Assembly (NCBI GenBank): GCA_024276425.1
Contig: JAJRXF010000153.1
Location: 1-45,510 of the forward strand
Length of the DNA stretch: 45,510 nucleotides
Direction of reading: 5' to 3'
Source of the DNA: Actinomycetes bacterium
GTDB lineage: Bacteria; Actinomycetota; Acidimicrobiia; Acidimicrobiales; SZUA-35
Positions 1 through 45,510 of the stretch are shown one piece after another. The notes under the pieces were generated by a model. It was not told the origin of the DNA and did not search any database. It saw only the letters and a program-made list of their open reading frames with translations. The position numbers were made by a program, and so were the translations under genes. The first letter of the stretch is position 1, and each line of letters opens with the position of its first letter.

Positions 1-600
1 GACCAGGCCAACCTCATCTGGAATCGCTTCACCGAGATCATTCCTGCCAGTGAGCGCACGATGGTGAGTGGCTTCGAACTGATGGGCGCGGAGTATGCGG
101 GTGCCCACGTTTACGCGGACGAGGCCGATCCAACCAAATGGATCTTAGGGGTGGACACGGCCACCACTGGTGAGGAGCTGGACTACACCCTAATCCACGA
201 GTTTGGCCATCTTCTGACCCTTAAAGCCAGTGAGGTTCCACCCGGCTTTGACAATCAACCATGCCCGACCTTCAATCCCGGTGAGGGTTGCGCCCTCAGC
301 CAGTCAACATTGGCCCGATTTGTCGCTGCCTTTTGGCCACAGCCAATGCGGGATGAGGTCGAACGCCTGAGCGAAGCTGGCGATTGGGATGGCCTCGACA
401 GCTTCTACACCAGCAATGTGGAGTCCTTCGTTAGCGACTACGCCACGACGGGTCCAGTAGAAGACATGACCGAAACCTTCACCGAGTTTGTTCTGAAGGA
501 CCGGCCCGAAGGCAATACCATTGCTGACCAGAAGGTCCAGATGCTGTGGACCGATCGGGCGATGGTGTCGCTACGAGACGAGATCCGCTCCCGGCTCTAA
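1..600 (+). CDS. zinc-metallopeptidase-like protein, 5' truncated
   Basis: The reading frame is open from the first base of the window to a TAA at 598-600, so the start lies upstream and only the last 199 codons are seen. At 196-210 it encodes HEFGH, an HExxH zinc-binding and catalytic motif, followed by a leucine pair. That arrangement (TLIHEFGHLLTL) is the usual metallopeptidase zinc helix. About 75 residues further on is an acidic stretch (ESFVSDYATTGPVEDMTETFTEF). Its glutamates could supply the third zinc ligand, as in gluzincin families where the ligand lies in a second helix; that is inference. An ATG at 61 lies within the same frame but has no clear ribosome site. The family cannot be named more exactly from this fragment. 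Moderately sure of the peptidase fold, not of activity. Confidence 0.7.
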   Translation, partial: DQANLIWNRFTEIIPASERTMVSGFELMGAEYAGAHVYADEADPTKWILGVDTATTGEELDYTLIHEFGHLLTLKASEVPPGFDNQPCPTFNPGEGCALSQSTLARFVAAFWPQPMRDEVERLSEAGDWDGLDSFYTSNVESFVSDYATTGPVEDMTETFTEFVLKDRPEGNTIADQKVQMLWTDRAMVSLRDEIRSRL

Positions 601-646
601 CAAGGTCTGGCGGCAATGGCGAACTCTTCCGGATCGCAGCTCCAGT

Positions 647-686
647 CCCTACCACTGCTTAGTCCTACAGATTGTCGTAGGTAGGG
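647..686. other. two mutually exclusive hairpins downstream of the peptidase gene
   Basis: CCCTACC (647-653) is the exact inverse of GGTAGGG (680-686), and inside it CCTAC (664-668) is the inverse of GTAGG (677-681). The inner and outer right arms share two bases, so the two stems compete. No T-run follows, so this is at best a weak intergenic structure between the peptidase gene and the SHOCT gene. Confidence 0.3.
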
Positions 687-754
687 GCGAAATGCCCTGG
701 CAAGTTACTCGGATTGTCCCCAATGTGGACATGGAGATCGAAAGGAAAGGTCAA

Positions 755-1051
755 ATGTTTGCACTCGCGCAAATCCTCGCTGATTCAGCTGATTGGGACG
801 GCCACATGGGATGGGATGGCGGCTGGTGGATGCTTGTTTGGGGAACCTTCATGATGGGAGGATTTGTCTTCCTCCTTGCCTGGGCTTTCCGCTCAAGCAC
901 GACTCCAACAAGCCCGCTGCCCGAACCCCCAGCGGCCGATGCCCACCTCCGTTCTGCTCGAACCATTTTGGCCGAGCGCTTCGCCTCAGGAGATCTAAGT
1001 TCGGAGGAGTACCACGAACGACTACGAGAACTCGACTCAGTTCGCTCCTGA
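755..1051 (+). CDS. small SHOCT-domain membrane protein
   Basis: A 98-residue protein with one hydrophobic segment at about residues 25-45 (Trp- and Met-rich, ending FLLAWAF), then a Pro/Ser/Thr linker, then a C-terminal helix pair. The end of the protein (ILAERFASGDLSSEEYHER) matches the SHOCT (short C-terminal) domain consensus, in which a 'RFA.GEI..EEY..R' pattern closes many small bacterial membrane proteins. The ATG at 755 is chosen because a purine-rich AAAGGAAAGG lies just upstream at 741-750. The frame is open further upstream but without protein-like composition. SHOCT domains are thought to mediate oligomerisation; the specific role here is unknown. The gene stands alone on the plus strand between the peptidase and the convergent kynA. 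Confidence 0.75.
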   Translation: MFALAQILADSADWDGHMGWDGGWWMLVWGTFMMGGFVFLLAWAFRSSTTPTSPLPEPPAADAHLRSARTILAERFASGDLSSEEYHERLRELDSVRS

Positions 1052-1170
1052 GTAGCCCCTCCAGGCGCTAACCTCGACCTTCAGTGTTGTCCGTCATAGT
1101 CCGTCGATCCTGCCGATTCCGTACCATAAGGATACCGCCGAAGGTCTTCCCAACAGTAGGAACTCGGTCG

Positions 1171-2007
1171 CTAAAGAACCGTTCGGACCTGCCACAATTC
1201 CGGGAAAATCTCGACGTCGAGCATCCGCCGAAGATAGCTAACTCCCCCGGTTCCGCCGGTGCCACGCTTGTGGCCGATGATGCGTTCGACCGTCGTCACA
1301 TGGTTGAAGCGCCAGCGGCGGAAATAGTCCTCGAAGTCAACCAACTTTTCGGCCAAATCGTAGAGTTGCCAGTGTTCTTCCGGACTTTGGTAGACCAACT
1401 TCCACGCGTCGACAACTCCATCGCTGGGAGTATGGGTCAAGGAAGTATCTCGCTCTAAGACCTCGGTTGGTACTGGTATCCCAACCCGGCTCAGGTGAGC
1501 CAGAACAGAGTCGTACAACGATGGTCGACCAAGTTCGGTTTCAAGCAATGCTGTCACCTGCGGATCGTGCTGGTGGGGGCGTAACATGGCCCGGTTTCGA
1601 TTGCCGACCACGTACTCAATGAGCCGGTATTGATAAGACTGGAAACCAGATGATTGCCCCAGCTCATCCCGAAAGTCGGTGTATTCACTCGGTGTCATTG
1701 TGCGTAGGACATCCCAAGCGCTATTGAGCTGTTCAAAGATGCGGGCAACCCGGGCCAGCATCTTGAACGCCGGAGCCAGGTGGTCATCTTCGATTGATAG
1801 TCGAGCGGCGGCGATCTCATGAATAGCCAGCTTCATCCACAGTTCAGAGGTCTGGTGTTGAATCACGAACAGCATCTCATCGTGGGCATTGGTGCGAGGA
1901 TGCTGAGCGGTCAAGATCTGGTCGATATTCAAGTAGTCGCCATAGGACATCCGGCCGTCAAAGGACATCTGGGCGCCTTCGACCGCCGGATCATAGGGCT
2001 GGTTCAC
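1171..2007 (-). CDS. kynA: tryptophan 2,3-dioxygenase
   Basis: This haem enzyme opens the indole ring of L-tryptophan to N-formylkynurenine, the first step of the kynurenine route, in the cytoplasm. The 278-residue length and motifs fit the bacterial family. The N-terminal [15 protein letters not shown] carries the substrate-pocket Tyr/Phe/His region. [13 protein letters not shown] and VGNRN follow near the middle. Near the C-terminus [20 protein letters not shown] contains the conserved haem-ligand His and the glycine-rich loop that closes over the substrate. The start is a GTG at 2005-2007, supported by a strong AAGGAAGGA just upstream; an ATG 13 codons in (1968) is possible. It is divergent from a damaged formamidase-like gene, the expected second enzyme. 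The divergent gap carries a triple repeat and a palindrome that could regulate it. Confidence 0.95.
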
Positions 2008-2035
2008 CTGTGGTTCCTTCCTTACTCGTTGCTCG

Positions 2036-2077
2036 GCATTTGTCGCTCAGCATTTGTCGCTCAGCATTTGTCGCTCG
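2036..2077. repeat. 14-bp tandem repeat, three copies, in the kynA leader
   Basis: GCATTTGTCGCTCA is repeated head to tail at 2036-2049, 2050-2063 and 2064-2077, the third copy differing only in its last base. The array lies 29 bp upstream of the kynA start codon, so it is either in the 5' leader or over the promoter. It directly abuts the palindrome at 2077-2095. It may be a binding array or a slippage product. Confidence 0.7.
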
Positions 2078-2095
2078 ATCAAGCCAGGCTTGATC
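2077..2095. promoter_or_regulatory. 19-bp perfect palindrome, candidate operator between kynA and the cyclase gene
   Basis: GATCAAGCC (2077-2085), a single A, then GGCTTGATC (2087-2095) form a perfect 9-1-9 inverted repeat. It sits in the divergent intergenic region about 70 bp upstream of kynA and about 110 bp upstream of the formamidase-like gene. This is a typical place and size for a dimeric repressor site. No regulator gene is adjacent, so which protein binds is unknown. Confidence 0.5.
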
Positions 2096-2203
2096 CTCTG
2101 AAAGCCTAGTCCGTCCGCCACGAAGCCCAGTCTGGCCGTGGGTTCACTGAAGCGAAGGACACCGCCATGAGTCGCTAGATGAAACATCGCTACTATCCCA
2201 GGC

Positions 2204-2485
2204 ATGACTAGTCCAGACATGACCTGGCCGGAGCGACACATCGATCTGAGCCACGTGATTTTCGATGGCATGACGACCTATCCCGGTCTGCCTGCCCACT
2301 CCATCTTGTTGGCTGATGGCATCCCCATTATCGAACACCTCACCAACCTGGCCAGTCTTCCTCCGTCTGGTTTTCGATTTAGCGCTGTGCCACCGAAGAT
2401 CACAGGGGCGGGAACCTTCACGGTGCGGGCCTACGCCAGCATTCCCGCCTCGACCAACCCAAACCTGGTCGAGACGCTCCGATGA
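2204..2485 (+). pseudogene. kynurenine formamidase/cyclase-family gene with large internal deletion
   Basis: The 93-residue product joins two recognisable ends of the cyclase (KynB-like metal-dependent hydrolase) family. Residues 12-30 (HIDLSHVIFDGMTTYPGLP) are the family N-terminus. From about residue 31 it jumps to the family C-terminal block (AHSILLADGIPIIEHLTNL, then PPSGFRFSAVPPK and a TFTVRAYA end). The usual length is about 250 residues. The missing middle includes the HxGTHxDxP metal-binding motif, so the product cannot be a normal formamidase. The junction lies near 2288-2296 and keeps the frame, and the stop overlaps the next gene by ATGA. Its position divergent from kynA fits a former N-formylkynurenine formamidase. 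An assembly collapse is the alternative to a real deletion. Confidence 0.8.
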
Positions 2486-2973
2486 GCGAGTCTGCGGATA
2501 GGGCCAACGAATGGAACCGGTTGCGAGACACATACCTGGCATCGAGCGGTGAGAGGCCAGCCTCCTCGGCCCGCGGCCTGCACCATGTCGCCCTTCTCTG
2601 CCGGGATGTCGAGCAGACCATCAACTTCTACCAGGGACTGCTCGAGTTCCCCCTCACCGAACTATTCGAGAACCGTGACTATGAGAATTCGACCCACTTC
2701 TTCTTCGACATTGGCAACGGCAACTTCTTGGCCTTCTTCGATTTTCCCGGGCTCGATCTCAATCACTACTCAGAGGTTTTTGGCGGCCTCCATCACATTG
2801 CAATATCTGTTCACCCAGACCAATGGCAGCGCCTTCGACACAAGGTGGAACAAGCTGGAATCCAATCGCAGGTGGTTAGCGGTACCTCGCTCTACTTCGC
2901 TGGCCCGGACAGCGAACGGGTCGAACTCATCGCCGATCCACTCGGTGAGATGTACGGCAATGCCGTTGGCTAG
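2482..2973 (+). CDS. VOC-superfamily (glyoxalase/dioxygenase fold) protein
   Basis: A 163-residue protein of the vicinal-oxygen-chelate fold. After about 30 polar residues come two βαβββ modules. The first begins RGLHHVALLCRDVEQTINFY and the second GGLHHIAISV, and the end carries ERVELIADP. These positions give the typical His, His, Glu metal triad. FYQGLLEFPLTELFENRDY resembles members acting on small carbonyl or aromatic compounds, but the substrate cannot be inferred. The start ATG overlaps the stop of the damaged cyclase gene (ATGA at 2482-2485), so the two are translationally coupled. Since the neighbour genes are for tryptophan breakdown, a role near that pathway is possible but unproven. 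Confidence 0.8.
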   Translation: MSESADRANEWNRLRDTYLASSGERPASSARGLHHVALLCRDVEQTINFYQGLLEFPLTELFENRDYENSTHFFFDIGNGNFLAFFDFPGLDLNHYSEVFGGLHHIAISVHPDQWQRLRHKVEQAGIQSQVVSGTSLYFAGPDSERVELIADPLGEMYGNAVG

Positions 2974-2983
2974 CCAGCAATAC

Positions 2984-3394
2984 TCAACCGCGAGGCCGAG
3001 CCCGGTCCGGGCCATAGTGTTTCAGTTCGACCGTGTTGCCGTCTGGATCACGAACATAGATCCCAATGCCGTGACCCGCTGCACCCCAGATTCTTGAAGG
3101 CCCGGACACCACGTCGAATTGACCGGACTCGGCCACAGCCACGAGATCGGTATCGTCGCTGACACGCATCGAGAAATGATCCACATTGACCCCGGTTCGA
3201 TCCCCCTGAAACAGGTCGATTACCGTGCCATTATTCACCCGTAGTGACACAAAGGGAACCTTCCCGGCCCGCCACTCGGCCTCACGTTCACTCTGCAACC
3301 CAAGTTTGTCGCGGTACCACACCAACGAACGCTCCGGGTCGGCGACGATCAGGACCACATGATCGTGGCCAACAACTCGCACCGAGTCACTCAT
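2984..3394 (-). CDS. VOC-superfamily protein (glyoxalase/bleomycin-resistance fold)
   Basis: A 136-residue single-domain VOC protein on the minus strand, ending 10 bp from the convergent VOC gene. It opens with VGHDHVVLIVADPERSLVWY (first metal His and the usual 'D.ers..FY' helix), has VDHFSMRV in the middle (second His) and DPDGNTVELKHYG at the end (Glu ligand). The ATG at 3394 is chosen because homology starts there; the frame is open upstream into the neighbouring gene without protein-like sequence. It starts 11 bp after the stop of the metallophosphoesterase and is probably cotranscribed with it. The substrate is unknown. Confidence 0.8.
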   Translation of the reverse strand: MSDSVRVVGHDHVVLIVADPERSLVWYRDKLGLQSEREAEWRAGKVPFVSLRVNNGTVIDLFQGDRTGVNVDHFSMRVSDDTDLVAVAESGQFDVVSGPSRIWGAAGHGIGIYVRDPDGNTVELKHYGPDRARPRG

Positions 3395-3405
3395 GGCAGA
3401 CAACG

Positions 3406-4299
3406 TTAGTTCCGCCTGGCGGCAATGGCTGCCAGTTCGTCGAAGGTGATCTCCCCCATGAACAGAGACTTTAGCGCTCTCCCAAACGGCTTTCGGGGCC
3501 ACCGCTCATCCTCGACAAGTTGCACCTCGCTGGTTATCGAACCGTCGGCAGAAAACTCATACGTTCGATAGCCCGGAGGAAGCCACGTCTGGGGATCGAG
3601 CGAAAAATTGTTCTTCAGCGAGGGCGCCACGAAAACCGGCCGACCCTCGAGTTCGTATTCGTCGGGGATGTGGGTATGGCCAGCCCCAAGTCCGCGAATG
3701 ATCGGCCGATCGGACAGAAGGGCTCGCCACTCACTGGCATACTCCTCAGAATGTGACAGTGGAACCGGTACGTCTGGCGGATGATGCAGCCAGACAAACA
3801 CGTGATCGGCCGGGGTCTGGTCACAAACTTGGCTGATCCAGGCTGATTCGCTGGGACCAAGCGCTCCATTGTTGTGCAGCCGTTCTTGGCCCGGCGGATC
3901 GACGGCAATGCCAGCATCATCGGGTTTCATTACTCCGGCGTTGGAGTCGACAAAGAGAAACGCCCAGTTCTCGATTTCTACCACTCGCGAGGTTCCAGCT
4001 CCCCGGCTCCCAACCCCGGCATGAAAGGCGACATCAAAGTCATGATTGCCTGGACAGGCATTGACCGGTGCTTGCAGCCGGGCAAAAGCGGTCGAGGCCT
4101 TCTGGTATTGCTCTGGTCTTCCATGGTCGGCAATGTCTCCGGTCACCGCCACCATGTCAAGGTGGGTGTGATCCCCCAGGTGCTTGAGCACAGCTTCGAA
4201 CGCGGCGTCGGTGTCATAGGAGTACCCGCCTTCGGGCTTCGCCCCCTCTTCCAGGAAGTGGGTGTCGGATAGTTGGGCCATACGGATCGGGTCGACCAT
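3406..4299 (-). CDS. calcineurin-like metallophosphoesterase (Icc/CpdA type)
   Basis: A 297-residue cytoplasmic phosphoesterase with the full set of two-metal motifs in order: QLSDTHF (DxH) near residue 10, VTGDIADHG (GDxxD..) near residue 55, CPGNHDF (GNHD) near residue 83, WLHHPP near residue 170 and GAGHTHIPDEYE (GHTH) near residue 205. This order is that of class III cyclic-nucleotide phosphodiesterases and related phosphatases. The substrate could be cAMP or another phosphodiester. The last 40 residues carry no obvious motif. It is the upstream partner of the minus-strand VOC gene, and the 72-bp gap behind it leads to the ABC-2 permease gene on the same strand. Confidence 0.85.
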   Translation of the reverse strand: MVDPIRMAQLSDTHFLEEGAKPEGGYSYDTDAAFEAVLKHLGDHTHLDMVAVTGDIADHGRPEQYQKASTAFARLQAPVNACPGNHDFDVAFHAGVGSRGAGTSRVVEIENWAFLFVDSNAGVMKPDDAGIAVDPPGQERLHNNGALGPSESAWISQVCDQTPADHVFVWLHHPPDVPVPLSHSEEYASEWRALLSDRPIIRGLGAGHTHIPDEYELEGRPVFVAPSLKNNFSLDPQTWLPPGYRTYEFSADGSITSEVQLVEDERWPRKPFGRALKSLFMGEITFDELAAIAARRN

Positions 4300-4371
4300 G
4301 CCAACACTCTTGCACGTCAGGTCACGGGTCGCGCAGTCCGAGGGTCCAATCCGACGGACACCTTGGGAACG

Positions 4372-5502
4372 CTATGGGGTGATGTTCCGGCGAAGCGACA
4401 AGGTAGCCGCCAGCAGCAGGACAACCGCAAAGGTAGCGAGTACAGCCAACTCGGCCATGATGTCCCCCACTCCCCCACCACGAAACTGAAGTTCACCCAA
4501 ACCTTGCAGGGCCCAGGAATGAGGGGTGAGCTTAGCCACGGTGCGCATCGTGTTCGAGAAGATCTCCGCTGGCACCATCGCTCCACCCGGAGCCGCCAAG
4601 CCAAGTGCGAGCATTACCCCGACTCCACTGGCTTGCTCCTCATTGGACGAAATCGATCCGAGGAGCATCCCAGCACCAGTTCCAACTAGGCAGAACAGGG
4701 CGATGATCCATCCCACCCCGAACAAAGAACCCCAGTTCACCCCAAAGAGAAACATGGTTGCCCCCACGATGAATAGGGCCTGGACTAGGGCAATGAGGTA
4801 CCGGCCAGCAGTTTCCCCCAACAACACGGTCAGGCTCGAGGTCGGCGTAGCTGTCATTCTACGGATGACACCAAGTTTGCGCGACAGGATGAGTTGACCC
4901 GAACTTGCCAACGAGGTAAGAAAAACGAACAGGACAAGTTGTTGAGAGGCGCCGAGATCAAACCGGGTCTCCGCCTCACCAAAAAGCGCGCTGCCAACAG
5001 TCTCTGATTCGACCGTAACCAAGGGAGGCGACATCGCCGCCGCTCGGTTGACAATGGTTAAGGACTGGGCCGAATCGAGTTCCAACCTTTCGGCCATGAG
5101 GTCGGCCACCCGATACTGAATCGACGCCCGAGCCAACGAGGCCTCCAGAAGAGTTCCGATCTCCGCCGCCGTGTCGGGGCGAGCAGCAAATCGGGGGCTC
5201 CCACTACTCTCCAGAACCAGCAATCCTTCAAGTTCGCCGCGCTCAACCGCCGTGACTCCCGCTTCGGTTGAGGAGATTGCAACAACTTCTATTCCTTGCC
5301 GGTCGAGATCGTCGATGAGCTCCGGACCCAGTCGATCTCCAGGTTCGACCACGACACCGATCCGAAGGTTGCTCGACCCAAACATGAGCCCAATCATCAA
5401 AACCATAAGAATGGGAAACACGAAGACGAAGAAGATGTTGGAACGCTCCCGTAGCCACCTTCTCAGTTCCATGGTGGCGATACTGAATACCTTTCCCATC
5501 AT
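4372..5502 (-). CDS. ABC-2 type transporter permease (second subunit)
   Basis: A 376-residue membrane protein with the ABC-2 exporter layout. An N-terminal cytoplasmic helix (ELRRWLRERSNIFFVF) leads into membrane segment 1 (about residues 24-44). Then comes a soluble domain of about 140 residues, probably outside the membrane. About five membrane segments fill the C-terminal half, with a VPAEIFSNTMR stretch of the type found before the last segments. It starts 7 bp after the first permease gene's stop and is the last gene of the exporter operon. The pair plus the ATPase would make a heterodimeric efflux pump for a drug, lipid or natural product. The substrate cannot be inferred. Confidence 0.85.
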   Translation of the reverse strand: MMGKVFSIATMELRRWLRERSNIFFVFVFPILMVLMIGLMFGSSNLRIGVVVEPGDRLGPELIDDLDRQGIEVVAISSTEAGVTAVERGELEGLLVLESSGSPRFAARPDTAAEIGTLLEASLARASIQYRVADLMAERLELDSAQSLTIVNRAAAMSPPLVTVESETVGSALFGEAETRFDLGASQQLVLFVFLTSLASSGQLILSRKLGVIRRMTATPTSSLTVLLGETAGRYLIALVQALFIVGATMFLFGVNWGSLFGVGWIIALFCLVGTGAGMLLGSISSNEEQASGVGVMLALGLAAPGGAMVPAEIFSNTMRTVAKLTPHSWALQGLGELQFRGGGVGDIMAELAVLATFAVVLLLAATLSLRRNITP

Positions 5503-5509
5503 GGCCTAC

Positions 5510-6685
5510 TCATCGCCCAAGGCCAGTCAGTTTGGCTCGCCCGGTGTACCCAATGCCAGCGAGCGCGCCAGACATGCCAAGCAATACAATCACCGAGCCC
5601 CAGAAGTCCCAACCAGTGGGCCACAGCGGGTCAGGTGAGACCGTGTTTGCACCAAACCCCCGGAGAAGCCAGAAGTGCGGGCTAACTTTGGACAGCAACC
5701 GCAACGACGGCGGACCCTGGGACACCGGAAAGAATGCTCCACCAATGAGGCCCAGAACGGTGGCCATGATGGCACCAAATTGCTGTCCCTGATCGACATT
5801 CTTGGCTAGTCCGCCAACGGCAGCCCCCAGTGTTAGCGCCACCAATACTCCCGCGGTGGCTAACAAAATCACGCCAAGGAGCGAGCCCCATTTCGCACCA
5901 AGCATGAGCGAGGTCGCGGCCGCCATCACCAAAATCGACACGAGGCCTCCCACGCCCGCCGACAGAAACTTTGCAATCATCACCGAACTGCGAGATACCG
6001 GTGCAGCCAGCATCCGCTGCATCGTGTGCTGGCGGCGTTCCTCCAAGATCGACATCACTCCACCCTGCACGGCAAAGAAGAGAAAGAAGGTTGCCATTCC
6101 GATGCTCAGGTAGGTGACCCCGTCAAGAACTCGGGTCTCAGTCCCGATTGGTTTGAGGTCGATCCGAGAATCCTGAGTTGGCGAGGACAGATCAAGATCT
6201 AATCCGCCGCCCGCCACCCGAACCGAAGCCTGGGCGAGTCGGTCGAAGTTAACGTCGAGGACCAGGCGGTCGGCCACGGCTTGGGCAACGGAGGCCGCAA
6301 TCGGCGCATCTGGACGTTTCAATACCAGGATCCGAGCGGGTTGGGACGGGTCGCTCAGGGCGGTGAGGAACCCTTTCGGAATTATTAGTGCGGCGCTTAA
6401 GTCGCCATCCTGCACTGCGGAGCGTGCCAAGAGCTCGGACTCCCCCAGAGTCACCCCCGTGAGACCGGCCTCCTCAAGGCCAGCCAACAGTGGACCAGCG
6501 AACTCCCCGGTTTCGTCGATGATCTGCATCTTGATCTCGACCCTGCCAGCAAATGCATCCCCTCCCACGGTGGCAAGAACAACCGCCAGGACCAAGGGGG
6601 CAACTATGCCAATGATGAGGAATGACTTGTCCCGCATTCGTTGACGTAGATCCTTGCCAACAATGGTCGCGATGGCAGACATCAA
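5510..6685 (-). CDS. ABC-2 type transporter permease (first subunit)
   Basis: A 391-residue membrane protein paralogous in layout to the downstream permease. It has an N-terminal VGKDLRQRMRDKSFLIIG leading into segment 1, a periplasm-facing-type soluble domain of about 150 residues, then a block of hydrophobic segments from about residue 195. The motif ILEERRQHTMQRMLAAPVSR is the typical amphipathic 'coupling' region of ABC-2 permeases, and GGAFFPVSQGPP matches the conserved late loop. The start codon directly abuts the ATPase stop (6685/6686), so expression is coupled. Compared with the other permease, the coupling motif is more canonical. Confidence 0.87.
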   Translation of the reverse strand: MMSAIATIVGKDLRQRMRDKSFLIIGIVAPLVLAVVLATVGGDAFAGRVEIKMQIIDETGEFAGPLLAGLEEAGLTGVTLGESELLARSAVQDGDLSAALIIPKGFLTALSDPSQPARILVLKRPDAPIAASVAQAVADRLVLDVNFDRLAQASVRVAGGGLDLDLSSPTQDSRIDLKPIGTETRVLDGVTYLSIGMATFFLFFAVQGGVMSILEERRQHTMQRMLAAPVSRSSVMIAKFLSAGVGGLVSILVMAAATSLMLGAKWGSLLGVILLATAGVLVALTLGAAVGGLAKNVDQGQQFGAIMATVLGLIGGAFFPVSQGPPSLRLLSKVSPHFWLLRGFGANTVSPDPLWPTGWDFWGSVIVLLGMSGALAGIGYTGRAKLTGLGR

Positions 6686-7618
6686 CTAGTCCCTCAAGGC
6701 CCGACCGGTGAGGTGAAGGAAGACAGCTTCCAGGTCGGGAACATCAATCTGGACTCCGCGGACTTCAACATCATTGTCCTCGAACAGGTGCAGAATGCGC
6801 GTTAAGTTACGGCCACCATCTCGGAGTAGAACTCGCAACTGGCCCTCCTTGGCGGAGGCTGTGGACACAAATGTGAGCGCCTCAATCTGCTCGACCAGGG
6901 GGCTGAGGGCTCCAGGACTTTCGATAGTCACACGATCCAGTTGGCCGATTTGGCGCACGAGGTCTCGCTGGGTTCCTTCGGCGATAACGCTTCCGTGATC
7001 AATAATTCCAACGCGGTTGCACAAACGTTCGGCTTCCTCCATGTAGTGGGTGGTGTACAGCACGGCCATGCCTTCGGTGGCGAGACGCTCGACCGCACCC
7101 AAAATCGCGTTGCGGCTTTGAGGGTCGACTCCGACAGTTGGCTCATCCAGTATGAGTAACTCGGGCCGATGAGTCATCCCAACCCCGATGTTCAACCTTC
7201 GAGTCATACCGCCGGAGAATTCCGCCACAAGATCATCTGCGCGATCTGCCAGACCGATGACGTCGAGCACTTCATCCACCCGCCTCTTTAGTTGGGGTCC
7301 TTTGAATCCTTGGAGACGACCAAAGAAGACCAGATTCTCACGGGCCGAGAGTTCCGGGTAGAGGGCGATTTCTTGTGGCACGTACCCAATCGCGGAGCGT
7401 AGGGACACGGTGCCGGTATTCATTTGTTGGCCCTTGATGAGGACTTCACCGCCGTCTTTGCCAAGCAGCCCACACACGATGGAGATCGTTGTGGTCTTCC
7501 CGGCGCCGTTCGGTCCCAGCAAACCGTAGGTTTCTCCGGGAGCTATGTAGAACGAGACGTCATCAACAACAGTGTGGTCTCCAAACCTCTTTCGAATCGA
7601 TTTGCATTCGAGAATCAC
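6686..7618 (-). CDS. ABC-2 exporter ATP-binding protein
   Basis: A 310-residue cytoplasmic ATPase of the drug/lipid-export (DrrA/CcmA-like) class. Walker A is GPNGAGKTTT near residue 35; the Q-loop region reads GYVPQEIALYPELSARENL; the signature is EFSGGMTRRLN near residue 140; Walker B is LLILDEPTVGVDP near residue 158; and the switch His lies in LYTTHYMEEAE. A C-terminal extension of about 100 residues (VTIESPGALSPLVEQIEALTF onward, truncated here for length) is typical of this subgroup. It overlaps the upstream dehydratase gene by 4 bp and abuts the first permease, so the order is dehydratase, ATPase, permease, permease in one transcript. Confidence 0.93.
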   Translation of the reverse strand: MILECKSIRKRFGDHTVVDDVSFYIAPGETYGLLGPNGAGKTTTISIVCGLLGKDGGEVLIKGQQMNTGTVSLRSAIGYVPQEIALYPELSARENLVFFGRLQGFKGPQLKRRVDEVLDVIGLADRADDLVAEFSGGMTRRLNIGVGMTHRPELLILDEPTVGVDPQSRNAILGAVERLATEGMAVLYTTHYMEEAERLCNRVGIIDHGSVIAEGTQRDLVRQIGQLDRVTIESPGALSPLVEQIEALTFVSTASAKEGQLRVLLRDGGRNLTRILHLFEDNDVEVRGVQIDVPDLEAVFLHLTGRALRD

Positions 7619-8637
7619 GAGTCCACCACCTCTGTGTCTGGCTGGTCACCAATCAACTGACAGAAGCGAGTCCAGCCAATGTTGCCGCCAGACAAGGTCA
7701 CGCCGACGCGCTTGCCCTCCAAGCCGAGATCACCTCGATTGAGAACCGCGGCCAAGGCGGATGCGCCACTGGGCTCGACCACCAGCTTGGTGTGCTCGAA
7801 CAACAACCGCATCGCCGACACGATTTCTTGGTCGCTAACGACGGGGAAGGACTTTGTCCCTCGACTGGTGATTGGCCAGGTCAGTTCGCCGGGAGTCGAA
7901 ACCTGTTGGCCGTCGGCAATCGTTCGGGGGATGTCGATCACCACCCGCTCCCCCGCTGCTTGAGAAAGGGCGTGGTCGTTGCCAGCCTCGGGCTCCACTC
8001 CGTGAACCTCGATTTCACCAGCCAAGGCCGAAACCACCGTTGCACAGCCGGCCAGGAGACCACCACCGCCAACACACACAAAGATCGCGTCAAGATTGCC
8101 GACCTGGTCGAGTAACTCAAGAGCAGTCGTACCTTGGCCTGCCATGACCAATGGATTGTCATAGGGCTTGATCAACACCCGGTTCTCATCGGTAGCAATG
8201 CTCTGCGCGATGGCTTCACGATCCTCGCCATAGCGGTCGTAGCTGACAATGGTGGCGCCGCTGGCCCTTACCCCTTCGACCTTCTCGGGTGGGGCGTCAG
8301 TTGGCATCACGATTACTGCTGTGGTTTGACACAGGGCCGCTGCTCTGGCGATTGCTTGGGCATGATTGCCGGAGGAGAACGCAACGACTCCAGCCCCTAT
8401 TTGTTCGGCATCCAAAGAGCGGATGGCGTTGTAGGCCCCGCGGAACTTAAAGGACCCGGTGAGCTGCAGATTCTCGGCCTTCAAAAACAACTGACACCCG
8501 GCCAACTCGTCCAACTCGGGGCTGAGGATCACAGGCGTGTGGGTAGCCACGCCGGCTAGTCTGCTCGCCGCATTCCAAACATCATCAAGAGTAATCACCG
8601 CTGGCAGCCTAAAGCAGCGAAGGTAAGAGGCAGGCAC
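7615..8637 (-). CDS. threonine/serine dehydratase-family PLP enzyme
   Basis: A fold-type II pyridoxal-phosphate enzyme of 340 residues. SFKFRGAYNA near residue 62 carries the PLP lysine, AFSSGNHAQA follows near residue 90, VCVGGGGLLAG near residue 187 binds the cofactor phosphate, and VEPSGASALAA and VTLSGGNIGW close the domain. There is no C-terminal ACT-like regulatory domain, so it resembles the catabolic (TdcB-like) threonine dehydratase or serine racemase/dehydratase group rather than full-length IlvA. The usual start could be ATG 8637 or the GTG at 8598, where family similarity begins. It overlaps the ABC ATPase gene by four bases. A link between amino-acid deamination and the exporter is not obvious. 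Confidence 0.87.
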   Translation of the reverse strand: MPASYLRCFRLPAVITLDDVWNAASRLAGVATHTPVILSPELDELAGCQLFLKAENLQLTGSFKFRGAYNAIRSLDAEQIGAGVVAFSSGNHAQAIARAAALCQTTAVIVMPTDAPPEKVEGVRASGATIVSYDRYGEDREAIAQSIATDENRVLIKPYDNPLVMAGQGTTALELLDQVGNLDAIFVCVGGGGLLAGCATVVSALAGEIEVHGVEPEAGNDHALSQAAGERVVIDIPRTIADGQQVSTPGELTWPITSRGTKSFPVVSDQEIVSAMRLLFEHTKLVVEPSGASALAAVLNRGDLGLEGKRVGVTLSGGNIGWTRFCQLIGDQPDTEVVDS

Positions 8638-8669
8638 GATATTCGGGCCTCGGACGATCAGGATGCAAC

Positions 8670-8858
8670 TTAACCTTCGCGCCTCTGGTCCGCGACGGTC
8701 TCTATACTTCGGAGGTAGCCAGGCGGGATCGTTTCCAAGTTCAGATCATCAAGCCCCATTAGGGCAACTGCGGTGTGCTCATCACTGATTGAGAACTCGC
8801 TCGGCTGGTCCGGCCAATGGTCCTCGACATGGCGTTCTTGCCCATTCTCATTTAACAC
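8670..8858 (-). CDS. small hypothetical protein
   Basis: A 62-codon frame read from a GTG at 8856-8858 that has an excellent AGGAG eight bases upstream; a TTG at 8873 is the next upstream alternative. The product is acidic and polar, without membrane segments or cysteines beyond the possible upstream extension, and contains HTAVALMGLDDLNLETIPP, which looks like a short αβ segment. It lies between the methyltransferase and the dehydratase on the same strand with short gaps, as expected for an operon member. I do not recognise a family. Confidence 0.5.
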   Translation of the reverse strand: MLNENGQERHVEDHWPDQPSEFSISDEHTAVALMGLDDLNLETIPPGYLRSIETVADQRREG

Positions 8859-8889
8859 GCAACCGCTCCTCAACCAGGGGGCCAGGATG

Positions 8890-9771
8890 CTAGGACGACT
8901 TGCCCTCTTGGGCGGCGCTACCCGATGCCCGCACCCCGGTGTAAAGCATCCGGCTCATCTCAATGGAAATGTCGGTAGACAGCTCAATTCCCTCGGGGTG
9001 TGCCGAATCCAGCAACTCCTCAATGACAAGAACGTCTTGAGCCTCCATGTAGGAAGCGCAACGGTCGACAGCCCGGCGCAGGTATCTGGTCAACCAACGC
9101 CGCTCCCGGCTGCTTAGCACGGGTGAATGTAAGATCTGACATTCGGTTGCACCAACTTCACTGAGCCGGAGGGAATTGAGGAGCTCCTCCCAATTGGTGG
9201 AAGAAGGATCGTGTCCAAGGTGATCGATCCGACTTGTGGCCAAAGCCTGGCCGAAGCGAACCCAGACCCCATCAGCGGTGACGGGGGAAGCTTCGGGCCA
9301 CACACGGAGTTCGGCGCCAAACTCGTTGACAACTATTCGCCCACCTGGAGCGACAAGTTTCACCGCGTTCCTCAGCCCGCTGGCCGAGTCCGTTGTGTGA
9401 TGGAGTGACAACGAGGCCCACACCAGGTCGACCGGCTCAAGAAGCTGGCAAAGATCCACGTCAAAGTCACCGAGCAAGAATTCGACTCGGTTGGAAAGAT
9501 CGGCGTCCTCGACACGGTTCGAAGCCGATTCCAACATCGCGGGGGAAACGTCGATAGCGATAACGGTGGCTGCTGGGAATCGTTTGGCAAGCTCCACAGT
9601 TCCGATCCCGTGGCCGCATCCAAGATCAACCAGGCGGTTAACTCTGCCAGAGGGAATATGCGACTCCAGGTGATCGAGAACGGGTAGCAGGGTGATCTCT
9701 GCATCTAGGGTGGCATCGGAGGCGGTCGCTGCGCCGTGGCCTGGTTCGTGGTCTTCCCTCGAAGAGTTCAT
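8890..9771 (-). CDS. class I SAM-dependent methyltransferase
   Basis: A 293-residue protein. Motif I of the Rossmann-like fold reads RLVDLGCGHGIGTVELAKRF at about residues 45-64. It is followed by an acidic end of β2 (VIAIDVSPAML), then LLGDFDVDL and DLVWASLSLHHT, which match motifs II to IV. APGGRIVVNEFG is the post-β5 motif. The last 80 residues are helical and probably form the substrate cap. It resembles small-molecule methyltransferases of the UbiE/trans-aconitate group, and the substrate is unknown. It begins 19 bp after the stop of the candidate selenoprotein and is probably cotranscribed with it. Confidence 0.85.
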   Translation of the reverse strand: MNSSREDHEPGHGAATASDATLDAEITLLPVLDHLESHIPSGRVNRLVDLGCGHGIGTVELAKRFPAATVIAIDVSPAMLESASNRVEDADLSNRVEFLLGDFDVDLCQLLEPVDLVWASLSLHHTTDSASGLRNAVKLVAPGGRIVVNEFGAELRVWPEASPVTADGVWVRFGQALATSRIDHLGHDPSSTNWEELLNSLRLSEVGATECQILHSPVLSSRERRWLTRYLRRAVDRCASYMEAQDVLVIEELLDSAHPEGIELSTDISIEMSRMLYTGVRASGSAAQEGKSS

Positions 9772-9790
9772 CCACGGACACTAGGCGCTT

Positions 9791-10264
9791 TTAGTCGCCC
9801 AGCAGTTGTTTGGCTGCGTTCCCCGCTCGGTTATTTAGGTTGGCCTGGCCGCACACGAGAATCAGTTCGGCCAGCTCAGTTTCTGCAAACTGAGCCTTGA
9901 GTTCCGCGATCAGACTAGGGGGCAGAGCATCAGTGTCCGGGCCGCACATCGCGTTGGCAAGGTGCAATGCAGCCCTCGTTTTGGCGTCGAACACCTCAGC
10001 CCAACATGCAGAGTCCTGAAGTGCCTCGACCTCATCTTCGGAGACTCCTCGTCGTCTCGCCGAGACAACATGACTGCTCAGTCACGTCGGACAACGATTG
10101 ACAATGGATGATCGAATAAAGGTCAGTTCCTTTAGACGCAGCGCAACGGTTCCGTCGCTAGACCACGCAGCCTGGCCGAAAGCCTTGTAGGCATCGGCTG
10201 TGCCATCGACCAACGCCAGTGTGTAGCCCAAGGGAGCGCCAGACAGTTTGGGTCGAATCTTCAT
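9791..10264 (-). CDS. AhpD/carboxymuconolactone-decarboxylase-fold protein with in-frame TGA: candidate selenoprotein (CxxU)
   Basis: The frame runs from ATG 10264 to TAA at 9791 and would encode 157 residues, interrupted only by a TGA at 10084-10082 (codon 61). Both halves are in the same frame, so this is not a frameshift. Before the TGA is ALRLKELTFIRSSIVNRCPT and after it LSSHVVSARRRGVSEDEVEA. AhpD-like proteins have CxxC followed by xxxH at exactly this place, so the TGA replaces the second cysteine: C58-P-T-U61…H65. A perfect hairpin with a G-starting loop lies 20 nt downstream (see 10051-10069). AhpD-fold proteins use the Cys pair for peroxide/disulfide chemistry, and CMD/AhpD-like selenoproteins are a known class in marine metagenomes. 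If selenocysteine is not inserted, only a useless 60-residue piece is made. Selenocysteine machinery lies outside the window, so the call rests on sequence alone. Confidence 0.82.
10051..10069 (-). promoter_or_regulatory. bacterial SECIS-like hairpin for UGA recoding
   Basis: On the coding (minus) strand GTTGTCTC, loop GGC, GAGACGAC form an 8-bp stem (seven Watson-Crick pairs and one T·G). It lies inside the coding sequence, and its loop begins 20 nt after the TGA at 10084-10082. Known bacterial SECIS elements are short stems with at least one G among the first two loop bases, within roughly 16-37 nt of the UGA; this one fits. Immediately before it, 10084-10071 forms a second perfect 5-bp hairpin (TGACT, loop GAGC, AGTCA) that contains the UGA itself. 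Confidence 0.7.
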
Positions 10265-10345
10265 CGATCAGCAGTATGGCACAGACCTAGACTGGGACCA
10301 CATAGAGCATCAACCCGTAGGTCAAAAACTCTTCACCCAACCGAC

Positions 10346-10374
10346 TTACGACTGAGCCTCAACCGTGTTACAAC
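10346..10374 (+). promoter_or_regulatory. possible promoter for a near-leaderless transcript
   Basis: TTACGA (10346-10351) and TACAAC (10369-10374) are separated by 17 bp. The first ATG follows 8 bases after the second hexamer, so a transcript from here would be leaderless or nearly so, as is common in actinobacteria. No Shine-Dalgarno is present before the ATG, which agrees. Both hexamers are imperfect. Confidence 0.35.
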
Positions 10375-10382
10375 TAGCATCC

Positions 10383-10781
10383 ATGTGGACATCCCTTCAT
10401 CGAACCGGTAGCGCACTCCTGATCGCGCTTGTTGCTGTGCAGGCCATCATCGCCGGGCAGCACATTTTCGGCACCTGGGGCATCGAGATACATGCCGCCC
10501 TCGGGAATGCCACATTCGGGATCGCCGTTCTTGTCACGGCCATTGCCTTCCTCAAATTCGACGGCAACACCCTTGGTGTGATCGGGATCGTCATCATCGT
10601 GCTTGTCAGCGCTCAGATCGGGTTGGGCTATTCAGCGAGAAACTCCGAGGGTGCTGCCGCGCTTCACATTCCTTTGGGGGTAGGGGTGTTTGGCGCAGTC
10701 CTCTACCAACTGTTAGCCGCATGGCCGAGCCTGATCGGGCTTCGCACCCGAGCACCGATCTCTGGCACCGACGCTAGCTGA
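10383..10781 (+). CDS. small four-helix membrane protein
   Basis: A 132-residue protein that is almost all membrane. Hydrophobic segments lie at about residues 9-25 (ALLIALVAVQAIIAG), 37-58, 65-82 (LGVIGIVIIVLVSAQIGLGY) and 93-113. Histidines at GQHIF, EIHAAL and AALHIPLG sit near helix ends, a pattern seen in cytochrome b-like or DUF6220-like small membrane proteins, so haem binding is possible. ATG 10383 is preferred over the upstream in-frame start because of the promoter spacing. It is followed by a ferric-reductase-like gene on the same strand, which strengthens the idea of a membrane redox pair. Confidence 0.7.
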   Translation: MWTSLHRTGSALLIALVAVQAIIAGQHIFGTWGIEIHAALGNATFGIAVLVTAIAFLKFDGNTLGVIGIVIIVLVSAQIGLGYSARNSEGAAALHIPLGVGVFGAVLYQLLAAWPSLIGLRTRAPISGTDAS

Positions 10782-10855
10782 TCGTCTTCGACCACTATTG
10801 TTTGTCCCGCCAGACTTTTCCCTGTCTCGCTAAGCGCCCGCGAATTGGACTTCTG

Positions 10856-11581
10856 ATGCCGACAAAAACACGCACCACAACCAAGACCACACCCAAGTCC
10901 AGGGAACGACAAAAGCTCATTCGTCACGCAGTTGTCGCCCTCGTTTCCACCGCCCTTGTCGGATTTTTCTGGGCCACCCGCTCAAACTGGGTGGCCGATA
11001 TGCGACTCTGGAAAGCCGTCGGCGATGCGGCATACGTTCTCCTGCTTGCCTCCCTCACACTCGGACCTCTCACTCGTCTCGTACCTGCCACTCGGGGGTG
11101 GCTCCGGTGGCGCCGCCAAATTGGTATCTGGTTTGCCCTCGCTGCCACACTCCACGGCGGCCTCATTCTTAATGGATGGGCGCGCTGGAGTCTGCGCCGC
11201 TTCCTTGGTTATGAATTCGTCCCTCAGTTGAACCGTGAGGCTCGTCTCGAACCGGGCTTTGGGCTTGCCAACCTGATCGGCATCGTCGCCTTGATTCTTG
11301 CCTTGGTTTTGGCCGCCACCTCTTCTGATCGGGCCCTGCGGCGACTTGGTCGCCCCGCCTGGAGTTGGCTTCACCGCCTTACCCAGACCATCCTCGTCCT
11401 CTCGCTTCTACACGGCAGCTATTTTCTGTTTATTCACTTCACCCTGTCATTTCATAAGGCAGCTCCCCCAGACCTCGACTGGTTCCGGCTCCCTTTCCTC
11501 ATCACGGGCCTAGGAGTTGTCGCCCTGCAAGCGACTGCCTTTACTCGAAGCGGCTCCGAACTTAGCCGAGGCAAGGCCTGA
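10856..11581 (+). CDS. ferric-reductase-like transmembrane protein (MsrQ/YedZ-type fold)
   Basis: A 241-residue membrane protein. A basic N-terminus (TKTRTTTKTTPKSRERQK) precedes about six hydrophobic segments. RRQIGIWFALAATLHGGLIL places a His in a helix with the preceding Arg-Arg, and SWLHRLTQTILVLSLLHGSY places two more, which is the bis-His haem-binding layout of the ferric-reductase-like domain. ATG 10856 is the first start matching the basic N-terminus; a TTG further upstream (10802) is less likely. No flavin or NAD domain is present, so an electron donor would be separate. Its partner molybdenum-type MsrP is not in the window. Confidence 0.75.
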   Translation: MPTKTRTTTKTTPKSRERQKLIRHAVVALVSTALVGFFWATRSNWVADMRLWKAVGDAAYVLLLASLTLGPLTRLVPATRGWLRWRRQIGIWFALAATLHGGLILNGWARWSLRRFLGYEFVPQLNREARLEPGFGLANLIGIVALILALVLAATSSDRALRRLGRPAWSWLHRLTQTILVLSLLHGSYFLFIHFTLSFHKAAPPDLDWFRLPFLITGLGVVALQATAFTRSGSELSRGKA

Positions 11582-11636
11582 GGGCTTGGCGTAACAGGTA
11601 GGGACTTTCGGCCCATCCGTTGATATCTACCCTGCA

Positions 11637-11653
11637 ATACCCTAGGGGGGTAT
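11637..11653. promoter_or_regulatory. CsoR-type metal-responsive operator
   Basis: ATACCC, five-base spacer, GGGTAT: the full site is ATACCCTAGGGGGGTAT. This is very close to the ATACCC…GGGTAT palindrome recognised by copper-sensing CsoR repressors in Gram-positives. It lies 48 bp upstream of the small His-rich gene, over the expected promoter. No csoR gene is in the window. Confidence 0.65.
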
Positions 11654-11701
11654 CGTAATGACGGTGCCGGTCGAACCACTACCTCACTGAGGAAGGCAAC
11701 C

Positions 11702-11887
11702 ATGATCTCCTACCTGGCAGACAACTGGCTTTGGATCGGGCTGGTTGGAGCCTTCGCCGGAATGCACTTGAGCGGTCGCGGTTGTGGAATGCACGGTGGA
11801 AACCATGGCGGCAAGCACAGTCACGGCGCCGCCGGCGACAGCACATTGAACGGCGACAGCACATCGAACAACGACTCCCGCGTCTAG
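11702..11887 (+). CDS. DUF2933-like small His/Met-rich membrane protein
   Basis: A 61-residue protein. One membrane helix (residues 4-20, NWLWIGLVGAFAGMHL) is followed by a short Gly/Cys/His/Met stretch (GRGCGMHGGNHGGKHSHG) and a polar tail. This matches the small DUF2933-type proteins often found beside copper and heavy-metal resistance genes. The His, Met and Cys residues are likely soft-metal ligands, probably on the side of the membrane away from the cytoplasm or at its surface. A good AGGAAGG lies eight bases before the ATG, and a CsoR-like operator lies upstream, so copper-induced expression is the natural inference. The tail repeats GDST twice. Confidence 0.72.
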   Translation: MISYLADNWLWIGLVGAFAGMHLSGRGCGMHGGNHGGKHSHGAAGDSTLNGDSTSNNDSRV

Positions 11888-12076
11888 AGACTCAACCAGC
11901 CCGAGACATGACACGAGGGAATCGCCCAGAGTAGTCGGTATAGCCCTCAGCAATATTCCTGGGTTCACGATGGGTCTTGCCCTGCACCTAGGCGGGCTAG
12001 CGAACGAGCACCCAATTCAGCCAAGTCTTAAATCCGACTTGCCTCACGTAGATCCGGCTGTTAGCTTCCGAACGGG

Positions 12077-12091
12077 TACCCTTAGGGGGTA
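12077..12091. promoter_or_regulatory. second CsoR/RcnR-like operator, upstream of the ABC importer
   Basis: TACCC, five-base spacer TTAGG, GGGTA. The arms and spacer length match the site at 11637-11653. It lies 60 bp upstream of the solute-binding lipoprotein ATG and just upstream of a good -10 hexamer TACAAT (12110-12115), so a bound repressor would cover the -35 region. Between 11888 and 12151 I see no gene. Confidence 0.5.
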
Positions 12092-12151
12092 GGCCCATTT
12101 GATAGCCCGTACAATTCTGGGGCCGACGCGGCCCACGAGGAGTCAATCCCA

Positions 12152-13873
12152 ATGAAAAGAGTGACAGCCCTATTGGTTGCGCTGACGCTGGTAGCTGCCG
12201 CATGCGGTGGCTCCAGTGGCGACGACGGCGAAAGTTCAGGGGCACCAGCCACTGACACCGAAACCGAAACCGACTCGCCGACAACCACCGCGGCACCCGC
12301 CGACACTGGGTCCGGAGGCACCCTCACAATCGGCCTGTTCCAAGAGCCCGACAACCTCAACCCCTTCCTGGCGGTGCAGACGGCGAGCCGCATGGTTCGT
12401 GACCTCGTACTCGAAGGTCTGGTCGATGCTGATCCAGACGGCAACTATGTTCCGGAGTTGGCCGAAGTTCCTTCGGTGGACAATGGCACAATCTCTGAGG
12501 ATGGGCTAACCGTCACCTACAATCTGGTCGACGGTATTACCTGGTCCGATGAGCACCCGTTCACCTCACGAGACGTGCAATTTACCTGGGAAACCGTAAT
12601 GGACCCGGGTAACGCAGTCACCACTCAGAAGGGCTACGAAGACATCGCCTCCATCGAGACACCTGATGACCAAACGGTCGTGGTGACCTACACCAAGCTC
12701 TACTCTGCGGCCCTTTCGCTCTTCAGTATCCCGGAAGCAATCCTCCCCGCCCACGTCCTTGAAGGCGAATCATTCGGTGACGCCGAATTCAACCGGATCC
12801 CCGAAGGAACGGGACCGTTCATGGTTGCGGAATGGAACTCTGGCCAGTCCATTATTCTTGAGCGCAACCCCAACTATCGAGTTGCGAACAGCCCCCAACT
12901 CGACCGAATCATCTTCAAGATCATTCCCGACCAGAACGCAGGCATCGCCCAAATGCGGACCGGCGACATCGATGTATTCTGGAATGTTGACTCCGCTGTC
13001 ATCGATCAATTTGATGGGATGGAAGGGGTGGACGTACAGGTCACACCGTCCTCCAATGTGGAGTACCTCGGCTTGAACCTAAGCTCTGGCTCTGATCCAA
13101 ACACACCTCACTTCGCTTTCGGCGATCCAAACGTGAGGCTTGCCTTGGCCATGGCCATCGACCGCACTCCCATTATCGAAGAACTACTCTTCGGCTTGTC
13201 CGAAGCGGCGACCTCACCTATCGGTCTCGGTTGGGCCGCTCCTGAGGGGCTCTCGAACCCTGCGTATGATCCCGATGGAGCCCGAGCACTGCTCGAAGAA
13301 GCCGGTTGGGTCGATAGTGGCGACGGCATCCGAGAAAAGGATGGACAAAGGCTGACATTGGAAATTTCCACCCCCACCGGTCAGCAAGTTCGTGAACTTA
13401 CCGAGCAGGTCCTGCAAGAGCAGTTCAAGGCCGTCGGAATTGAACTCGTGATCAACAACGTGCCCGCAGCCACCCTGTTCGGCAACTGGGCCGAGAACGG
13501 CAAGCTGCAGCGTGGTGACTTCGATATCACCATGGACACATGGGGACCCGACCTGGACCCAGCCGGATTCCTTGGGATTCTCTTTGATTCCAAGTCAATT
13601 CCGCAAGACCCTGGCGGACAGGGATGGAACTTCTTCCGCTTGCAAAGCGACCGTTTGGACGCAGCAATCGAAGAGGGTGCAAGCACCCTTGATATCGAAG
13701 CTCGTCGAGCCGCCTACCGCACAGCGGTTGAAGAAATCCTGGCTGCGGGGGTCTACATCCCTCTGTACAAGCGATCCAAGCTCGACGCTTTCAGCCAGAA
13801 AGTCTCCGGCCAGTCTCCGAACCCGTGGGGTGAGTTGACCTGGAACGCAGAAGACTGGACAATCAGCAACTAG
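12152..13873 (+). CDS. ABC importer solute-binding lipoprotein, family 5 (Opp/Dpp/Nik type)
   Basis: A 573-residue extracytoplasmic lipoprotein. The signal peptide (KRVTALLVALTLVAAAC) ends in a lipobox with Cys at about residue 18, followed by a Ser/Thr/Asp/Pro linker to about residue 52. The SBP_bac_5 domain then starts with GGTLTIGLFQEPDNLNPF. Family marks include the RMVRDLVLEGLVDADPDG N-terminal lobe, FNRIPEGTGPFMVAEWNSG and the VRLALAMAIDRTPIIEELLF helix. It binds peptides, nickel complexes or other small ligands; the sequence does not decide which. It opens a plus-strand operon with two permease genes, and the CsoR/RcnR-like palindrome upstream raises the possibility of metal-linked control. 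Confidence 0.92.
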   Translation: MKRVTALLVALTLVAAACGGSSGDDGESSGAPATDTETETDSPTTTAAPADTGSGGTLTIGLFQEPDNLNPFLAVQTASRMVRDLVLEGLVDADPDGNYVPELAEVPSVDNGTISEDGLTVTYNLVDGITWSDEHPFTSRDVQFTWETVMDPGNAVTTQKGYEDIASIETPDDQTVVVTYTKLYSAALSLFSIPEAILPAHVLEGESFGDAEFNRIPEGTGPFMVAEWNSGQSIILERNPNYRVANSPQLDRIIFKIIPDQNAGIAQMRTGDIDVFWNVDSAVIDQFDGMEGVDVQVTPSSNVEYLGLNLSSGSDPNTPHFAFGDPNVRLALAMAIDRTPIIEELLFGLSEAATSPIGLGWAAPEGLSNPAYDPDGARALLEEAGWVDSGDGIREKDGQRLTLEISTPTGQQVRELTEQVLQEQFKAVGIELVINNVPAATLFGNWAENGKLQRGDFDITMDTWGPDLDPAGFLGILFDSKSIPQDPGGQGWNFFRLQSDRLDAAIEEGASTLDIEARRAAYRTAVEEILAAGVYIPLYKRSKLDAFSQKVSGQSPNPWGELTWNAEDWTISN

Positions 13874-13919
13874 TCCAAGGCCAGTAGAAGTAGTCGTCGC
13901 CTGAGAGGATGGTCACGCT

Positions 13920-14873
13920 TTGTTTAAGTTCGTGGTAAAGCGGGTTTTGCAAGCCGTGCCCATCCTCGTTGGCATATCGTTGGTGACGTTTATTCTGCTC
14001 CAACTCACTCCCGGCGGGCCGACCGCCGCCTATCGGGGCATAGCCAATGTCACGGGCGAAGACTTGGCCCGGATCGAGGCCGAGCTTGGTTTCGACAAAC
14101 CAATCTTCATCCAGTACTTCAGTTGGCTTGGCAAGTTTGTACAGGGCAATTGGGGTATCTCCTTCGTGGCCCGCGTGCCAGTGTTTGGGCTGATCATGGA
14201 GCGCTTGCCCGCAACCTTGTTGCTCATGGCGTCGGGGATCACCGTCTCCCTACTGTTGGCTATCCCCTTGGGCTTGCTGGCGGCCATCAAACGAGACACC
14301 TGGGTTGACCATGTGCTCACCTTCGCCAGTTTCGTTGGCCTGTCCATCCCGGTGTTCTGGCTTGGGCTCATGCTCATCATTGTCTTCTCGGTATGGCTTG
14401 GCTGGTTCCCGACTGGCGGCATGGGTCCGCCGGGCGAAGAGATCGGAGTCATGACCAGAATCAAATACCTCACCCTGCCAACCGTGGCAGTGTCGATGGT
14501 GTCCCTGTCGTTCTTCACCCGATACCTGCGGGCGTCCATGATCGAAACGATGGACGAGGACTATATGCGCTTCAACAAGGCTCGTGGCCTCCCGCCCATG
14601 CGGCGCTATATGAAGCACGCGTTTCGCAATGCTGGTATCCCGTTCGTGACGGTTGTAGCCATCCACATTCCGGAGTTTCTTGTTGGTGCACTAGTGGTCG
14701 AGACAATTTTCACTTGGCCTGGAACTGGAAGGCTCTTCTGGGACTCCGCCGTGCGTTTCGATTATCCCGTGCTGATGGGCATTTTGGTGCTCGGCTCGTT
14801 GATGGTTTTAGCCTCCAACCTGCTGGCCGATGTCCTGTACGCAAAACTAGATCCAAGGGTTCGCTTTGACTGA
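13920..14873 (+). CDS. ABC importer permease, DppB/OppB type
   Basis: A 317-residue inner-membrane permease. It starts with the family's N-terminal helix VVKRVLQAVPILVGISLVTF, followed by LQLTPGGP, the conserved 'PGDP-like' turn. The permease EAA loop lies near RYMKHAFRNAGIPFVTVVA, and the end reads [20 protein letters not shown], as in DppB. The start is a TTG at 13920 with an AGAGGA ten bases upstream; no ATG fits the N-terminal helix. Six membrane segments are visible. It follows the binding protein by 46 bp and overlaps the next permease's possible TTG start. Confidence 0.9.
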   Translation: MFKFVVKRVLQAVPILVGISLVTFILLQLTPGGPTAAYRGIANVTGEDLARIEAELGFDKPIFIQYFSWLGKFVQGNWGISFVARVPVFGLIMERLPATLLLMASGITVSLLLAIPLGLLAAIKRDTWVDHVLTFASFVGLSIPVFWLGLMLIIVFSVWLGWFPTGGMGPPGEEIGVMTRIKYLTLPTVAVSMVSLSFFTRYLRASMIETMDEDYMRFNKARGLPPMRRYMKHAFRNAGIPFVTVVAIHIPEFLVGALVVETIFTWPGTGRLFWDSAVRFDYPVLMGILVLGSLMVLASNLLADVLYAKLDPRVRFD

Positions 14874-15933
14874 AATGTCCACGAGCCGCCGACCGGGTGA
14901 GCACGCTCCGGAATCCGGACAGAACCTAACCTCGGACCACTTTGACGCTTTAGCGAGCGATGAAGAAGTCGATGAGTTGGCGAACTGGCGTCGCAACTGG
15001 CGCGCATTTCGCCGCAACCGCCCGGCCACGATCGGACTCATTGTCCTTATCACAATCTTGGCCTTGGCCATCTTTGGGCCAATGATCAGCCCCTATGACA
15101 CCCTCACACAAGATTTGGGCAACCGACTCCAGGGCCCATCCTTTGCCCACCCCATGGGAACCGACGAGCTTGGTCGAGATTCAATGACCCGCATTCTGGC
15201 AGGCGGACGCGTCTCCCTAGGAGTGGCGGCACTGGCCACCACGGTGGCCCTCACTGTCGGCGTAACCATCGGCTCTATAGCCGGGTTCTACGGTCGTTGG
15301 GTCGACAACGTGTTGATGCGCTTAACCGACCTCGCCCTCTCAATGCCCGACCTCTTCTTGTTGATTCTGGCAGCATCGCTACTGGGACCAAGCTTCGTCA
15401 CCATGGTGATTATCATTGGTCTGGTTCGTTGGATGAATGTTGCCCGCCTGATCCGAGGCTCCTTTCTCTCCCTTCGGGAACGTGAGTTCACCCTCTCCGC
15501 TGTCGCCTCCGGAACGCGTACGTTCGGGATTATCTTCAAACATCTTCTACCAAACTCCCTCAGCCCTCTGATCGTGGCCGGAACGCTCGGGGTTGCATCG
15601 GCCATCATCGCCGAGTCGACACTCAGTTTCCTCGGTCTGGGGCTCCAGCCGCCAGCATCCTCGTGGGGAACCATGCTGCGAAACGCCCAACAGGTCATCT
15701 TTTCTGCCCCGTGGGCCGCCGTGTTCCCTGGGGTCATGATCTTCCTCACCGTCGTCTCCGTCAACTTCATTGGCGATGGGTTACGAGACGTATTTGACCC
15801 AGGGGGCGCAACCCTTAGCCGGTCAAAATTTCAGAGTCGTCGGCGGTACCTGCAAACCAAGTTCGAAGAGCCTCAACTGATTGATCTCAGCGATCAAGCC
15901 GAAGGCGTCACCATTGTGGACCCATCAAGCTGA
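14866..15933 (+). CDS. ABC importer permease, DppC/OppC type
   Basis: A 355-residue permease. A polar N-terminus of about 45 residues (cytoplasmic) is followed by [18 protein letters not shown], segment 1. [21 protein letters not shown] is the conserved DppC soluble loop, the EAA loop is near [19 protein letters not shown], and [11 protein letters not shown] is the typical C-terminal motif. After it comes an unusual polar tail of about 45 residues. The start may be TTG 14866, overlapping dppB, or ATG 14875 just after its stop. Its last 40 bp overlap the convergent ATPase gene, so the tail is under double coding constraint. Confidence 0.9.
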
Positions 15934-17003
15934 GGGAAGTGGCACGAGACCCAGTGTCCGGGTAGCTGTTCTTCCAGTTGCGGTTCTTCTTGGACACATC
16001 GTTCTTGAACAACCGGGCAACGCGTACGAAAACTGCAACCGGTCGGCCTTCGAATAGCCGACGGGAGTTCCCCACTCAGAATGATTCGCCGCCGCTTCAG
16101 TTCAATCACCGGATCGGGGATCGGGACCGCAGACATTAGGGCTTGGGTATAGGGATGGAGGGGCGATCCGAACAAGTCAGCCTGAGTGGCGCGTTCGACG
16201 ATCTTGCCCAGGTACATGACTGCAATTTCGGTGCTGACATGCCGGACAACGGCTAGATCGTGGGCAATAAACAGGTAGCTCAGTCCGAGCTTCTGCTGTA
16301 GATCATCCAGCAGGTTCAATACCTGAGCCTGCACCGAAACATCCAAAGCCGAGACTGGTTCGTCCAGAATAACCAGGGATGGATTCAACGCCAGGGCTCT
16401 AGCTATACCGATCCTCTGGCGCTGACCGCCCGAAAACGAACGCGGGTGCCTCGTCGCATAGGATGGTTTCAGGCCAACAAGCTGTAGAAGCTCCTGAACT
16501 CGCTCAGCCCGAAAAGCCCTGGATCCAACCCCATGAGCTACCAGGGGCTCGGACACGATGGCTTGCACAGTCATTCTCGGGTTAAGCGACGCAATCGGAT
16601 CCTGAAAGACGATTTGGGCATTGCGACGCGCCTCACGTAATTCTCGCGACTCGGCCTGGGTTAGGTCGATAAATGGGGCCTTGCTCTGGTTCGAAGGGCT
16701 GGTATCCCCGGCCAAAGGACGCCCCTGTGGAGAACGAAACAAGACCTGGCCCGAAGTCGGTTCGATCAGCCGAAGAACACAACGGGCCGTGGTTGACTTT
16801 CCGCACCCCGATTCACCCACCAGGCTGAGAGTTTGTCCTTCCTTCACATCGAAGGAGACTCCGGCCACGGCCTGGAGGTATTGGGCCGGGCCGGAAATCC
16901 CCCTTCTCTTGACGAGGAACCTCTTGGTCAGGTCTCTCACCCGGAGAACGACGTCGGAATCGGAATCCTTGGCAGCGGTGAGAACAACCTCTTGGCTACT
17001 CAT
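15894..17003 (-). CDS. ABC importer ATP-binding protein, DppF/OppF type
   Basis: A 369-residue ATPase. Walker A is [10 protein letters not shown] near residue 63, the signature is [10 protein letters not shown] near residue 187, Walker B is [12 protein letters not shown] near residue 209, and the switch His is in [13 protein letters not shown]. The C-terminal oligopeptide-ABC domain contains [14 protein letters not shown] and a later CHFP, the cysteine pattern usual in this subfamily. Compared with typical DppF it has an insert of about 25 residues between Walker A and the Q-loop ([20 protein letters not shown]). It starts 4 bp inside the end of the DppD-type gene and runs convergently into the dppC gene. 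Confidence 0.92.
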
Positions 17004-18007
17004 ACGCCTGCTCGATCCGTCTCAAGATTGAACTGTCCGGCAAAGTGGCAGGCGCATTCCTTGGGTGAATCACCACAGCAACTCCTGGGCCGCTCGGAGA
17101 CGCACTTGTCCGTGGCGTAGTCACAACGAGGCCAGAAACGACAGCCACGCGGGGGCTGGATCATGGACGGAGCGACGCCACGAATCGAATACAGCTTGGT
17201 CTGAGAGTCATCATCGAGTCGAGGAACTGATTCGAGTAACCCACGGGTGTAGGGATGCTCGGGGTTGGCATAGAGCTGACCGGCAGGTCCCCGCTCGATG
17301 ATCTCCCCCGCATACATGACCTGCACGTTCTCGCAGAAGCCTGCGACGACACCAAGATCATGAGTGATGAGCATCACCGCAGTACCGCGATCATCGGCCA
17401 GGCCGAGCATGAGATCCATGACTTGAGCCTGGGAGGTTACATCGAGGGCCGTCGTTGGCTCATCGGCAATTAGCAGGGCCGGGTCGCACAGCAGAGCCAT
17501 AGCAATTACTACCCGTTGACGCATCCCGCCCGAGAACTGGTGGGGATAGTCCTTGAACCTCTTTTCCGGACTTGGAATGTGAACGTCGGCCAGGGTGTCA
17601 ATCGCTACCGTGCGGGCTTCTTGGCGGGACATTCCCCGATGAATTCGCAATGTTTCGGTGAGCTGGCTTCCCACGGTGAACACTGGGTCCAGAGCCGTCA
17701 TTGGATCTTGGAAAATGATGGCAATCTCTCGACCACGAATCTTTTGCATCTCCCGCTCTGAGAGCCGAAGGAGATCTTGACCTCGAAAGCGAATTTGCCC
17801 TCCGACCACAGAGCCGGGAGGTTCGATGAGTCCCATGATCGAGGCGGCTGTCACTGATTTTCCTGACCCAGATTCACCAACGACACCCAGTCGTTCACCC
17901 TTTGACATTGAGAAGGAGATCCCATCGACGGCTCGTACATCACCGGAGTCGGTAAGAAAATACGTTCGTAGGTCGCGAACGTCCAACAATGGTGGGTCAG
18001 GAGTCAT
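17000..18007 (-). CDS. ABC importer ATP-binding protein, DppD/OppD type
   Basis: A 335-residue ATPase, the first of the minus-strand pair. Walker A is [10 protein letters not shown] near residue 41, the signature is [10 protein letters not shown] near residue 155, and Walker B is [13 protein letters not shown] near residue 176. The C-terminal domain has [14 protein letters not shown] and CHFAGQF. It overlaps the second ATPase gene by 4 bp, so the two are coupled. Together with the plus-strand binding protein and permeases it completes the importer. The two halves have separate promoters and converge. Confidence 0.92.
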
Positions 18008-18143
18008 TGGCCAGCTTTCTCGGGACTACGAGTTACCATACCCCCGCACCCTACCGCGGAAGAAATTCTCGTGCCTGTTCGATGTGTTGTTCATACCCTA
18101 CCCCGGTTCGCTATTCGGGGTTCTGACCACTAGCCTGTCAGCC

Positions 18144-18482
18144 ATGTCAAATACAGATTCACTCCAACCCGCCTACGAAGCTCTGGTCGACTGCGACGAG
18201 GCATTGACCGAACTCGAATCGCGGTGCTGTCAGGAGGAGCGGAGCCCTCAGATGAGGGCCCTTGGCGACACCTTGGGAAACGCCAGGGCCGCCTTGGACC
18301 GTGATGACGAAGATGGAGCGATGGCCGAAGCGATGGTCCACATGGAGAACGCAGGCGCCCAGATCGGTCGCCTTCAGGTTGGCTGTTGCGCCCCGAACCG
18401 CATGCCGCTCTACTCTCGCATCCTGGTCAACTTGACCACCGCCGAACGTGGCGTGAAGAAGGCCACTGGCGCTGGCCACTGA
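18144..18482 (+). CDS. uncharacterised Cys-rich helical protein
   Basis: A 112-residue cytoplasmic protein of mostly α-helical character (heptad-like ALVDCDEALTELESRCCQEE, then two further amphipathic helices). It has two Cys-Cys pairs (ESRCCQEE near residue 26 and VGCCAPN near residue 81) and a single Cys near residue 15. It has no signal peptide or membrane segment. The paired cysteines could bind metal, but I recognise no family. The ATG is chosen where protein-like sequence begins; the upstream frame overlaps the divergent ATPase gene. It stands between the dppD-type gene (divergent) and the dienelactone hydrolase gene, downstream on the same strand after a 141-bp gap. Confidence 0.65.
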   Translation: MSNTDSLQPAYEALVDCDEALTELESRCCQEERSPQMRALGDTLGNARAALDRDDEDGAMAEAMVHMENAGAQIGRLQVGCCAPNRMPLYSRILVNLTTAERGVKKATGAGH

Positions 18483-18623
18483 CCTACTGATCATTTCCGA
18501 GCGGGTCTACTTTGATCAAGCCACAATCAATAGCCAGCTCTATTAGATCGACGTCAACGGAACAGGTTGGAAAGCTGCCCCTCACGAATACACGCCCGGC
18601 GCACCTTGAGGCACAATGAGACC

Positions 18624-19343
18624 ATGATTCAAACCGAAGCCATGACTTATGACGGACCCGGCGGTACCTTCGAAGGGACAATCAGCTGGGATGACTCGGT
18701 TGATGGGCCACGTCCCGGGGTGATGATCTCCCACGCCTTTGGTGGACAGTCCGACTTCGACACTGAAAAGGCCCAAAGGCTCGCGGCCCTGGGGTATGTC
18801 GGCTTTGCCTTAGATATGTATGGCCAAGGGGTTCGGGCCAACACGCCCGAGGAATCTTCAGAACTCATGCAGACCCTGCTCGTTGACCGGGAGTTGCTTG
18901 CGGACCGAATCAACCGGGCCCACGAAGTTCTGGTTAAGCACCCATTGGTCGACCCGACCCGAACCGGGGCCATCGGATTTTGCTTTGGGGGTCTGTGTGT
19001 CTTGGACCTTGCCCGATCCGGATCCAACGTGCTAGGCGTAGCCAGCTTCCACGGAATCTTTACTCCACCCGAAGGAGCCCGAAGCAGTCCCATTGGTTCC
19101 TCCATCCTCGTCCTTCATGGTTGGGACGACCCCCTGGCCCCACCCAACTCGGTCCTTGACCTGGCGGCCGAACTCACCGATCGGGGAGCCGACTGGCAGA
19201 TTCTGGCCTTTGGCCATACCGCCCACGCGTTCACCAATCCGGCAGCCCAGGACCCCGACAATGGCATGTTCTTTCAAGAAGCAGCCAATCGCCGCTCGTG
19301 GCGGGCCATGACCGACTTTTTCTCCGACCTATTTGGTGACTAG
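18624..19343 (+). CDS. dienelactone hydrolase-family protein
   Basis: A 239-residue α/β-hydrolase of the DLH family. The nucleophile is the Cys in AIGFCFGGLCVLD at about residue 120 (GxCxGG rather than the serine of most hydrolases), the acid is in LHGWDDPLAP, and the catalytic His is in FGHTAHAFTNP. The early VMISHAFGG supplies the oxyanion region. DLHs open lactones such as dienelactone in chlorocatechol breakdown, but many relatives have other esters as substrates. There are no chlorocatechol genes nearby, and the meta-pathway operon 9 kb away does not need it. ATG 18624 starts at the family N-terminus. Confidence 0.88.
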   Translation: MIQTEAMTYDGPGGTFEGTISWDDSVDGPRPGVMISHAFGGQSDFDTEKAQRLAALGYVGFALDMYGQGVRANTPEESSELMQTLLVDRELLADRINRAHEVLVKHPLVDPTRTGAIGFCFGGLCVLDLARSGSNVLGVASFHGIFTPPEGARSSPIGSSILVLHGWDDPLAPPNSVLDLAAELTDRGADWQILAFGHTAHAFTNPAAQDPDNGMFFQEAANRRSWRAMTDFFSDLFGD

Positions 19344-19365
19344 GCGATCGCGGCTAGCGAAGCGG

Positions 19366-19599
19366 CTATGGGGTGATCAAAAGCTTGTGGGTGCCGGGGG
19401 CCTTATCGGAGAAATCCTTGGCTGCGGCGGGAAAATCGGCCAAGGACACCCGGTGTGAAATGACTTCGGTCGGGTCGATTACACCAGCTTCGATGATCTG
19501 GCGAGCTCGCGGCAACCAACCGCGGCGTTCGCAAAACCGTTCAACCTCAATTGAAGGTTCTTGAAGAACAAGTCGAACAACGAGGTTGGATGATCCTGT
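19366..19599 (-). pseudogene. C-terminal remnant of a zinc-type alcohol dehydrogenase/MDR protein
   Basis: The minus-strand frame ending with TAG at 19366 reads RFCERRGWLPRARQIIEAG, then VIDPTEVISHRVSLADFPAA and a final GTHKLLITP. This matches the last 60 residues of medium-chain dehydrogenases, in which a 'G.IDP..LITHR..L.dF..A' helix pair ends the catalytic domain. The frame is closed by a TGA at 19602-19600, and no Rossmann domain or zinc motif lies upstream, so most of the gene is gone. A second frame on the same strand (19721-19479) also looks protein-like (LFDLFFKNLQL), suggesting a frameshifted continuation. The whole 19344-20026 gap contains only such pieces. Confidence 0.55.
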
Positions 19600-19721
19600 T
19601 CAAGATAAACGCCGCGCCCGAACTCATTTCGCCCGTGGAAGATCATCTTGGGGTACATCAGAGTCCAAAGATCTCGACCCGTACCCTCCTCTGCAACCTC
19701 GAAAGGAAAGCGGTCGGACCC

Positions 19722-19868
19722 TTAGACTGCTCGTCGAATCGCTCTATCAAATGCATCATTGATCTTGGTCCCAAGTCTTTTGTAGCCGAGCTCCGCCTTC
19801 ATCCGCTCCTTGATCTCATCCTTTACCTCGCTCCTAAACTCCAACTTCTGTTCAAAGCCAAGAACCAT
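19722..19868 (-). pseudogene. charged 48-residue ORF, probable C-terminal gene remnant
   Basis: From an ATG at 19868 to TAA at 19722 the minus strand encodes FEQKLEFRSEVKDEIKERM, then KAELGYKRLGTKINDAFDRA and a basic end. The composition is that of a real helical protein. Protein-like sequence extends upstream of the ATG (YDGGCVKIIL), but is closed by two TGA codons within 24 bases. The GYKRLGTKI…A…AI pattern vaguely recalls the helical end of helicase-associated domains, but no family can be claimed. It lies 158 bp downstream of the GHKL ATPase gene on the same strand, so it may be the relic of a partner gene. Confidence 0.4.
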
Positions 19869-20026
19869 CGTCCCAAGGATGATCTTGACGCAGCCACCGT
19901 CATACCCGAACTTTCACCGAACGGGCGGTCATGGCTGGCAAGCCACCTCCCCAAACTCCGATGCCTCCAAACCAGGCGACAGCGCTTGGAACCCCATAGT
20001 GGGGTCGGGCCCGTCTCAGCGACCAG

Positions 20027-21553
20027 CTAGCGCATGTGTCGACGAACACGAACCACCATCCGCACCATTTCCTCGGCAAGTTCATCGGCCGCAGCCATCG
20101 GGTTGTTGTAGAGCACATACTCCTTAGCCACCAGCGTCGCCAGATAGTCAAGCATGGCTGACTCATCGTCCTTGAGCATCAGAAAGTCGGGGTGATCCTG
20201 GTTATAGAGCACCACACTGGCTTCGGCGTCAAACCGACTTCGATCACGCCCAGGTGACGGATCAACCGCAACCGTCGGCAGTCGCTTTGCGCGACGGCCC
20301 GAAGGTTTGGCCCCTTCAGGCAAGGGTGGGGGTTGATCGGGCCCTGGCGCAGGAGCAAGCGCATCAATTGATGGAGACTCCTCGGACAAATCATTGGCCG
20401 ACCCATCACTCGAGGCGTCCTCATCCGATCCGGAGCCACTGCCCGACCCTAGACCAGACAACAATCCGCCCTCCCCTACTTCGTCACCCATCAGGGTGCG
20501 CATCGGGTTATCCAAGTCGTCGAGTTCCTTGAGTACCCGGCTGAAAATCTTACGGATCTGATCACCCATACGGTCGGCCATGTCTCGATCCAGCTCGACC
20601 CGAACCTTCTCGGCCATGGCTGCCACCAGCGGCTCGACCGACTTGACGATTTCAACGAAGATCGGCCATGCCTCATCGTCCCGTAATATTGCCCGACGAC
20701 CCGCCGACTGCTTGAGCGCTGGGAACTGGACTCGGCCAAGCACTTGGTCGCCGGTCCAAGGCTGGTGATCGAACTCTTCCATCTCCGTTAGATCGTCAAT
20801 AATAGTAGTCCCGGCTCGACCGACGACTGCCACCGAACGACTCACCCCGGGCGGCGCCACATACAGGGAAAACTCAAGAAGACCCCACAAGGTTTGATGC
20901 GGGCGAAGCGGCACCTTGACCCCCTCCGGTTCTTCCGGGGTCACCAGTTCTCGCTTGGATCCCTCGATCACTTCAATCTCATACAAGCCGGAGGACAACG
21001 CGGCCGCTCTGCGTTCACGCAGATAGGCGACGATCTTTCGTTGGGTGATCATCCGGAGGACTTCCTTGTCCAGATGCCCGATATAGATGCTGGTTCCTGG
21101 CCGATCTCGGGCCCGTCGTTTCTCGCGGTCGATGGTGGCGCTCACCTGTCCCCGAGCGAGCTTCAACACATGGGTCTCGGCCGAGCCTTCACGACGCGAA
21201 ACAATGTCGAGCTTGGCACCGAGTTGTTGGAAGGCCAGCATGCCAATGGCCTTCTCGCCCAGGGTTCGCTCATCGCCAACCTTGTTGGAGTTGAAGAGAT
21301 TCTTGGCCACTTCTTCTAGTCGCTCCGGCGACATCCCTCGGCCATCGTCATCAACCACGATAGTTGGGTACTTCCCCCGTCGCCGCATGATGATTCGAAT
21401 GCGCCCTCCGTCTCGCTCGGTCTCGGTGTATTCATCCGCCGCGTTGGACACGAACTCATTGAGTGCGTCCTTTGGGTCCTGATAGGTCTGACCAGCAACC
21501 AGTACCGCCTTCTTCACGCTTCCGATGCGAAGACGAATCTTCTTTGGTGCCAT
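20027..21553 (-). CDS. GHKL-superfamily ATPase (MutL/Hsp90/MORC-like)
   Basis: A protein of about 508 residues with a full GHKL ATP-binding fold at its N-terminus. The N box is ALNEFVSNAADEYTE (Glu and Asn for Mg-ATP) near residue 28, the G1 box is VVDDDGRGMSPE near residue 60, and the lid/G2 region is KVGDERTLGEKAIGMLAFQQ near residue 83. A transducer-like β domain follows to about residue 320. A low-complexity acidic Gly/Ser/Asp linker and a Pro-rich stretch (about residues 370-430) lead to a C-terminal helical domain. There is no kinase H box, no MutL endonuclease motif and no gyrase Toprim domain. Starts at ATG 21565 or 21619 are possible. GHKL proteins with C-terminal helices act as ATP-gated clamps, and several are used in phage defence. 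The function here is unknown. Confidence 0.8.
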   Translation of the reverse strand: MAPKKIRLRIGSVKKAVLVAGQTYQDPKDALNEFVSNAADEYTETERDGGRIRIIMRRRGKYPTIVVDDDGRGMSPERLEEVAKNLFNSNKVGDERTLGEKAIGMLAFQQLGAKLDIVSRREGSAETHVLKLARGQVSATIDREKRRARDRPGTSIYIGHLDKEVLRMITQRKIVAYLRERRAAALSSGLYEIEVIEGSKRELVTPEEPEGVKVPLRPHQTLWGLLEFSLYVAPPGVSRSVAVVGRAGTTIIDDLTEMEEFDHQPWTGDQVLGRVQFPALKQSAGRRAILRDDEAWPIFVEIVKSVEPLVAAMAEKVRVELDRDMADRMGDQIRKIFSRVLKELDDLDNPMRTLMGDEVGEGGLLSGLGSGSGSGSDEDASSDGSANDLSEESPSIDALAPAPGPDQPPPLPEGAKPSGRRAKRLPTVAVDPSPGRDRSRFDAEASVVLYNQDHPDFLMLKDDESAMLDYLATLVAKEYVLYNNPMAAADELAEEMVRMVVRVRRHMR

Positions 21554-21671
21554 GACCCTCGACATTACTGAGGCGTGAGTGGTGGTCACAACCAGACCCG
21601 GGCTCGTGTTTGAGCCCATATCCTCACCGTGTTAGGTAGCAACCCGTTTTCTGCCTTCAGGAAGCTCACGC

Positions 21672-23405
21672 GTGGTCCACCCCCGAACTGCCCTAATCGC
21701 TAGCTCTCTCACCATGGCGATGCTCGCCGCGGCCTGTACTTCCTCGAGCGCGACGCAAAACGAATCTCCCACCTCCAACAACGGCATCACAGTCCTGACC
21801 AACGCACGGGTCTACACCCTCAACCCCGACCAACCTTGGGCCCAAGCACTTGCCTATGACGGTGACGGCATCCTCATCGCCGTCGGCTCTACCGAAAACG
21901 TGCTCGCCACCGCAGGTACCGGGGCAGAAATCCTAGACGCAAAAAACAACATGATCCTGCCTGGATTCGGGGATGTCCACGTTCACGTCGTCGAGGCCGG
22001 GATCAATGCCAACCTCTGCTTCATGTCTGGCCAGGACCTTCCCCGTCTGGAAGCCGAGGCAGCCCAATGCGCCAAGAGCCAACCCGACTCCAAGTGGGTT
22101 ATGGCGGCGGGACCGTCGCTCTTTGATCTAGGCAACACTGTCGGTCCAGGCAATTCCGAGGAGTTGCCCATCGACGTTCTTGACCGGGCCATCCCCGACC
22201 GTCCGGCGTTGATCCTGGACGACCTGGGGCACGCTGCATGGACCAACACCCTTGGCCTTCGGGCCGCAGGCATCGGACCCGACACTCCCGACCCACAAGG
22301 AGGCGTGTTGCAGCGCGACCCCGCCTCCGGTCGTCTCACTGGGCTACTCCTCGAAAATGCTCAACAACTCGTTCGAAACGCGGCGGCTGGCAACGGGGAT
22401 GACAACTACGCCGGCCTCCTCACCGCGATGAAAGAACTCAATGCCAACGGAATCACCTCGGTAAGCGATGCCGGTGGCTTCTGGGCCCAAAATCACCCAG
22501 CGGCCTGGGAACGAGCGCAGACCGAGGGGACGCTTACGGTTCGAGCGGCGAACTCCCTGTATGTGTACCCCGATCTCGATATCGACAGCCAGCTCGCCGA
22601 GTTCGAATCTCGATTCGACAACAGTTCGGACCTGCTTCGATTCGACACGGCCAAGATCTACATCGATGGGATCCTCGATCTTGGAACAGCGACCCTGCTG
22701 GAACCCTACGACGTCCCCGTCGATCCGCTCTATCCCTCTGGTTTCCCTTACTTCACTGCCGGCCAACTCCAGACCTATGTCTCGCGACTTCACCAGTTGG
22801 GCTACCGGGTGAGCATTCATGCCATCGGGGACCAGGCAATACGGGATGGGCTCGACGCAATCGAAGCAATCGGGGACAACCCAGAGACCATCGCCGACCG
22901 ACGACATCGGATCACCCACACCTACCTTGTCAATGCCAGCGACCTGGTTCGCTTCGCCCAGATCGGCGTCGTCGCCGACTTCCAACAGAGCGCAGATGCC
23001 ATCGACCCGGCCTACCGCCAATACTTATCAGAGTTCATTGGTGAGCGGGCGTCTGATCTCCTACCCACAGCCCAACTCCTTGACGCTGGGGCGACAGTTA
23101 CCTTGTCCAGCGACTGGGACGCTGGCCCCCTGTCTCCATTGGGCACAATCCAGCGCTCCCTCACCCGCGAGTCCAATGCCGTTCCCGACCTCGAAACCGC
23201 CCTTAAGCTACACACGATCAATGCGGCCTACGCCATGGGCAGAGACGAAGTGACTGGGTCAATCGAGGTCGGAAAGTTCGCCGATTTTGTGGTTCTGGAT
23301 CAGAACTTGTTCGAGATCGATCCGACCGACATTGGCCGGACCAAGGTGCTCGCCACCTACCTTGGTGGCCAAGCGGTATACGCCAAACCAAGCTGGGGCC
23401 GCTGA
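21672..23405 (+). CDS. lipoprotein amidohydrolase (YtcJ-like)
   Basis: A 577-residue metal-dependent hydrolase exported as a lipoprotein. The signal peptide ends TMAMLAAAC with the lipobox Cys near residue 22, followed by a Ser/Thr linker. The amidohydrolase domain starts with VLTNARVYTLNPDQPWAQAL, with the metal motif LPGFGDVHVHVVE (HxH) near residue 100. Later conserved blocks are RVSIHAIGDQA (metal His), RHRITHTYLVN (metal His) and LSSDWDAGPLSPLGTIQRS (metal Asp). This order is that of the YtcJ/NfdA-type N-substituted formamide deformylase group. The substrate is unknown. The start is a GTG at 21672 and the gene diverges from the GHKL ATPase gene with a 52-bp or larger gap. Confidence 0.88.
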   Translation: MVHPRTALIASSLTMAMLAAACTSSSATQNESPTSNNGITVLTNARVYTLNPDQPWAQALAYDGDGILIAVGSTENVLATAGTGAEILDAKNNMILPGFGDVHVHVVEAGINANLCFMSGQDLPRLEAEAAQCAKSQPDSKWVMAAGPSLFDLGNTVGPGNSEELPIDVLDRAIPDRPALILDDLGHAAWTNTLGLRAAGIGPDTPDPQGGVLQRDPASGRLTGLLLENAQQLVRNAAAGNGDDNYAGLLTAMKELNANGITSVSDAGGFWAQNHPAAWERAQTEGTLTVRAANSLYVYPDLDIDSQLAEFESRFDNSSDLLRFDTAKIYIDGILDLGTATLLEPYDVPVDPLYPSGFPYFTAGQLQTYVSRLHQLGYRVSIHAIGDQAIRDGLDAIEAIGDNPETIADRRHRITHTYLVNASDLVRFAQIGVVADFQQSADAIDPAYRQYLSEFIGERASDLLPTAQLLDAGATVTLSSDWDAGPLSPLGTIQRSLTRESNAVPDLETALKLHTINAAYAMGRDEVTGSIEVGKFADFVVLDQNLFEIDPTDIGRTKVLATYLGGQAVYAKPSWGR

Positions 23406-23479
23406 TTCGAGATTAGCGACCGACGACGCTTCGGCCCCGGGCTTTCTTGCTAGCTAAAAAGCGAGCAGGGTTCGTTCGT

Positions 23480-23519
23480 TGTCGCGGTTCCGACCCAGTT
23501 ATGGGTCGCAAACGCGGCA
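23480..23519. repeat. 40-bp palindromic repeat, copy 1
   Basis: An 18-4-18 inverted repeat with TGTCGCGGTTCCGACCCA on the left and TGGGTCGCAAACGCGGCA on the right. Fifteen of 18 positions are Watson-Crick pairs, one is a wobble and two are mismatched. It shares geometry, arm sequence and the ACTGA that follows with the perfect copy at 26750-26789. It lies 75 bp downstream of the amidohydrolase gene. No T-run follows, so a repetitive extragenic palindrome is more likely than a standard terminator. Confidence 0.7.
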
Positions 23520-23612
23520 CTGAACCCGGCTTGGCGTCTGGGCCACCCGCAAAGAACGGCTCCCAATAAGAGGGCCGGGAACTAACCTTGGTCCCAGCAA
23601 CGTCTACAAGAT

Positions 23613-24893
23613 ATGAGCCAACCTAAGCCCAGACACTCCCACCAACTGGCTGCACTCTCCTTCCTGGTGGTCACCCTGGTGGCCGCCAGTTGTGGCGGCG
23701 GAGCAAGTGCGCCTAGCGAATCGATCATCGAGCCATCAGCCGACATCGAGCGCGCCCCCGTTCTAGCCGGGGCCAAGGTTGAGGATCTGGCAGCCGGGTT
23801 CACCGATGCAGGCTTTGACTTGCTGCGCACCCAACCAGCCGACACCAACCTCATCTTCAGTCCTCTTAGCATCGGACACGCCCTACTCATGGCTCGGGCG
23901 GCGGCCGATGATTCAACCGGTGACGCCATCGACTCTGCCTTTGGCCTTCCAACTGGAAACGAGGCCCACGAAGCCTGGAACGCTCTGGACACCGCCATGT
24001 CCGATTCGAACTCGAGCCAAACCGCCCTGGACGGCAGCGAAACCCCCGTGGTGACCATCTCGGATCGCCTATGGCCCTCAACCGAAGCCAACCCCAGTCA
24101 GGAATGGATTGATTTGTTGGCCACCTACCATGGCGTTGACGTCGAGACCATCGATGTTCGTGACCCCGAGGGCTCCCGGAAACGAATCAACTCCTGGATC
24201 TCGGATCAGACCAACGCCCTCATTCCCGAACTCGTCCCCCCAGGGTTCATTAGAGAGAACACGGTGCTGGTGCTGACCGACACCATCTACTTTAAGGCCG
24301 ATTGGCAAAACGTCTTTGGTAAATACGGACCAGAAACTGGGCCCTTCACCCGACTCGATGGCTCAAGTGTCGATCTCAGCTACCTGGTTGACCTTGAGCA
24401 ATCTGGCATTCGTGGCGTTGGCGATGGCTACTCCGGGGCGGAGATTCCCTACCTCGGTAACGACTACACCATGCTCCTCATCATCCCCGAAGAGGGACGT
24501 TTCGACGAGGTCCGCCAGCGCCTGTCACAGGGTCTCTTAGACGAGATCGACAACACCTTCTCCACCGGGCCTTACGAGCTACGGATGCCCAAATGGGAAA
24601 CCACCAGCGCCATCGATCTGCTTGGCTGGTTGACCGGTCTGGGTATTGCCCCCGGGGCCTACCCGGCTATTGGGCCAGACGTTTTCTTGGCCGGGGCTGT
24701 TCACGGGGCCGATGTCACTGTCGATGAGAACGGAACAGTTGCCGCGGCAGCCACCGCGCTTGGCTTCAATGAATCTGGGCCACCCGAACCCGAGTTGGTA
24801 ATCGCGGCCGAGCGGCCCTTCTTCTATGTGGTACGCCACGTCGATAGCGGTGCTGTACTGTTTGCGGGCCAAGTCATCGACCCGACCAACTAG
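23613..24893 (+). CDS. serpin-family protease inhibitor, lipoprotein
   Basis: A 426-residue secreted serpin. The signal peptide (LAALSFLVVTLVAASC) ends in a lipobox with Cys near residue 28. The serpin fold starts near GFDLLRTQPADTNLIFSPLS (helices A and B with the NxxxSPxS motif). VLVLTDTIYFKADWQNVF is the conserved breach/shutter strand, and AVHGADVTVDENGTVAAAA is strand 5A and the hinge. The hinge has small residues (GTVAAAATA) as required for insertion, so an inhibitory mechanism is likely. The reactive bond would lie around LGFNESG, which gives no basic P1 residue and points away from trypsin-like targets. The end, RPFFYVVRHVDSGAVLFAGQ, is canonical. It stands alone on the plus strand. 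Confidence 0.92.
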   Translation: MSQPKPRHSHQLAALSFLVVTLVAASCGGGASAPSESIIEPSADIERAPVLAGAKVEDLAAGFTDAGFDLLRTQPADTNLIFSPLSIGHALLMARAAADDSTGDAIDSAFGLPTGNEAHEAWNALDTAMSDSNSSQTALDGSETPVVTISDRLWPSTEANPSQEWIDLLATYHGVDVETIDVRDPEGSRKRINSWISDQTNALIPELVPPGFIRENTVLVLTDTIYFKADWQNVFGKYGPETGPFTRLDGSSVDLSYLVDLEQSGIRGVGDGYSGAEIPYLGNDYTMLLIIPEEGRFDEVRQRLSQGLLDEIDNTFSTGPYELRMPKWETTSAIDLLGWLTGLGIAPGAYPAIGPDVFLAGAVHGADVTVDENGTVAAAATALGFNESGPPEPELVIAAERPFFYVVRHVDSGAVLFAGQVIDPTN

Positions 24894-24913
24894 TTGTCGT
24901 TCCAACGAACTCG

Positions 24914-25219
24914 TTACTCGTCGATGTCCAACTCCTGGTACACCGACGTGTTCGAAACAGTGAACGGGAAGTCTGACTCATAGCGCCGACGGCGAGCCTC
25001 ACGGACCACATCAGACTGCATGACCTTTGCCCAGGCCTTACCGCTCTTGAACTCGATGACGAGAATCGCTTCGCTCGTATCACCGGCCATGGCAACAAGC
25101 AGCCGAGCCTTCGCCCCCGTCTTTTCGATCGCCGCAACCATGCGAGCCACTTCTGCTCTGGCCTCTGCCAGCCGCCCAGGCTTAACGTTCATCGCCACCG
25201 TGTGAATGAATGCACTCAT
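24914..25219 (-). CDS. small dimeric αβ-barrel (ABM/NIPSNAP-like) protein
   Basis: A 101-residue cytoplasmic protein. It begins with a β-strand (SAFIHTVAMNVKPGRLAEA) and a helix, then AKARLLVAMAGDTSEAILVI and a helix with WAKVMQSDVVREARRRR. This ββα-type order with a first strand ending in 'v.pGr.aea' fits the ferredoxin-like dimeric αβ-barrel superfamily, including antibiotic-biosynthesis monooxygenase-like and NIPSNAP-like proteins. No catalytic residue is evident. It converges on the serpin gene (20-bp gap) and is divergent from the mftD-like gene with a 235-bp gap in which I see no further gene. A role beside the flavoenzyme is only possible, not shown. Confidence 0.65.
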   Translation of the reverse strand: MSAFIHTVAMNVKPGRLAEARAEVARMVAAIEKTGAKARLLVAMAGDTSEAILVIEFKSGKAWAKVMQSDVVREARRRRYESDFPFTVSNTSVYQELDIDE

Positions 25220-25454
25220 AATTAGCTCCTGTGAATCAAAGCGGAGCGCCGCACGCTCCCCTAGCCGTGCCCCTGCCCGACTGGGTTCGACGCTAGAGAA
25301 CCGGATCTGAGGTGACTAGGGCCAGATGTCACCGAGGATCAACTACTCCCAACAGGCCAGCGGCGTGAATTACGCAGTACCGGCACCAAACCCAAGCTTG
25401 ATTGGGAACCCTGGAGGAGTTAATACTGTCGCCCCGGCAGAGAAAGGTTGACTC

Positions 25455-26633
25455 ATGCCCAACCCCTGGTTTGAAACGGTCGCAGAGGCCCATCGACGCG
25501 CCAAGAAGCGGCTGCCATCCTCGGTGTATGGAGCCATTGTTGGCGGCGCCCAAGAGGGCCTGACCCTGGCCGACAACAAGAAGGCCTTCGGGGAGCTTGG
25601 ATTCGCCCCGAAAGTCGCTGATCTCTACGCCGATCGAGCCCAGGCGACATCCATCATGGGCCAACCGATCTCGCTTCCAGTTTTGATCTCCCCCACCGGC
25701 ATCCAAGGCGTCAACCCCGATGGCGAGGTCGCAGTCGCTCGCGCCTCGGCCAACCGCGGCACTGTGATGAGTCTCAGCTCCTTTGCCAGCCGAACGGTAG
25801 AGGACGTCGTCGATGCTAACCCACAGACCTTCATGCAGTTGTACTGGTGCGGATCTCGGGAAAACATGGTCACCCGAATGGAGCGAGCCAAGGCCGCCGG
25901 TGTTGGGGGCGCCATTTTGACCCTGGACTGGTCGTTCTCCGACGGTCGGGACTGGGGCAGTCCGGTTATCCCAGAGAAGGTCGACTTCAAGACGATTTTG
26001 AAGCACGGCCCAGACGCGTTGCGCCACCCACGTTGGCTCTTGGAATTCTTGAAAGTCAAACAGATCCCGGATCTCACGACACCGAACATGGCGCTTCCTG
26101 GGCAGGATCCGCCGACTTTCTTCGGCGCGTACTGGGAGTGGATGCAAACTCCACCCCCAAGTTGGGATGACGTTGCTTGGCTCGTAGCGGAGTGGGACGG
26201 TCCAATCATGTTGAAGGGGATAATCCGCATCGACGACGCCAAACGAGCCGTCGCCGCTGGAGTGACAGCCATCTCGGTCTCAAACCATGGTGGCAACAAC
26301 CTGGATTGCACCCCAGCCAGTATCCGGGCATTGGGGCCGATCGCTGATGCAGTCGGTGGTGAGATCGAAGTGGTCCTCGATGGCGGTATTCGTCGAGGCA
26401 GCGACGTGGTGAAGGCGCTGGCCTTCGGTGCCCGGGCAGTGATGATTGGACGGGCCGGTCTTTGGGGGTTGGCGGCAAATGGGCAGGCCGGGGTTGAGAA
26501 CGTCTTGGATCTTCTGCGTAGCGAGATCGACTCGGCATTGCTCGGATTGGGTAAGGCATCGATCCACGAACTCGGCCGGCCGGACATCGTGATTCCAACG
26601 GGCTTCGAGCTGGCTCTAGGCCGACCCGAATAA
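25455..26633 (+). CDS. mftD: FMN-dependent α-hydroxy-acid dehydrogenase family, MftD-like
   Basis: A 392-residue TIM-barrel flavoprotein. NPWFETVAEAHRRAKKRLPS at the start, TLDWSFSDGRDWGSP, TFFGAYWEWMQTP and SNHGGNNLDCTPASIRAL near residue 280 are the marks of MftD (pre-mycofactocin synthase) rather than of lactate dehydrogenase, where the motif is SNHGGRQLD. The catalytic His is in SNHGG, and the FMN phosphate site is GGIRRGSDVVKALAFGA. MftD oxidatively deaminates the AHDP intermediate to make the redox cofactor pre-mycofactocin. The other mft genes (mftA, B, C, E, F) are not in the window, so it is an orphan here. AAAGG lies upstream of the ATG. A hydroxy-acid dehydrogenase with other substrates is the alternative. 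Confidence 0.88.
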   Translation: MPNPWFETVAEAHRRAKKRLPSSVYGAIVGGAQEGLTLADNKKAFGELGFAPKVADLYADRAQATSIMGQPISLPVLISPTGIQGVNPDGEVAVARASANRGTVMSLSSFASRTVEDVVDANPQTFMQLYWCGSRENMVTRMERAKAAGVGGAILTLDWSFSDGRDWGSPVIPEKVDFKTILKHGPDALRHPRWLLEFLKVKQIPDLTTPNMALPGQDPPTFFGAYWEWMQTPPPSWDDVAWLVAEWDGPIMLKGIIRIDDAKRAVAAGVTAISVSNHGGNNLDCTPASIRALGPIADAVGGEIEVVLDGGIRRGSDVVKALAFGARAVMIGRAGLWGLAANGQAGVENVLDLLRSEIDSALLGLGKASIHELGRPDIVIPTGFELALGRPE

Positions 26634-26642
26634 CAACACAAG

Positions 26643-26707
26643 TTCTGGGTCTAGCGCGTGCCTCTGGGTCCAACCGGCGTTCTGGGTCTAGCGGGTGCCT
26701 CTGGGTC
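26643..26707. repeat. 37-bp tandem duplication
   Basis: TTCTGGGTCTAGCGCGTGCC at 26643 recurs with one change (GCGGG for GCGCG) at 26680. The period is 37 bp, with the second copy breaking off after about 28 bp. CTCTGGGTC occurs within each unit as a sub-repeat. It lies between mftD and the palindrome at 26750. No gene is seen between 26634 and 26847. Confidence 0.6.
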
Positions 26708-26749
26708 TGCTGGTCATCTGGTTGCTGCCCAGTGCCACAGGTGCTTCCC

Positions 26750-26789
26750 TGTCGCGTTTTCGACCCACAAATGGGTCGAAAACGCGACA
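26750..26789. repeat. 40-bp palindromic repeat, copy 2 (perfect)
   Basis: The arms TGTCGCGTTTTCGACCCA (26750-26767) and TGGGTCGAAAACGCGACA (26772-26789) are exact inverses around CAAA. It is followed by ACTGAGCTGGCGT, similar to the flank of the copy at 23480-23519. It is 116 bp after mftD. Being perfect it could also act as a transcription-stopping or mRNA-protecting hairpin. Confidence 0.8.
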
Positions 26790-26847
26790 CTGAGCTGGCG
26801 TGAGCCTTGACCTTCTCCTATGGGGCAAGGTTTATTCTTGGCCCACG

Positions 26848-27444
26848 ATGAGAAATGGCAAGCCAGCAGACCCCATCCAACAACCAGACGGCCAACCGGA
26901 CGACGTAGTGAGCAGTTGTTGCAGTATTGATCCCGAAGCCAACAGCCACCTATGTCCCCAATGTGGAACTGTTGGCCCCATTGTTGGCTGGAAGCCGGTT
27001 CAGCCCCATCGCAAGACGGTCACCCAAGGCGATTGGCAGTTCTGCCCAACCCATGATTGCCCGGTCGTCTACTACAACCGGCCCATCGGGAGCGAGAACC
27101 CTGACTCCCGCAGCGACACCGAAGTGGGCGACACCAAACTAGGCGATACCGAAGTGGGCGACACCGGCCGACAGTTCGCCCTCGTGACCGAAGCCGAACT
27201 GCGAACCCAGGTGGCGAACAAGGGTTTAGATCGGCCAACACCAGTGTGTTTCTGCTTCTCCCACACCACCGAAGATCTCGCGGCTGATCTTGCCGCCAAC
27301 CATGGAACCAGCACCATCAAAGCCGCAATCAAGATCGCAGTGGCGGAGGGATTCTGCGCCTGTGAGCACCTCAACCCCAGCGGCCAGTGCTGCCTGGCCG
27401 ATATTCACCGGGCTCTTGTCACCCTCAAAACCCCAGCGGCGTGA
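26848..27444 (+). CDS. CopZ-type Zn/[2Fe-2S] protein without an HMA domain
   Basis: A 198-residue cytoplasmic protein. The N-terminal half has SSCCSIDPEANSHLCPQCG and, after a gap, FCPTHDCPVVYYNRP, the zinc-binding pattern of the N-terminal domain of Archaeoglobus-type CopZ copper chaperones. The C-terminal half has TPVCFCFSHTTEDL and later GFCACEHLNPSGQCC, the [2Fe-2S]-binding 'CxC…C…C' part of the same domain. The Atx1-like (HMA) copper-binding domain that usually follows in CopZ is absent. Between the halves are four near-copies of GDTEV/GDTKL (about residues 90-110). ATG 26848 is chosen because it begins the hydrophilic N-terminus; a GTG at 26800 is possible. A role in copper reduction and delivery, or in sensing, is inferred. 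Confidence 0.75.
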   Translation: MRNGKPADPIQQPDGQPDDVVSSCCSIDPEANSHLCPQCGTVGPIVGWKPVQPHRKTVTQGDWQFCPTHDCPVVYYNRPIGSENPDSRSDTEVGDTKLGDTEVGDTGRQFALVTEAELRTQVANKGLDRPTPVCFCFSHTTEDLAADLAANHGTSTIKAAIKIAVAEGFCACEHLNPSGQCCLADIHRALVTLKTPAA

Positions 27445-27571
27445 GCCAACCGACCAAGCTCAAACCTCGACGGGGCCAATTCGATGCTATTTCCATGCGG
27501 ATTCGATGCGGATTCGGCTGCACGGACTTGAACTAGAGGCACCCATATGACCCGAACGATAGACAACAAGA

Positions 27572-28339
27572 ATGGATTTGCAATGGCTCTCTGACCCGGC
27601 CGCCTGGAGCGCTCTGGCTGCTCTCATCACCCTAGAGATCGTTCTCGGAGTCGACAATGTTGTCTTCATTTCAGTCCTGGCTGCCAAACTGCCAGAACAC
27701 GAACAGGACAAAGCCCGCCGAACTGGCATTATTGCTGCTGGCGGAATGCGAATCCTGTTACTATTTGCTATTGGCTGGATCGTCACGCTCAAAGCCGAAC
27801 TCTTCACCGTCTTTGGACAAGGATTCAGCGGCAAGGAACTGATCTTGCTCGCCGGTGGAGTGTTCCTCATCTACAAGGCCACATCTGAAATCCACCACAA
27901 GTTGGAGGGTGAACAAGGCGTCGGAACCGAGAAAGAAGCCGTTACCTTTGCCGCCGTTATTGGGCAGGTCATGATTCTCGACTTGGTGTTCTCCGTTGAC
28001 TCGGTGATCACCGCCGTTGGCATGACTCAATATGTTGCGGTCATGGTTATCGCGGTGATGACGTCGATCGCGGTCATGTTGTTCGCTTCGGCGACCATCT
28101 ATCGATTTGTGAATGACCATCCATCGGTAAAAATGCTAGCACTTGCCTTCCTCCTGCTCATCGGAATGATGTTGATCGCCGAGGGCATGGGGCAGAAAGT
28201 TCCGAAAGGCTACATGTATGCGGCCATGAGCTTTTCGGTGCTCGTTGAGGCACTAAACCTTAAATCTAACCGCAAGAAGAAAATTGAGCCGGTTCACCTA
28301 CACCAAAAAATAGAACCAGAATCAGACCTTGTTGGGTAA
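27572..28339 (+). CDS. TerC-family integral membrane protein
   Basis: A 255-residue protein with about seven membrane segments. The two family signatures are clear: [20 protein letters not shown] near residue 18 and [20 protein letters not shown] near residue 130, each with the conserved acidic residues in the membrane that are thought to bind a metal ion. TerC/Alx/YceF-type proteins include manganese exporters and tellurite-resistance components. The C-terminus is a basic cytoplasmic tail. The last 18 bp overlap the convergent aldolase gene. Upstream (27495-27516) an 11-bp unit ATGCGGATTCG occurs twice in tandem. I see no yybP-ykoY riboswitch-like structure, but that needs a covariance search. 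Confidence 0.88.
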
Positions 28340-29362
28340 AACCTTTTGGCCAGCAAGGGTGGCGGCAATCTGGATGATCTGATCTTCCTGACCACCGACC
28401 AATCCGCGGTGCCCACACTCCATCAAGATGTCGGCGCCTGAGACCTCATAACGTTCCGCCGCTCGGTAAGCATGCTTTAGAAAGCTTGAGTACACCCCCG
28501 CATACCCCATCACCAAAGCCAAGCGGTCCAGGACACACTCATCGTCCATAATCGGCCGAACAACATCTTGGGCCGCGTCCATCATCTTGATCACATCGAG
28601 GCCGGTCTTCATTCCCAGACGGTCGGCCACTGCGGCGAAAGCTTCCAGCGACGTGTTGCCCGCCCCAGCCCCAAAGCGACGGGTGGATCCATCGATCTGA
28701 ACCGCTCCGGCCCGGATAGCCAGAATTGTGTTGGCCAAGGACAGCGACAGGTTCTCGTGCCCATGAAAACCAACCTGGGCATCGCCCCCGAGCTCAGTAA
28801 CCAGAGCACCCACTCGCTCGGTGACGTCATCAAGAATCATGGCACCGGCCGAGTCGACAACATAGACGCATTGGCAGCCAGCGTCGGCCATGATTCTGGC
28901 CTGCTTAGCTAGTGCCTCCGGTCTCGTGGTGTGAGCCATCATCAAGAAGCCGACCGTCTCCATCTCCATCTTGCGGGCAAGCTCGAAATGTTGGATGGAA
29001 ATGTCGGCCTCAGTGCAGTGGGTGGCGACGCGAATCACCGAGACTCCAAGATCATGGGCTTCCTGAATGTCCTCCTTGATGCCCAGACCTGGCAGCATGA
29101 GGGCCGCGATCTTGGCTCGCTTTGCCTCATCCACTGCGGCCTTCATCAAAACTTTTTCGTCAACGAGCGACCGGCCGTAGTTGTAAGAGGACCCTCCCAA
29201 ACCGTCACCATGGGTGACCTCGATCACTGGCATTCCCGCCTCGTCCAACGCTCGAACGATTGATCGGACATCAGATTCGGTGAACTGGTGTCTCTTGGCG
29301 TGGGATCCATCACGCAGGCTCGTGTCGGTTACTCGAACATCAAGAACATCAGAAAACGGCAT
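28322..29362 (-). CDS. dmpG: 4-hydroxy-2-oxovalerate aldolase
   Basis: A 346-residue TIM-barrel aldolase. [19 protein letters not shown] near the N-terminus is the signature with catalytic Arg-Asp and base His. [14 protein letters not shown] near residue 200 supplies the divalent-metal ligands (HxH), and the C-terminal helices bind the dehydrogenase partner. It splits 4-hydroxy-2-oxopentanoate into pyruvate and acetaldehyde, and acetaldehyde is channelled to DmpF. The start overlaps the last base of the dehydrogenase gene, as expected for a channelling pair. This is the last gene of the phenol operon and overlaps the convergent TerC gene by 18 bp. Confidence 0.95.
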
Positions 29363-30273
29363 TATTGGTCCTTCTTTCCGACCTGGACTGACGAATCGAT
29401 CTGGTGAGCAATCTCGTTGCCGACCTTGGTGGCGGCCGCAGTCATTATGTCAAGATTGCCGGCATAAGGCGGCAGGAAGTCGCCTGCCCCCTCAACTTCC
29501 AAGAACACCGCAACGCGGCCGCTCTTGTCAGAACCGAACGGAAGGTCAAACTGGGGCTCGGCTACCATGCGGTAGCCGGGAACGTAGCTGGCGACCTCGG
29601 CCACAACGTCTCGGATCGACTGCTCGATTTTGTCGGTGTCAGCATCAAGGGGGATCTGACAATAGACCGTGTCCCTCATCAGCAGCGGTGGTTCGGCCGG
29701 GTTCAGGATGATGATGGCCTTTCCCACCGCCGCGCCACCAATGACTTCAATGGCCTTGGAGGTTGTGTTGGTGAACTCATCAATGTTGGCCCTAGTTCCC
29801 GGTCCAGCCGAGGCCGAAGAAATGGAGGCCACAATCTCGGCGTAGTCAACTGGCACTACTCGAGAAACTGCGTGAACGATCGGAATGGTTGCCTGGCCTC
29901 CACAGGTCACCATGTTCACGTTCATCTCGCCAATATGTTCGGTCAGGTTGGCGGGCGGAACAACGTAAGGACCTCGGGCTGCCGGTGTCAGATCGACGGC
30001 TCGTATTCCGGCCTCTCGATATCGAGGGGCATTTCGGACATGCACATAGGCCGAGGTTGCCTCAAAGATAATGTCGGGAAGTTCTGACTGACTCATGAGC
30101 CAGTCAATCCCCTCGGGTGAAGCCTCGAGTCCTTCGCCCGCGGCCCGCTTCAACCCTTCGGACTCGGGATCGATCCCGATCATCCATCGGGGTTCGATGC
30201 TTGGCGATCGCATAAGTTTGTACATCAGGTCGGTGCCAATGTTGCCGGACCCAACAATTGCTGCTGTTGCCAC
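29362..30273 (-). CDS. dmpF: acetaldehyde dehydrogenase (acylating)
   Basis: A 303-residue NAD- and CoA-dependent enzyme. The Rossmann start is [18 protein letters not shown], and the catalytic Cys lies in [19 protein letters not shown] near residue 125. It converts acetaldehyde from the aldolase to acetyl-CoA, the end product of the pathway. The gene overlaps its tautomerase and aldolase neighbours by one base each. The length and motifs match DmpF/BphJ, and no feature suggests loss of function. Confidence 0.95.
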
Positions 30274-30494
30274 TACTCTGCCTCCTTCAGTTCTTGAGCA
30301 AGTCGGGCTTGTTTGTCGGTCAATAGTTCGCCTGCAGCCATAAAGTCGTCACTAGAGAACTCACTGATCCATACTCGGACCGAGTCTCTCGGAGCACCAA
30401 TGTGTTGTTCCATAGCATCGGTGATGGCGTTCATCAGCGCCGTCTTCTGCTGTCGAGTTCGGCCAGCGGCCATGTGAACATTTACCAAAGGCAT
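30273..30494 (-). CDS. dmpI: 4-oxalocrotonate tautomerase-family protein
   Basis: A 73-residue protein starting Met-Pro, so that Pro becomes the N-terminal catalytic base after Met removal. [20 protein letters not shown] and the following helix, then [10 protein letters not shown], fit the β-α-β 4-oxalocrotonate tautomerase fold. It would isomerise 2-hydroxymuconate to the oxo form, which the decarboxylase uses. It is slightly longer than the classical 62-residue XylH. It sits directly between the decarboxylase (27-bp gap) and the dehydrogenase. Confidence 0.9.
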
Positions 30495-30521
30495 GGTTAC
30501 TACTACTTTCTCAGGATCGTG

Positions 30522-31307
30522 TTATGCCTGGGCCGAGAAGCCGACAGAACCGAGGTCCTCAACCACGATCCGGTACGAAGACCCGGCCTGGAGCGGAATA
30601 GCCGCGGTTGCCCCGCCTGCCAGGACAATCCAGCCTTCCTGCAACACCAGACCAGCCTCGCCAACCATTCGGCTGGCCTCCACTAGCGACCGAACCGGAT
30701 CACCCAAAATGGCAGCACTTGAACCGATCTGAGCCGGACGACCGTCTTCTTCCAGCACCATGCCGAGGTTCTGGATCGAAGTAGACCGGTCATTCCACTT
30801 GCCGACCACAAACCCCGACGAGGAAGAGTTGTCGGCCACCACATCGGGTAAAGCAAAGGAGAAGTTCTCAAAGCGAGAGTCAATAATCTCCCCAGCCGCA
30901 GCGACCCCGGCCACCGCGGCCAACGCTTCGGCTCCGGAAACTTTGCCAGACAAGGGAGCCCCCATCAGGAATGCGATCTCGGGCTCCAGCCGAGGATGCA
31001 CATACCGTGACAGAGCGACCTCAGCGCCATCCACGACTCGCATGGCGTCGCTGAGACGGCCCCAGATCACTTCATCCACCCCAACCTGGATCATTTTGGC
31101 CCGCGATGTCAGCCCCATCTTGATACCAACCATGCGCTCGCCTCGCGCCATCCTGCGAGCGAAGGACTGGGCCTGGATGGCATAAGCGTCCTCAACGCCT
31201 AGGGGTTGAGAATGGGTAAATTGGGGAATTGCGGTTGCCGTACGGGCCGCCTCGTCGGCAATGGCTGCGAGTTCCGACAGGGAACTGGGAGCTTGCGATT
31301 CTGTCAT
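30522..31307 (-). CDS. dmpH: 4-oxalocrotonate decarboxylase
   Basis: A 261-residue protein of the fumarylacetoacetate-hydrolase-like hydratase/decarboxylase family. The metal-binding acidic motif is YVHPRLEPEIAFLMG at about residue 105, and GIKMGLTSRAKMIQVGVDEV gives the earlier substrate loop. It removes CO2 from 2-oxo-hex-4-ene-dioate to give 2-hydroxypenta-2,4-dienoate and is known to form a complex with the hydratase (DmpE). The assignment as decarboxylase rather than hydratase rests on it being one of two paralogues and on its place next to the tautomerase. The two could be exchanged. Confidence 0.87.
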   Translation of the reverse strand: MTESQAPSSLSELAAIADEAARTATAIPQFTHSQPLGVEDAYAIQAQSFARRMARGERMVGIKMGLTSRAKMIQVGVDEVIWGRLSDAMRVVDGAEVALSRYVHPRLEPEIAFLMGAPLSGKVSGAEALAAVAGVAAAGEIIDSRFENFSFALPDVVADNSSSSGFVVGKWNDRSTSIQNLGMVLEEDGRPAQIGSSAAILGDPVRSLVEASRMVGEAGLVLQEGWIVLAGGATAAIPLQAGSSYRIVVEDLGSVGFSAQA

Positions 31308-31379
31308 ATCAGTGTCCGTTTCGGTTTCTCGGGCTTGTGGTCGTGGGTCTGGTCGTTCTCGGCTTTGTCGCTAGAGGAG

Positions 31380-32180
31380 TCACTGGCCGAATGCCGCAGT
31401 AACCGACCCAAGGCCAGAGATACGGGCTTCGATCACGTCTCCCGGCTCCACGGCTACCATCGGGCCAAGTGCCCCAGACAAGATTGTGTCGCCAGCCTGA
31501 ACAGGGCGACCAGCCCGGGCCATGGTCCTGGCAAGCCAGGTCGCGGCACTAACTGGGCTACCAAGGCAAGCCCGTCCGGCGCCAGTCGAAATGGGTTCCC
31601 CCCGTCGTTCCATCACCATGCCAGCAGACAATAGATCTACCTCAGACAACTTGGCTGGCTGGGAACCCAACACAAACAGTCCGGATGAAGCGTTGTCGGC
31701 CACCGTGTCTAGGAAACTGATATTCCACTGTGCGACCCGCGAATCAACAATCTCCAAAGCAGCAACAACAAACTCTGTGGCCCGCATCATCTCCGCGGTG
31801 GTGGTGTCGGGATGGGGAAGGTCCGAACCCAACACAAAGGCGATCTCGGCCTCAGCTTTTGGTTGCATGAGTCGGCCGACTTCAATCTCGGCCGCCTCGT
31901 CAACCGACATGTCAGCAAACAACATGCCGTAGTCCGGCTGGTTGACCCCAAGCTGTTTCTGGACAGCGGTTGAGGTGAGGCCAATCTTGCGGCCGACCAA
32001 TCGACGTCCCTCGTCAAGCCACCGTTGGGTATTCAGTTCCTGAGCCTGGTAGGCGGCCTCGGGCCCACCAGCTTCAAGAAGGTCCTTCACCGGCTGGCAC
32101 GGATTGCCAGATTGGTGGGCTTCATAGAGAAGCTCGGCCACCTTGGATACATCTTTGGAGGGTTGTACGGGTGCGGACAC
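31380..32180 (-). CDS. dmpE: 2-hydroxypenta-2,4-dienoate hydratase
   Basis: A 266-residue paralogue of the decarboxylase with the metal motif LMQPKAEAEIAFVLG near residue 110 and the substrate loop GRKIGLTSTAVQKQLGVNQP near residue 63. It adds water to 2-hydroxypenta-2,4-dienoate to give 4-hydroxy-2-oxopentanoate for the aldolase. The order is semialdehyde dehydrogenase, hydratase, decarboxylase. Pseudomonad operons place the aldolase and dehydrogenase between these, so the order here is rearranged. The gaps on each side (about 36 and 72 bp) are longer than in the rest of the operon and show no terminator. Confidence 0.87.
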   Translation of the reverse strand: MSAPVQPSKDVSKVAELLYEAHQSGNPCQPVKDLLEAGGPEAAYQAQELNTQRWLDEGRRLVGRKIGLTSTAVQKQLGVNQPDYGMLFADMSVDEAAEIEVGRLMQPKAEAEIAFVLGSDLPHPDTTTAEMMRATEFVVAALEIVDSRVAQWNISFLDTVADNASSGLFVLGSQPAKLSEVDLLSAGMVMERRGEPISTGAGRACLGSPVSAATWLARTMARAGRPVQAGDTILSGALGPMVAVEPGDVIEARISGLGSVTAAFGQ

Positions 32181-32216
32181 GATGATTCCTGTTTCGGTTG
32201 GGTGTCTGGGTCTGAT

Positions 32217-33707
32217 TTAGAGCTTGATGCAAACGTTGGTGGTTTCGGTGTAGAACTCGAGGCTATGCACTCCGCCTTCTCGGCCAATTCCTGAAGCCTT
32301 CATGCCCCCGAAAGGAGTGCGTAAGTCGCGCAAGAACCATGAATTGACCCAGCACAACCCGACGTTCAGCTTAGAGGCGACTCGGTGAGCCCGACTGGCG
32401 TTTTGCGTCCACACCGCCGCGGCCAGTCCATAGGGAGTGTCGTTCCCAAGGGCGATTACTTCTTCTTCGGTATCAAAGGGTCGAATGTGGCAACAGGGCC
32501 CAAATATTTCGTCTGTCACTGGTGAAGCATCATCGGCCAGCCCAGTCCAGATGGTGGGCTCAACCCAAGCCCCCCCAACCAGTGCTCCCTCCATTGCCGG
32601 AATCCCGCCCCCAATGACCACAGTGGCTCCTTCCTCCACCGCCCTCTCATAGTAAGACAGAACCTTTTGTCTGTGTTCCTCAGAGATCAATGGCCCAAGT
32701 TGGGTGGAGGTGTCGTTGGGCTCGCCCAGCTTCAACCCGTTGGCCTCCGCCGCCAAACGGCTAACGAACTCCTCAAAGACTGATCTTTCTACGTAAACCC
32801 GCTCCGTCCCCAGGCAAACCTGGCCACAGTTCGCAAACACCGAACGCATCGTTCCTTCAATGGCTGCGTCCATGTCGGCGTCGGCAAAGATAATGGCCGG
32901 GTTTTTGCCCCCCATCTCCAGCGAGACGTCGCGCACCCCGACCGCGGCCGCCTTCATGATGGCTTCTCCGGTCCGCGTCTCACCGGTAAAGGTGATGGCA
33001 TCCACGTCTGGATGCGTCGTCAGGAACTCCCCGGCTGAGCCGGGCCCAAACCCGTGGACCACGTTGTATACGCCCTTTGGAACCCCAACCGTGTTCATCA
33101 CCTCCCCTAACAAGGTGGCCGTGGCTGGAGTTTCCTCGGAGGGTTTGACCACAACGGCATTGCCACAAGCTAGGGCAGGGCCAACCTTCCACGTCATAAG
33201 CAACAGCGGCAGGTTCCAGGGGCAAATCACCCCGATGACACCCTTGGGGCTGCGCAAAGCGTAGTTGATCGCTCCCGTTCCATCGGGGGTTGCCATATCA
33301 AAGAACTCACCGGGTACGTTCTTGACCGCATCGGCAAAGACCCGGAAATTGGCGGCGCCACGAGGTATGTCGATGTGGCTGGCCAACGTGACCGGCTTGC
33401 CAGTGTCAGCTACTTCCGCCGCCAGGAACTCATCGGAGCGACGATCGATTTCATCGGCAATGGCATAGAGCATGTCGGAACGCTCAGCAATTGTCATGGC
33501 TCCCCATGGGCCATCAAGCGCGGCCTTCGCTGCGGAAACTGCGTCATTGACGTCTTCAGCCGATGCCTCATGAATGCTCCCTACCAAAGAGCCATCGACT
33601 GGGCAGCGATTCTCAAACGTTGATCCCGACGAGCCAGGGCGATACGTGCCGTCGATGAAATTGAAAAACTCTGCATTTCTGGTGGCCGTAATGCTGGTAT
33701 TGGACAC
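32217..33707 (-). CDS. dmpC: 2-hydroxymuconic semialdehyde dehydrogenase
   Basis: A 496-residue aldehyde dehydrogenase. The N-terminus NAEFFNFIDGTYRPGSSGST is typical of XylG/DmpC. The catalytic Glu is in SLEMGGKNPAIIF near residue 262 and the catalytic Cys in ANCGQVCLGTERVYVE near residue 296. It oxidises 2-hydroxymuconic semialdehyde to 2-hydroxymuconate, entering the oxalocrotonate branch. The start is the GTG at 33705-33707, which has GAGGAG six bases upstream. The frame is open far upstream without protein-like sequence. The 181-bp gap to the dioxygenase gene (33708-33888) is the largest in the operon and holds no gene. Confidence 0.93.
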   Translation of the reverse strand: MSNTSITATRNAEFFNFIDGTYRPGSSGSTFENRCPVDGSLVGSIHEASAEDVNDAVSAAKAALDGPWGAMTIAERSDMLYAIADEIDRRSDEFLAAEVADTGKPVTLASHIDIPRGAANFRVFADAVKNVPGEFFDMATPDGTGAINYALRSPKGVIGVICPWNLPLLLMTWKVGPALACGNAVVVKPSEETPATATLLGEVMNTVGVPKGVYNVVHGFGPGSAGEFLTTHPDVDAITFTGETRTGEAIMKAAAVGVRDVSLEMGGKNPAIIFADADMDAAIEGTMRSVFANCGQVCLGTERVYVERSVFEEFVSRLAAEANGLKLGEPNDTSTQLGPLISEEHRQKVLSYYERAVEEGATVVIGGGIPAMEGALVGGAWVEPTIWTGLADDASPVTDEIFGPCCHIRPFDTEEEVIALGNDTPYGLAAAVWTQNASRAHRVASKLNVGLCWVNSWFLRDLRTPFGGMKASGIGREGGVHSLEFYTETTNVCIKL

Positions 33708-33888
33708 AACTGCTCCTCGATGTCTGTTGGGGCTAAACAAGACGGGCTGCGCGACAGTCCAGAGACCTCGCGAGAGGGCGCGACAACCCAGGTGCTTCTC
33801 GGCGCTTACGTCTTGTTCTTGGCTTAGGTCTTGTTTTCGATACCGGACCGTGATGCCGAGCGGCCGGTTCGCCGCCGGCACCGGACCT

Positions 33889-34833
33889 CTAGGTGTAGAC
33901 CGTGGTGAAGGACTCCACCAGTTCGCGGGTGTGGTAGAAGATTCCTGCACCAAGTTCATCTTCGGTCCAGGTGGTGACGGGACGATCGGGTTGGGCCAAG
34001 TAGCCAAGGCCGCCAAAGGTTTCGTTCCGGTTCCCGGACGGATCAAAGTAGTAGATGGTGTAGCCGCGAGTGATGCCGTGACGCTGCGGGGTGACATCAA
34101 TCTTCACCCGGTTCTTGGACATCACGTCGGCAGCTTTCAGTACATCGTTCCAGTCATCGAGGAAGTAGGCGAGATGATGGAGTCCAGATATCGGCCCGCC
34201 GACGAAGGCGATGTCATGCGGGGTGTTCGAACACGACATCCACGTGGCCAACTGGAATGCTCCGTCGGGTCCAACAACAACCTGCTCTACTAGGTAAAAG
34301 TCAAGGACCTCGCTCATGAAGGTGGTAACTTCGGCCACCTTGTTGATGCCCTCTTCCGGATTGAATGGGCACATCAACAGGGCGTGGTCAACCCAGTGAA
34401 CTCCGGCGCCCTTCAAGCCGTCAGGCCAGGGGTCGGGGTTGGTGGTCCCAACCGCGGTACCCACGTACTCCTTCTCGGCGTAGAGGTACATTTCGTGCTC
34501 GCTCGGAAGAGTGAAGCGAAGGGCCCGTCCTACGAACTCTAAGGTCCCTGCCGGCACTTCTTCGACTTCGATGCCATAGTCGGCAATCCGCTGCTTGTAA
34601 CTATCGAGGTCGCTATCGTCCTTGACCTTGTAGGCAATATGGTTCATTCCGGCTTGATCGGACGGGCTCAAGATGACGGAATACTTGTCCCATTCATCCC
34701 AGCACTTGAGATATACGTTGCCAACCGGATCCTCATGGACCTGGATCATGCCATTGACATTGACATAGTGATTGACCGCCTCCTCCATATCGAGGACACG
34801 AACATTGATGTGGCCTAACCGCATGACACTCAT
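33889..34833 (-). CDS. dmpB: catechol 2,3-dioxygenase
   Basis: A 314-residue extradiol dioxygenase with two VOC modules. The Fe(II) ligands are His in [14 protein letters not shown] near residue 152, His in [15 protein letters not shown] near residue 220 and Glu in [11 protein letters not shown] near residue 272. It cleaves catechol next to the hydroxyl pair to give yellow 2-hydroxymuconic semialdehyde. The length and motifs match the XylE/DmpB class. The associated ferredoxin gene lies just upstream (90-bp gap) and reactivates this enzyme in known systems. Confidence 0.95.
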
Positions 34834-34923
34834 GATCTATCTCCTTACAGATTTCATTCTTGGGTTACTGGACTTGCTGGACTTGCTGGCAGCGCTGACT
34901 AACTGTTTCATTGACCTAACTGT

Positions 34924-35265
34924 TCATTGACGCTTTTTGGGCACAACTTCAACCGTGATGGGGCTCCGGGGAAGAACACGGCACGCCAGTGCGTATCCAA
35001 GTTGTTCTTCGTCCTCACTCACATGCTTGCGACTCATTGGCAACTTCTCATAATTTCCGGAAACCACTCGCACCTTGCACACCCCGCAGCCACCACCGTG
35101 ACAGCCTGAGGGAATGTAGTTTCCACCGATTGACTTCATGGCCACCAGTAGGTGCTGGTCTTGTCGGCAATCAAACTTGTTGGGGCCATTCCCTGGCGGG
35201 TCAGGCTGCAAAACCATGACCGGGTGGCGAGGAATTCCCATTCCCAGGAAGCTGTTGAGTGACAT
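34924..35265 (-). CDS. dmpQ: chloroplast-type [2Fe-2S] ferredoxin for dioxygenase reactivation
   Basis: A 113-residue ferredoxin. The cluster cysteines are in SGCHGGGCGVCKVRV (C-x4-C-x2-C) near residue 55 and in YALACRVLP near residue 95. XylT/DmpQ proteins use it to re-reduce the inactivated Fe(III) of catechol 2,3-dioxygenase. The ATG 35265 gives the expected N-terminus; a frame upstream runs into the reductase gene without protein-like sequence. It lies between the hydroxylase reductase and the dioxygenase, the canonical place. Confidence 0.9.
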   Translation of the reverse strand: MSLNSFLGMGIPRHPVMVLQPDPPGNGPNKFDCRQDQHLLVAMKSIGGNYIPSGCHGGGCGVCKVRVVSGNYEKLPMSRKHVSEDEEQLGYALACRVLPRSPITVEVVPKKRQ

Positions 35266-35284
35266 CACTTGCTCACCACGACAC

Positions 35285-36346
35285 CTAGATGGTCTTGAAC
35301 AGGGGGCTCTTGACCCTGTCCTGGGCCGATGACTGGTCAAAGAAGTTCTCCATATACATATCTCGTTCGAACAGTCGACCTTTCATCAAGGTGTTGATGC
35401 AGGCATCAATCATGGGTGGTGGCCCACACATGTATGCCTTCATTCCTTCAAAGCGTCCATCAAAGATCTCACTGGCAGCATCATGGACGAAGCCACGCAT
35501 GCCCTCCCAGTCCGAGTCATCTGGTTCGGCCGAGAGCACGGGGACGTAACGAAAGTTTTCGTGACGCTCGTCGAGTCCCTCAAAAAGTTCCCGGTAGTAA
35601 AGATCTTGTTGATCTCGTGCGCCATAGACCAGAGTAATGGGCCTCCTTTCACCCGCACCAAGCAGTTCCAGGATCATGGACTTTGGGCTTGACAGGCCGG
35701 AGCCCCCGGCCAGGAACAGGAAAGGTTCGGGTTTAGAAACCCGCGTGTAGAAACGCCCGTAGGGGCCCGAGAACTTGAGGACCGCTCCTACCTCCAGGCT
35801 CTCATGCAACCAGGTTGTGGCCTCACCCCCCGGAACCAAACAGACGTTGAGTTCCAGTGGGTCCGAGTCATCTGGTGTGCTGGCAATCGAGAACGCCCGC
35901 GGACGCTCCACCCCCGGCACATACAAATTGATGTACTGGCCAGCCTGAAAATCGATGGTGTCACCCTCAGTCTTGAGGAAGATGCCTCGTATGCGGGGAG
36001 AAAACTCCTCGATACGAACAACTTCGGCCACAAAATCTCGGACCGGAATCGATCGAGCGTCCTCGTCAAATTCGATATCGGCCTCGATCACCAGGTCTGA
36101 CATGGGGGTTGCGGTGCAGGCCAAACATTTGCCCTCATCACGTTCCATGTCCATCAGAGCAAAGGGGGAAGCGTCTCCGAAATCGACTTCACCATCCAGG
36201 ACATCCACCTTGCAGGTGGCGCACAGCCCGTGGCCACACGCGTGGGGAAGATAAACCCCGGAGCGGAGGGCCGCATCCAAGATGTTCTGGCCCTCTTCTA
36301 CCTCCAGGATTTCACCAGTTGGTTCGATCGTGACTTCGTAAGTCAT
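35285..36346 (-). CDS. dmpP: phenol hydroxylase reductase component
   Basis: A 353-residue electron-transfer protein. The N-terminal plant-type ferredoxin domain has HACGHGLCATCKVDV and GKCLACTATP (Cys pattern C-x4-C-x2-C…C). The FAD domain follows with RPRAFSIAST (the RxYS-like motif) near residue 175, and the NAD domain with FLFLAGGSGLSSPKSMI and AYMCGPPPMIDAC. It transfers electrons from NADH through FAD and [2Fe-2S] to the di-iron oxygenase. ATG 36346 is used because the ferredoxin domain starts there; the frame upstream overlaps the next gene without protein-like sequence. Confidence 0.95.
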   Translation of the reverse strand: MTYEVTIEPTGEILEVEEGQNILDAALRSGVYLPHACGHGLCATCKVDVLDGEVDFGDASPFALMDMERDEGKCLACTATPMSDLVIEADIEFDEDARSIPVRDFVAEVVRIEEFSPRIRGIFLKTEGDTIDFQAGQYINLYVPGVERPRAFSIASTPDDSDPLELNVCLVPGGEATTWLHESLEVGAVLKFSGPYGRFYTRVSKPEPFLFLAGGSGLSSPKSMILELLGAGERRPITLVYGARDQQDLYYRELFEGLDERHENFRYVPVLSAEPDDSDWEGMRGFVHDAASEIFDGRFEGMKAYMCGPPPMIDACINTLMKGRLFERDMYMENFFDQSSAQDRVKSPLFKTI

Positions 36347-36368
36347 ATGCGGCTCAGCGAGGCTTTCC

Positions 36369-36719
36369 TCAGCCCCAGAGACCGTCCAGCCCGGGGGTGA
36401 CAAATCGAATGACCGACTTGTGCCCGATGCCGTTCTCTTCCAGGCTGGCCTCCATGTTCGGAACGAAAGCTTCGCCATCGAGTGTCCAGGTGACCGCCTC
36501 CCAATCTATTTTCTCCCACTCCGGGTGAGGCGAGTACGCCACCGGTATTACCTCACCGACAAGCGCGGCGAAGGGCATGCCCGCAGGAAGCGGGAAGGCC
36601 ATTGGCGCGTCGATCATCAGATGATGATCCCAGCCAACGGCAACCAGTTGATTGCCATGAAAGTTCTCCACCCCATCGCGTGGGAGGACTGGGTAGTCAC
36701 CAATTGCTGTTACAGCCAT
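36369..36719 (-). CDS. dmpO: phenol hydroxylase P4 (γ) oxygenase subunit
   Basis: A 116-residue small subunit of the (αβγ)2 oxygenase. NFHGNQLVAVGWDHHLMIDA near the N-terminus, PMAFPLPAGMPFAALVGEVI and HPEWEKIDWEAVTW are typical DmpO blocks. A strong GAAGGAGAA lies upstream of the ATG. It has no cofactor of its own; it stabilises the large subunit. The gene lies between the large subunit (18-bp gap) and the reductase. Confidence 0.93.
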   Translation of the reverse strand: MAVTAIGDYPVLPRDGVENFHGNQLVAVGWDHHLMIDAPMAFPLPAGMPFAALVGEVIPVAYSPHPEWEKIDWEAVTWTLDGEAFVPNMEASLEENGIGHKSVIRFVTPGLDGLWG

Positions 36720-36737
36720 ATCTTGTTCTCCTTCGAC

Positions 36738-38261
36738 TCAGCTGGCCTTCACGTCTCCGCTGACGGATCCGTTTAGACCTTTCCATAGGTTCCAGTTGGC
36801 CTCATCGGGCGAACCGACATAGTCCATGTTGTCCGCACCAAGGTTGAACTTGTAGTGCTCCAAGACGGCGGGAAGTCCCTCGCCTCCACAGTTGCCCTGG
36901 AAAATCTGCTGGGGTGGCATCCAGGCATGGCAGTATTTCTCCGGCTCGAAGTCGAATATGGCTTTGCATGGGTCAGAACAGAAGTGGTACTTGTCCCCGT
37001 TGTATTCGCTCACCCGATAGGAAATTTGGGTTGGGTCGTCCGGTTCGGTGAATCCCATTGGAATCTGACAGGTCTGGCAGACCAGAGGCAGCGTCTGGGA
37101 GTAGTACCGGTTCCCGTTCTCGGCCTGGTCTCGCCAGTACTCGAATCGGGGCCGATAGTACTTGTCGAAGGTGTCGGGGTACTTTTCGCTCAGCCAATTC
37201 ATTTTGGCATCGTCTGGCATCCAGGTATGGATAGCGGCCGCAGCCGTGTGGTTGTAGAGGATGCCCCAAACCTGGTGGCTCAAATGCTCCTTCTCTTTGG
37301 TGCAAATTTCCGCATAGTCCGGCACGGTGATGCCATAGCGAGCGAGGTCATTGAATAGGGCTCCGCCGTTTTGTTCAAAGTAGACCTCCCACGCTTCCTT
37401 CCACGACATTGGGCTTTCGGGGAGCATGTAGTCCATCATGGCGCTGACCAAGCTGAGCACCTTGTAACCACGCCACAGCCATTTGTCGATCCAGCGCTGC
37501 ACGATTGGAACATTGTCCTCGTGTTGCTCCAGCATGAAACGAATGGCCTCGAGGCCCAGGGTCATGTGGCGGGCCTCATCGGACTGGGCCGAGAAGCCGA
37601 AGCTCACAGTCGACATGTCGCCGTTGTAGGCCGCCCCTGACATGAAGGGGACAAACAACAGGTTGGTCAGCACATACTCGAAAGAGAAGCCAATCGCCAC
37701 CATGAATTCGAATGGCCCAGCCGTATTGGCGTCATCAAAGAAGGACTTTGGTACAGACAGATACCAGACCCGATCATGCCAATGAGCGAAATCGTGGAAG
37801 CCATCGAAGTACTTGTTGAAATGGCTCATGCCATGAATCTGGGTTTGCACGTGGCGCAACTCATCCAAAGATTGCATCTGGCAAGCGACCCTGGCCCCTT
37901 CCCCGGTGAAGTGACGACCCTGGCGGGCGAAGCCCCGGTGAGCCTGATACTCCAACGGTGAGACACCCTGCAGGAACAGCTTAAGCGCGTTCACATAGCG
38001 GGCATCAGAGATATTGAGGTGCCCATTGCTTTGGGAGAAGGCATCCATGATGGCATAGAGCTTCTTCTCCTTTTCTCCCTGGTACTTCCAGTATGCGTCC
38101 ATGGTCATCCGGAAGGGATCTTCCCAGGCATCCCAGTCCTTGATCTTGATTCCCTCATAGCTGTCATAGGGGAAGACCTTGTCCATTGGTTGATAGCTGG
38201 TCTCCCAACCCAGTCGGGTCATGAGCTTGTAGCGATCACGCATGTTCAGTTTGTTAGCCAT
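36738..38261 (-). CDS. dmpN: phenol hydroxylase P3 (α) large oxygenase subunit
   Basis: A 507-residue di-iron monooxygenase subunit. The two ExxH iron-binding motifs are SLDELRHVQTQ near residue 133 and SDEARHMTLGLEA near residue 230, with the additional Glu in FTGEGARVA. The C-terminal part carries a YHS-type zinc module (CQTCQIPMGF and FCSDPCKAIFDFEPEKYC). It inserts oxygen into phenol to form catechol. The sequence is complete, with the usual length and no break. It is directly preceded by the effector subunit gene. Confidence 0.96.
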   Translation of the reverse strand: MANKLNMRDRYKLMTRLGWETSYQPMDKVFPYDSYEGIKIKDWDAWEDPFRMTMDAYWKYQGEKEKKLYAIMDAFSQSNGHLNISDARYVNALKLFLQGVSPLEYQAHRGFARQGRHFTGEGARVACQMQSLDELRHVQTQIHGMSHFNKYFDGFHDFAHWHDRVWYLSVPKSFFDDANTAGPFEFMVAIGFSFEYVLTNLLFVPFMSGAAYNGDMSTVSFGFSAQSDEARHMTLGLEAIRFMLEQHEDNVPIVQRWIDKWLWRGYKVLSLVSAMMDYMLPESPMSWKEAWEVYFEQNGGALFNDLARYGITVPDYAEICTKEKEHLSHQVWGILYNHTAAAAIHTWMPDDAKMNWLSEKYPDTFDKYYRPRFEYWRDQAENGNRYYSQTLPLVCQTCQIPMGFTEPDDPTQISYRVSEYNGDKYHFCSDPCKAIFDFEPEKYCHAWMPPQQIFQGNCGGEGLPAVLEHYKFNLGADNMDYVGSPDEANWNLWKGLNGSVSGDVKAS

Positions 38262-38281
38262 ATCGAATCCTTACTCGCTCG

Positions 38282-38551
38282 TCAGTCCTGCCAGAAAATC
38301 TTGAAATAGTCGTCATCTTCGTCAACGTTGCCCCCAAAGGAGATCAAGATGAGATGGATGTCTTGGGGGTCCCAGTCGGTCCCACTTTCGTTGCTCACGG
38401 TTTCCCGCTTCACGACGAGTTCGCCCTCGGCCGTGATCCGAATCATGGCCGGTTGACTTTCAACAACCGCGCTGGGATTGTCTTTCTTGATGGCCTCCAC
38501 GACGGGACGGGAGTCGTCCACATCTTGCAGGGCTAGAAATACTGTGCTCAT
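38282..38551 (-). CDS. dmpM: phenol hydroxylase P2 (effector) component
   Basis: An 89-residue cofactor-free regulatory protein. STVFLALQDVDDSRPVVEAI, then ESQPAMIRITAEGELVV, and GTDWDPQDIHLILISFGG match the MmoB/DmpM effector family, which binds the oxygenase and gates oxygen activation. The order K-L-M-N is canonical. It is located between the β and α subunits with 12- and 20-bp gaps. Confidence 0.93.
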   Translation of the reverse strand: MSTVFLALQDVDDSRPVVEAIKKDNPSAVVESQPAMIRITAEGELVVKRETVSNESGTDWDPQDIHLILISFGGNVDEDDDYFKIFWQD

Positions 38552-38563
38552 TCGTTGTCTCCC

Positions 38564-39559
38564 CTACACGCTCACGCCGGCTTTTGCAGCCCGGCTCTTG
38601 AGACTCTCTGTGATGCTTGAGATCACTTCGGAGCCATTGTCAAATAGTGCATCTGCTAGCGGGGCAAGGGCCCCTTGGGCTGCATCGGTCCATTGAGCGA
38701 ACCAGCCGTTGAGGAGATCTGCGTTAGCTTCAGATTCTGAGATCGCCACCGAGATTTGTTTGTCTACCCAACGCATTGACTCGGCATGCCAATCGACGAT
38801 GAATTCCGTCAGCATCGCATAGGTGGAGGCCCCGGCCGCAACCAATTGTGCTTCCAACTTTTCGAAGAAGAGCATCATGACCAGGCCGTCCATGACGAGG
38901 TTCTGAGCCACGAAAAGTTCGAACCAGTCTTGGACCACCAGGCTGTCTTCCACGAGCTTGCGGAGCCCTTGCCATTGGGTCTTATCGGTCCAGCCAGCCA
39001 AGGCGTTGTCGAGGACCGAGGTGTCATTGTCCGATAACGCAAGAGCGATCCGCGTGATGTACTGGGCGTTGCCCAATCGGTCAGCTCCGTGCATGGCTGC
39101 AGCCGAGGTGATAGCTGCCCCATACCCCATGGCGCAGATCTGGTAGTTGTTCATATTGGCGCCCCACTCGTAGTGGCGCAGTGGAACGACATAGTCGAGG
39201 ATGGTTTGTTTTACATCAGTCGGAATCTGATCCAGTAGATTTCGCTTCTCCACAAACTTGAAGCTTTGATCGGCCGAGGCTTGTTGTTTGGCTCGGGCCA
39301 TGGTGTAGGTGCCGTAGTAGTACTGGCGGGGATCCAGGAACGAGTACCAGTCCTCCATGATGATGGCGGTCCGGGTTGGGTCATACAACTCTTTGTCTGG
39401 CTGCCAGGTTGGCCGATAGTGGAAGTTGTCGACGGCCTGGACATCCAGGACCGCCTCCTGATACCGAGTCGCTGGCTTGTCTTCCCCAAAACGTCTGGCA
39501 ATGTGACTGTAGGTATGACGAATGGGTTTGACTTCCTTGGCTTTGATATCAATCTGCAT
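38564..39559 (-). CDS. dmpL: phenol hydroxylase P1 (β) oxygenase subunit
   Basis: A 331-residue subunit of the ferritin-like fold without iron ligands. VDNFHYRPTWQPDKELYDPT near residue 50 and LRHYEWGANMNNYQICAMGY near residue 127 are typical for DmpL, and the end is helical. A strong GAGGAGGA lies upstream of the ATG. It dimerises with the α subunit to shape the active site. The preceding 75 bp to the assembly-protein gene show no gene. Confidence 0.93.
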   Translation of the reverse strand: MQIDIKAKEVKPIRHTYSHIARRFGEDKPATRYQEAVLDVQAVDNFHYRPTWQPDKELYDPTRTAIIMEDWYSFLDPRQYYYGTYTMARAKQQASADQSFKFVEKRNLLDQIPTDVKQTILDYVVPLRHYEWGANMNNYQICAMGYGAAITSAAAMHGADRLGNAQYITRIALALSDNDTSVLDNALAGWTDKTQWQGLRKLVEDSLVVQDWFELFVAQNLVMDGLVMMLFFEKLEAQLVAAGASTYAMLTEFIVDWHAESMRWVDKQISVAISESEANADLLNGWFAQWTDAAQGALAPLADALFDNGSEVISSITESLKSRAAKAGVSV

Positions 39560-39634
39560 CGATTGTCCTCCTCGGTTCCTGTTCGCTCTGATGTCATGTA
39601 TTTCCGTACTCGGTGGTCTTGAGAACTGGGCTCT

Positions 39635-40012
39635 TTACTCGTGATCGATTCCGGGGGTTCCGGAACGCCATTTAAGGCGGTCATAGTCAACGGCTGCTGC
39701 TTGTTCGGCGCTCAGGTGTCGAACCTGGTTATTGGCACAGAACTCCTGAAAGGCCCGGAACGGGAGGACCAGTTCGATGTACAGTTCTGGCTCGCCCACG
39801 GAGAAATCGAACTCGATGAGTTGGTTCCGTTGGACGCCAGTTATCCGAACCCACTTTTTTGTTGGATCAAAGTCTGTGTCGTCGGCGCTTGACGTGCCGT
39901 CGTCCGAGCCGGGGACCAGTGACAACGGTGCCAGCGCGTTGATCGGCTGCAGATCGGCGTGCATCTCATCGGTCACGAGGATCAGACAATCACTCTCGTC
40001 AACCGATGTCAA
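39635..40012 (-). CDS. dmpK: phenol hydroxylase P0 assembly component
   Basis: The first gene of the operon. From about residue 50 it reads KKWVRITGVQRNQLIEFDFS, then VGEPELYIELVLPFRAFQEF and RLKWRSGTPG, matching DmpK, which helps load iron into the oxygenase. The N-terminus is uncertain. The TTG at 40012 gives 125 residues, but its first 48 are acidic and unlike known DmpK, and that TTG is also the start of a TTGACA. A GTG (codon 13) or ATG (codon 17, 39964) would give a length nearer to homologues. Regulation is expected from the divergent region 40013-40277. Confidence 0.87.
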   Translation of the reverse strand: MTSVDESDCLILVTDEMHADLQPINALAPLSLVPGSDDGTSSADDTDFDPTKKWVRITGVQRNQLIEFDFSVGEPELYIELVLPFRAFQEFCANNQVRHLSAEQAAAVDYDRLKWRSGTPGIDHE

Positions 40013-40160
40013 GTCCGCTCAAGGAATACTCAGGGCAGTGCTCCGTTATTTTCCATGATTATCCGATTATTCTCTTCACGAACGATATTTAGTCGAAGTC
40101 CTTCGTTGTCCGGCCAAACTCGACCGACAGCACATCACCGAGCGAACATCATAGATTTCT

Positions 40161-40220
40161 TATAATGTCGTTTCTTGACCGCCACAGAACTACCCTGCCA
40201 TCCACAGAACTACCCTGCCA
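40161..40220. promoter_or_regulatory. promoter/operator region between the phenol operon and its GntR regulator
   Basis: The 265-bp divergent region holds a perfect TATAAT at 40161-40166 (plus strand; the reverse reading TTATAA is also -10-like). A 19-bp unit CCACAGAACTACCCTGCCA occurs at 40182-40200 and 40202-40220, identical, with a 20-bp period or close to two helical turns. Near 40045-40095 is an A+T-rich stretch that could hold the operon promoter. I found no convincing -35, so the polarity of the promoter is undecided. A regulator binding side by side on the two repeats is the simplest reading. Confidence 0.5.
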
Positions 40221-40277
40221 CGTTGCGGCCAGCTCAGCCGGCCATCTTTCTAACCAACCAATTGACAGAGTTCGCGC

Positions 40278-40976
40278 ATGCCTAGTCCCAACCCAACTCG
40301 ACTCGAAACTACAATCACTGCTATCCGTCGCGACATCATTTCCGGAGAGCTCCCCCCTGGCTCCCGTCTCGGAATTGAGCGATTGCGGCAACGCTACGGT
40401 GTTGGCTCATCGACCATCCGCGAGGCCCTCTCGCTCCTCTTGGCCGATGCGCTGGTGACGTCGGAAGGACAACGTGGATTCACGGTTTCTCCAATCTCCG
40501 TTGAGGACCTTGCCGACCTCAGCAGGATGCGCATCCTGCTTGAAGCTGAGGCGTTGACGGACTCAATCGAACACGGCACCGACGAATGGGAAGCCGACAT
40601 CGTGGCCGCCTACCACCGCCTCTCCAAGGTTCAGCAGCGAGTCGATCAACAAGAAGAGGGCGCCCTAGAAGAGTGGGAACTTCGCAATCTTGAGTTTCAT
40701 CATGCCCTCACCGCATGTTGTCGGTCGAAGTGGATCACCTACATGTTGGACATGCTCAACCGGCACTCCGAACGCTACCGTCGGATCGCCATTGTTGACC
40801 AGACAATGCCGCGACAGGTCGATTCCGAACACCAGGCCCTCATGGAAGCCGCTCTTGATCGCGACGTCGACCTCATCCGCAAGATTTCCGCCGACCATAT
40901 TCTTCGAACGGTCGACGTCTTGTCCGCCCTTCACACCGACAACGGATCCGAACTTGGAACCGGGGAGAAGGCATGA
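40278..40976 (+). CDS. GntR/FadR-family transcriptional regulator
   Basis: A 232-residue regulator. The N-terminal winged helix reads IRRDIISGELPPGSRLGIER, then LRQRYGVGSSTIREALSLLL, the standard GntR recognition helix. The C-terminal FCD domain is all-helical, with LEFHHALTACC, SEHQALMEAAL and SADHILRTVD giving the Asp/His positions that often bind a metal and a carboxylate effector. Its place, divergent from the phenol operon, suggests it controls it, with an aromatic acid or pathway intermediate as ligand; that is inference. It overlaps the HbpS-like gene by ATGA. Confidence 0.9.
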   Translation: MPSPNPTRLETTITAIRRDIISGELPPGSRLGIERLRQRYGVGSSTIREALSLLLADALVTSEGQRGFTVSPISVEDLADLSRMRILLEAEALTDSIEHGTDEWEADIVAAYHRLSKVQQRVDQQEEGALEEWELRNLEFHHALTACCRSKWITYMLDMLNRHSERYRRIAIVDQTMPRQVDSEHQALMEAALDRDVDLIRKISADHILRTVDVLSALHTDNGSELGTGEKA

Positions 40977-41416
40977 CATCGATGTCACCGAGCACATCTA
41001 AGCGACATTGGCTGACTGCCAACGCCGCGACCCAACTGATCACAGCAGCAACAACTGTTGCTGACTCGCTCGGTGTCGAAGTCGTCATTCACGTTGCCGA
41101 TCCATCCGGCAACCCCATTGCCATGTTGCGAATGGATGGGGCACCCCTGTTTTCTGTCGAGGTCGCAGCCAAGAAGGCATGGACGGCTGCAGCCTCCCGC
41201 ACACCAACATCACTTCTACGCGAAGTGTTCAACGCCGATCCGACCTTGGTACACGCCCTTGCACCAAAGATTGAGAACCTGATGGCCGTCGGCGGAGCTG
41301 CACCAATTCTGCTCGACGGATCTGTGGTTGGTTCAATCGGTGTGTCTGGAGCAACCGAGGTACAAGATCAACAGATCGCCGACGCCGCCCTGAAGGTTTT
41401 GAACCTCGGCCAATAG
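40973..41416 (+). CDS. HbpS/GlcG-family (DUF336) protein
   Basis: A 147-residue protein. NAATQLITAATTVADSLGVE, then VIHVADPSGNPIAMLRMDGA and the C-terminal GSVVGSIGVSGATEVQDQQI are the typical GlcG/HbpS blocks (Gly-rich 'GaiGVSG' end). Family members bind haem or are carried beside catechol-degradation and glycolate genes, often of unknown role. It starts inside the regulator's stop codon (ATGA at 40973), so the two are translationally coupled. ATG 40982 is an alternative start. Coupling to a phenol regulator suggests a role in pathway stress or iron/haem handling. Confidence 0.85.
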   Translation: MTSMSPSTSKRHWLTANAATQLITAATTVADSLGVEVVIHVADPSGNPIAMLRMDGAPLFSVEVAAKKAWTAAASRTPTSLLREVFNADPTLVHALAPKIENLMAVGGAAPILLDGSVVGSIGVSGATEVQDQQIADAALKVLNLGQ

Positions 41417-41457
41417 GGTGCCCGGTTGACAGACTCGATGGCGGTCCTCGCCAGGAA

Positions 41458-41871
41458 TCATGCGCTGGCCATCACTAACACCGTTCCGGTAAACAGGGCC
41501 ACGGTTTTGCCGTCGGGGCGAATCACCGTGACGCGGTAAGTTCCCAGGGTCCGACCTCGCGACATCTCCGTTGCCGTCGCAACGAGCCGGTCACCGACCT
41601 GAGAGGGAGCGGTGAACACCATGTGGGTATCTATGGCGACCGCATCCTCGATATAGGCATTGCAAGCCAGAGAGAAGGCACAATCGGCTAGGGAAAAGAT
41701 GACTCCGCCATGTGGACCACCATGGAAGTTTGCTTGGTCGCTCCCTACCACGACAGCTACAGCGACCTCGGTGTCGCTGATTCGATCCAGAGAAAATCCT
41801 TGGGCTTCGGCATAGGGGTCGGCGCTAAAGCGTCTTCGGATGATTCGTTCGCGTTCGACGGTTTGGGTCAT
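41458..41871 (-). CDS. PaaI-like hotdog-fold thioesterase
   Basis: A 137-residue hotdog protein. NFHGGPHGGVIFSLADCAFS near residue 50 is the hotdog helix with the G-G-x-x-F/L-x-x-L-A-D-x-A pattern of PaaI-type thioesterases, and TLGTYRVTVIRPDGKTVALF is the final strand pair. It would hydrolyse an aryl- or acyl-CoA; PaaI acts in phenylacetate breakdown. It starts 8 bp after the stop of the TauD-type gene and converges on the HbpS-like gene with a 41-bp gap. Confidence 0.85.
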   Translation of the reverse strand: MTQTVERERIIRRRFSADPYAEAQGFSLDRISDTEVAVAVVVGSDQANFHGGPHGGVIFSLADCAFSLACNAYIEDAVAIDTHMVFTAPSQVGDRLVATATEMSRGRTLGTYRVTVIRPDGKTVALFTGTVLVMASA

Positions 41872-41879
41872 GGCGGATA

Positions 41880-42740
41880 CTACCCAGGGCCGCCACCGCG
41901 AACGGCCCCAATGGTTGTCCGATGCAACAGACGGTCGTGCCCGTCATACCCGCCGGTCGCTCGATGCAAGAGTGACCGGTTATCCCACATCACCAACATG
42001 TTGGGCTCCCATTGATGGGAGTACACAAACTCATCCCGAGTCTGCCACCGATACCAGGCCTCGAGAAGTTCCGCCGATTCCTCGGGATCACTGCCCTCGA
42101 TCCCAATCACATAGCCAAGGCAACCGAAAAGCCCGAGGCGACCAGTTTCATCATGCTCTTGGATAATCGGGTGGAGTTGGGTGTCCAGAGCCGCCTCCGA
42201 GGGCACGATGGTCATGCTTCGATCGCTTCGTTGATCGGCCTCACCATAAAGGCCGCTGGGGGCGTATCCCCCACGGGCGGAATGGATGGCCTTCCTGCCC
42301 TCAAGCCTCATCCGTAGTTCACTCGGCATCTGCTCAAGGGCTGCATGTTGATTGGCGAAATGGGTGTTGCCTCCATGGTCAGGGATGGTGATTCCAAAAA
42401 GGCAGGTACCCGAGGGGGGGAACGCTTGGAAGCTCCAGTCGGTGTGCCAATTCTCAGCAAACAGCGGAGCAGTCTCGTTGGCATCTCGGCGGATGGCGAT
42501 GATGTGATCCTGGCCCGGAATGGGCTTGAGGTAAGGGTCTTGGCCGAAGGGTCCGAAGTAACGCGTGAACTGGAGAAGGTCATCGTCGTCGAGATTCTGA
42601 TCAGGAAAGCAAAGAACGAGATGTTCCAGCCATAGTGATCGCAGGGCCGCCACCTCCTCTAAGGAAAGCGGAATCGATAAGTCCACCCCTCGCACGGTCG
42701 CCCCACAGGCCTGCCCAGATCGCTCTACCTCAAGACTCAT
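41880..42740 (-). CDS. TauD/TfdA-family Fe(II)/2-oxoglutarate dioxygenase
   Basis: A 286-residue dioxygenase. The Fe ligands are His and Asp in ENWHTDWSFQAFPP near residue 97 and His in MWDNRSLLHRATGGYDGHDR near residue 255. The C-terminal LHRTTIGA supplies the Arg for 2-oxoglutarate. The N-terminus GQACGATVRGVDLSIPLSLE is typical for the family. Members hydroxylate sulfonates, phenoxyacetates or other small acids. The substrate cannot be read from the sequence. It is followed by a thioesterase gene in the same operon, which makes an aromatic or alkyl acid substrate plausible. Confidence 0.9.
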   Translation of the reverse strand: MSLEVERSGQACGATVRGVDLSIPLSLEEVAALRSLWLEHLVLCFPDQNLDDDDLLQFTRYFGPFGQDPYLKPIPGQDHIIAIRRDANETAPLFAENWHTDWSFQAFPPSGTCLFGITIPDHGGNTHFANQHAALEQMPSELRMRLEGRKAIHSARGGYAPSGLYGEADQRSDRSMTIVPSEAALDTQLHPIIQEHDETGRLGLFGCLGYVIGIEGSDPEESAELLEAWYRWQTRDEFVYSHQWEPNMLVMWDNRSLLHRATGGYDGHDRLLHRTTIGAVRGGGPG

Positions 42741-42835
42741 GGCTCGATCCTAGAGCCCAGAGACAACCCCGGGCCCAGTGATCTTTGTCATTCACCCCCA
42801 TCGCGCAGCACTGTCGTCGCTAGCGTGGTGTATTG

Positions 42836-43192
42836 ATGTTCACCGCCATTGACCAACTCCAGTCCAAAGTCACGCGCCCTGGCTTTGGCGCTATCAACCG
42901 ATTGGCGATGCCTGCGGTCAAGGCTGGTCTGGGTACACCGCTTCTGGTTGGAGTCGGCCTCGTTGTGCTTGAGACCACCGGTCGGGTATCGGGCCAACCC
43001 CGCCAAGTTCCACTAGTCGGCGCCCGATTCGGCCGACATATCAAGGTCTCCACCCTACGGAGTAATTCGCAGTGGGCCAAGAACCTTGAAGCTCAGCCCG
43101 AGGTGGCGGTGTGGGTCGGCGGACACAAGCGTGAGGCTTCGTCTTCTGTTAAGTCCGGTCTCCTGAACGTCGCCAGTTTGACTTTGAGCTAG
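42836..43192 (+). CDS. F420-dependent nitroreductase (DDN)-fold protein
   Basis: A 118-residue protein of the deazaflavin-dependent nitroreductase family. LVVLETTGRVSGQPRQVPLV near residue 47 is the conserved 'TTGRkSG' strand-turn that contacts the cofactor, and NSQWAKNLEAQPEVAVWVGG is the second block, with Trp and Asn as in the family. The C-terminus (SGLLNVASLTLS) is a little short but complete. These proteins use F420 or, in some members, haem or other flavins. ATG 42836 or the TTG just before it (42833) is the start, with no Shine-Dalgarno. Confidence 0.8.
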   Translation: MFTAIDQLQSKVTRPGFGAINRLAMPAVKAGLGTPLLVGVGLVVLETTGRVSGQPRQVPLVGARFGRHIKVSTLRSNSQWAKNLEAQPEVAVWVGGHKREASSSVKSGLLNVASLTLS

Positions 43193-43257
43193 CTAGAACT
43201 CTGCAATGGCCGATTCCAGCGCAAGACCCCCTCCAAGGGGCCTCCAACCACCGGGAG

Positions 43258-44127
43258 TCAGCCCGTAAATCGGCGGAGAATAAGCCCTCCCAACAATACG
43301 ACCACAATCGTCGCACCGGTCAGGATCAACATCGGGACTGAAAGCGGTTCGCTGCTCGAATCGGCCTCCCCAGGTCCGACATCGGACTGCTCCGGGCGAA
43401 CATCGGAAACACCTTCGGGTTCTGGTTGGGCAACCCCAGACCCGGGGCTGGGGTTGAGAAGATCTCCCAGTGCCTGAGCCATCGTGTCGCGATCGGACGG
43501 GTCCCGTTCCGTCGCCTCTATCGCCAGATCGACAAGACGACCGGCCAGATAGCCCCGTGTCGCCGCAGCCGAAGGGGTGCGCCCATAGACCGTTTCAAAC
43601 GTTGCAGTGAAATTGCGCTCATCCAGAAGCTCATCAATGTCGCTGCTACCAACAACGAAGGAATCTGGTGTCACAATGTTGACGAGGTCATCGGAGTCGG
43701 AGACCCCAATAAGAAAGCTCCCCGTTGTGCTGACCGTTTGCACCATTTCCAGAACGAAATCCGATTCACCTTCCACCACCACGATCGGTGGGAAGCTACT
43801 ACCAACATCGGGGAAGGCTCCCGTACCCGAGTCGGTGGCGACAAGGATCACGACGTCCATCGCTCCCAAGTGATCGCCACCTTCTACCCCAGCTGGATGA
43901 CTGACATCGGGAGACTGGTCCACGGCCAACTGGAATCCGTCTCGATAGGCGTCGGCGTCCACTTGGGCCGACTGGATCAATAGTTGTACCCGAAACTCAT
44001 CTGCACCGGCTGGGCTTGGCGCCAGGGTGACCAACCCGACCAGCATCACCGCCGCCACCAACCCCGAGCCTAACCACCAAGGCGTGAGCCACACCGAACG
44101 TCGCTGGCGCAAAGGGTCCATGACCAC
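43258..44127 (-). CDS. membrane-anchored solute-binding-like protein
   Basis: A 289-residue exported protein. After a basic N-terminus (DPLRQRRSVWLTPWW) comes a hydrophobic signal (LVAAVMLVGLVTLAPSPAGA). The domain from VQLLIQSAQVDADAYRDGFQ resembles the first half of type-1 periplasmic binding proteins (ligand-binding Rossmann-like lobes). TFETVYGRTPSAAATRGYLA recalls their 'f..yG..p...a..gY.a' helix. A polar linker of about 40 residues and a C-terminal membrane helix (LILTGATIVVVLLGGLIL) with a basic end anchor it. Binding-protein domains of this kind are normally over 330 residues, so this one is reduced. The ligand is unknown. Confidence 0.65.
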   Translation of the reverse strand: MVMDPLRQRRSVWLTPWWLGSGLVAAVMLVGLVTLAPSPAGADEFRVQLLIQSAQVDADAYRDGFQLAVDQSPDVSHPAGVEGGDHLGAMDVVILVATDSGTGAFPDVGSSFPPIVVVEGESDFVLEMVQTVSTTGSFLIGVSDSDDLVNIVTPDSFVVGSSDIDELLDERNFTATFETVYGRTPSAAATRGYLAGRLVDLAIEATERDPSDRDTMAQALGDLLNPSPGSGVAQPEPEGVSDVRPEQSDVGPGEADSSSEPLSVPMLILTGATIVVVLLGGLILRRFTG

Positions 44128-44213
44128 TCAACCCTATCAGACCGGCCATCACCTCTACCTTCGAGCCGAGTCTCGTGTGGTTACAACCCAGTTGCCGCGC
44201 AGCGAGGCCAGCC

Positions 44214-45510
44214 CTAGCTCGTACAAGAACCGGTCCCGGAGTCCAGAATATTGTTGTCCACATCAATGAACTGCCAGCTGTATCCGGTTGGGGTGAGGTC
44301 TAGGGCGAGCACTCCAAAGGCATCGGTAACCAAGGATTCGGAGTAGGGCAACACGTCTGCTACCGCGGGGGTTCGAAGGGGTACCCCTCCCGTGCCAACC
44401 GTGATTTGACGGAAGCCGTTGGGATCGGCGACGCCGTCCGGATTCAACGTGGCCAGGCGCTCGTAGTGGTGCCCATGTCCCGAGACCAACAGATCAAGTC
44501 CTCTTCGACTTAGTAGGCGCATCATGGAGTCCAGATTGTCTTGTGAAGCATATGGCCCCCAGGAGGACCAGCGGGGTTCATGGATCACCGCTGCCAGGCA
44601 GGAATTCTTCGGAACGGTTGCCAACAACTGGTTGATCCATCGGTATTGGGGACTCCCTCGACCGCAGCCACCAACCTTGGAACAGTTGCTGTTAAGAAAC
44701 AGCACGTTCCACTCGCCGACTTGTTGGGAGTAATAGCCTTGATCCGGGTTGCCCGCAGCCGCACCAAAATAGCCGAAGTAGCCCGCAGCGTTAGGAGTAC
44801 GGTAGTCATGATTCCCTGGCACCGGATTGAAGCGGCCCTTGTGGCGCCCCAGGCTGGGCCCAGAACAATCCCGGTACTCAGCCGCCGTGCCGTCGGGGTA
44901 GGCATAGTCGCCGGTGCCCCAGATTGGCCCCGAAATGCGATCTAGTAAGGCGCCAACCTCCGCGGCCCGGTTGCGGCCCGAGCACTGGGCCAGATCGCCA
45001 ACGACCAAGGCATCGGCCGATGTTATGGGTGGTGGGTTTTGGGGGGCTTGGCAACGAGTGCGAGCAGACTTGACATTCCCAACCTTGGCTGCAACGTAAT
45101 ACACAATCCTGCCCCGCGGCGTAGTGTCAGTAAACGTCGTACCAGGAGTCGCCCCCCGCCAATACTGACGCGAGTTGTCCACGGTGCGATAGACCACGTA
45201 CTTCTCCGCCTGAGCCACCGACGGCCACGTAACCGTAATGGTGTTCCCATTTGTCACCTGGGTACAACTCAACGGTGCGATGGGCCCGGCCGGAGGGTTT
45301 TGGGCCCCTTGGCATTGGGTCCGAGCAGACTTGACATTCCCAACCTTGGCCGCAACGTAATACACAATCGTGCCCCGCCGCGTAGTGTCAGTAAACGTCG
45401 TACCAGGAGTCGCCCCCCGCCAATACTGACGCGAGTTGTCCACGGTGCGATAGACCACGTACTTCTCCGCCTGAGCCACCGACGGCCACGTAACCGTAAT
45501 GGTGTTCCCA
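44214..45510 (-). CDS. secreted metallophosphoesterase with N-terminal β-repeats, 5' truncated
   Basis: The frame runs past the right edge of the window, so the N-terminus is missing. Two fibronectin-type-III-like repeats (each about 87 residues, with KYVVYRTVDNSRQYWRGATP) precede a calcineurin-like phosphoesterase domain. Its motifs are ALVVGDLAQCSG, IWGTGDYAYPDGTAAEY, FNPVPGNHDYRTP, LFLNSNCSKVGGCGRGSP, LAAVIHEPRWSS and LVSGHGHHYERLA, then FRQITVGTGG. This is the PhoD/purple-acid-phosphatase-like secreted class. Two usual motifs are altered (GHDHxYER is GHGHHYER, HHPR is HEPR), so metal binding may be changed. The DNA of the two repeats is almost identical over 189 bp. Confidence 0.85.
   Translation of the reverse strand, partial: GNTITVTWPSVAQAEKYVVYRTVDNSRQYWRGATPGTTFTDTTRRGTIVYYVAAKVGNVKSARTQCQGAQNPPAGPIAPLSCTQVTNGNTITVTWPSVAQAEKYVVYRTVDNSRQYWRGATPGTTFTDTTPRGRIVYYVAAKVGNVKSARTRCQAPQNPPPITSADALVVGDLAQCSGRNRAAEVGALLDRISGPIWGTGDYAYPDGTAAEYRDCSGPSLGRHKGRFNPVPGNHDYRTPNAAGYFGYFGAAAGNPDQGYYSQQVGEWNVLFLNSNCSKVGGCGRGSPQYRWINQLLATVPKNSCLAAVIHEPRWSSWGPYASQDNLDSMMRLLSRRGLDLLVSGHGHHYERLATLNPDGVADPNGFRQITVGTGGVPLRTPAVADVLPYSESLVTDAFGVLALDLTPTGYSWQFIDVDNNILDSGTGSCTS
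45061..45510. repeat. near-identical 261-bp-period intragenic duplication
   Basis: 45061-45249 and 45322-45510 differ at only three positions by my count (a shift of 261 bp), two of which change the protein. The region codes for the repeat domain of the metallophosphoesterase. Since the second copy reaches the window edge, further copies may lie outside. Confidence 0.85.

Follow-up and report, generated by a model that had tools for sequence, protein, structure and literature searches.

A clade of CMD/AhpD-fold proteins in Acidimicrobiia with a conserved in-frame TGA and a predicted selenocysteine in a CxxU motif

AhpD-like and CMD selenoproteins with a CxxU motif were described in a survey of the Sargasso Sea (PMC1088965), and the GOS survey recorded 299 selenocysteine (Sec) sequences for the AhpD-like 1 family and 70 Sec and 207 Cys sequences for the AhpD-like 2 family (pfam02627) (PMC2398784). 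AhpD-like selenoproteins also appear in the table of a 2026 review, which gives the model TIGR01926 for one of them (PMC13188914). The clade of genes examined here is a further member of this kind of protein, which has been known since 2005, and the statement in the initial annotation that CxxU AhpD-like selenoproteins occur in marine bacteria agrees with both surveys. Like the AhpD-like 1, AhpD-like 2, and CMD-like proteins of the 2 surveys, the clade proteins have the predicted Sec at the end of the CxxU motif, and like the Sargasso Sea selenoproteins the genes have a predicted bacterial SECIS element right after the UGA (PMC1088965). Among the described proteins with a Cys pair, PA0269, an AhpD-like protein of Pseudomonas aeruginosa, has the residues Glu36, Cys48, Cys51, and His55 and reduces H2O2 weakly (PMC3141380). 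The AhpD protein of M. tuberculosis (1gu9, 1knc) has the same catalytic hairpin, with the spacing E-(11)-C-xx-C-xxx-H, but its chain is longer and carries the hairpin at the C-terminal end (PMC3141380).

The gene lies on the minus strand, at positions 9791 to 10264, of a stretch of 45,510 nucleotides from an Actinomycetes bacterium, which is here called the window. It was assigned to the CMD/AhpD-fold selenoproteins on the basis of its read-through frame, its match to PF02627, and its relatives. The initial annotation had described 2 AhpD-like frames that are separated only by an in-frame TGA, with no indel, and this was confirmed: when the TGA is read as U, the result is a single open frame of 157 residues, which extends from M1 (ATG) to a TAA stop and contains 1 TGA. 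The TGA represents codon 61 (positions 10082 to 10084, minus strand), the predicted Sec codon, and is part of the motif NRC58PTU61LSSH65VV. The match to the Pfam CMD family PF02627 spans the TGA, covering residues 22 to 104 with a score of 51.7 bits against a cut-off of 23 (E = 8.7e-14). The TGA is also located inside the match to the AhpD core model TIGR00778, to which the window protein scored 37.9 bits against a cut-off of 27.8, and which was matched by all 18 members of the clade included in the protein comparisons at E ≤ 0.001.

A scan of genome contigs identified 15 relatives with 61% to 71% identity, all of which (15 of 15) had a TGA at codon 61. Five of the 6 search patterns contained no Sec residue and the sixth required a Cys at the site, so that the scan was able to detect a close relative with Cys. 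In an order-wide search of 397 genomes with a profile that carried Cys at the Sec site, 20 genomes yielded a total of 21 matches at E ≤ 1e-25, and a single TGA was present in every match. The search of the class covered 395 genomes and gave 5 clade matches in 4 of them with E-values of 1.1e-58 or better, again with one TGA each, below which there was a gap to 6.3e-14. No match at E ≤ 1e-20 was obtained outside the window's own genome in a phylum sample of 396 genomes, and no relatives were present among the 33 stretches that matched in a scan of viral contigs for phage carriage. Most of the named relatives carry records as Acidimicrobiaceae, as Acidimicrobiales, or as actinobacteria of other kinds, a group to which the window probably belongs as well.

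Codon-by-codon location placed the TGA in all 38 fetched copies, with a Cys codon 3 codons upstream, at codon 58, in every one of them. The 38 copies correspond to 25 distinct sequences over the 75 nucleotides from Cys58, including the window gene and its paralog, and the TGA was present in 25 of 25, a conservation that is far beyond chance. Whereas the Cys members of the GOS AhpD-like 2 family outnumber the Sec members, we found 25 Sec genes and no Cys version of the clade protein in these searches. The paralog is located in the same genome (G000:C20:8343-8813; L065:5001-5471), is 66% identical to the window protein, and has a TGA and a hairpin of its own. It was also noted that the paralog is flanked by a gene for a 2-hydroxyacid dehydrogenase and by a DDE-transposase-like ORF. 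The mean pairwise identity of 18 distinct genes was 67% for codons 1 to 60 and 64% for codons 73 to 157, and the divergence at third positions was 0.58 before the TGA and 0.60 after it, with a value of 0.29 in codons 62 to 72.

In a tree that also contained 37 CMD proteins from outside the clade, which were taken from the loci retrieved for the class rather than from all class-wide matches, the 18 clade proteins were monophyletic with an SH-aLRT support of 99. Where the window protein matched NCBIfam models of a narrower AhpD type, its scores were below their cut-offs, and this includes the 3 models with a selenoprotein name (NF053654, NF041047, and NF041537). Two of these represent AhpD-related families named (seleno)proteins by NCBI that are weakly similar to the clade, namely the GSU3128 family (NF041047; 28.4 bits, cut-off 110; 17 of 18 members at E ≤ 0.001) and the YciW-related family (NF053654; 29.9 bits, cut-off 310; 18 of 18 members at E ≤ 0.001). 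The score for the peroxidase-related enzyme model TIGR01926 was 19.5 bits against a cut-off of 81.8, with 13 of 18 members at E ≤ 0.001. The window protein had no match at E ≤ 0.01 to the AhpD-related (seleno)protein model NF041238, which was matched by 9 of 18 members at E ≤ 0.001, judged by E-values only. Since the NCBIfam cut-offs were missed by the window protein and the clade, whose other 17 members were compared with these models by E-value, is monophyletic, it most likely represents a new subfamily, although the GOS AhpD-like 2 family, which was compared by its description only, may already contain it. Nothing on selenoproteins in Acidimicrobiales or Microtrichales, on Sec together with carboxymuconolactone decarboxylase in Actinobacteria, or on Bmp8 as a debrominase was found in the limited set of papers searched, and the terms "AhpD", "CMD", and "carboxymuconolactone" do not occur in the main text of PMC5029168.

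An AlphaFold model of the window protein, in which Sec was modeled as Cys, had a mean pLDDT of 90.4 and was all-helical, with helices 42 to 56 and 59 to 71 forming the hairpin region that holds the relay residues. The best structure matches were to PA0269 (7xw1, Z 19.1, 2.0 Å over 133 residues; 2o4d, Z 18.3), for which the values overall were Z 18 to 19 and 2.0 to 2.2 Å over 133 to 141 residues, followed by Atu0492 (Z 18.1) and other peroxidase-related CMD proteins. The matches to Bmp8 (6ohj, Z 16.7) and to AhpD of M. tuberculosis (Z 13.3) were lower. An alignment to the PA0269 structure 2ijc (E = 6.5e-12) positioned the TGA at the second Cys of CxxC, in line with its earlier placement at the second Cys of a CxxC...H motif, and paired Glu46 (positions 10127 to 10129), Cys58 (10091 to 10093), and His65 (10070 to 10072; codons all on the minus strand) with Glu36, Cys48, and His55. 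Glu46, Cys58, Sec61, and His65 were invariant in all 18 rows of the clade alignment. PA0269 (2ijc, 2o4d, 7xw1) thus shares the fold and the Glu/Cys/Cys/His layout with the window protein, at 27% to 28% identity in the structural alignment, but has Cys in place of Sec and CAYC where the window protein has CPTU. The AhpD protein of M. tuberculosis has Cys only and is more distant (Z 13, 12% to 13% identity). Between the 2 Cys residues, the relay includes Tyr50 in PA0269 and His132 in M. tuberculosis AhpD, and the corresponding residue is Thr60 in the window protein.

Taken jointly, it is very probable that the gene is a genuine selenoprotein gene, that the decoding of UGA61 is directed by the hairpin, and that the product is a redox protein of the PA0269 type with a Sec61/Cys58 cycle. 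How the clade protein would work, on which substrate, and with which partner is inferred as follows. The product would be an all-helical CMD/AhpD-fold redox protein in which Sec61 is deprotonated through a Glu46-His65 proton relay and attacks a peroxide, another electrophile, or a disulfide in a partner protein, for example a peroxiredoxin. Cys58, the partner of Sec61, would then resolve it to a selenenylsulfide, which would be regenerated by a cellular thiol reductant. The clade protein is thus likely to reduce peroxide or a partner disulfide by means of its selenol, and the fold and the active site suggest a thiol/selenol peroxidase-like activity, modeled on the weakly active PA0269.

The fold also leaves a small chance that the protein is a selenoprotein that serves to reduce an organic halide or another electrophile, in the manner of the CMD-fold debrominase Bmp8, rather than in peroxide defense. 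Bmp8 superimposed on the model with 3.0 Å over 149 residues, it had the top Foldseek TMq value, 0.78, among the 50 matches listed, and a Sec selenol would fit an attack on organic halides, as in the deiodinases. However, PA0269 and Atu0492 ranked above Bmp8 by both Z score and E-value, the identity of Bmp8 to the window protein was only 19% to 20% in the alignment, and no halogen-related Pfam name was obtained for 20 neighboring proteins, 5 of which had no match at all. More broadly, we regard it as doubtful, if conceivable, that the clade is an obligately Sec-containing one whose selenol chemistry is something other than peroxide removal, for example Bmp8-like dehalogenation or the reduction of an electrophile that a Cys enzyme is incapable of reducing. 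If true, such chemistry would explain that no replacement of Sec by Cys was seen in the clade.

The genomic neighborhood gave few clues to the function. The initial annotation had placed the gene first in an operon with a methyltransferase, a dehydratase, and an ABC exporter, of which only the methyltransferase gene is tightly adjacent. The gene for this class I SAM methyltransferase (positions 8890 to 9771) is located on the same strand and starts 19 nucleotides after the selenoprotein gene, and the 2 genes are possibly co-transcribed, although the link is not conserved. The inclusion of the dehydratase and the exporter was not sustained. The PLP dehydratase gene (7615 to 8637), which shares 4 nucleotides with the first ABC gene, is separated from the methyltransferase gene by a gap of 252 nucleotides, and the neighborhood is not conserved. 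Selenoproteins in which an arsenite methyltransferase is fused to an AhpD domain have been described (NF041537; table of PMC13188914), which would lend some plausibility to a dedicated operon for making or exporting a metabolite, but the methyltransferase passed no NCBIfam cut-off among the 25 of 59 matches listed.

We clustered the flanking ORFs of at least 80 residues from 18 loci, some of which had short flanks. The 2 largest clusters, from 7 and 6 loci, consisted of ORFs that overlap the selenoprotein gene on the opposite strand; apart from such antisense ORFs, the clusters spanned at most 3 of the 18 loci. No counterparts of the methyltransferase or the dehydratase were present among the flanking ORFs of the 17 other loci, and ORFs that clustered with the ABC ATPase were found at only 2 of these 17 loci, at a distance of kilobases. 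The neighbors at other loci were instead genes for DNA polymerase A, GGT/SurE, CNNM, VIT1, AMP-binding, and CopC/CopD proteins. In a Pfam scan of 20 neighbors, 15 had a match and no family recurred, except for 2 adjacent CNNM genes at one locus. Searches for sigma-70 promoter and terminator patterns at positions 8500 to 10450 gave none, a result that carries no weight either way. A dedicated operon of this composition is thus improbable, and since the neighborhood is not conserved, the operon reading adds little on function.

A few other features of the surroundings were noted. At 2 loci (L058:4172-4969 and L062:4199-4969), the selenoprotein gene is located 31 nucleotides after an ORF of one and the same cluster, identified as VIT1 by Pfam in L058, and 3 adjacent flank clusters (12 to 14) are common to these 2 loci only. 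Divergently oriented genes at positions 10365 to 11581 on the plus strand of the window encode a small protein with sub-threshold similarity to DUF6220 and a membrane protein that resembles ferric reductases and has sub-threshold similarity to MsrQ, and they may have a redox link with the selenoprotein gene. Further away, at positions 12152 to 18007, the list of ORFs indicated a solute-binding protein, 2 permeases, and 2 ATPases of a peptide-type ABC importer.

Returning to the reading of the gene as a selenoprotein gene, a predicted bacterial SECIS hairpin (positions 10051 to 10069, minus strand) with a 7-bp stem, GTTGTCT/AGACGAC, and the loop CGGCG starts 12 nucleotides after the TGA. It lies within the coding sequence right after the UGA and has a G in a small apical loop, in agreement with the criterion for bacterial SECIS elements as worded in PMC1088965. 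The stem spans codons 66 to 71 and the first base of codon 72. In the 25 distinct sequences, the stem positions were paired in 175 of 175 cells, and the loop contained GG in all 25. For 18 sequences, 126 of 126 stem cells were paired, compared with 29% to 71% when the partner strand was slid by 1 to 3 columns. Compensatory changes were observed in 4 cells altered on both sides, a number that was equaled in 0 of 500 shuffles of the 18 sequences. Changes on both sides affected only 2 of the 7 stem pairs, which was matched by 18 of 500 shuffles, and 3 of the 7 pairs were invariant; the number of further pair types at the stem was no higher than in the shuffles (289 of 500). RNAalifold, unprompted, returned the same stem plus flanking pairs.

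Constraint at the codon level was seen at the same place. The excess of synonymous identity over that expected from codon usage was 0.57 at codons 66 to 71, compared with 0.02 (sd 0.11) at 108 other codons, and of 121 windows examined for synonymous constraint, those starting at codons 67 and 66 ranked first and second. A pattern composed of the TGA, the half-stem, and the loop had exactly 2 matches in the genome, which were the 2 gene copies, and the reversed control had none. The folding energy of the 51 nucleotides from the TGA onward was ordinary (z = -0.58, with 49 of 200 shuffles as low), and the case for the hairpin therefore rests on the covariation and the codon constraint.

The genome of the window, with a size of 3.95 Mb and a completeness of 96%, contains the 4 components of the Sec machinery whose presence had been proposed as a check, selA, selB, selD, and the gene for tRNA-Sec (selC). 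For tRNA-Sec, only one match exceeded the Rfam cut-off of 47 bits, with a score of 65.7 bits, while 12 others fell short of it, and ARAGORN also called a tRNA-Sec with the anticodon TCA. The genes selA (395.5 bits) and selB (262.8 bits) are neighbors on contig 147 and selD (380 bits) is located on contig 2 (G000:C2:16019-16936; L018 / L070), all 3 with scores above the curated cut-offs. The selD frame has a TGA of its own, in the motif GAGUGCK, the usual place of Sec in SelD. Sec is therefore the best reading of the TGA in a further gene of this genome, and its selD appears itself to be a selenoprotein gene. In a set of 60 genomes, selA was present in 20 of 21 carriers of the clade gene and in 23 of 39 non-carriers, the latter chosen among the genomes listed for the family and the order (Fisher's exact test, p = 0.0027, with kinship ignored). 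The one carrier without a match to selA, G644, is 73% complete, and another carrier, G431, contained only a selA fragment that scored under the cut-off. The TGA and its retention across the clade, the hairpin in the RNA, and the Sec machinery were shown by computation, as were the predicted fold and the arrangement of the active-site residues, and the insertion of Sec at codon 61 is well supported on computational grounds. The UGA at this codon would be decoded as Sec by SelB with Sec-tRNA(Sec), and the hairpin in the coding sequence, 12 nucleotides downstream, would direct the decoding.

An in-frame TGA by itself names no amino acid, and the codon could be read as Trp or Gly by a changed code, or could represent a programmed stop with read-through and a short product. 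Both variants are very improbable. The TGA is used as a normal stop codon in the window, where it ends 8 of 14 gene coordinates checked and also 15 of the 33 long open frames that do not overlap one another. Furthermore, the aligned homologs of solved structure have Cys at the site, tRNA-Sec, selA, selB, and selD are present, and a hairpin under selection is located downstream. A changed code was rejected on these grounds. That the gene is a pseudogene or contains a sequencing error, its TGA having arisen by nonsense mutation or by misreading of a Cys codon (TGC, for example, which the initial annotation had named as a refutation), can be set aside as next to impossible and is refuted for the clade, even though an error can occur in a single assembled contig and the 2 halves of the gene taken alone resemble 2 short ORFs, because the same TGA is shared by all 25 distinct genes, which come from many assemblies and include the second copy in the same genome, and the sequence downstream of it shows protein-like conservation (dN of 0.22 to 0.34 between the window gene and 17 relatives, with a dS of at least 0.9 in 8 pairs and not computable in 9).

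Sec at the same site was also indicated outside the clade. The class-wide search gave 16 matches with one TGA, of which 5 belonged to the clade and 11 to other CMD proteins, and in 10 of these 11 the TGA was the last residue of CxxU. The remaining one, G303:C69, was discarded as a CxxU member, since its TGA lies beyond the core and is probably a plain stop. The 10 more distant proteins (L044, L045, L049, L075, and L076 to L081) have the forms CAFU, CNIU, CGYU, CGLU, CHYU, CHVU, and CAYU. Nine of them were included in the tree, while the tenth, G320, was left out. The 9 proteins were placed on several branches, and Sec at the site of the second Cys has therefore probably been gained or lost repeatedly in the CMD family. 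At least 5 changes were needed on the tree, 3 of them forced by well-supported branches; these counts are rough, as this quick tree had 23 open forks and long-branch warnings, and "Cys" in it denotes rows without an in-frame TGA, one of which (L091) has no CxxC.

The finding bears on how such enzymes are detected and on why Sec is maintained. Since an ordinary ORF search splits the selenoprotein gene of the window into 2 short ORFs, the enzyme is easily missed. The clade provides a clean case for asking why Sec has been kept: the searches gave 25 genes with Sec and none with Cys, and the hairpin can be read from the codon constraint alone. Because Sec and Cys lineages of CMD proteins occur within one class at the same site, the gain and loss of Sec can be studied here by means of paired enzymes.
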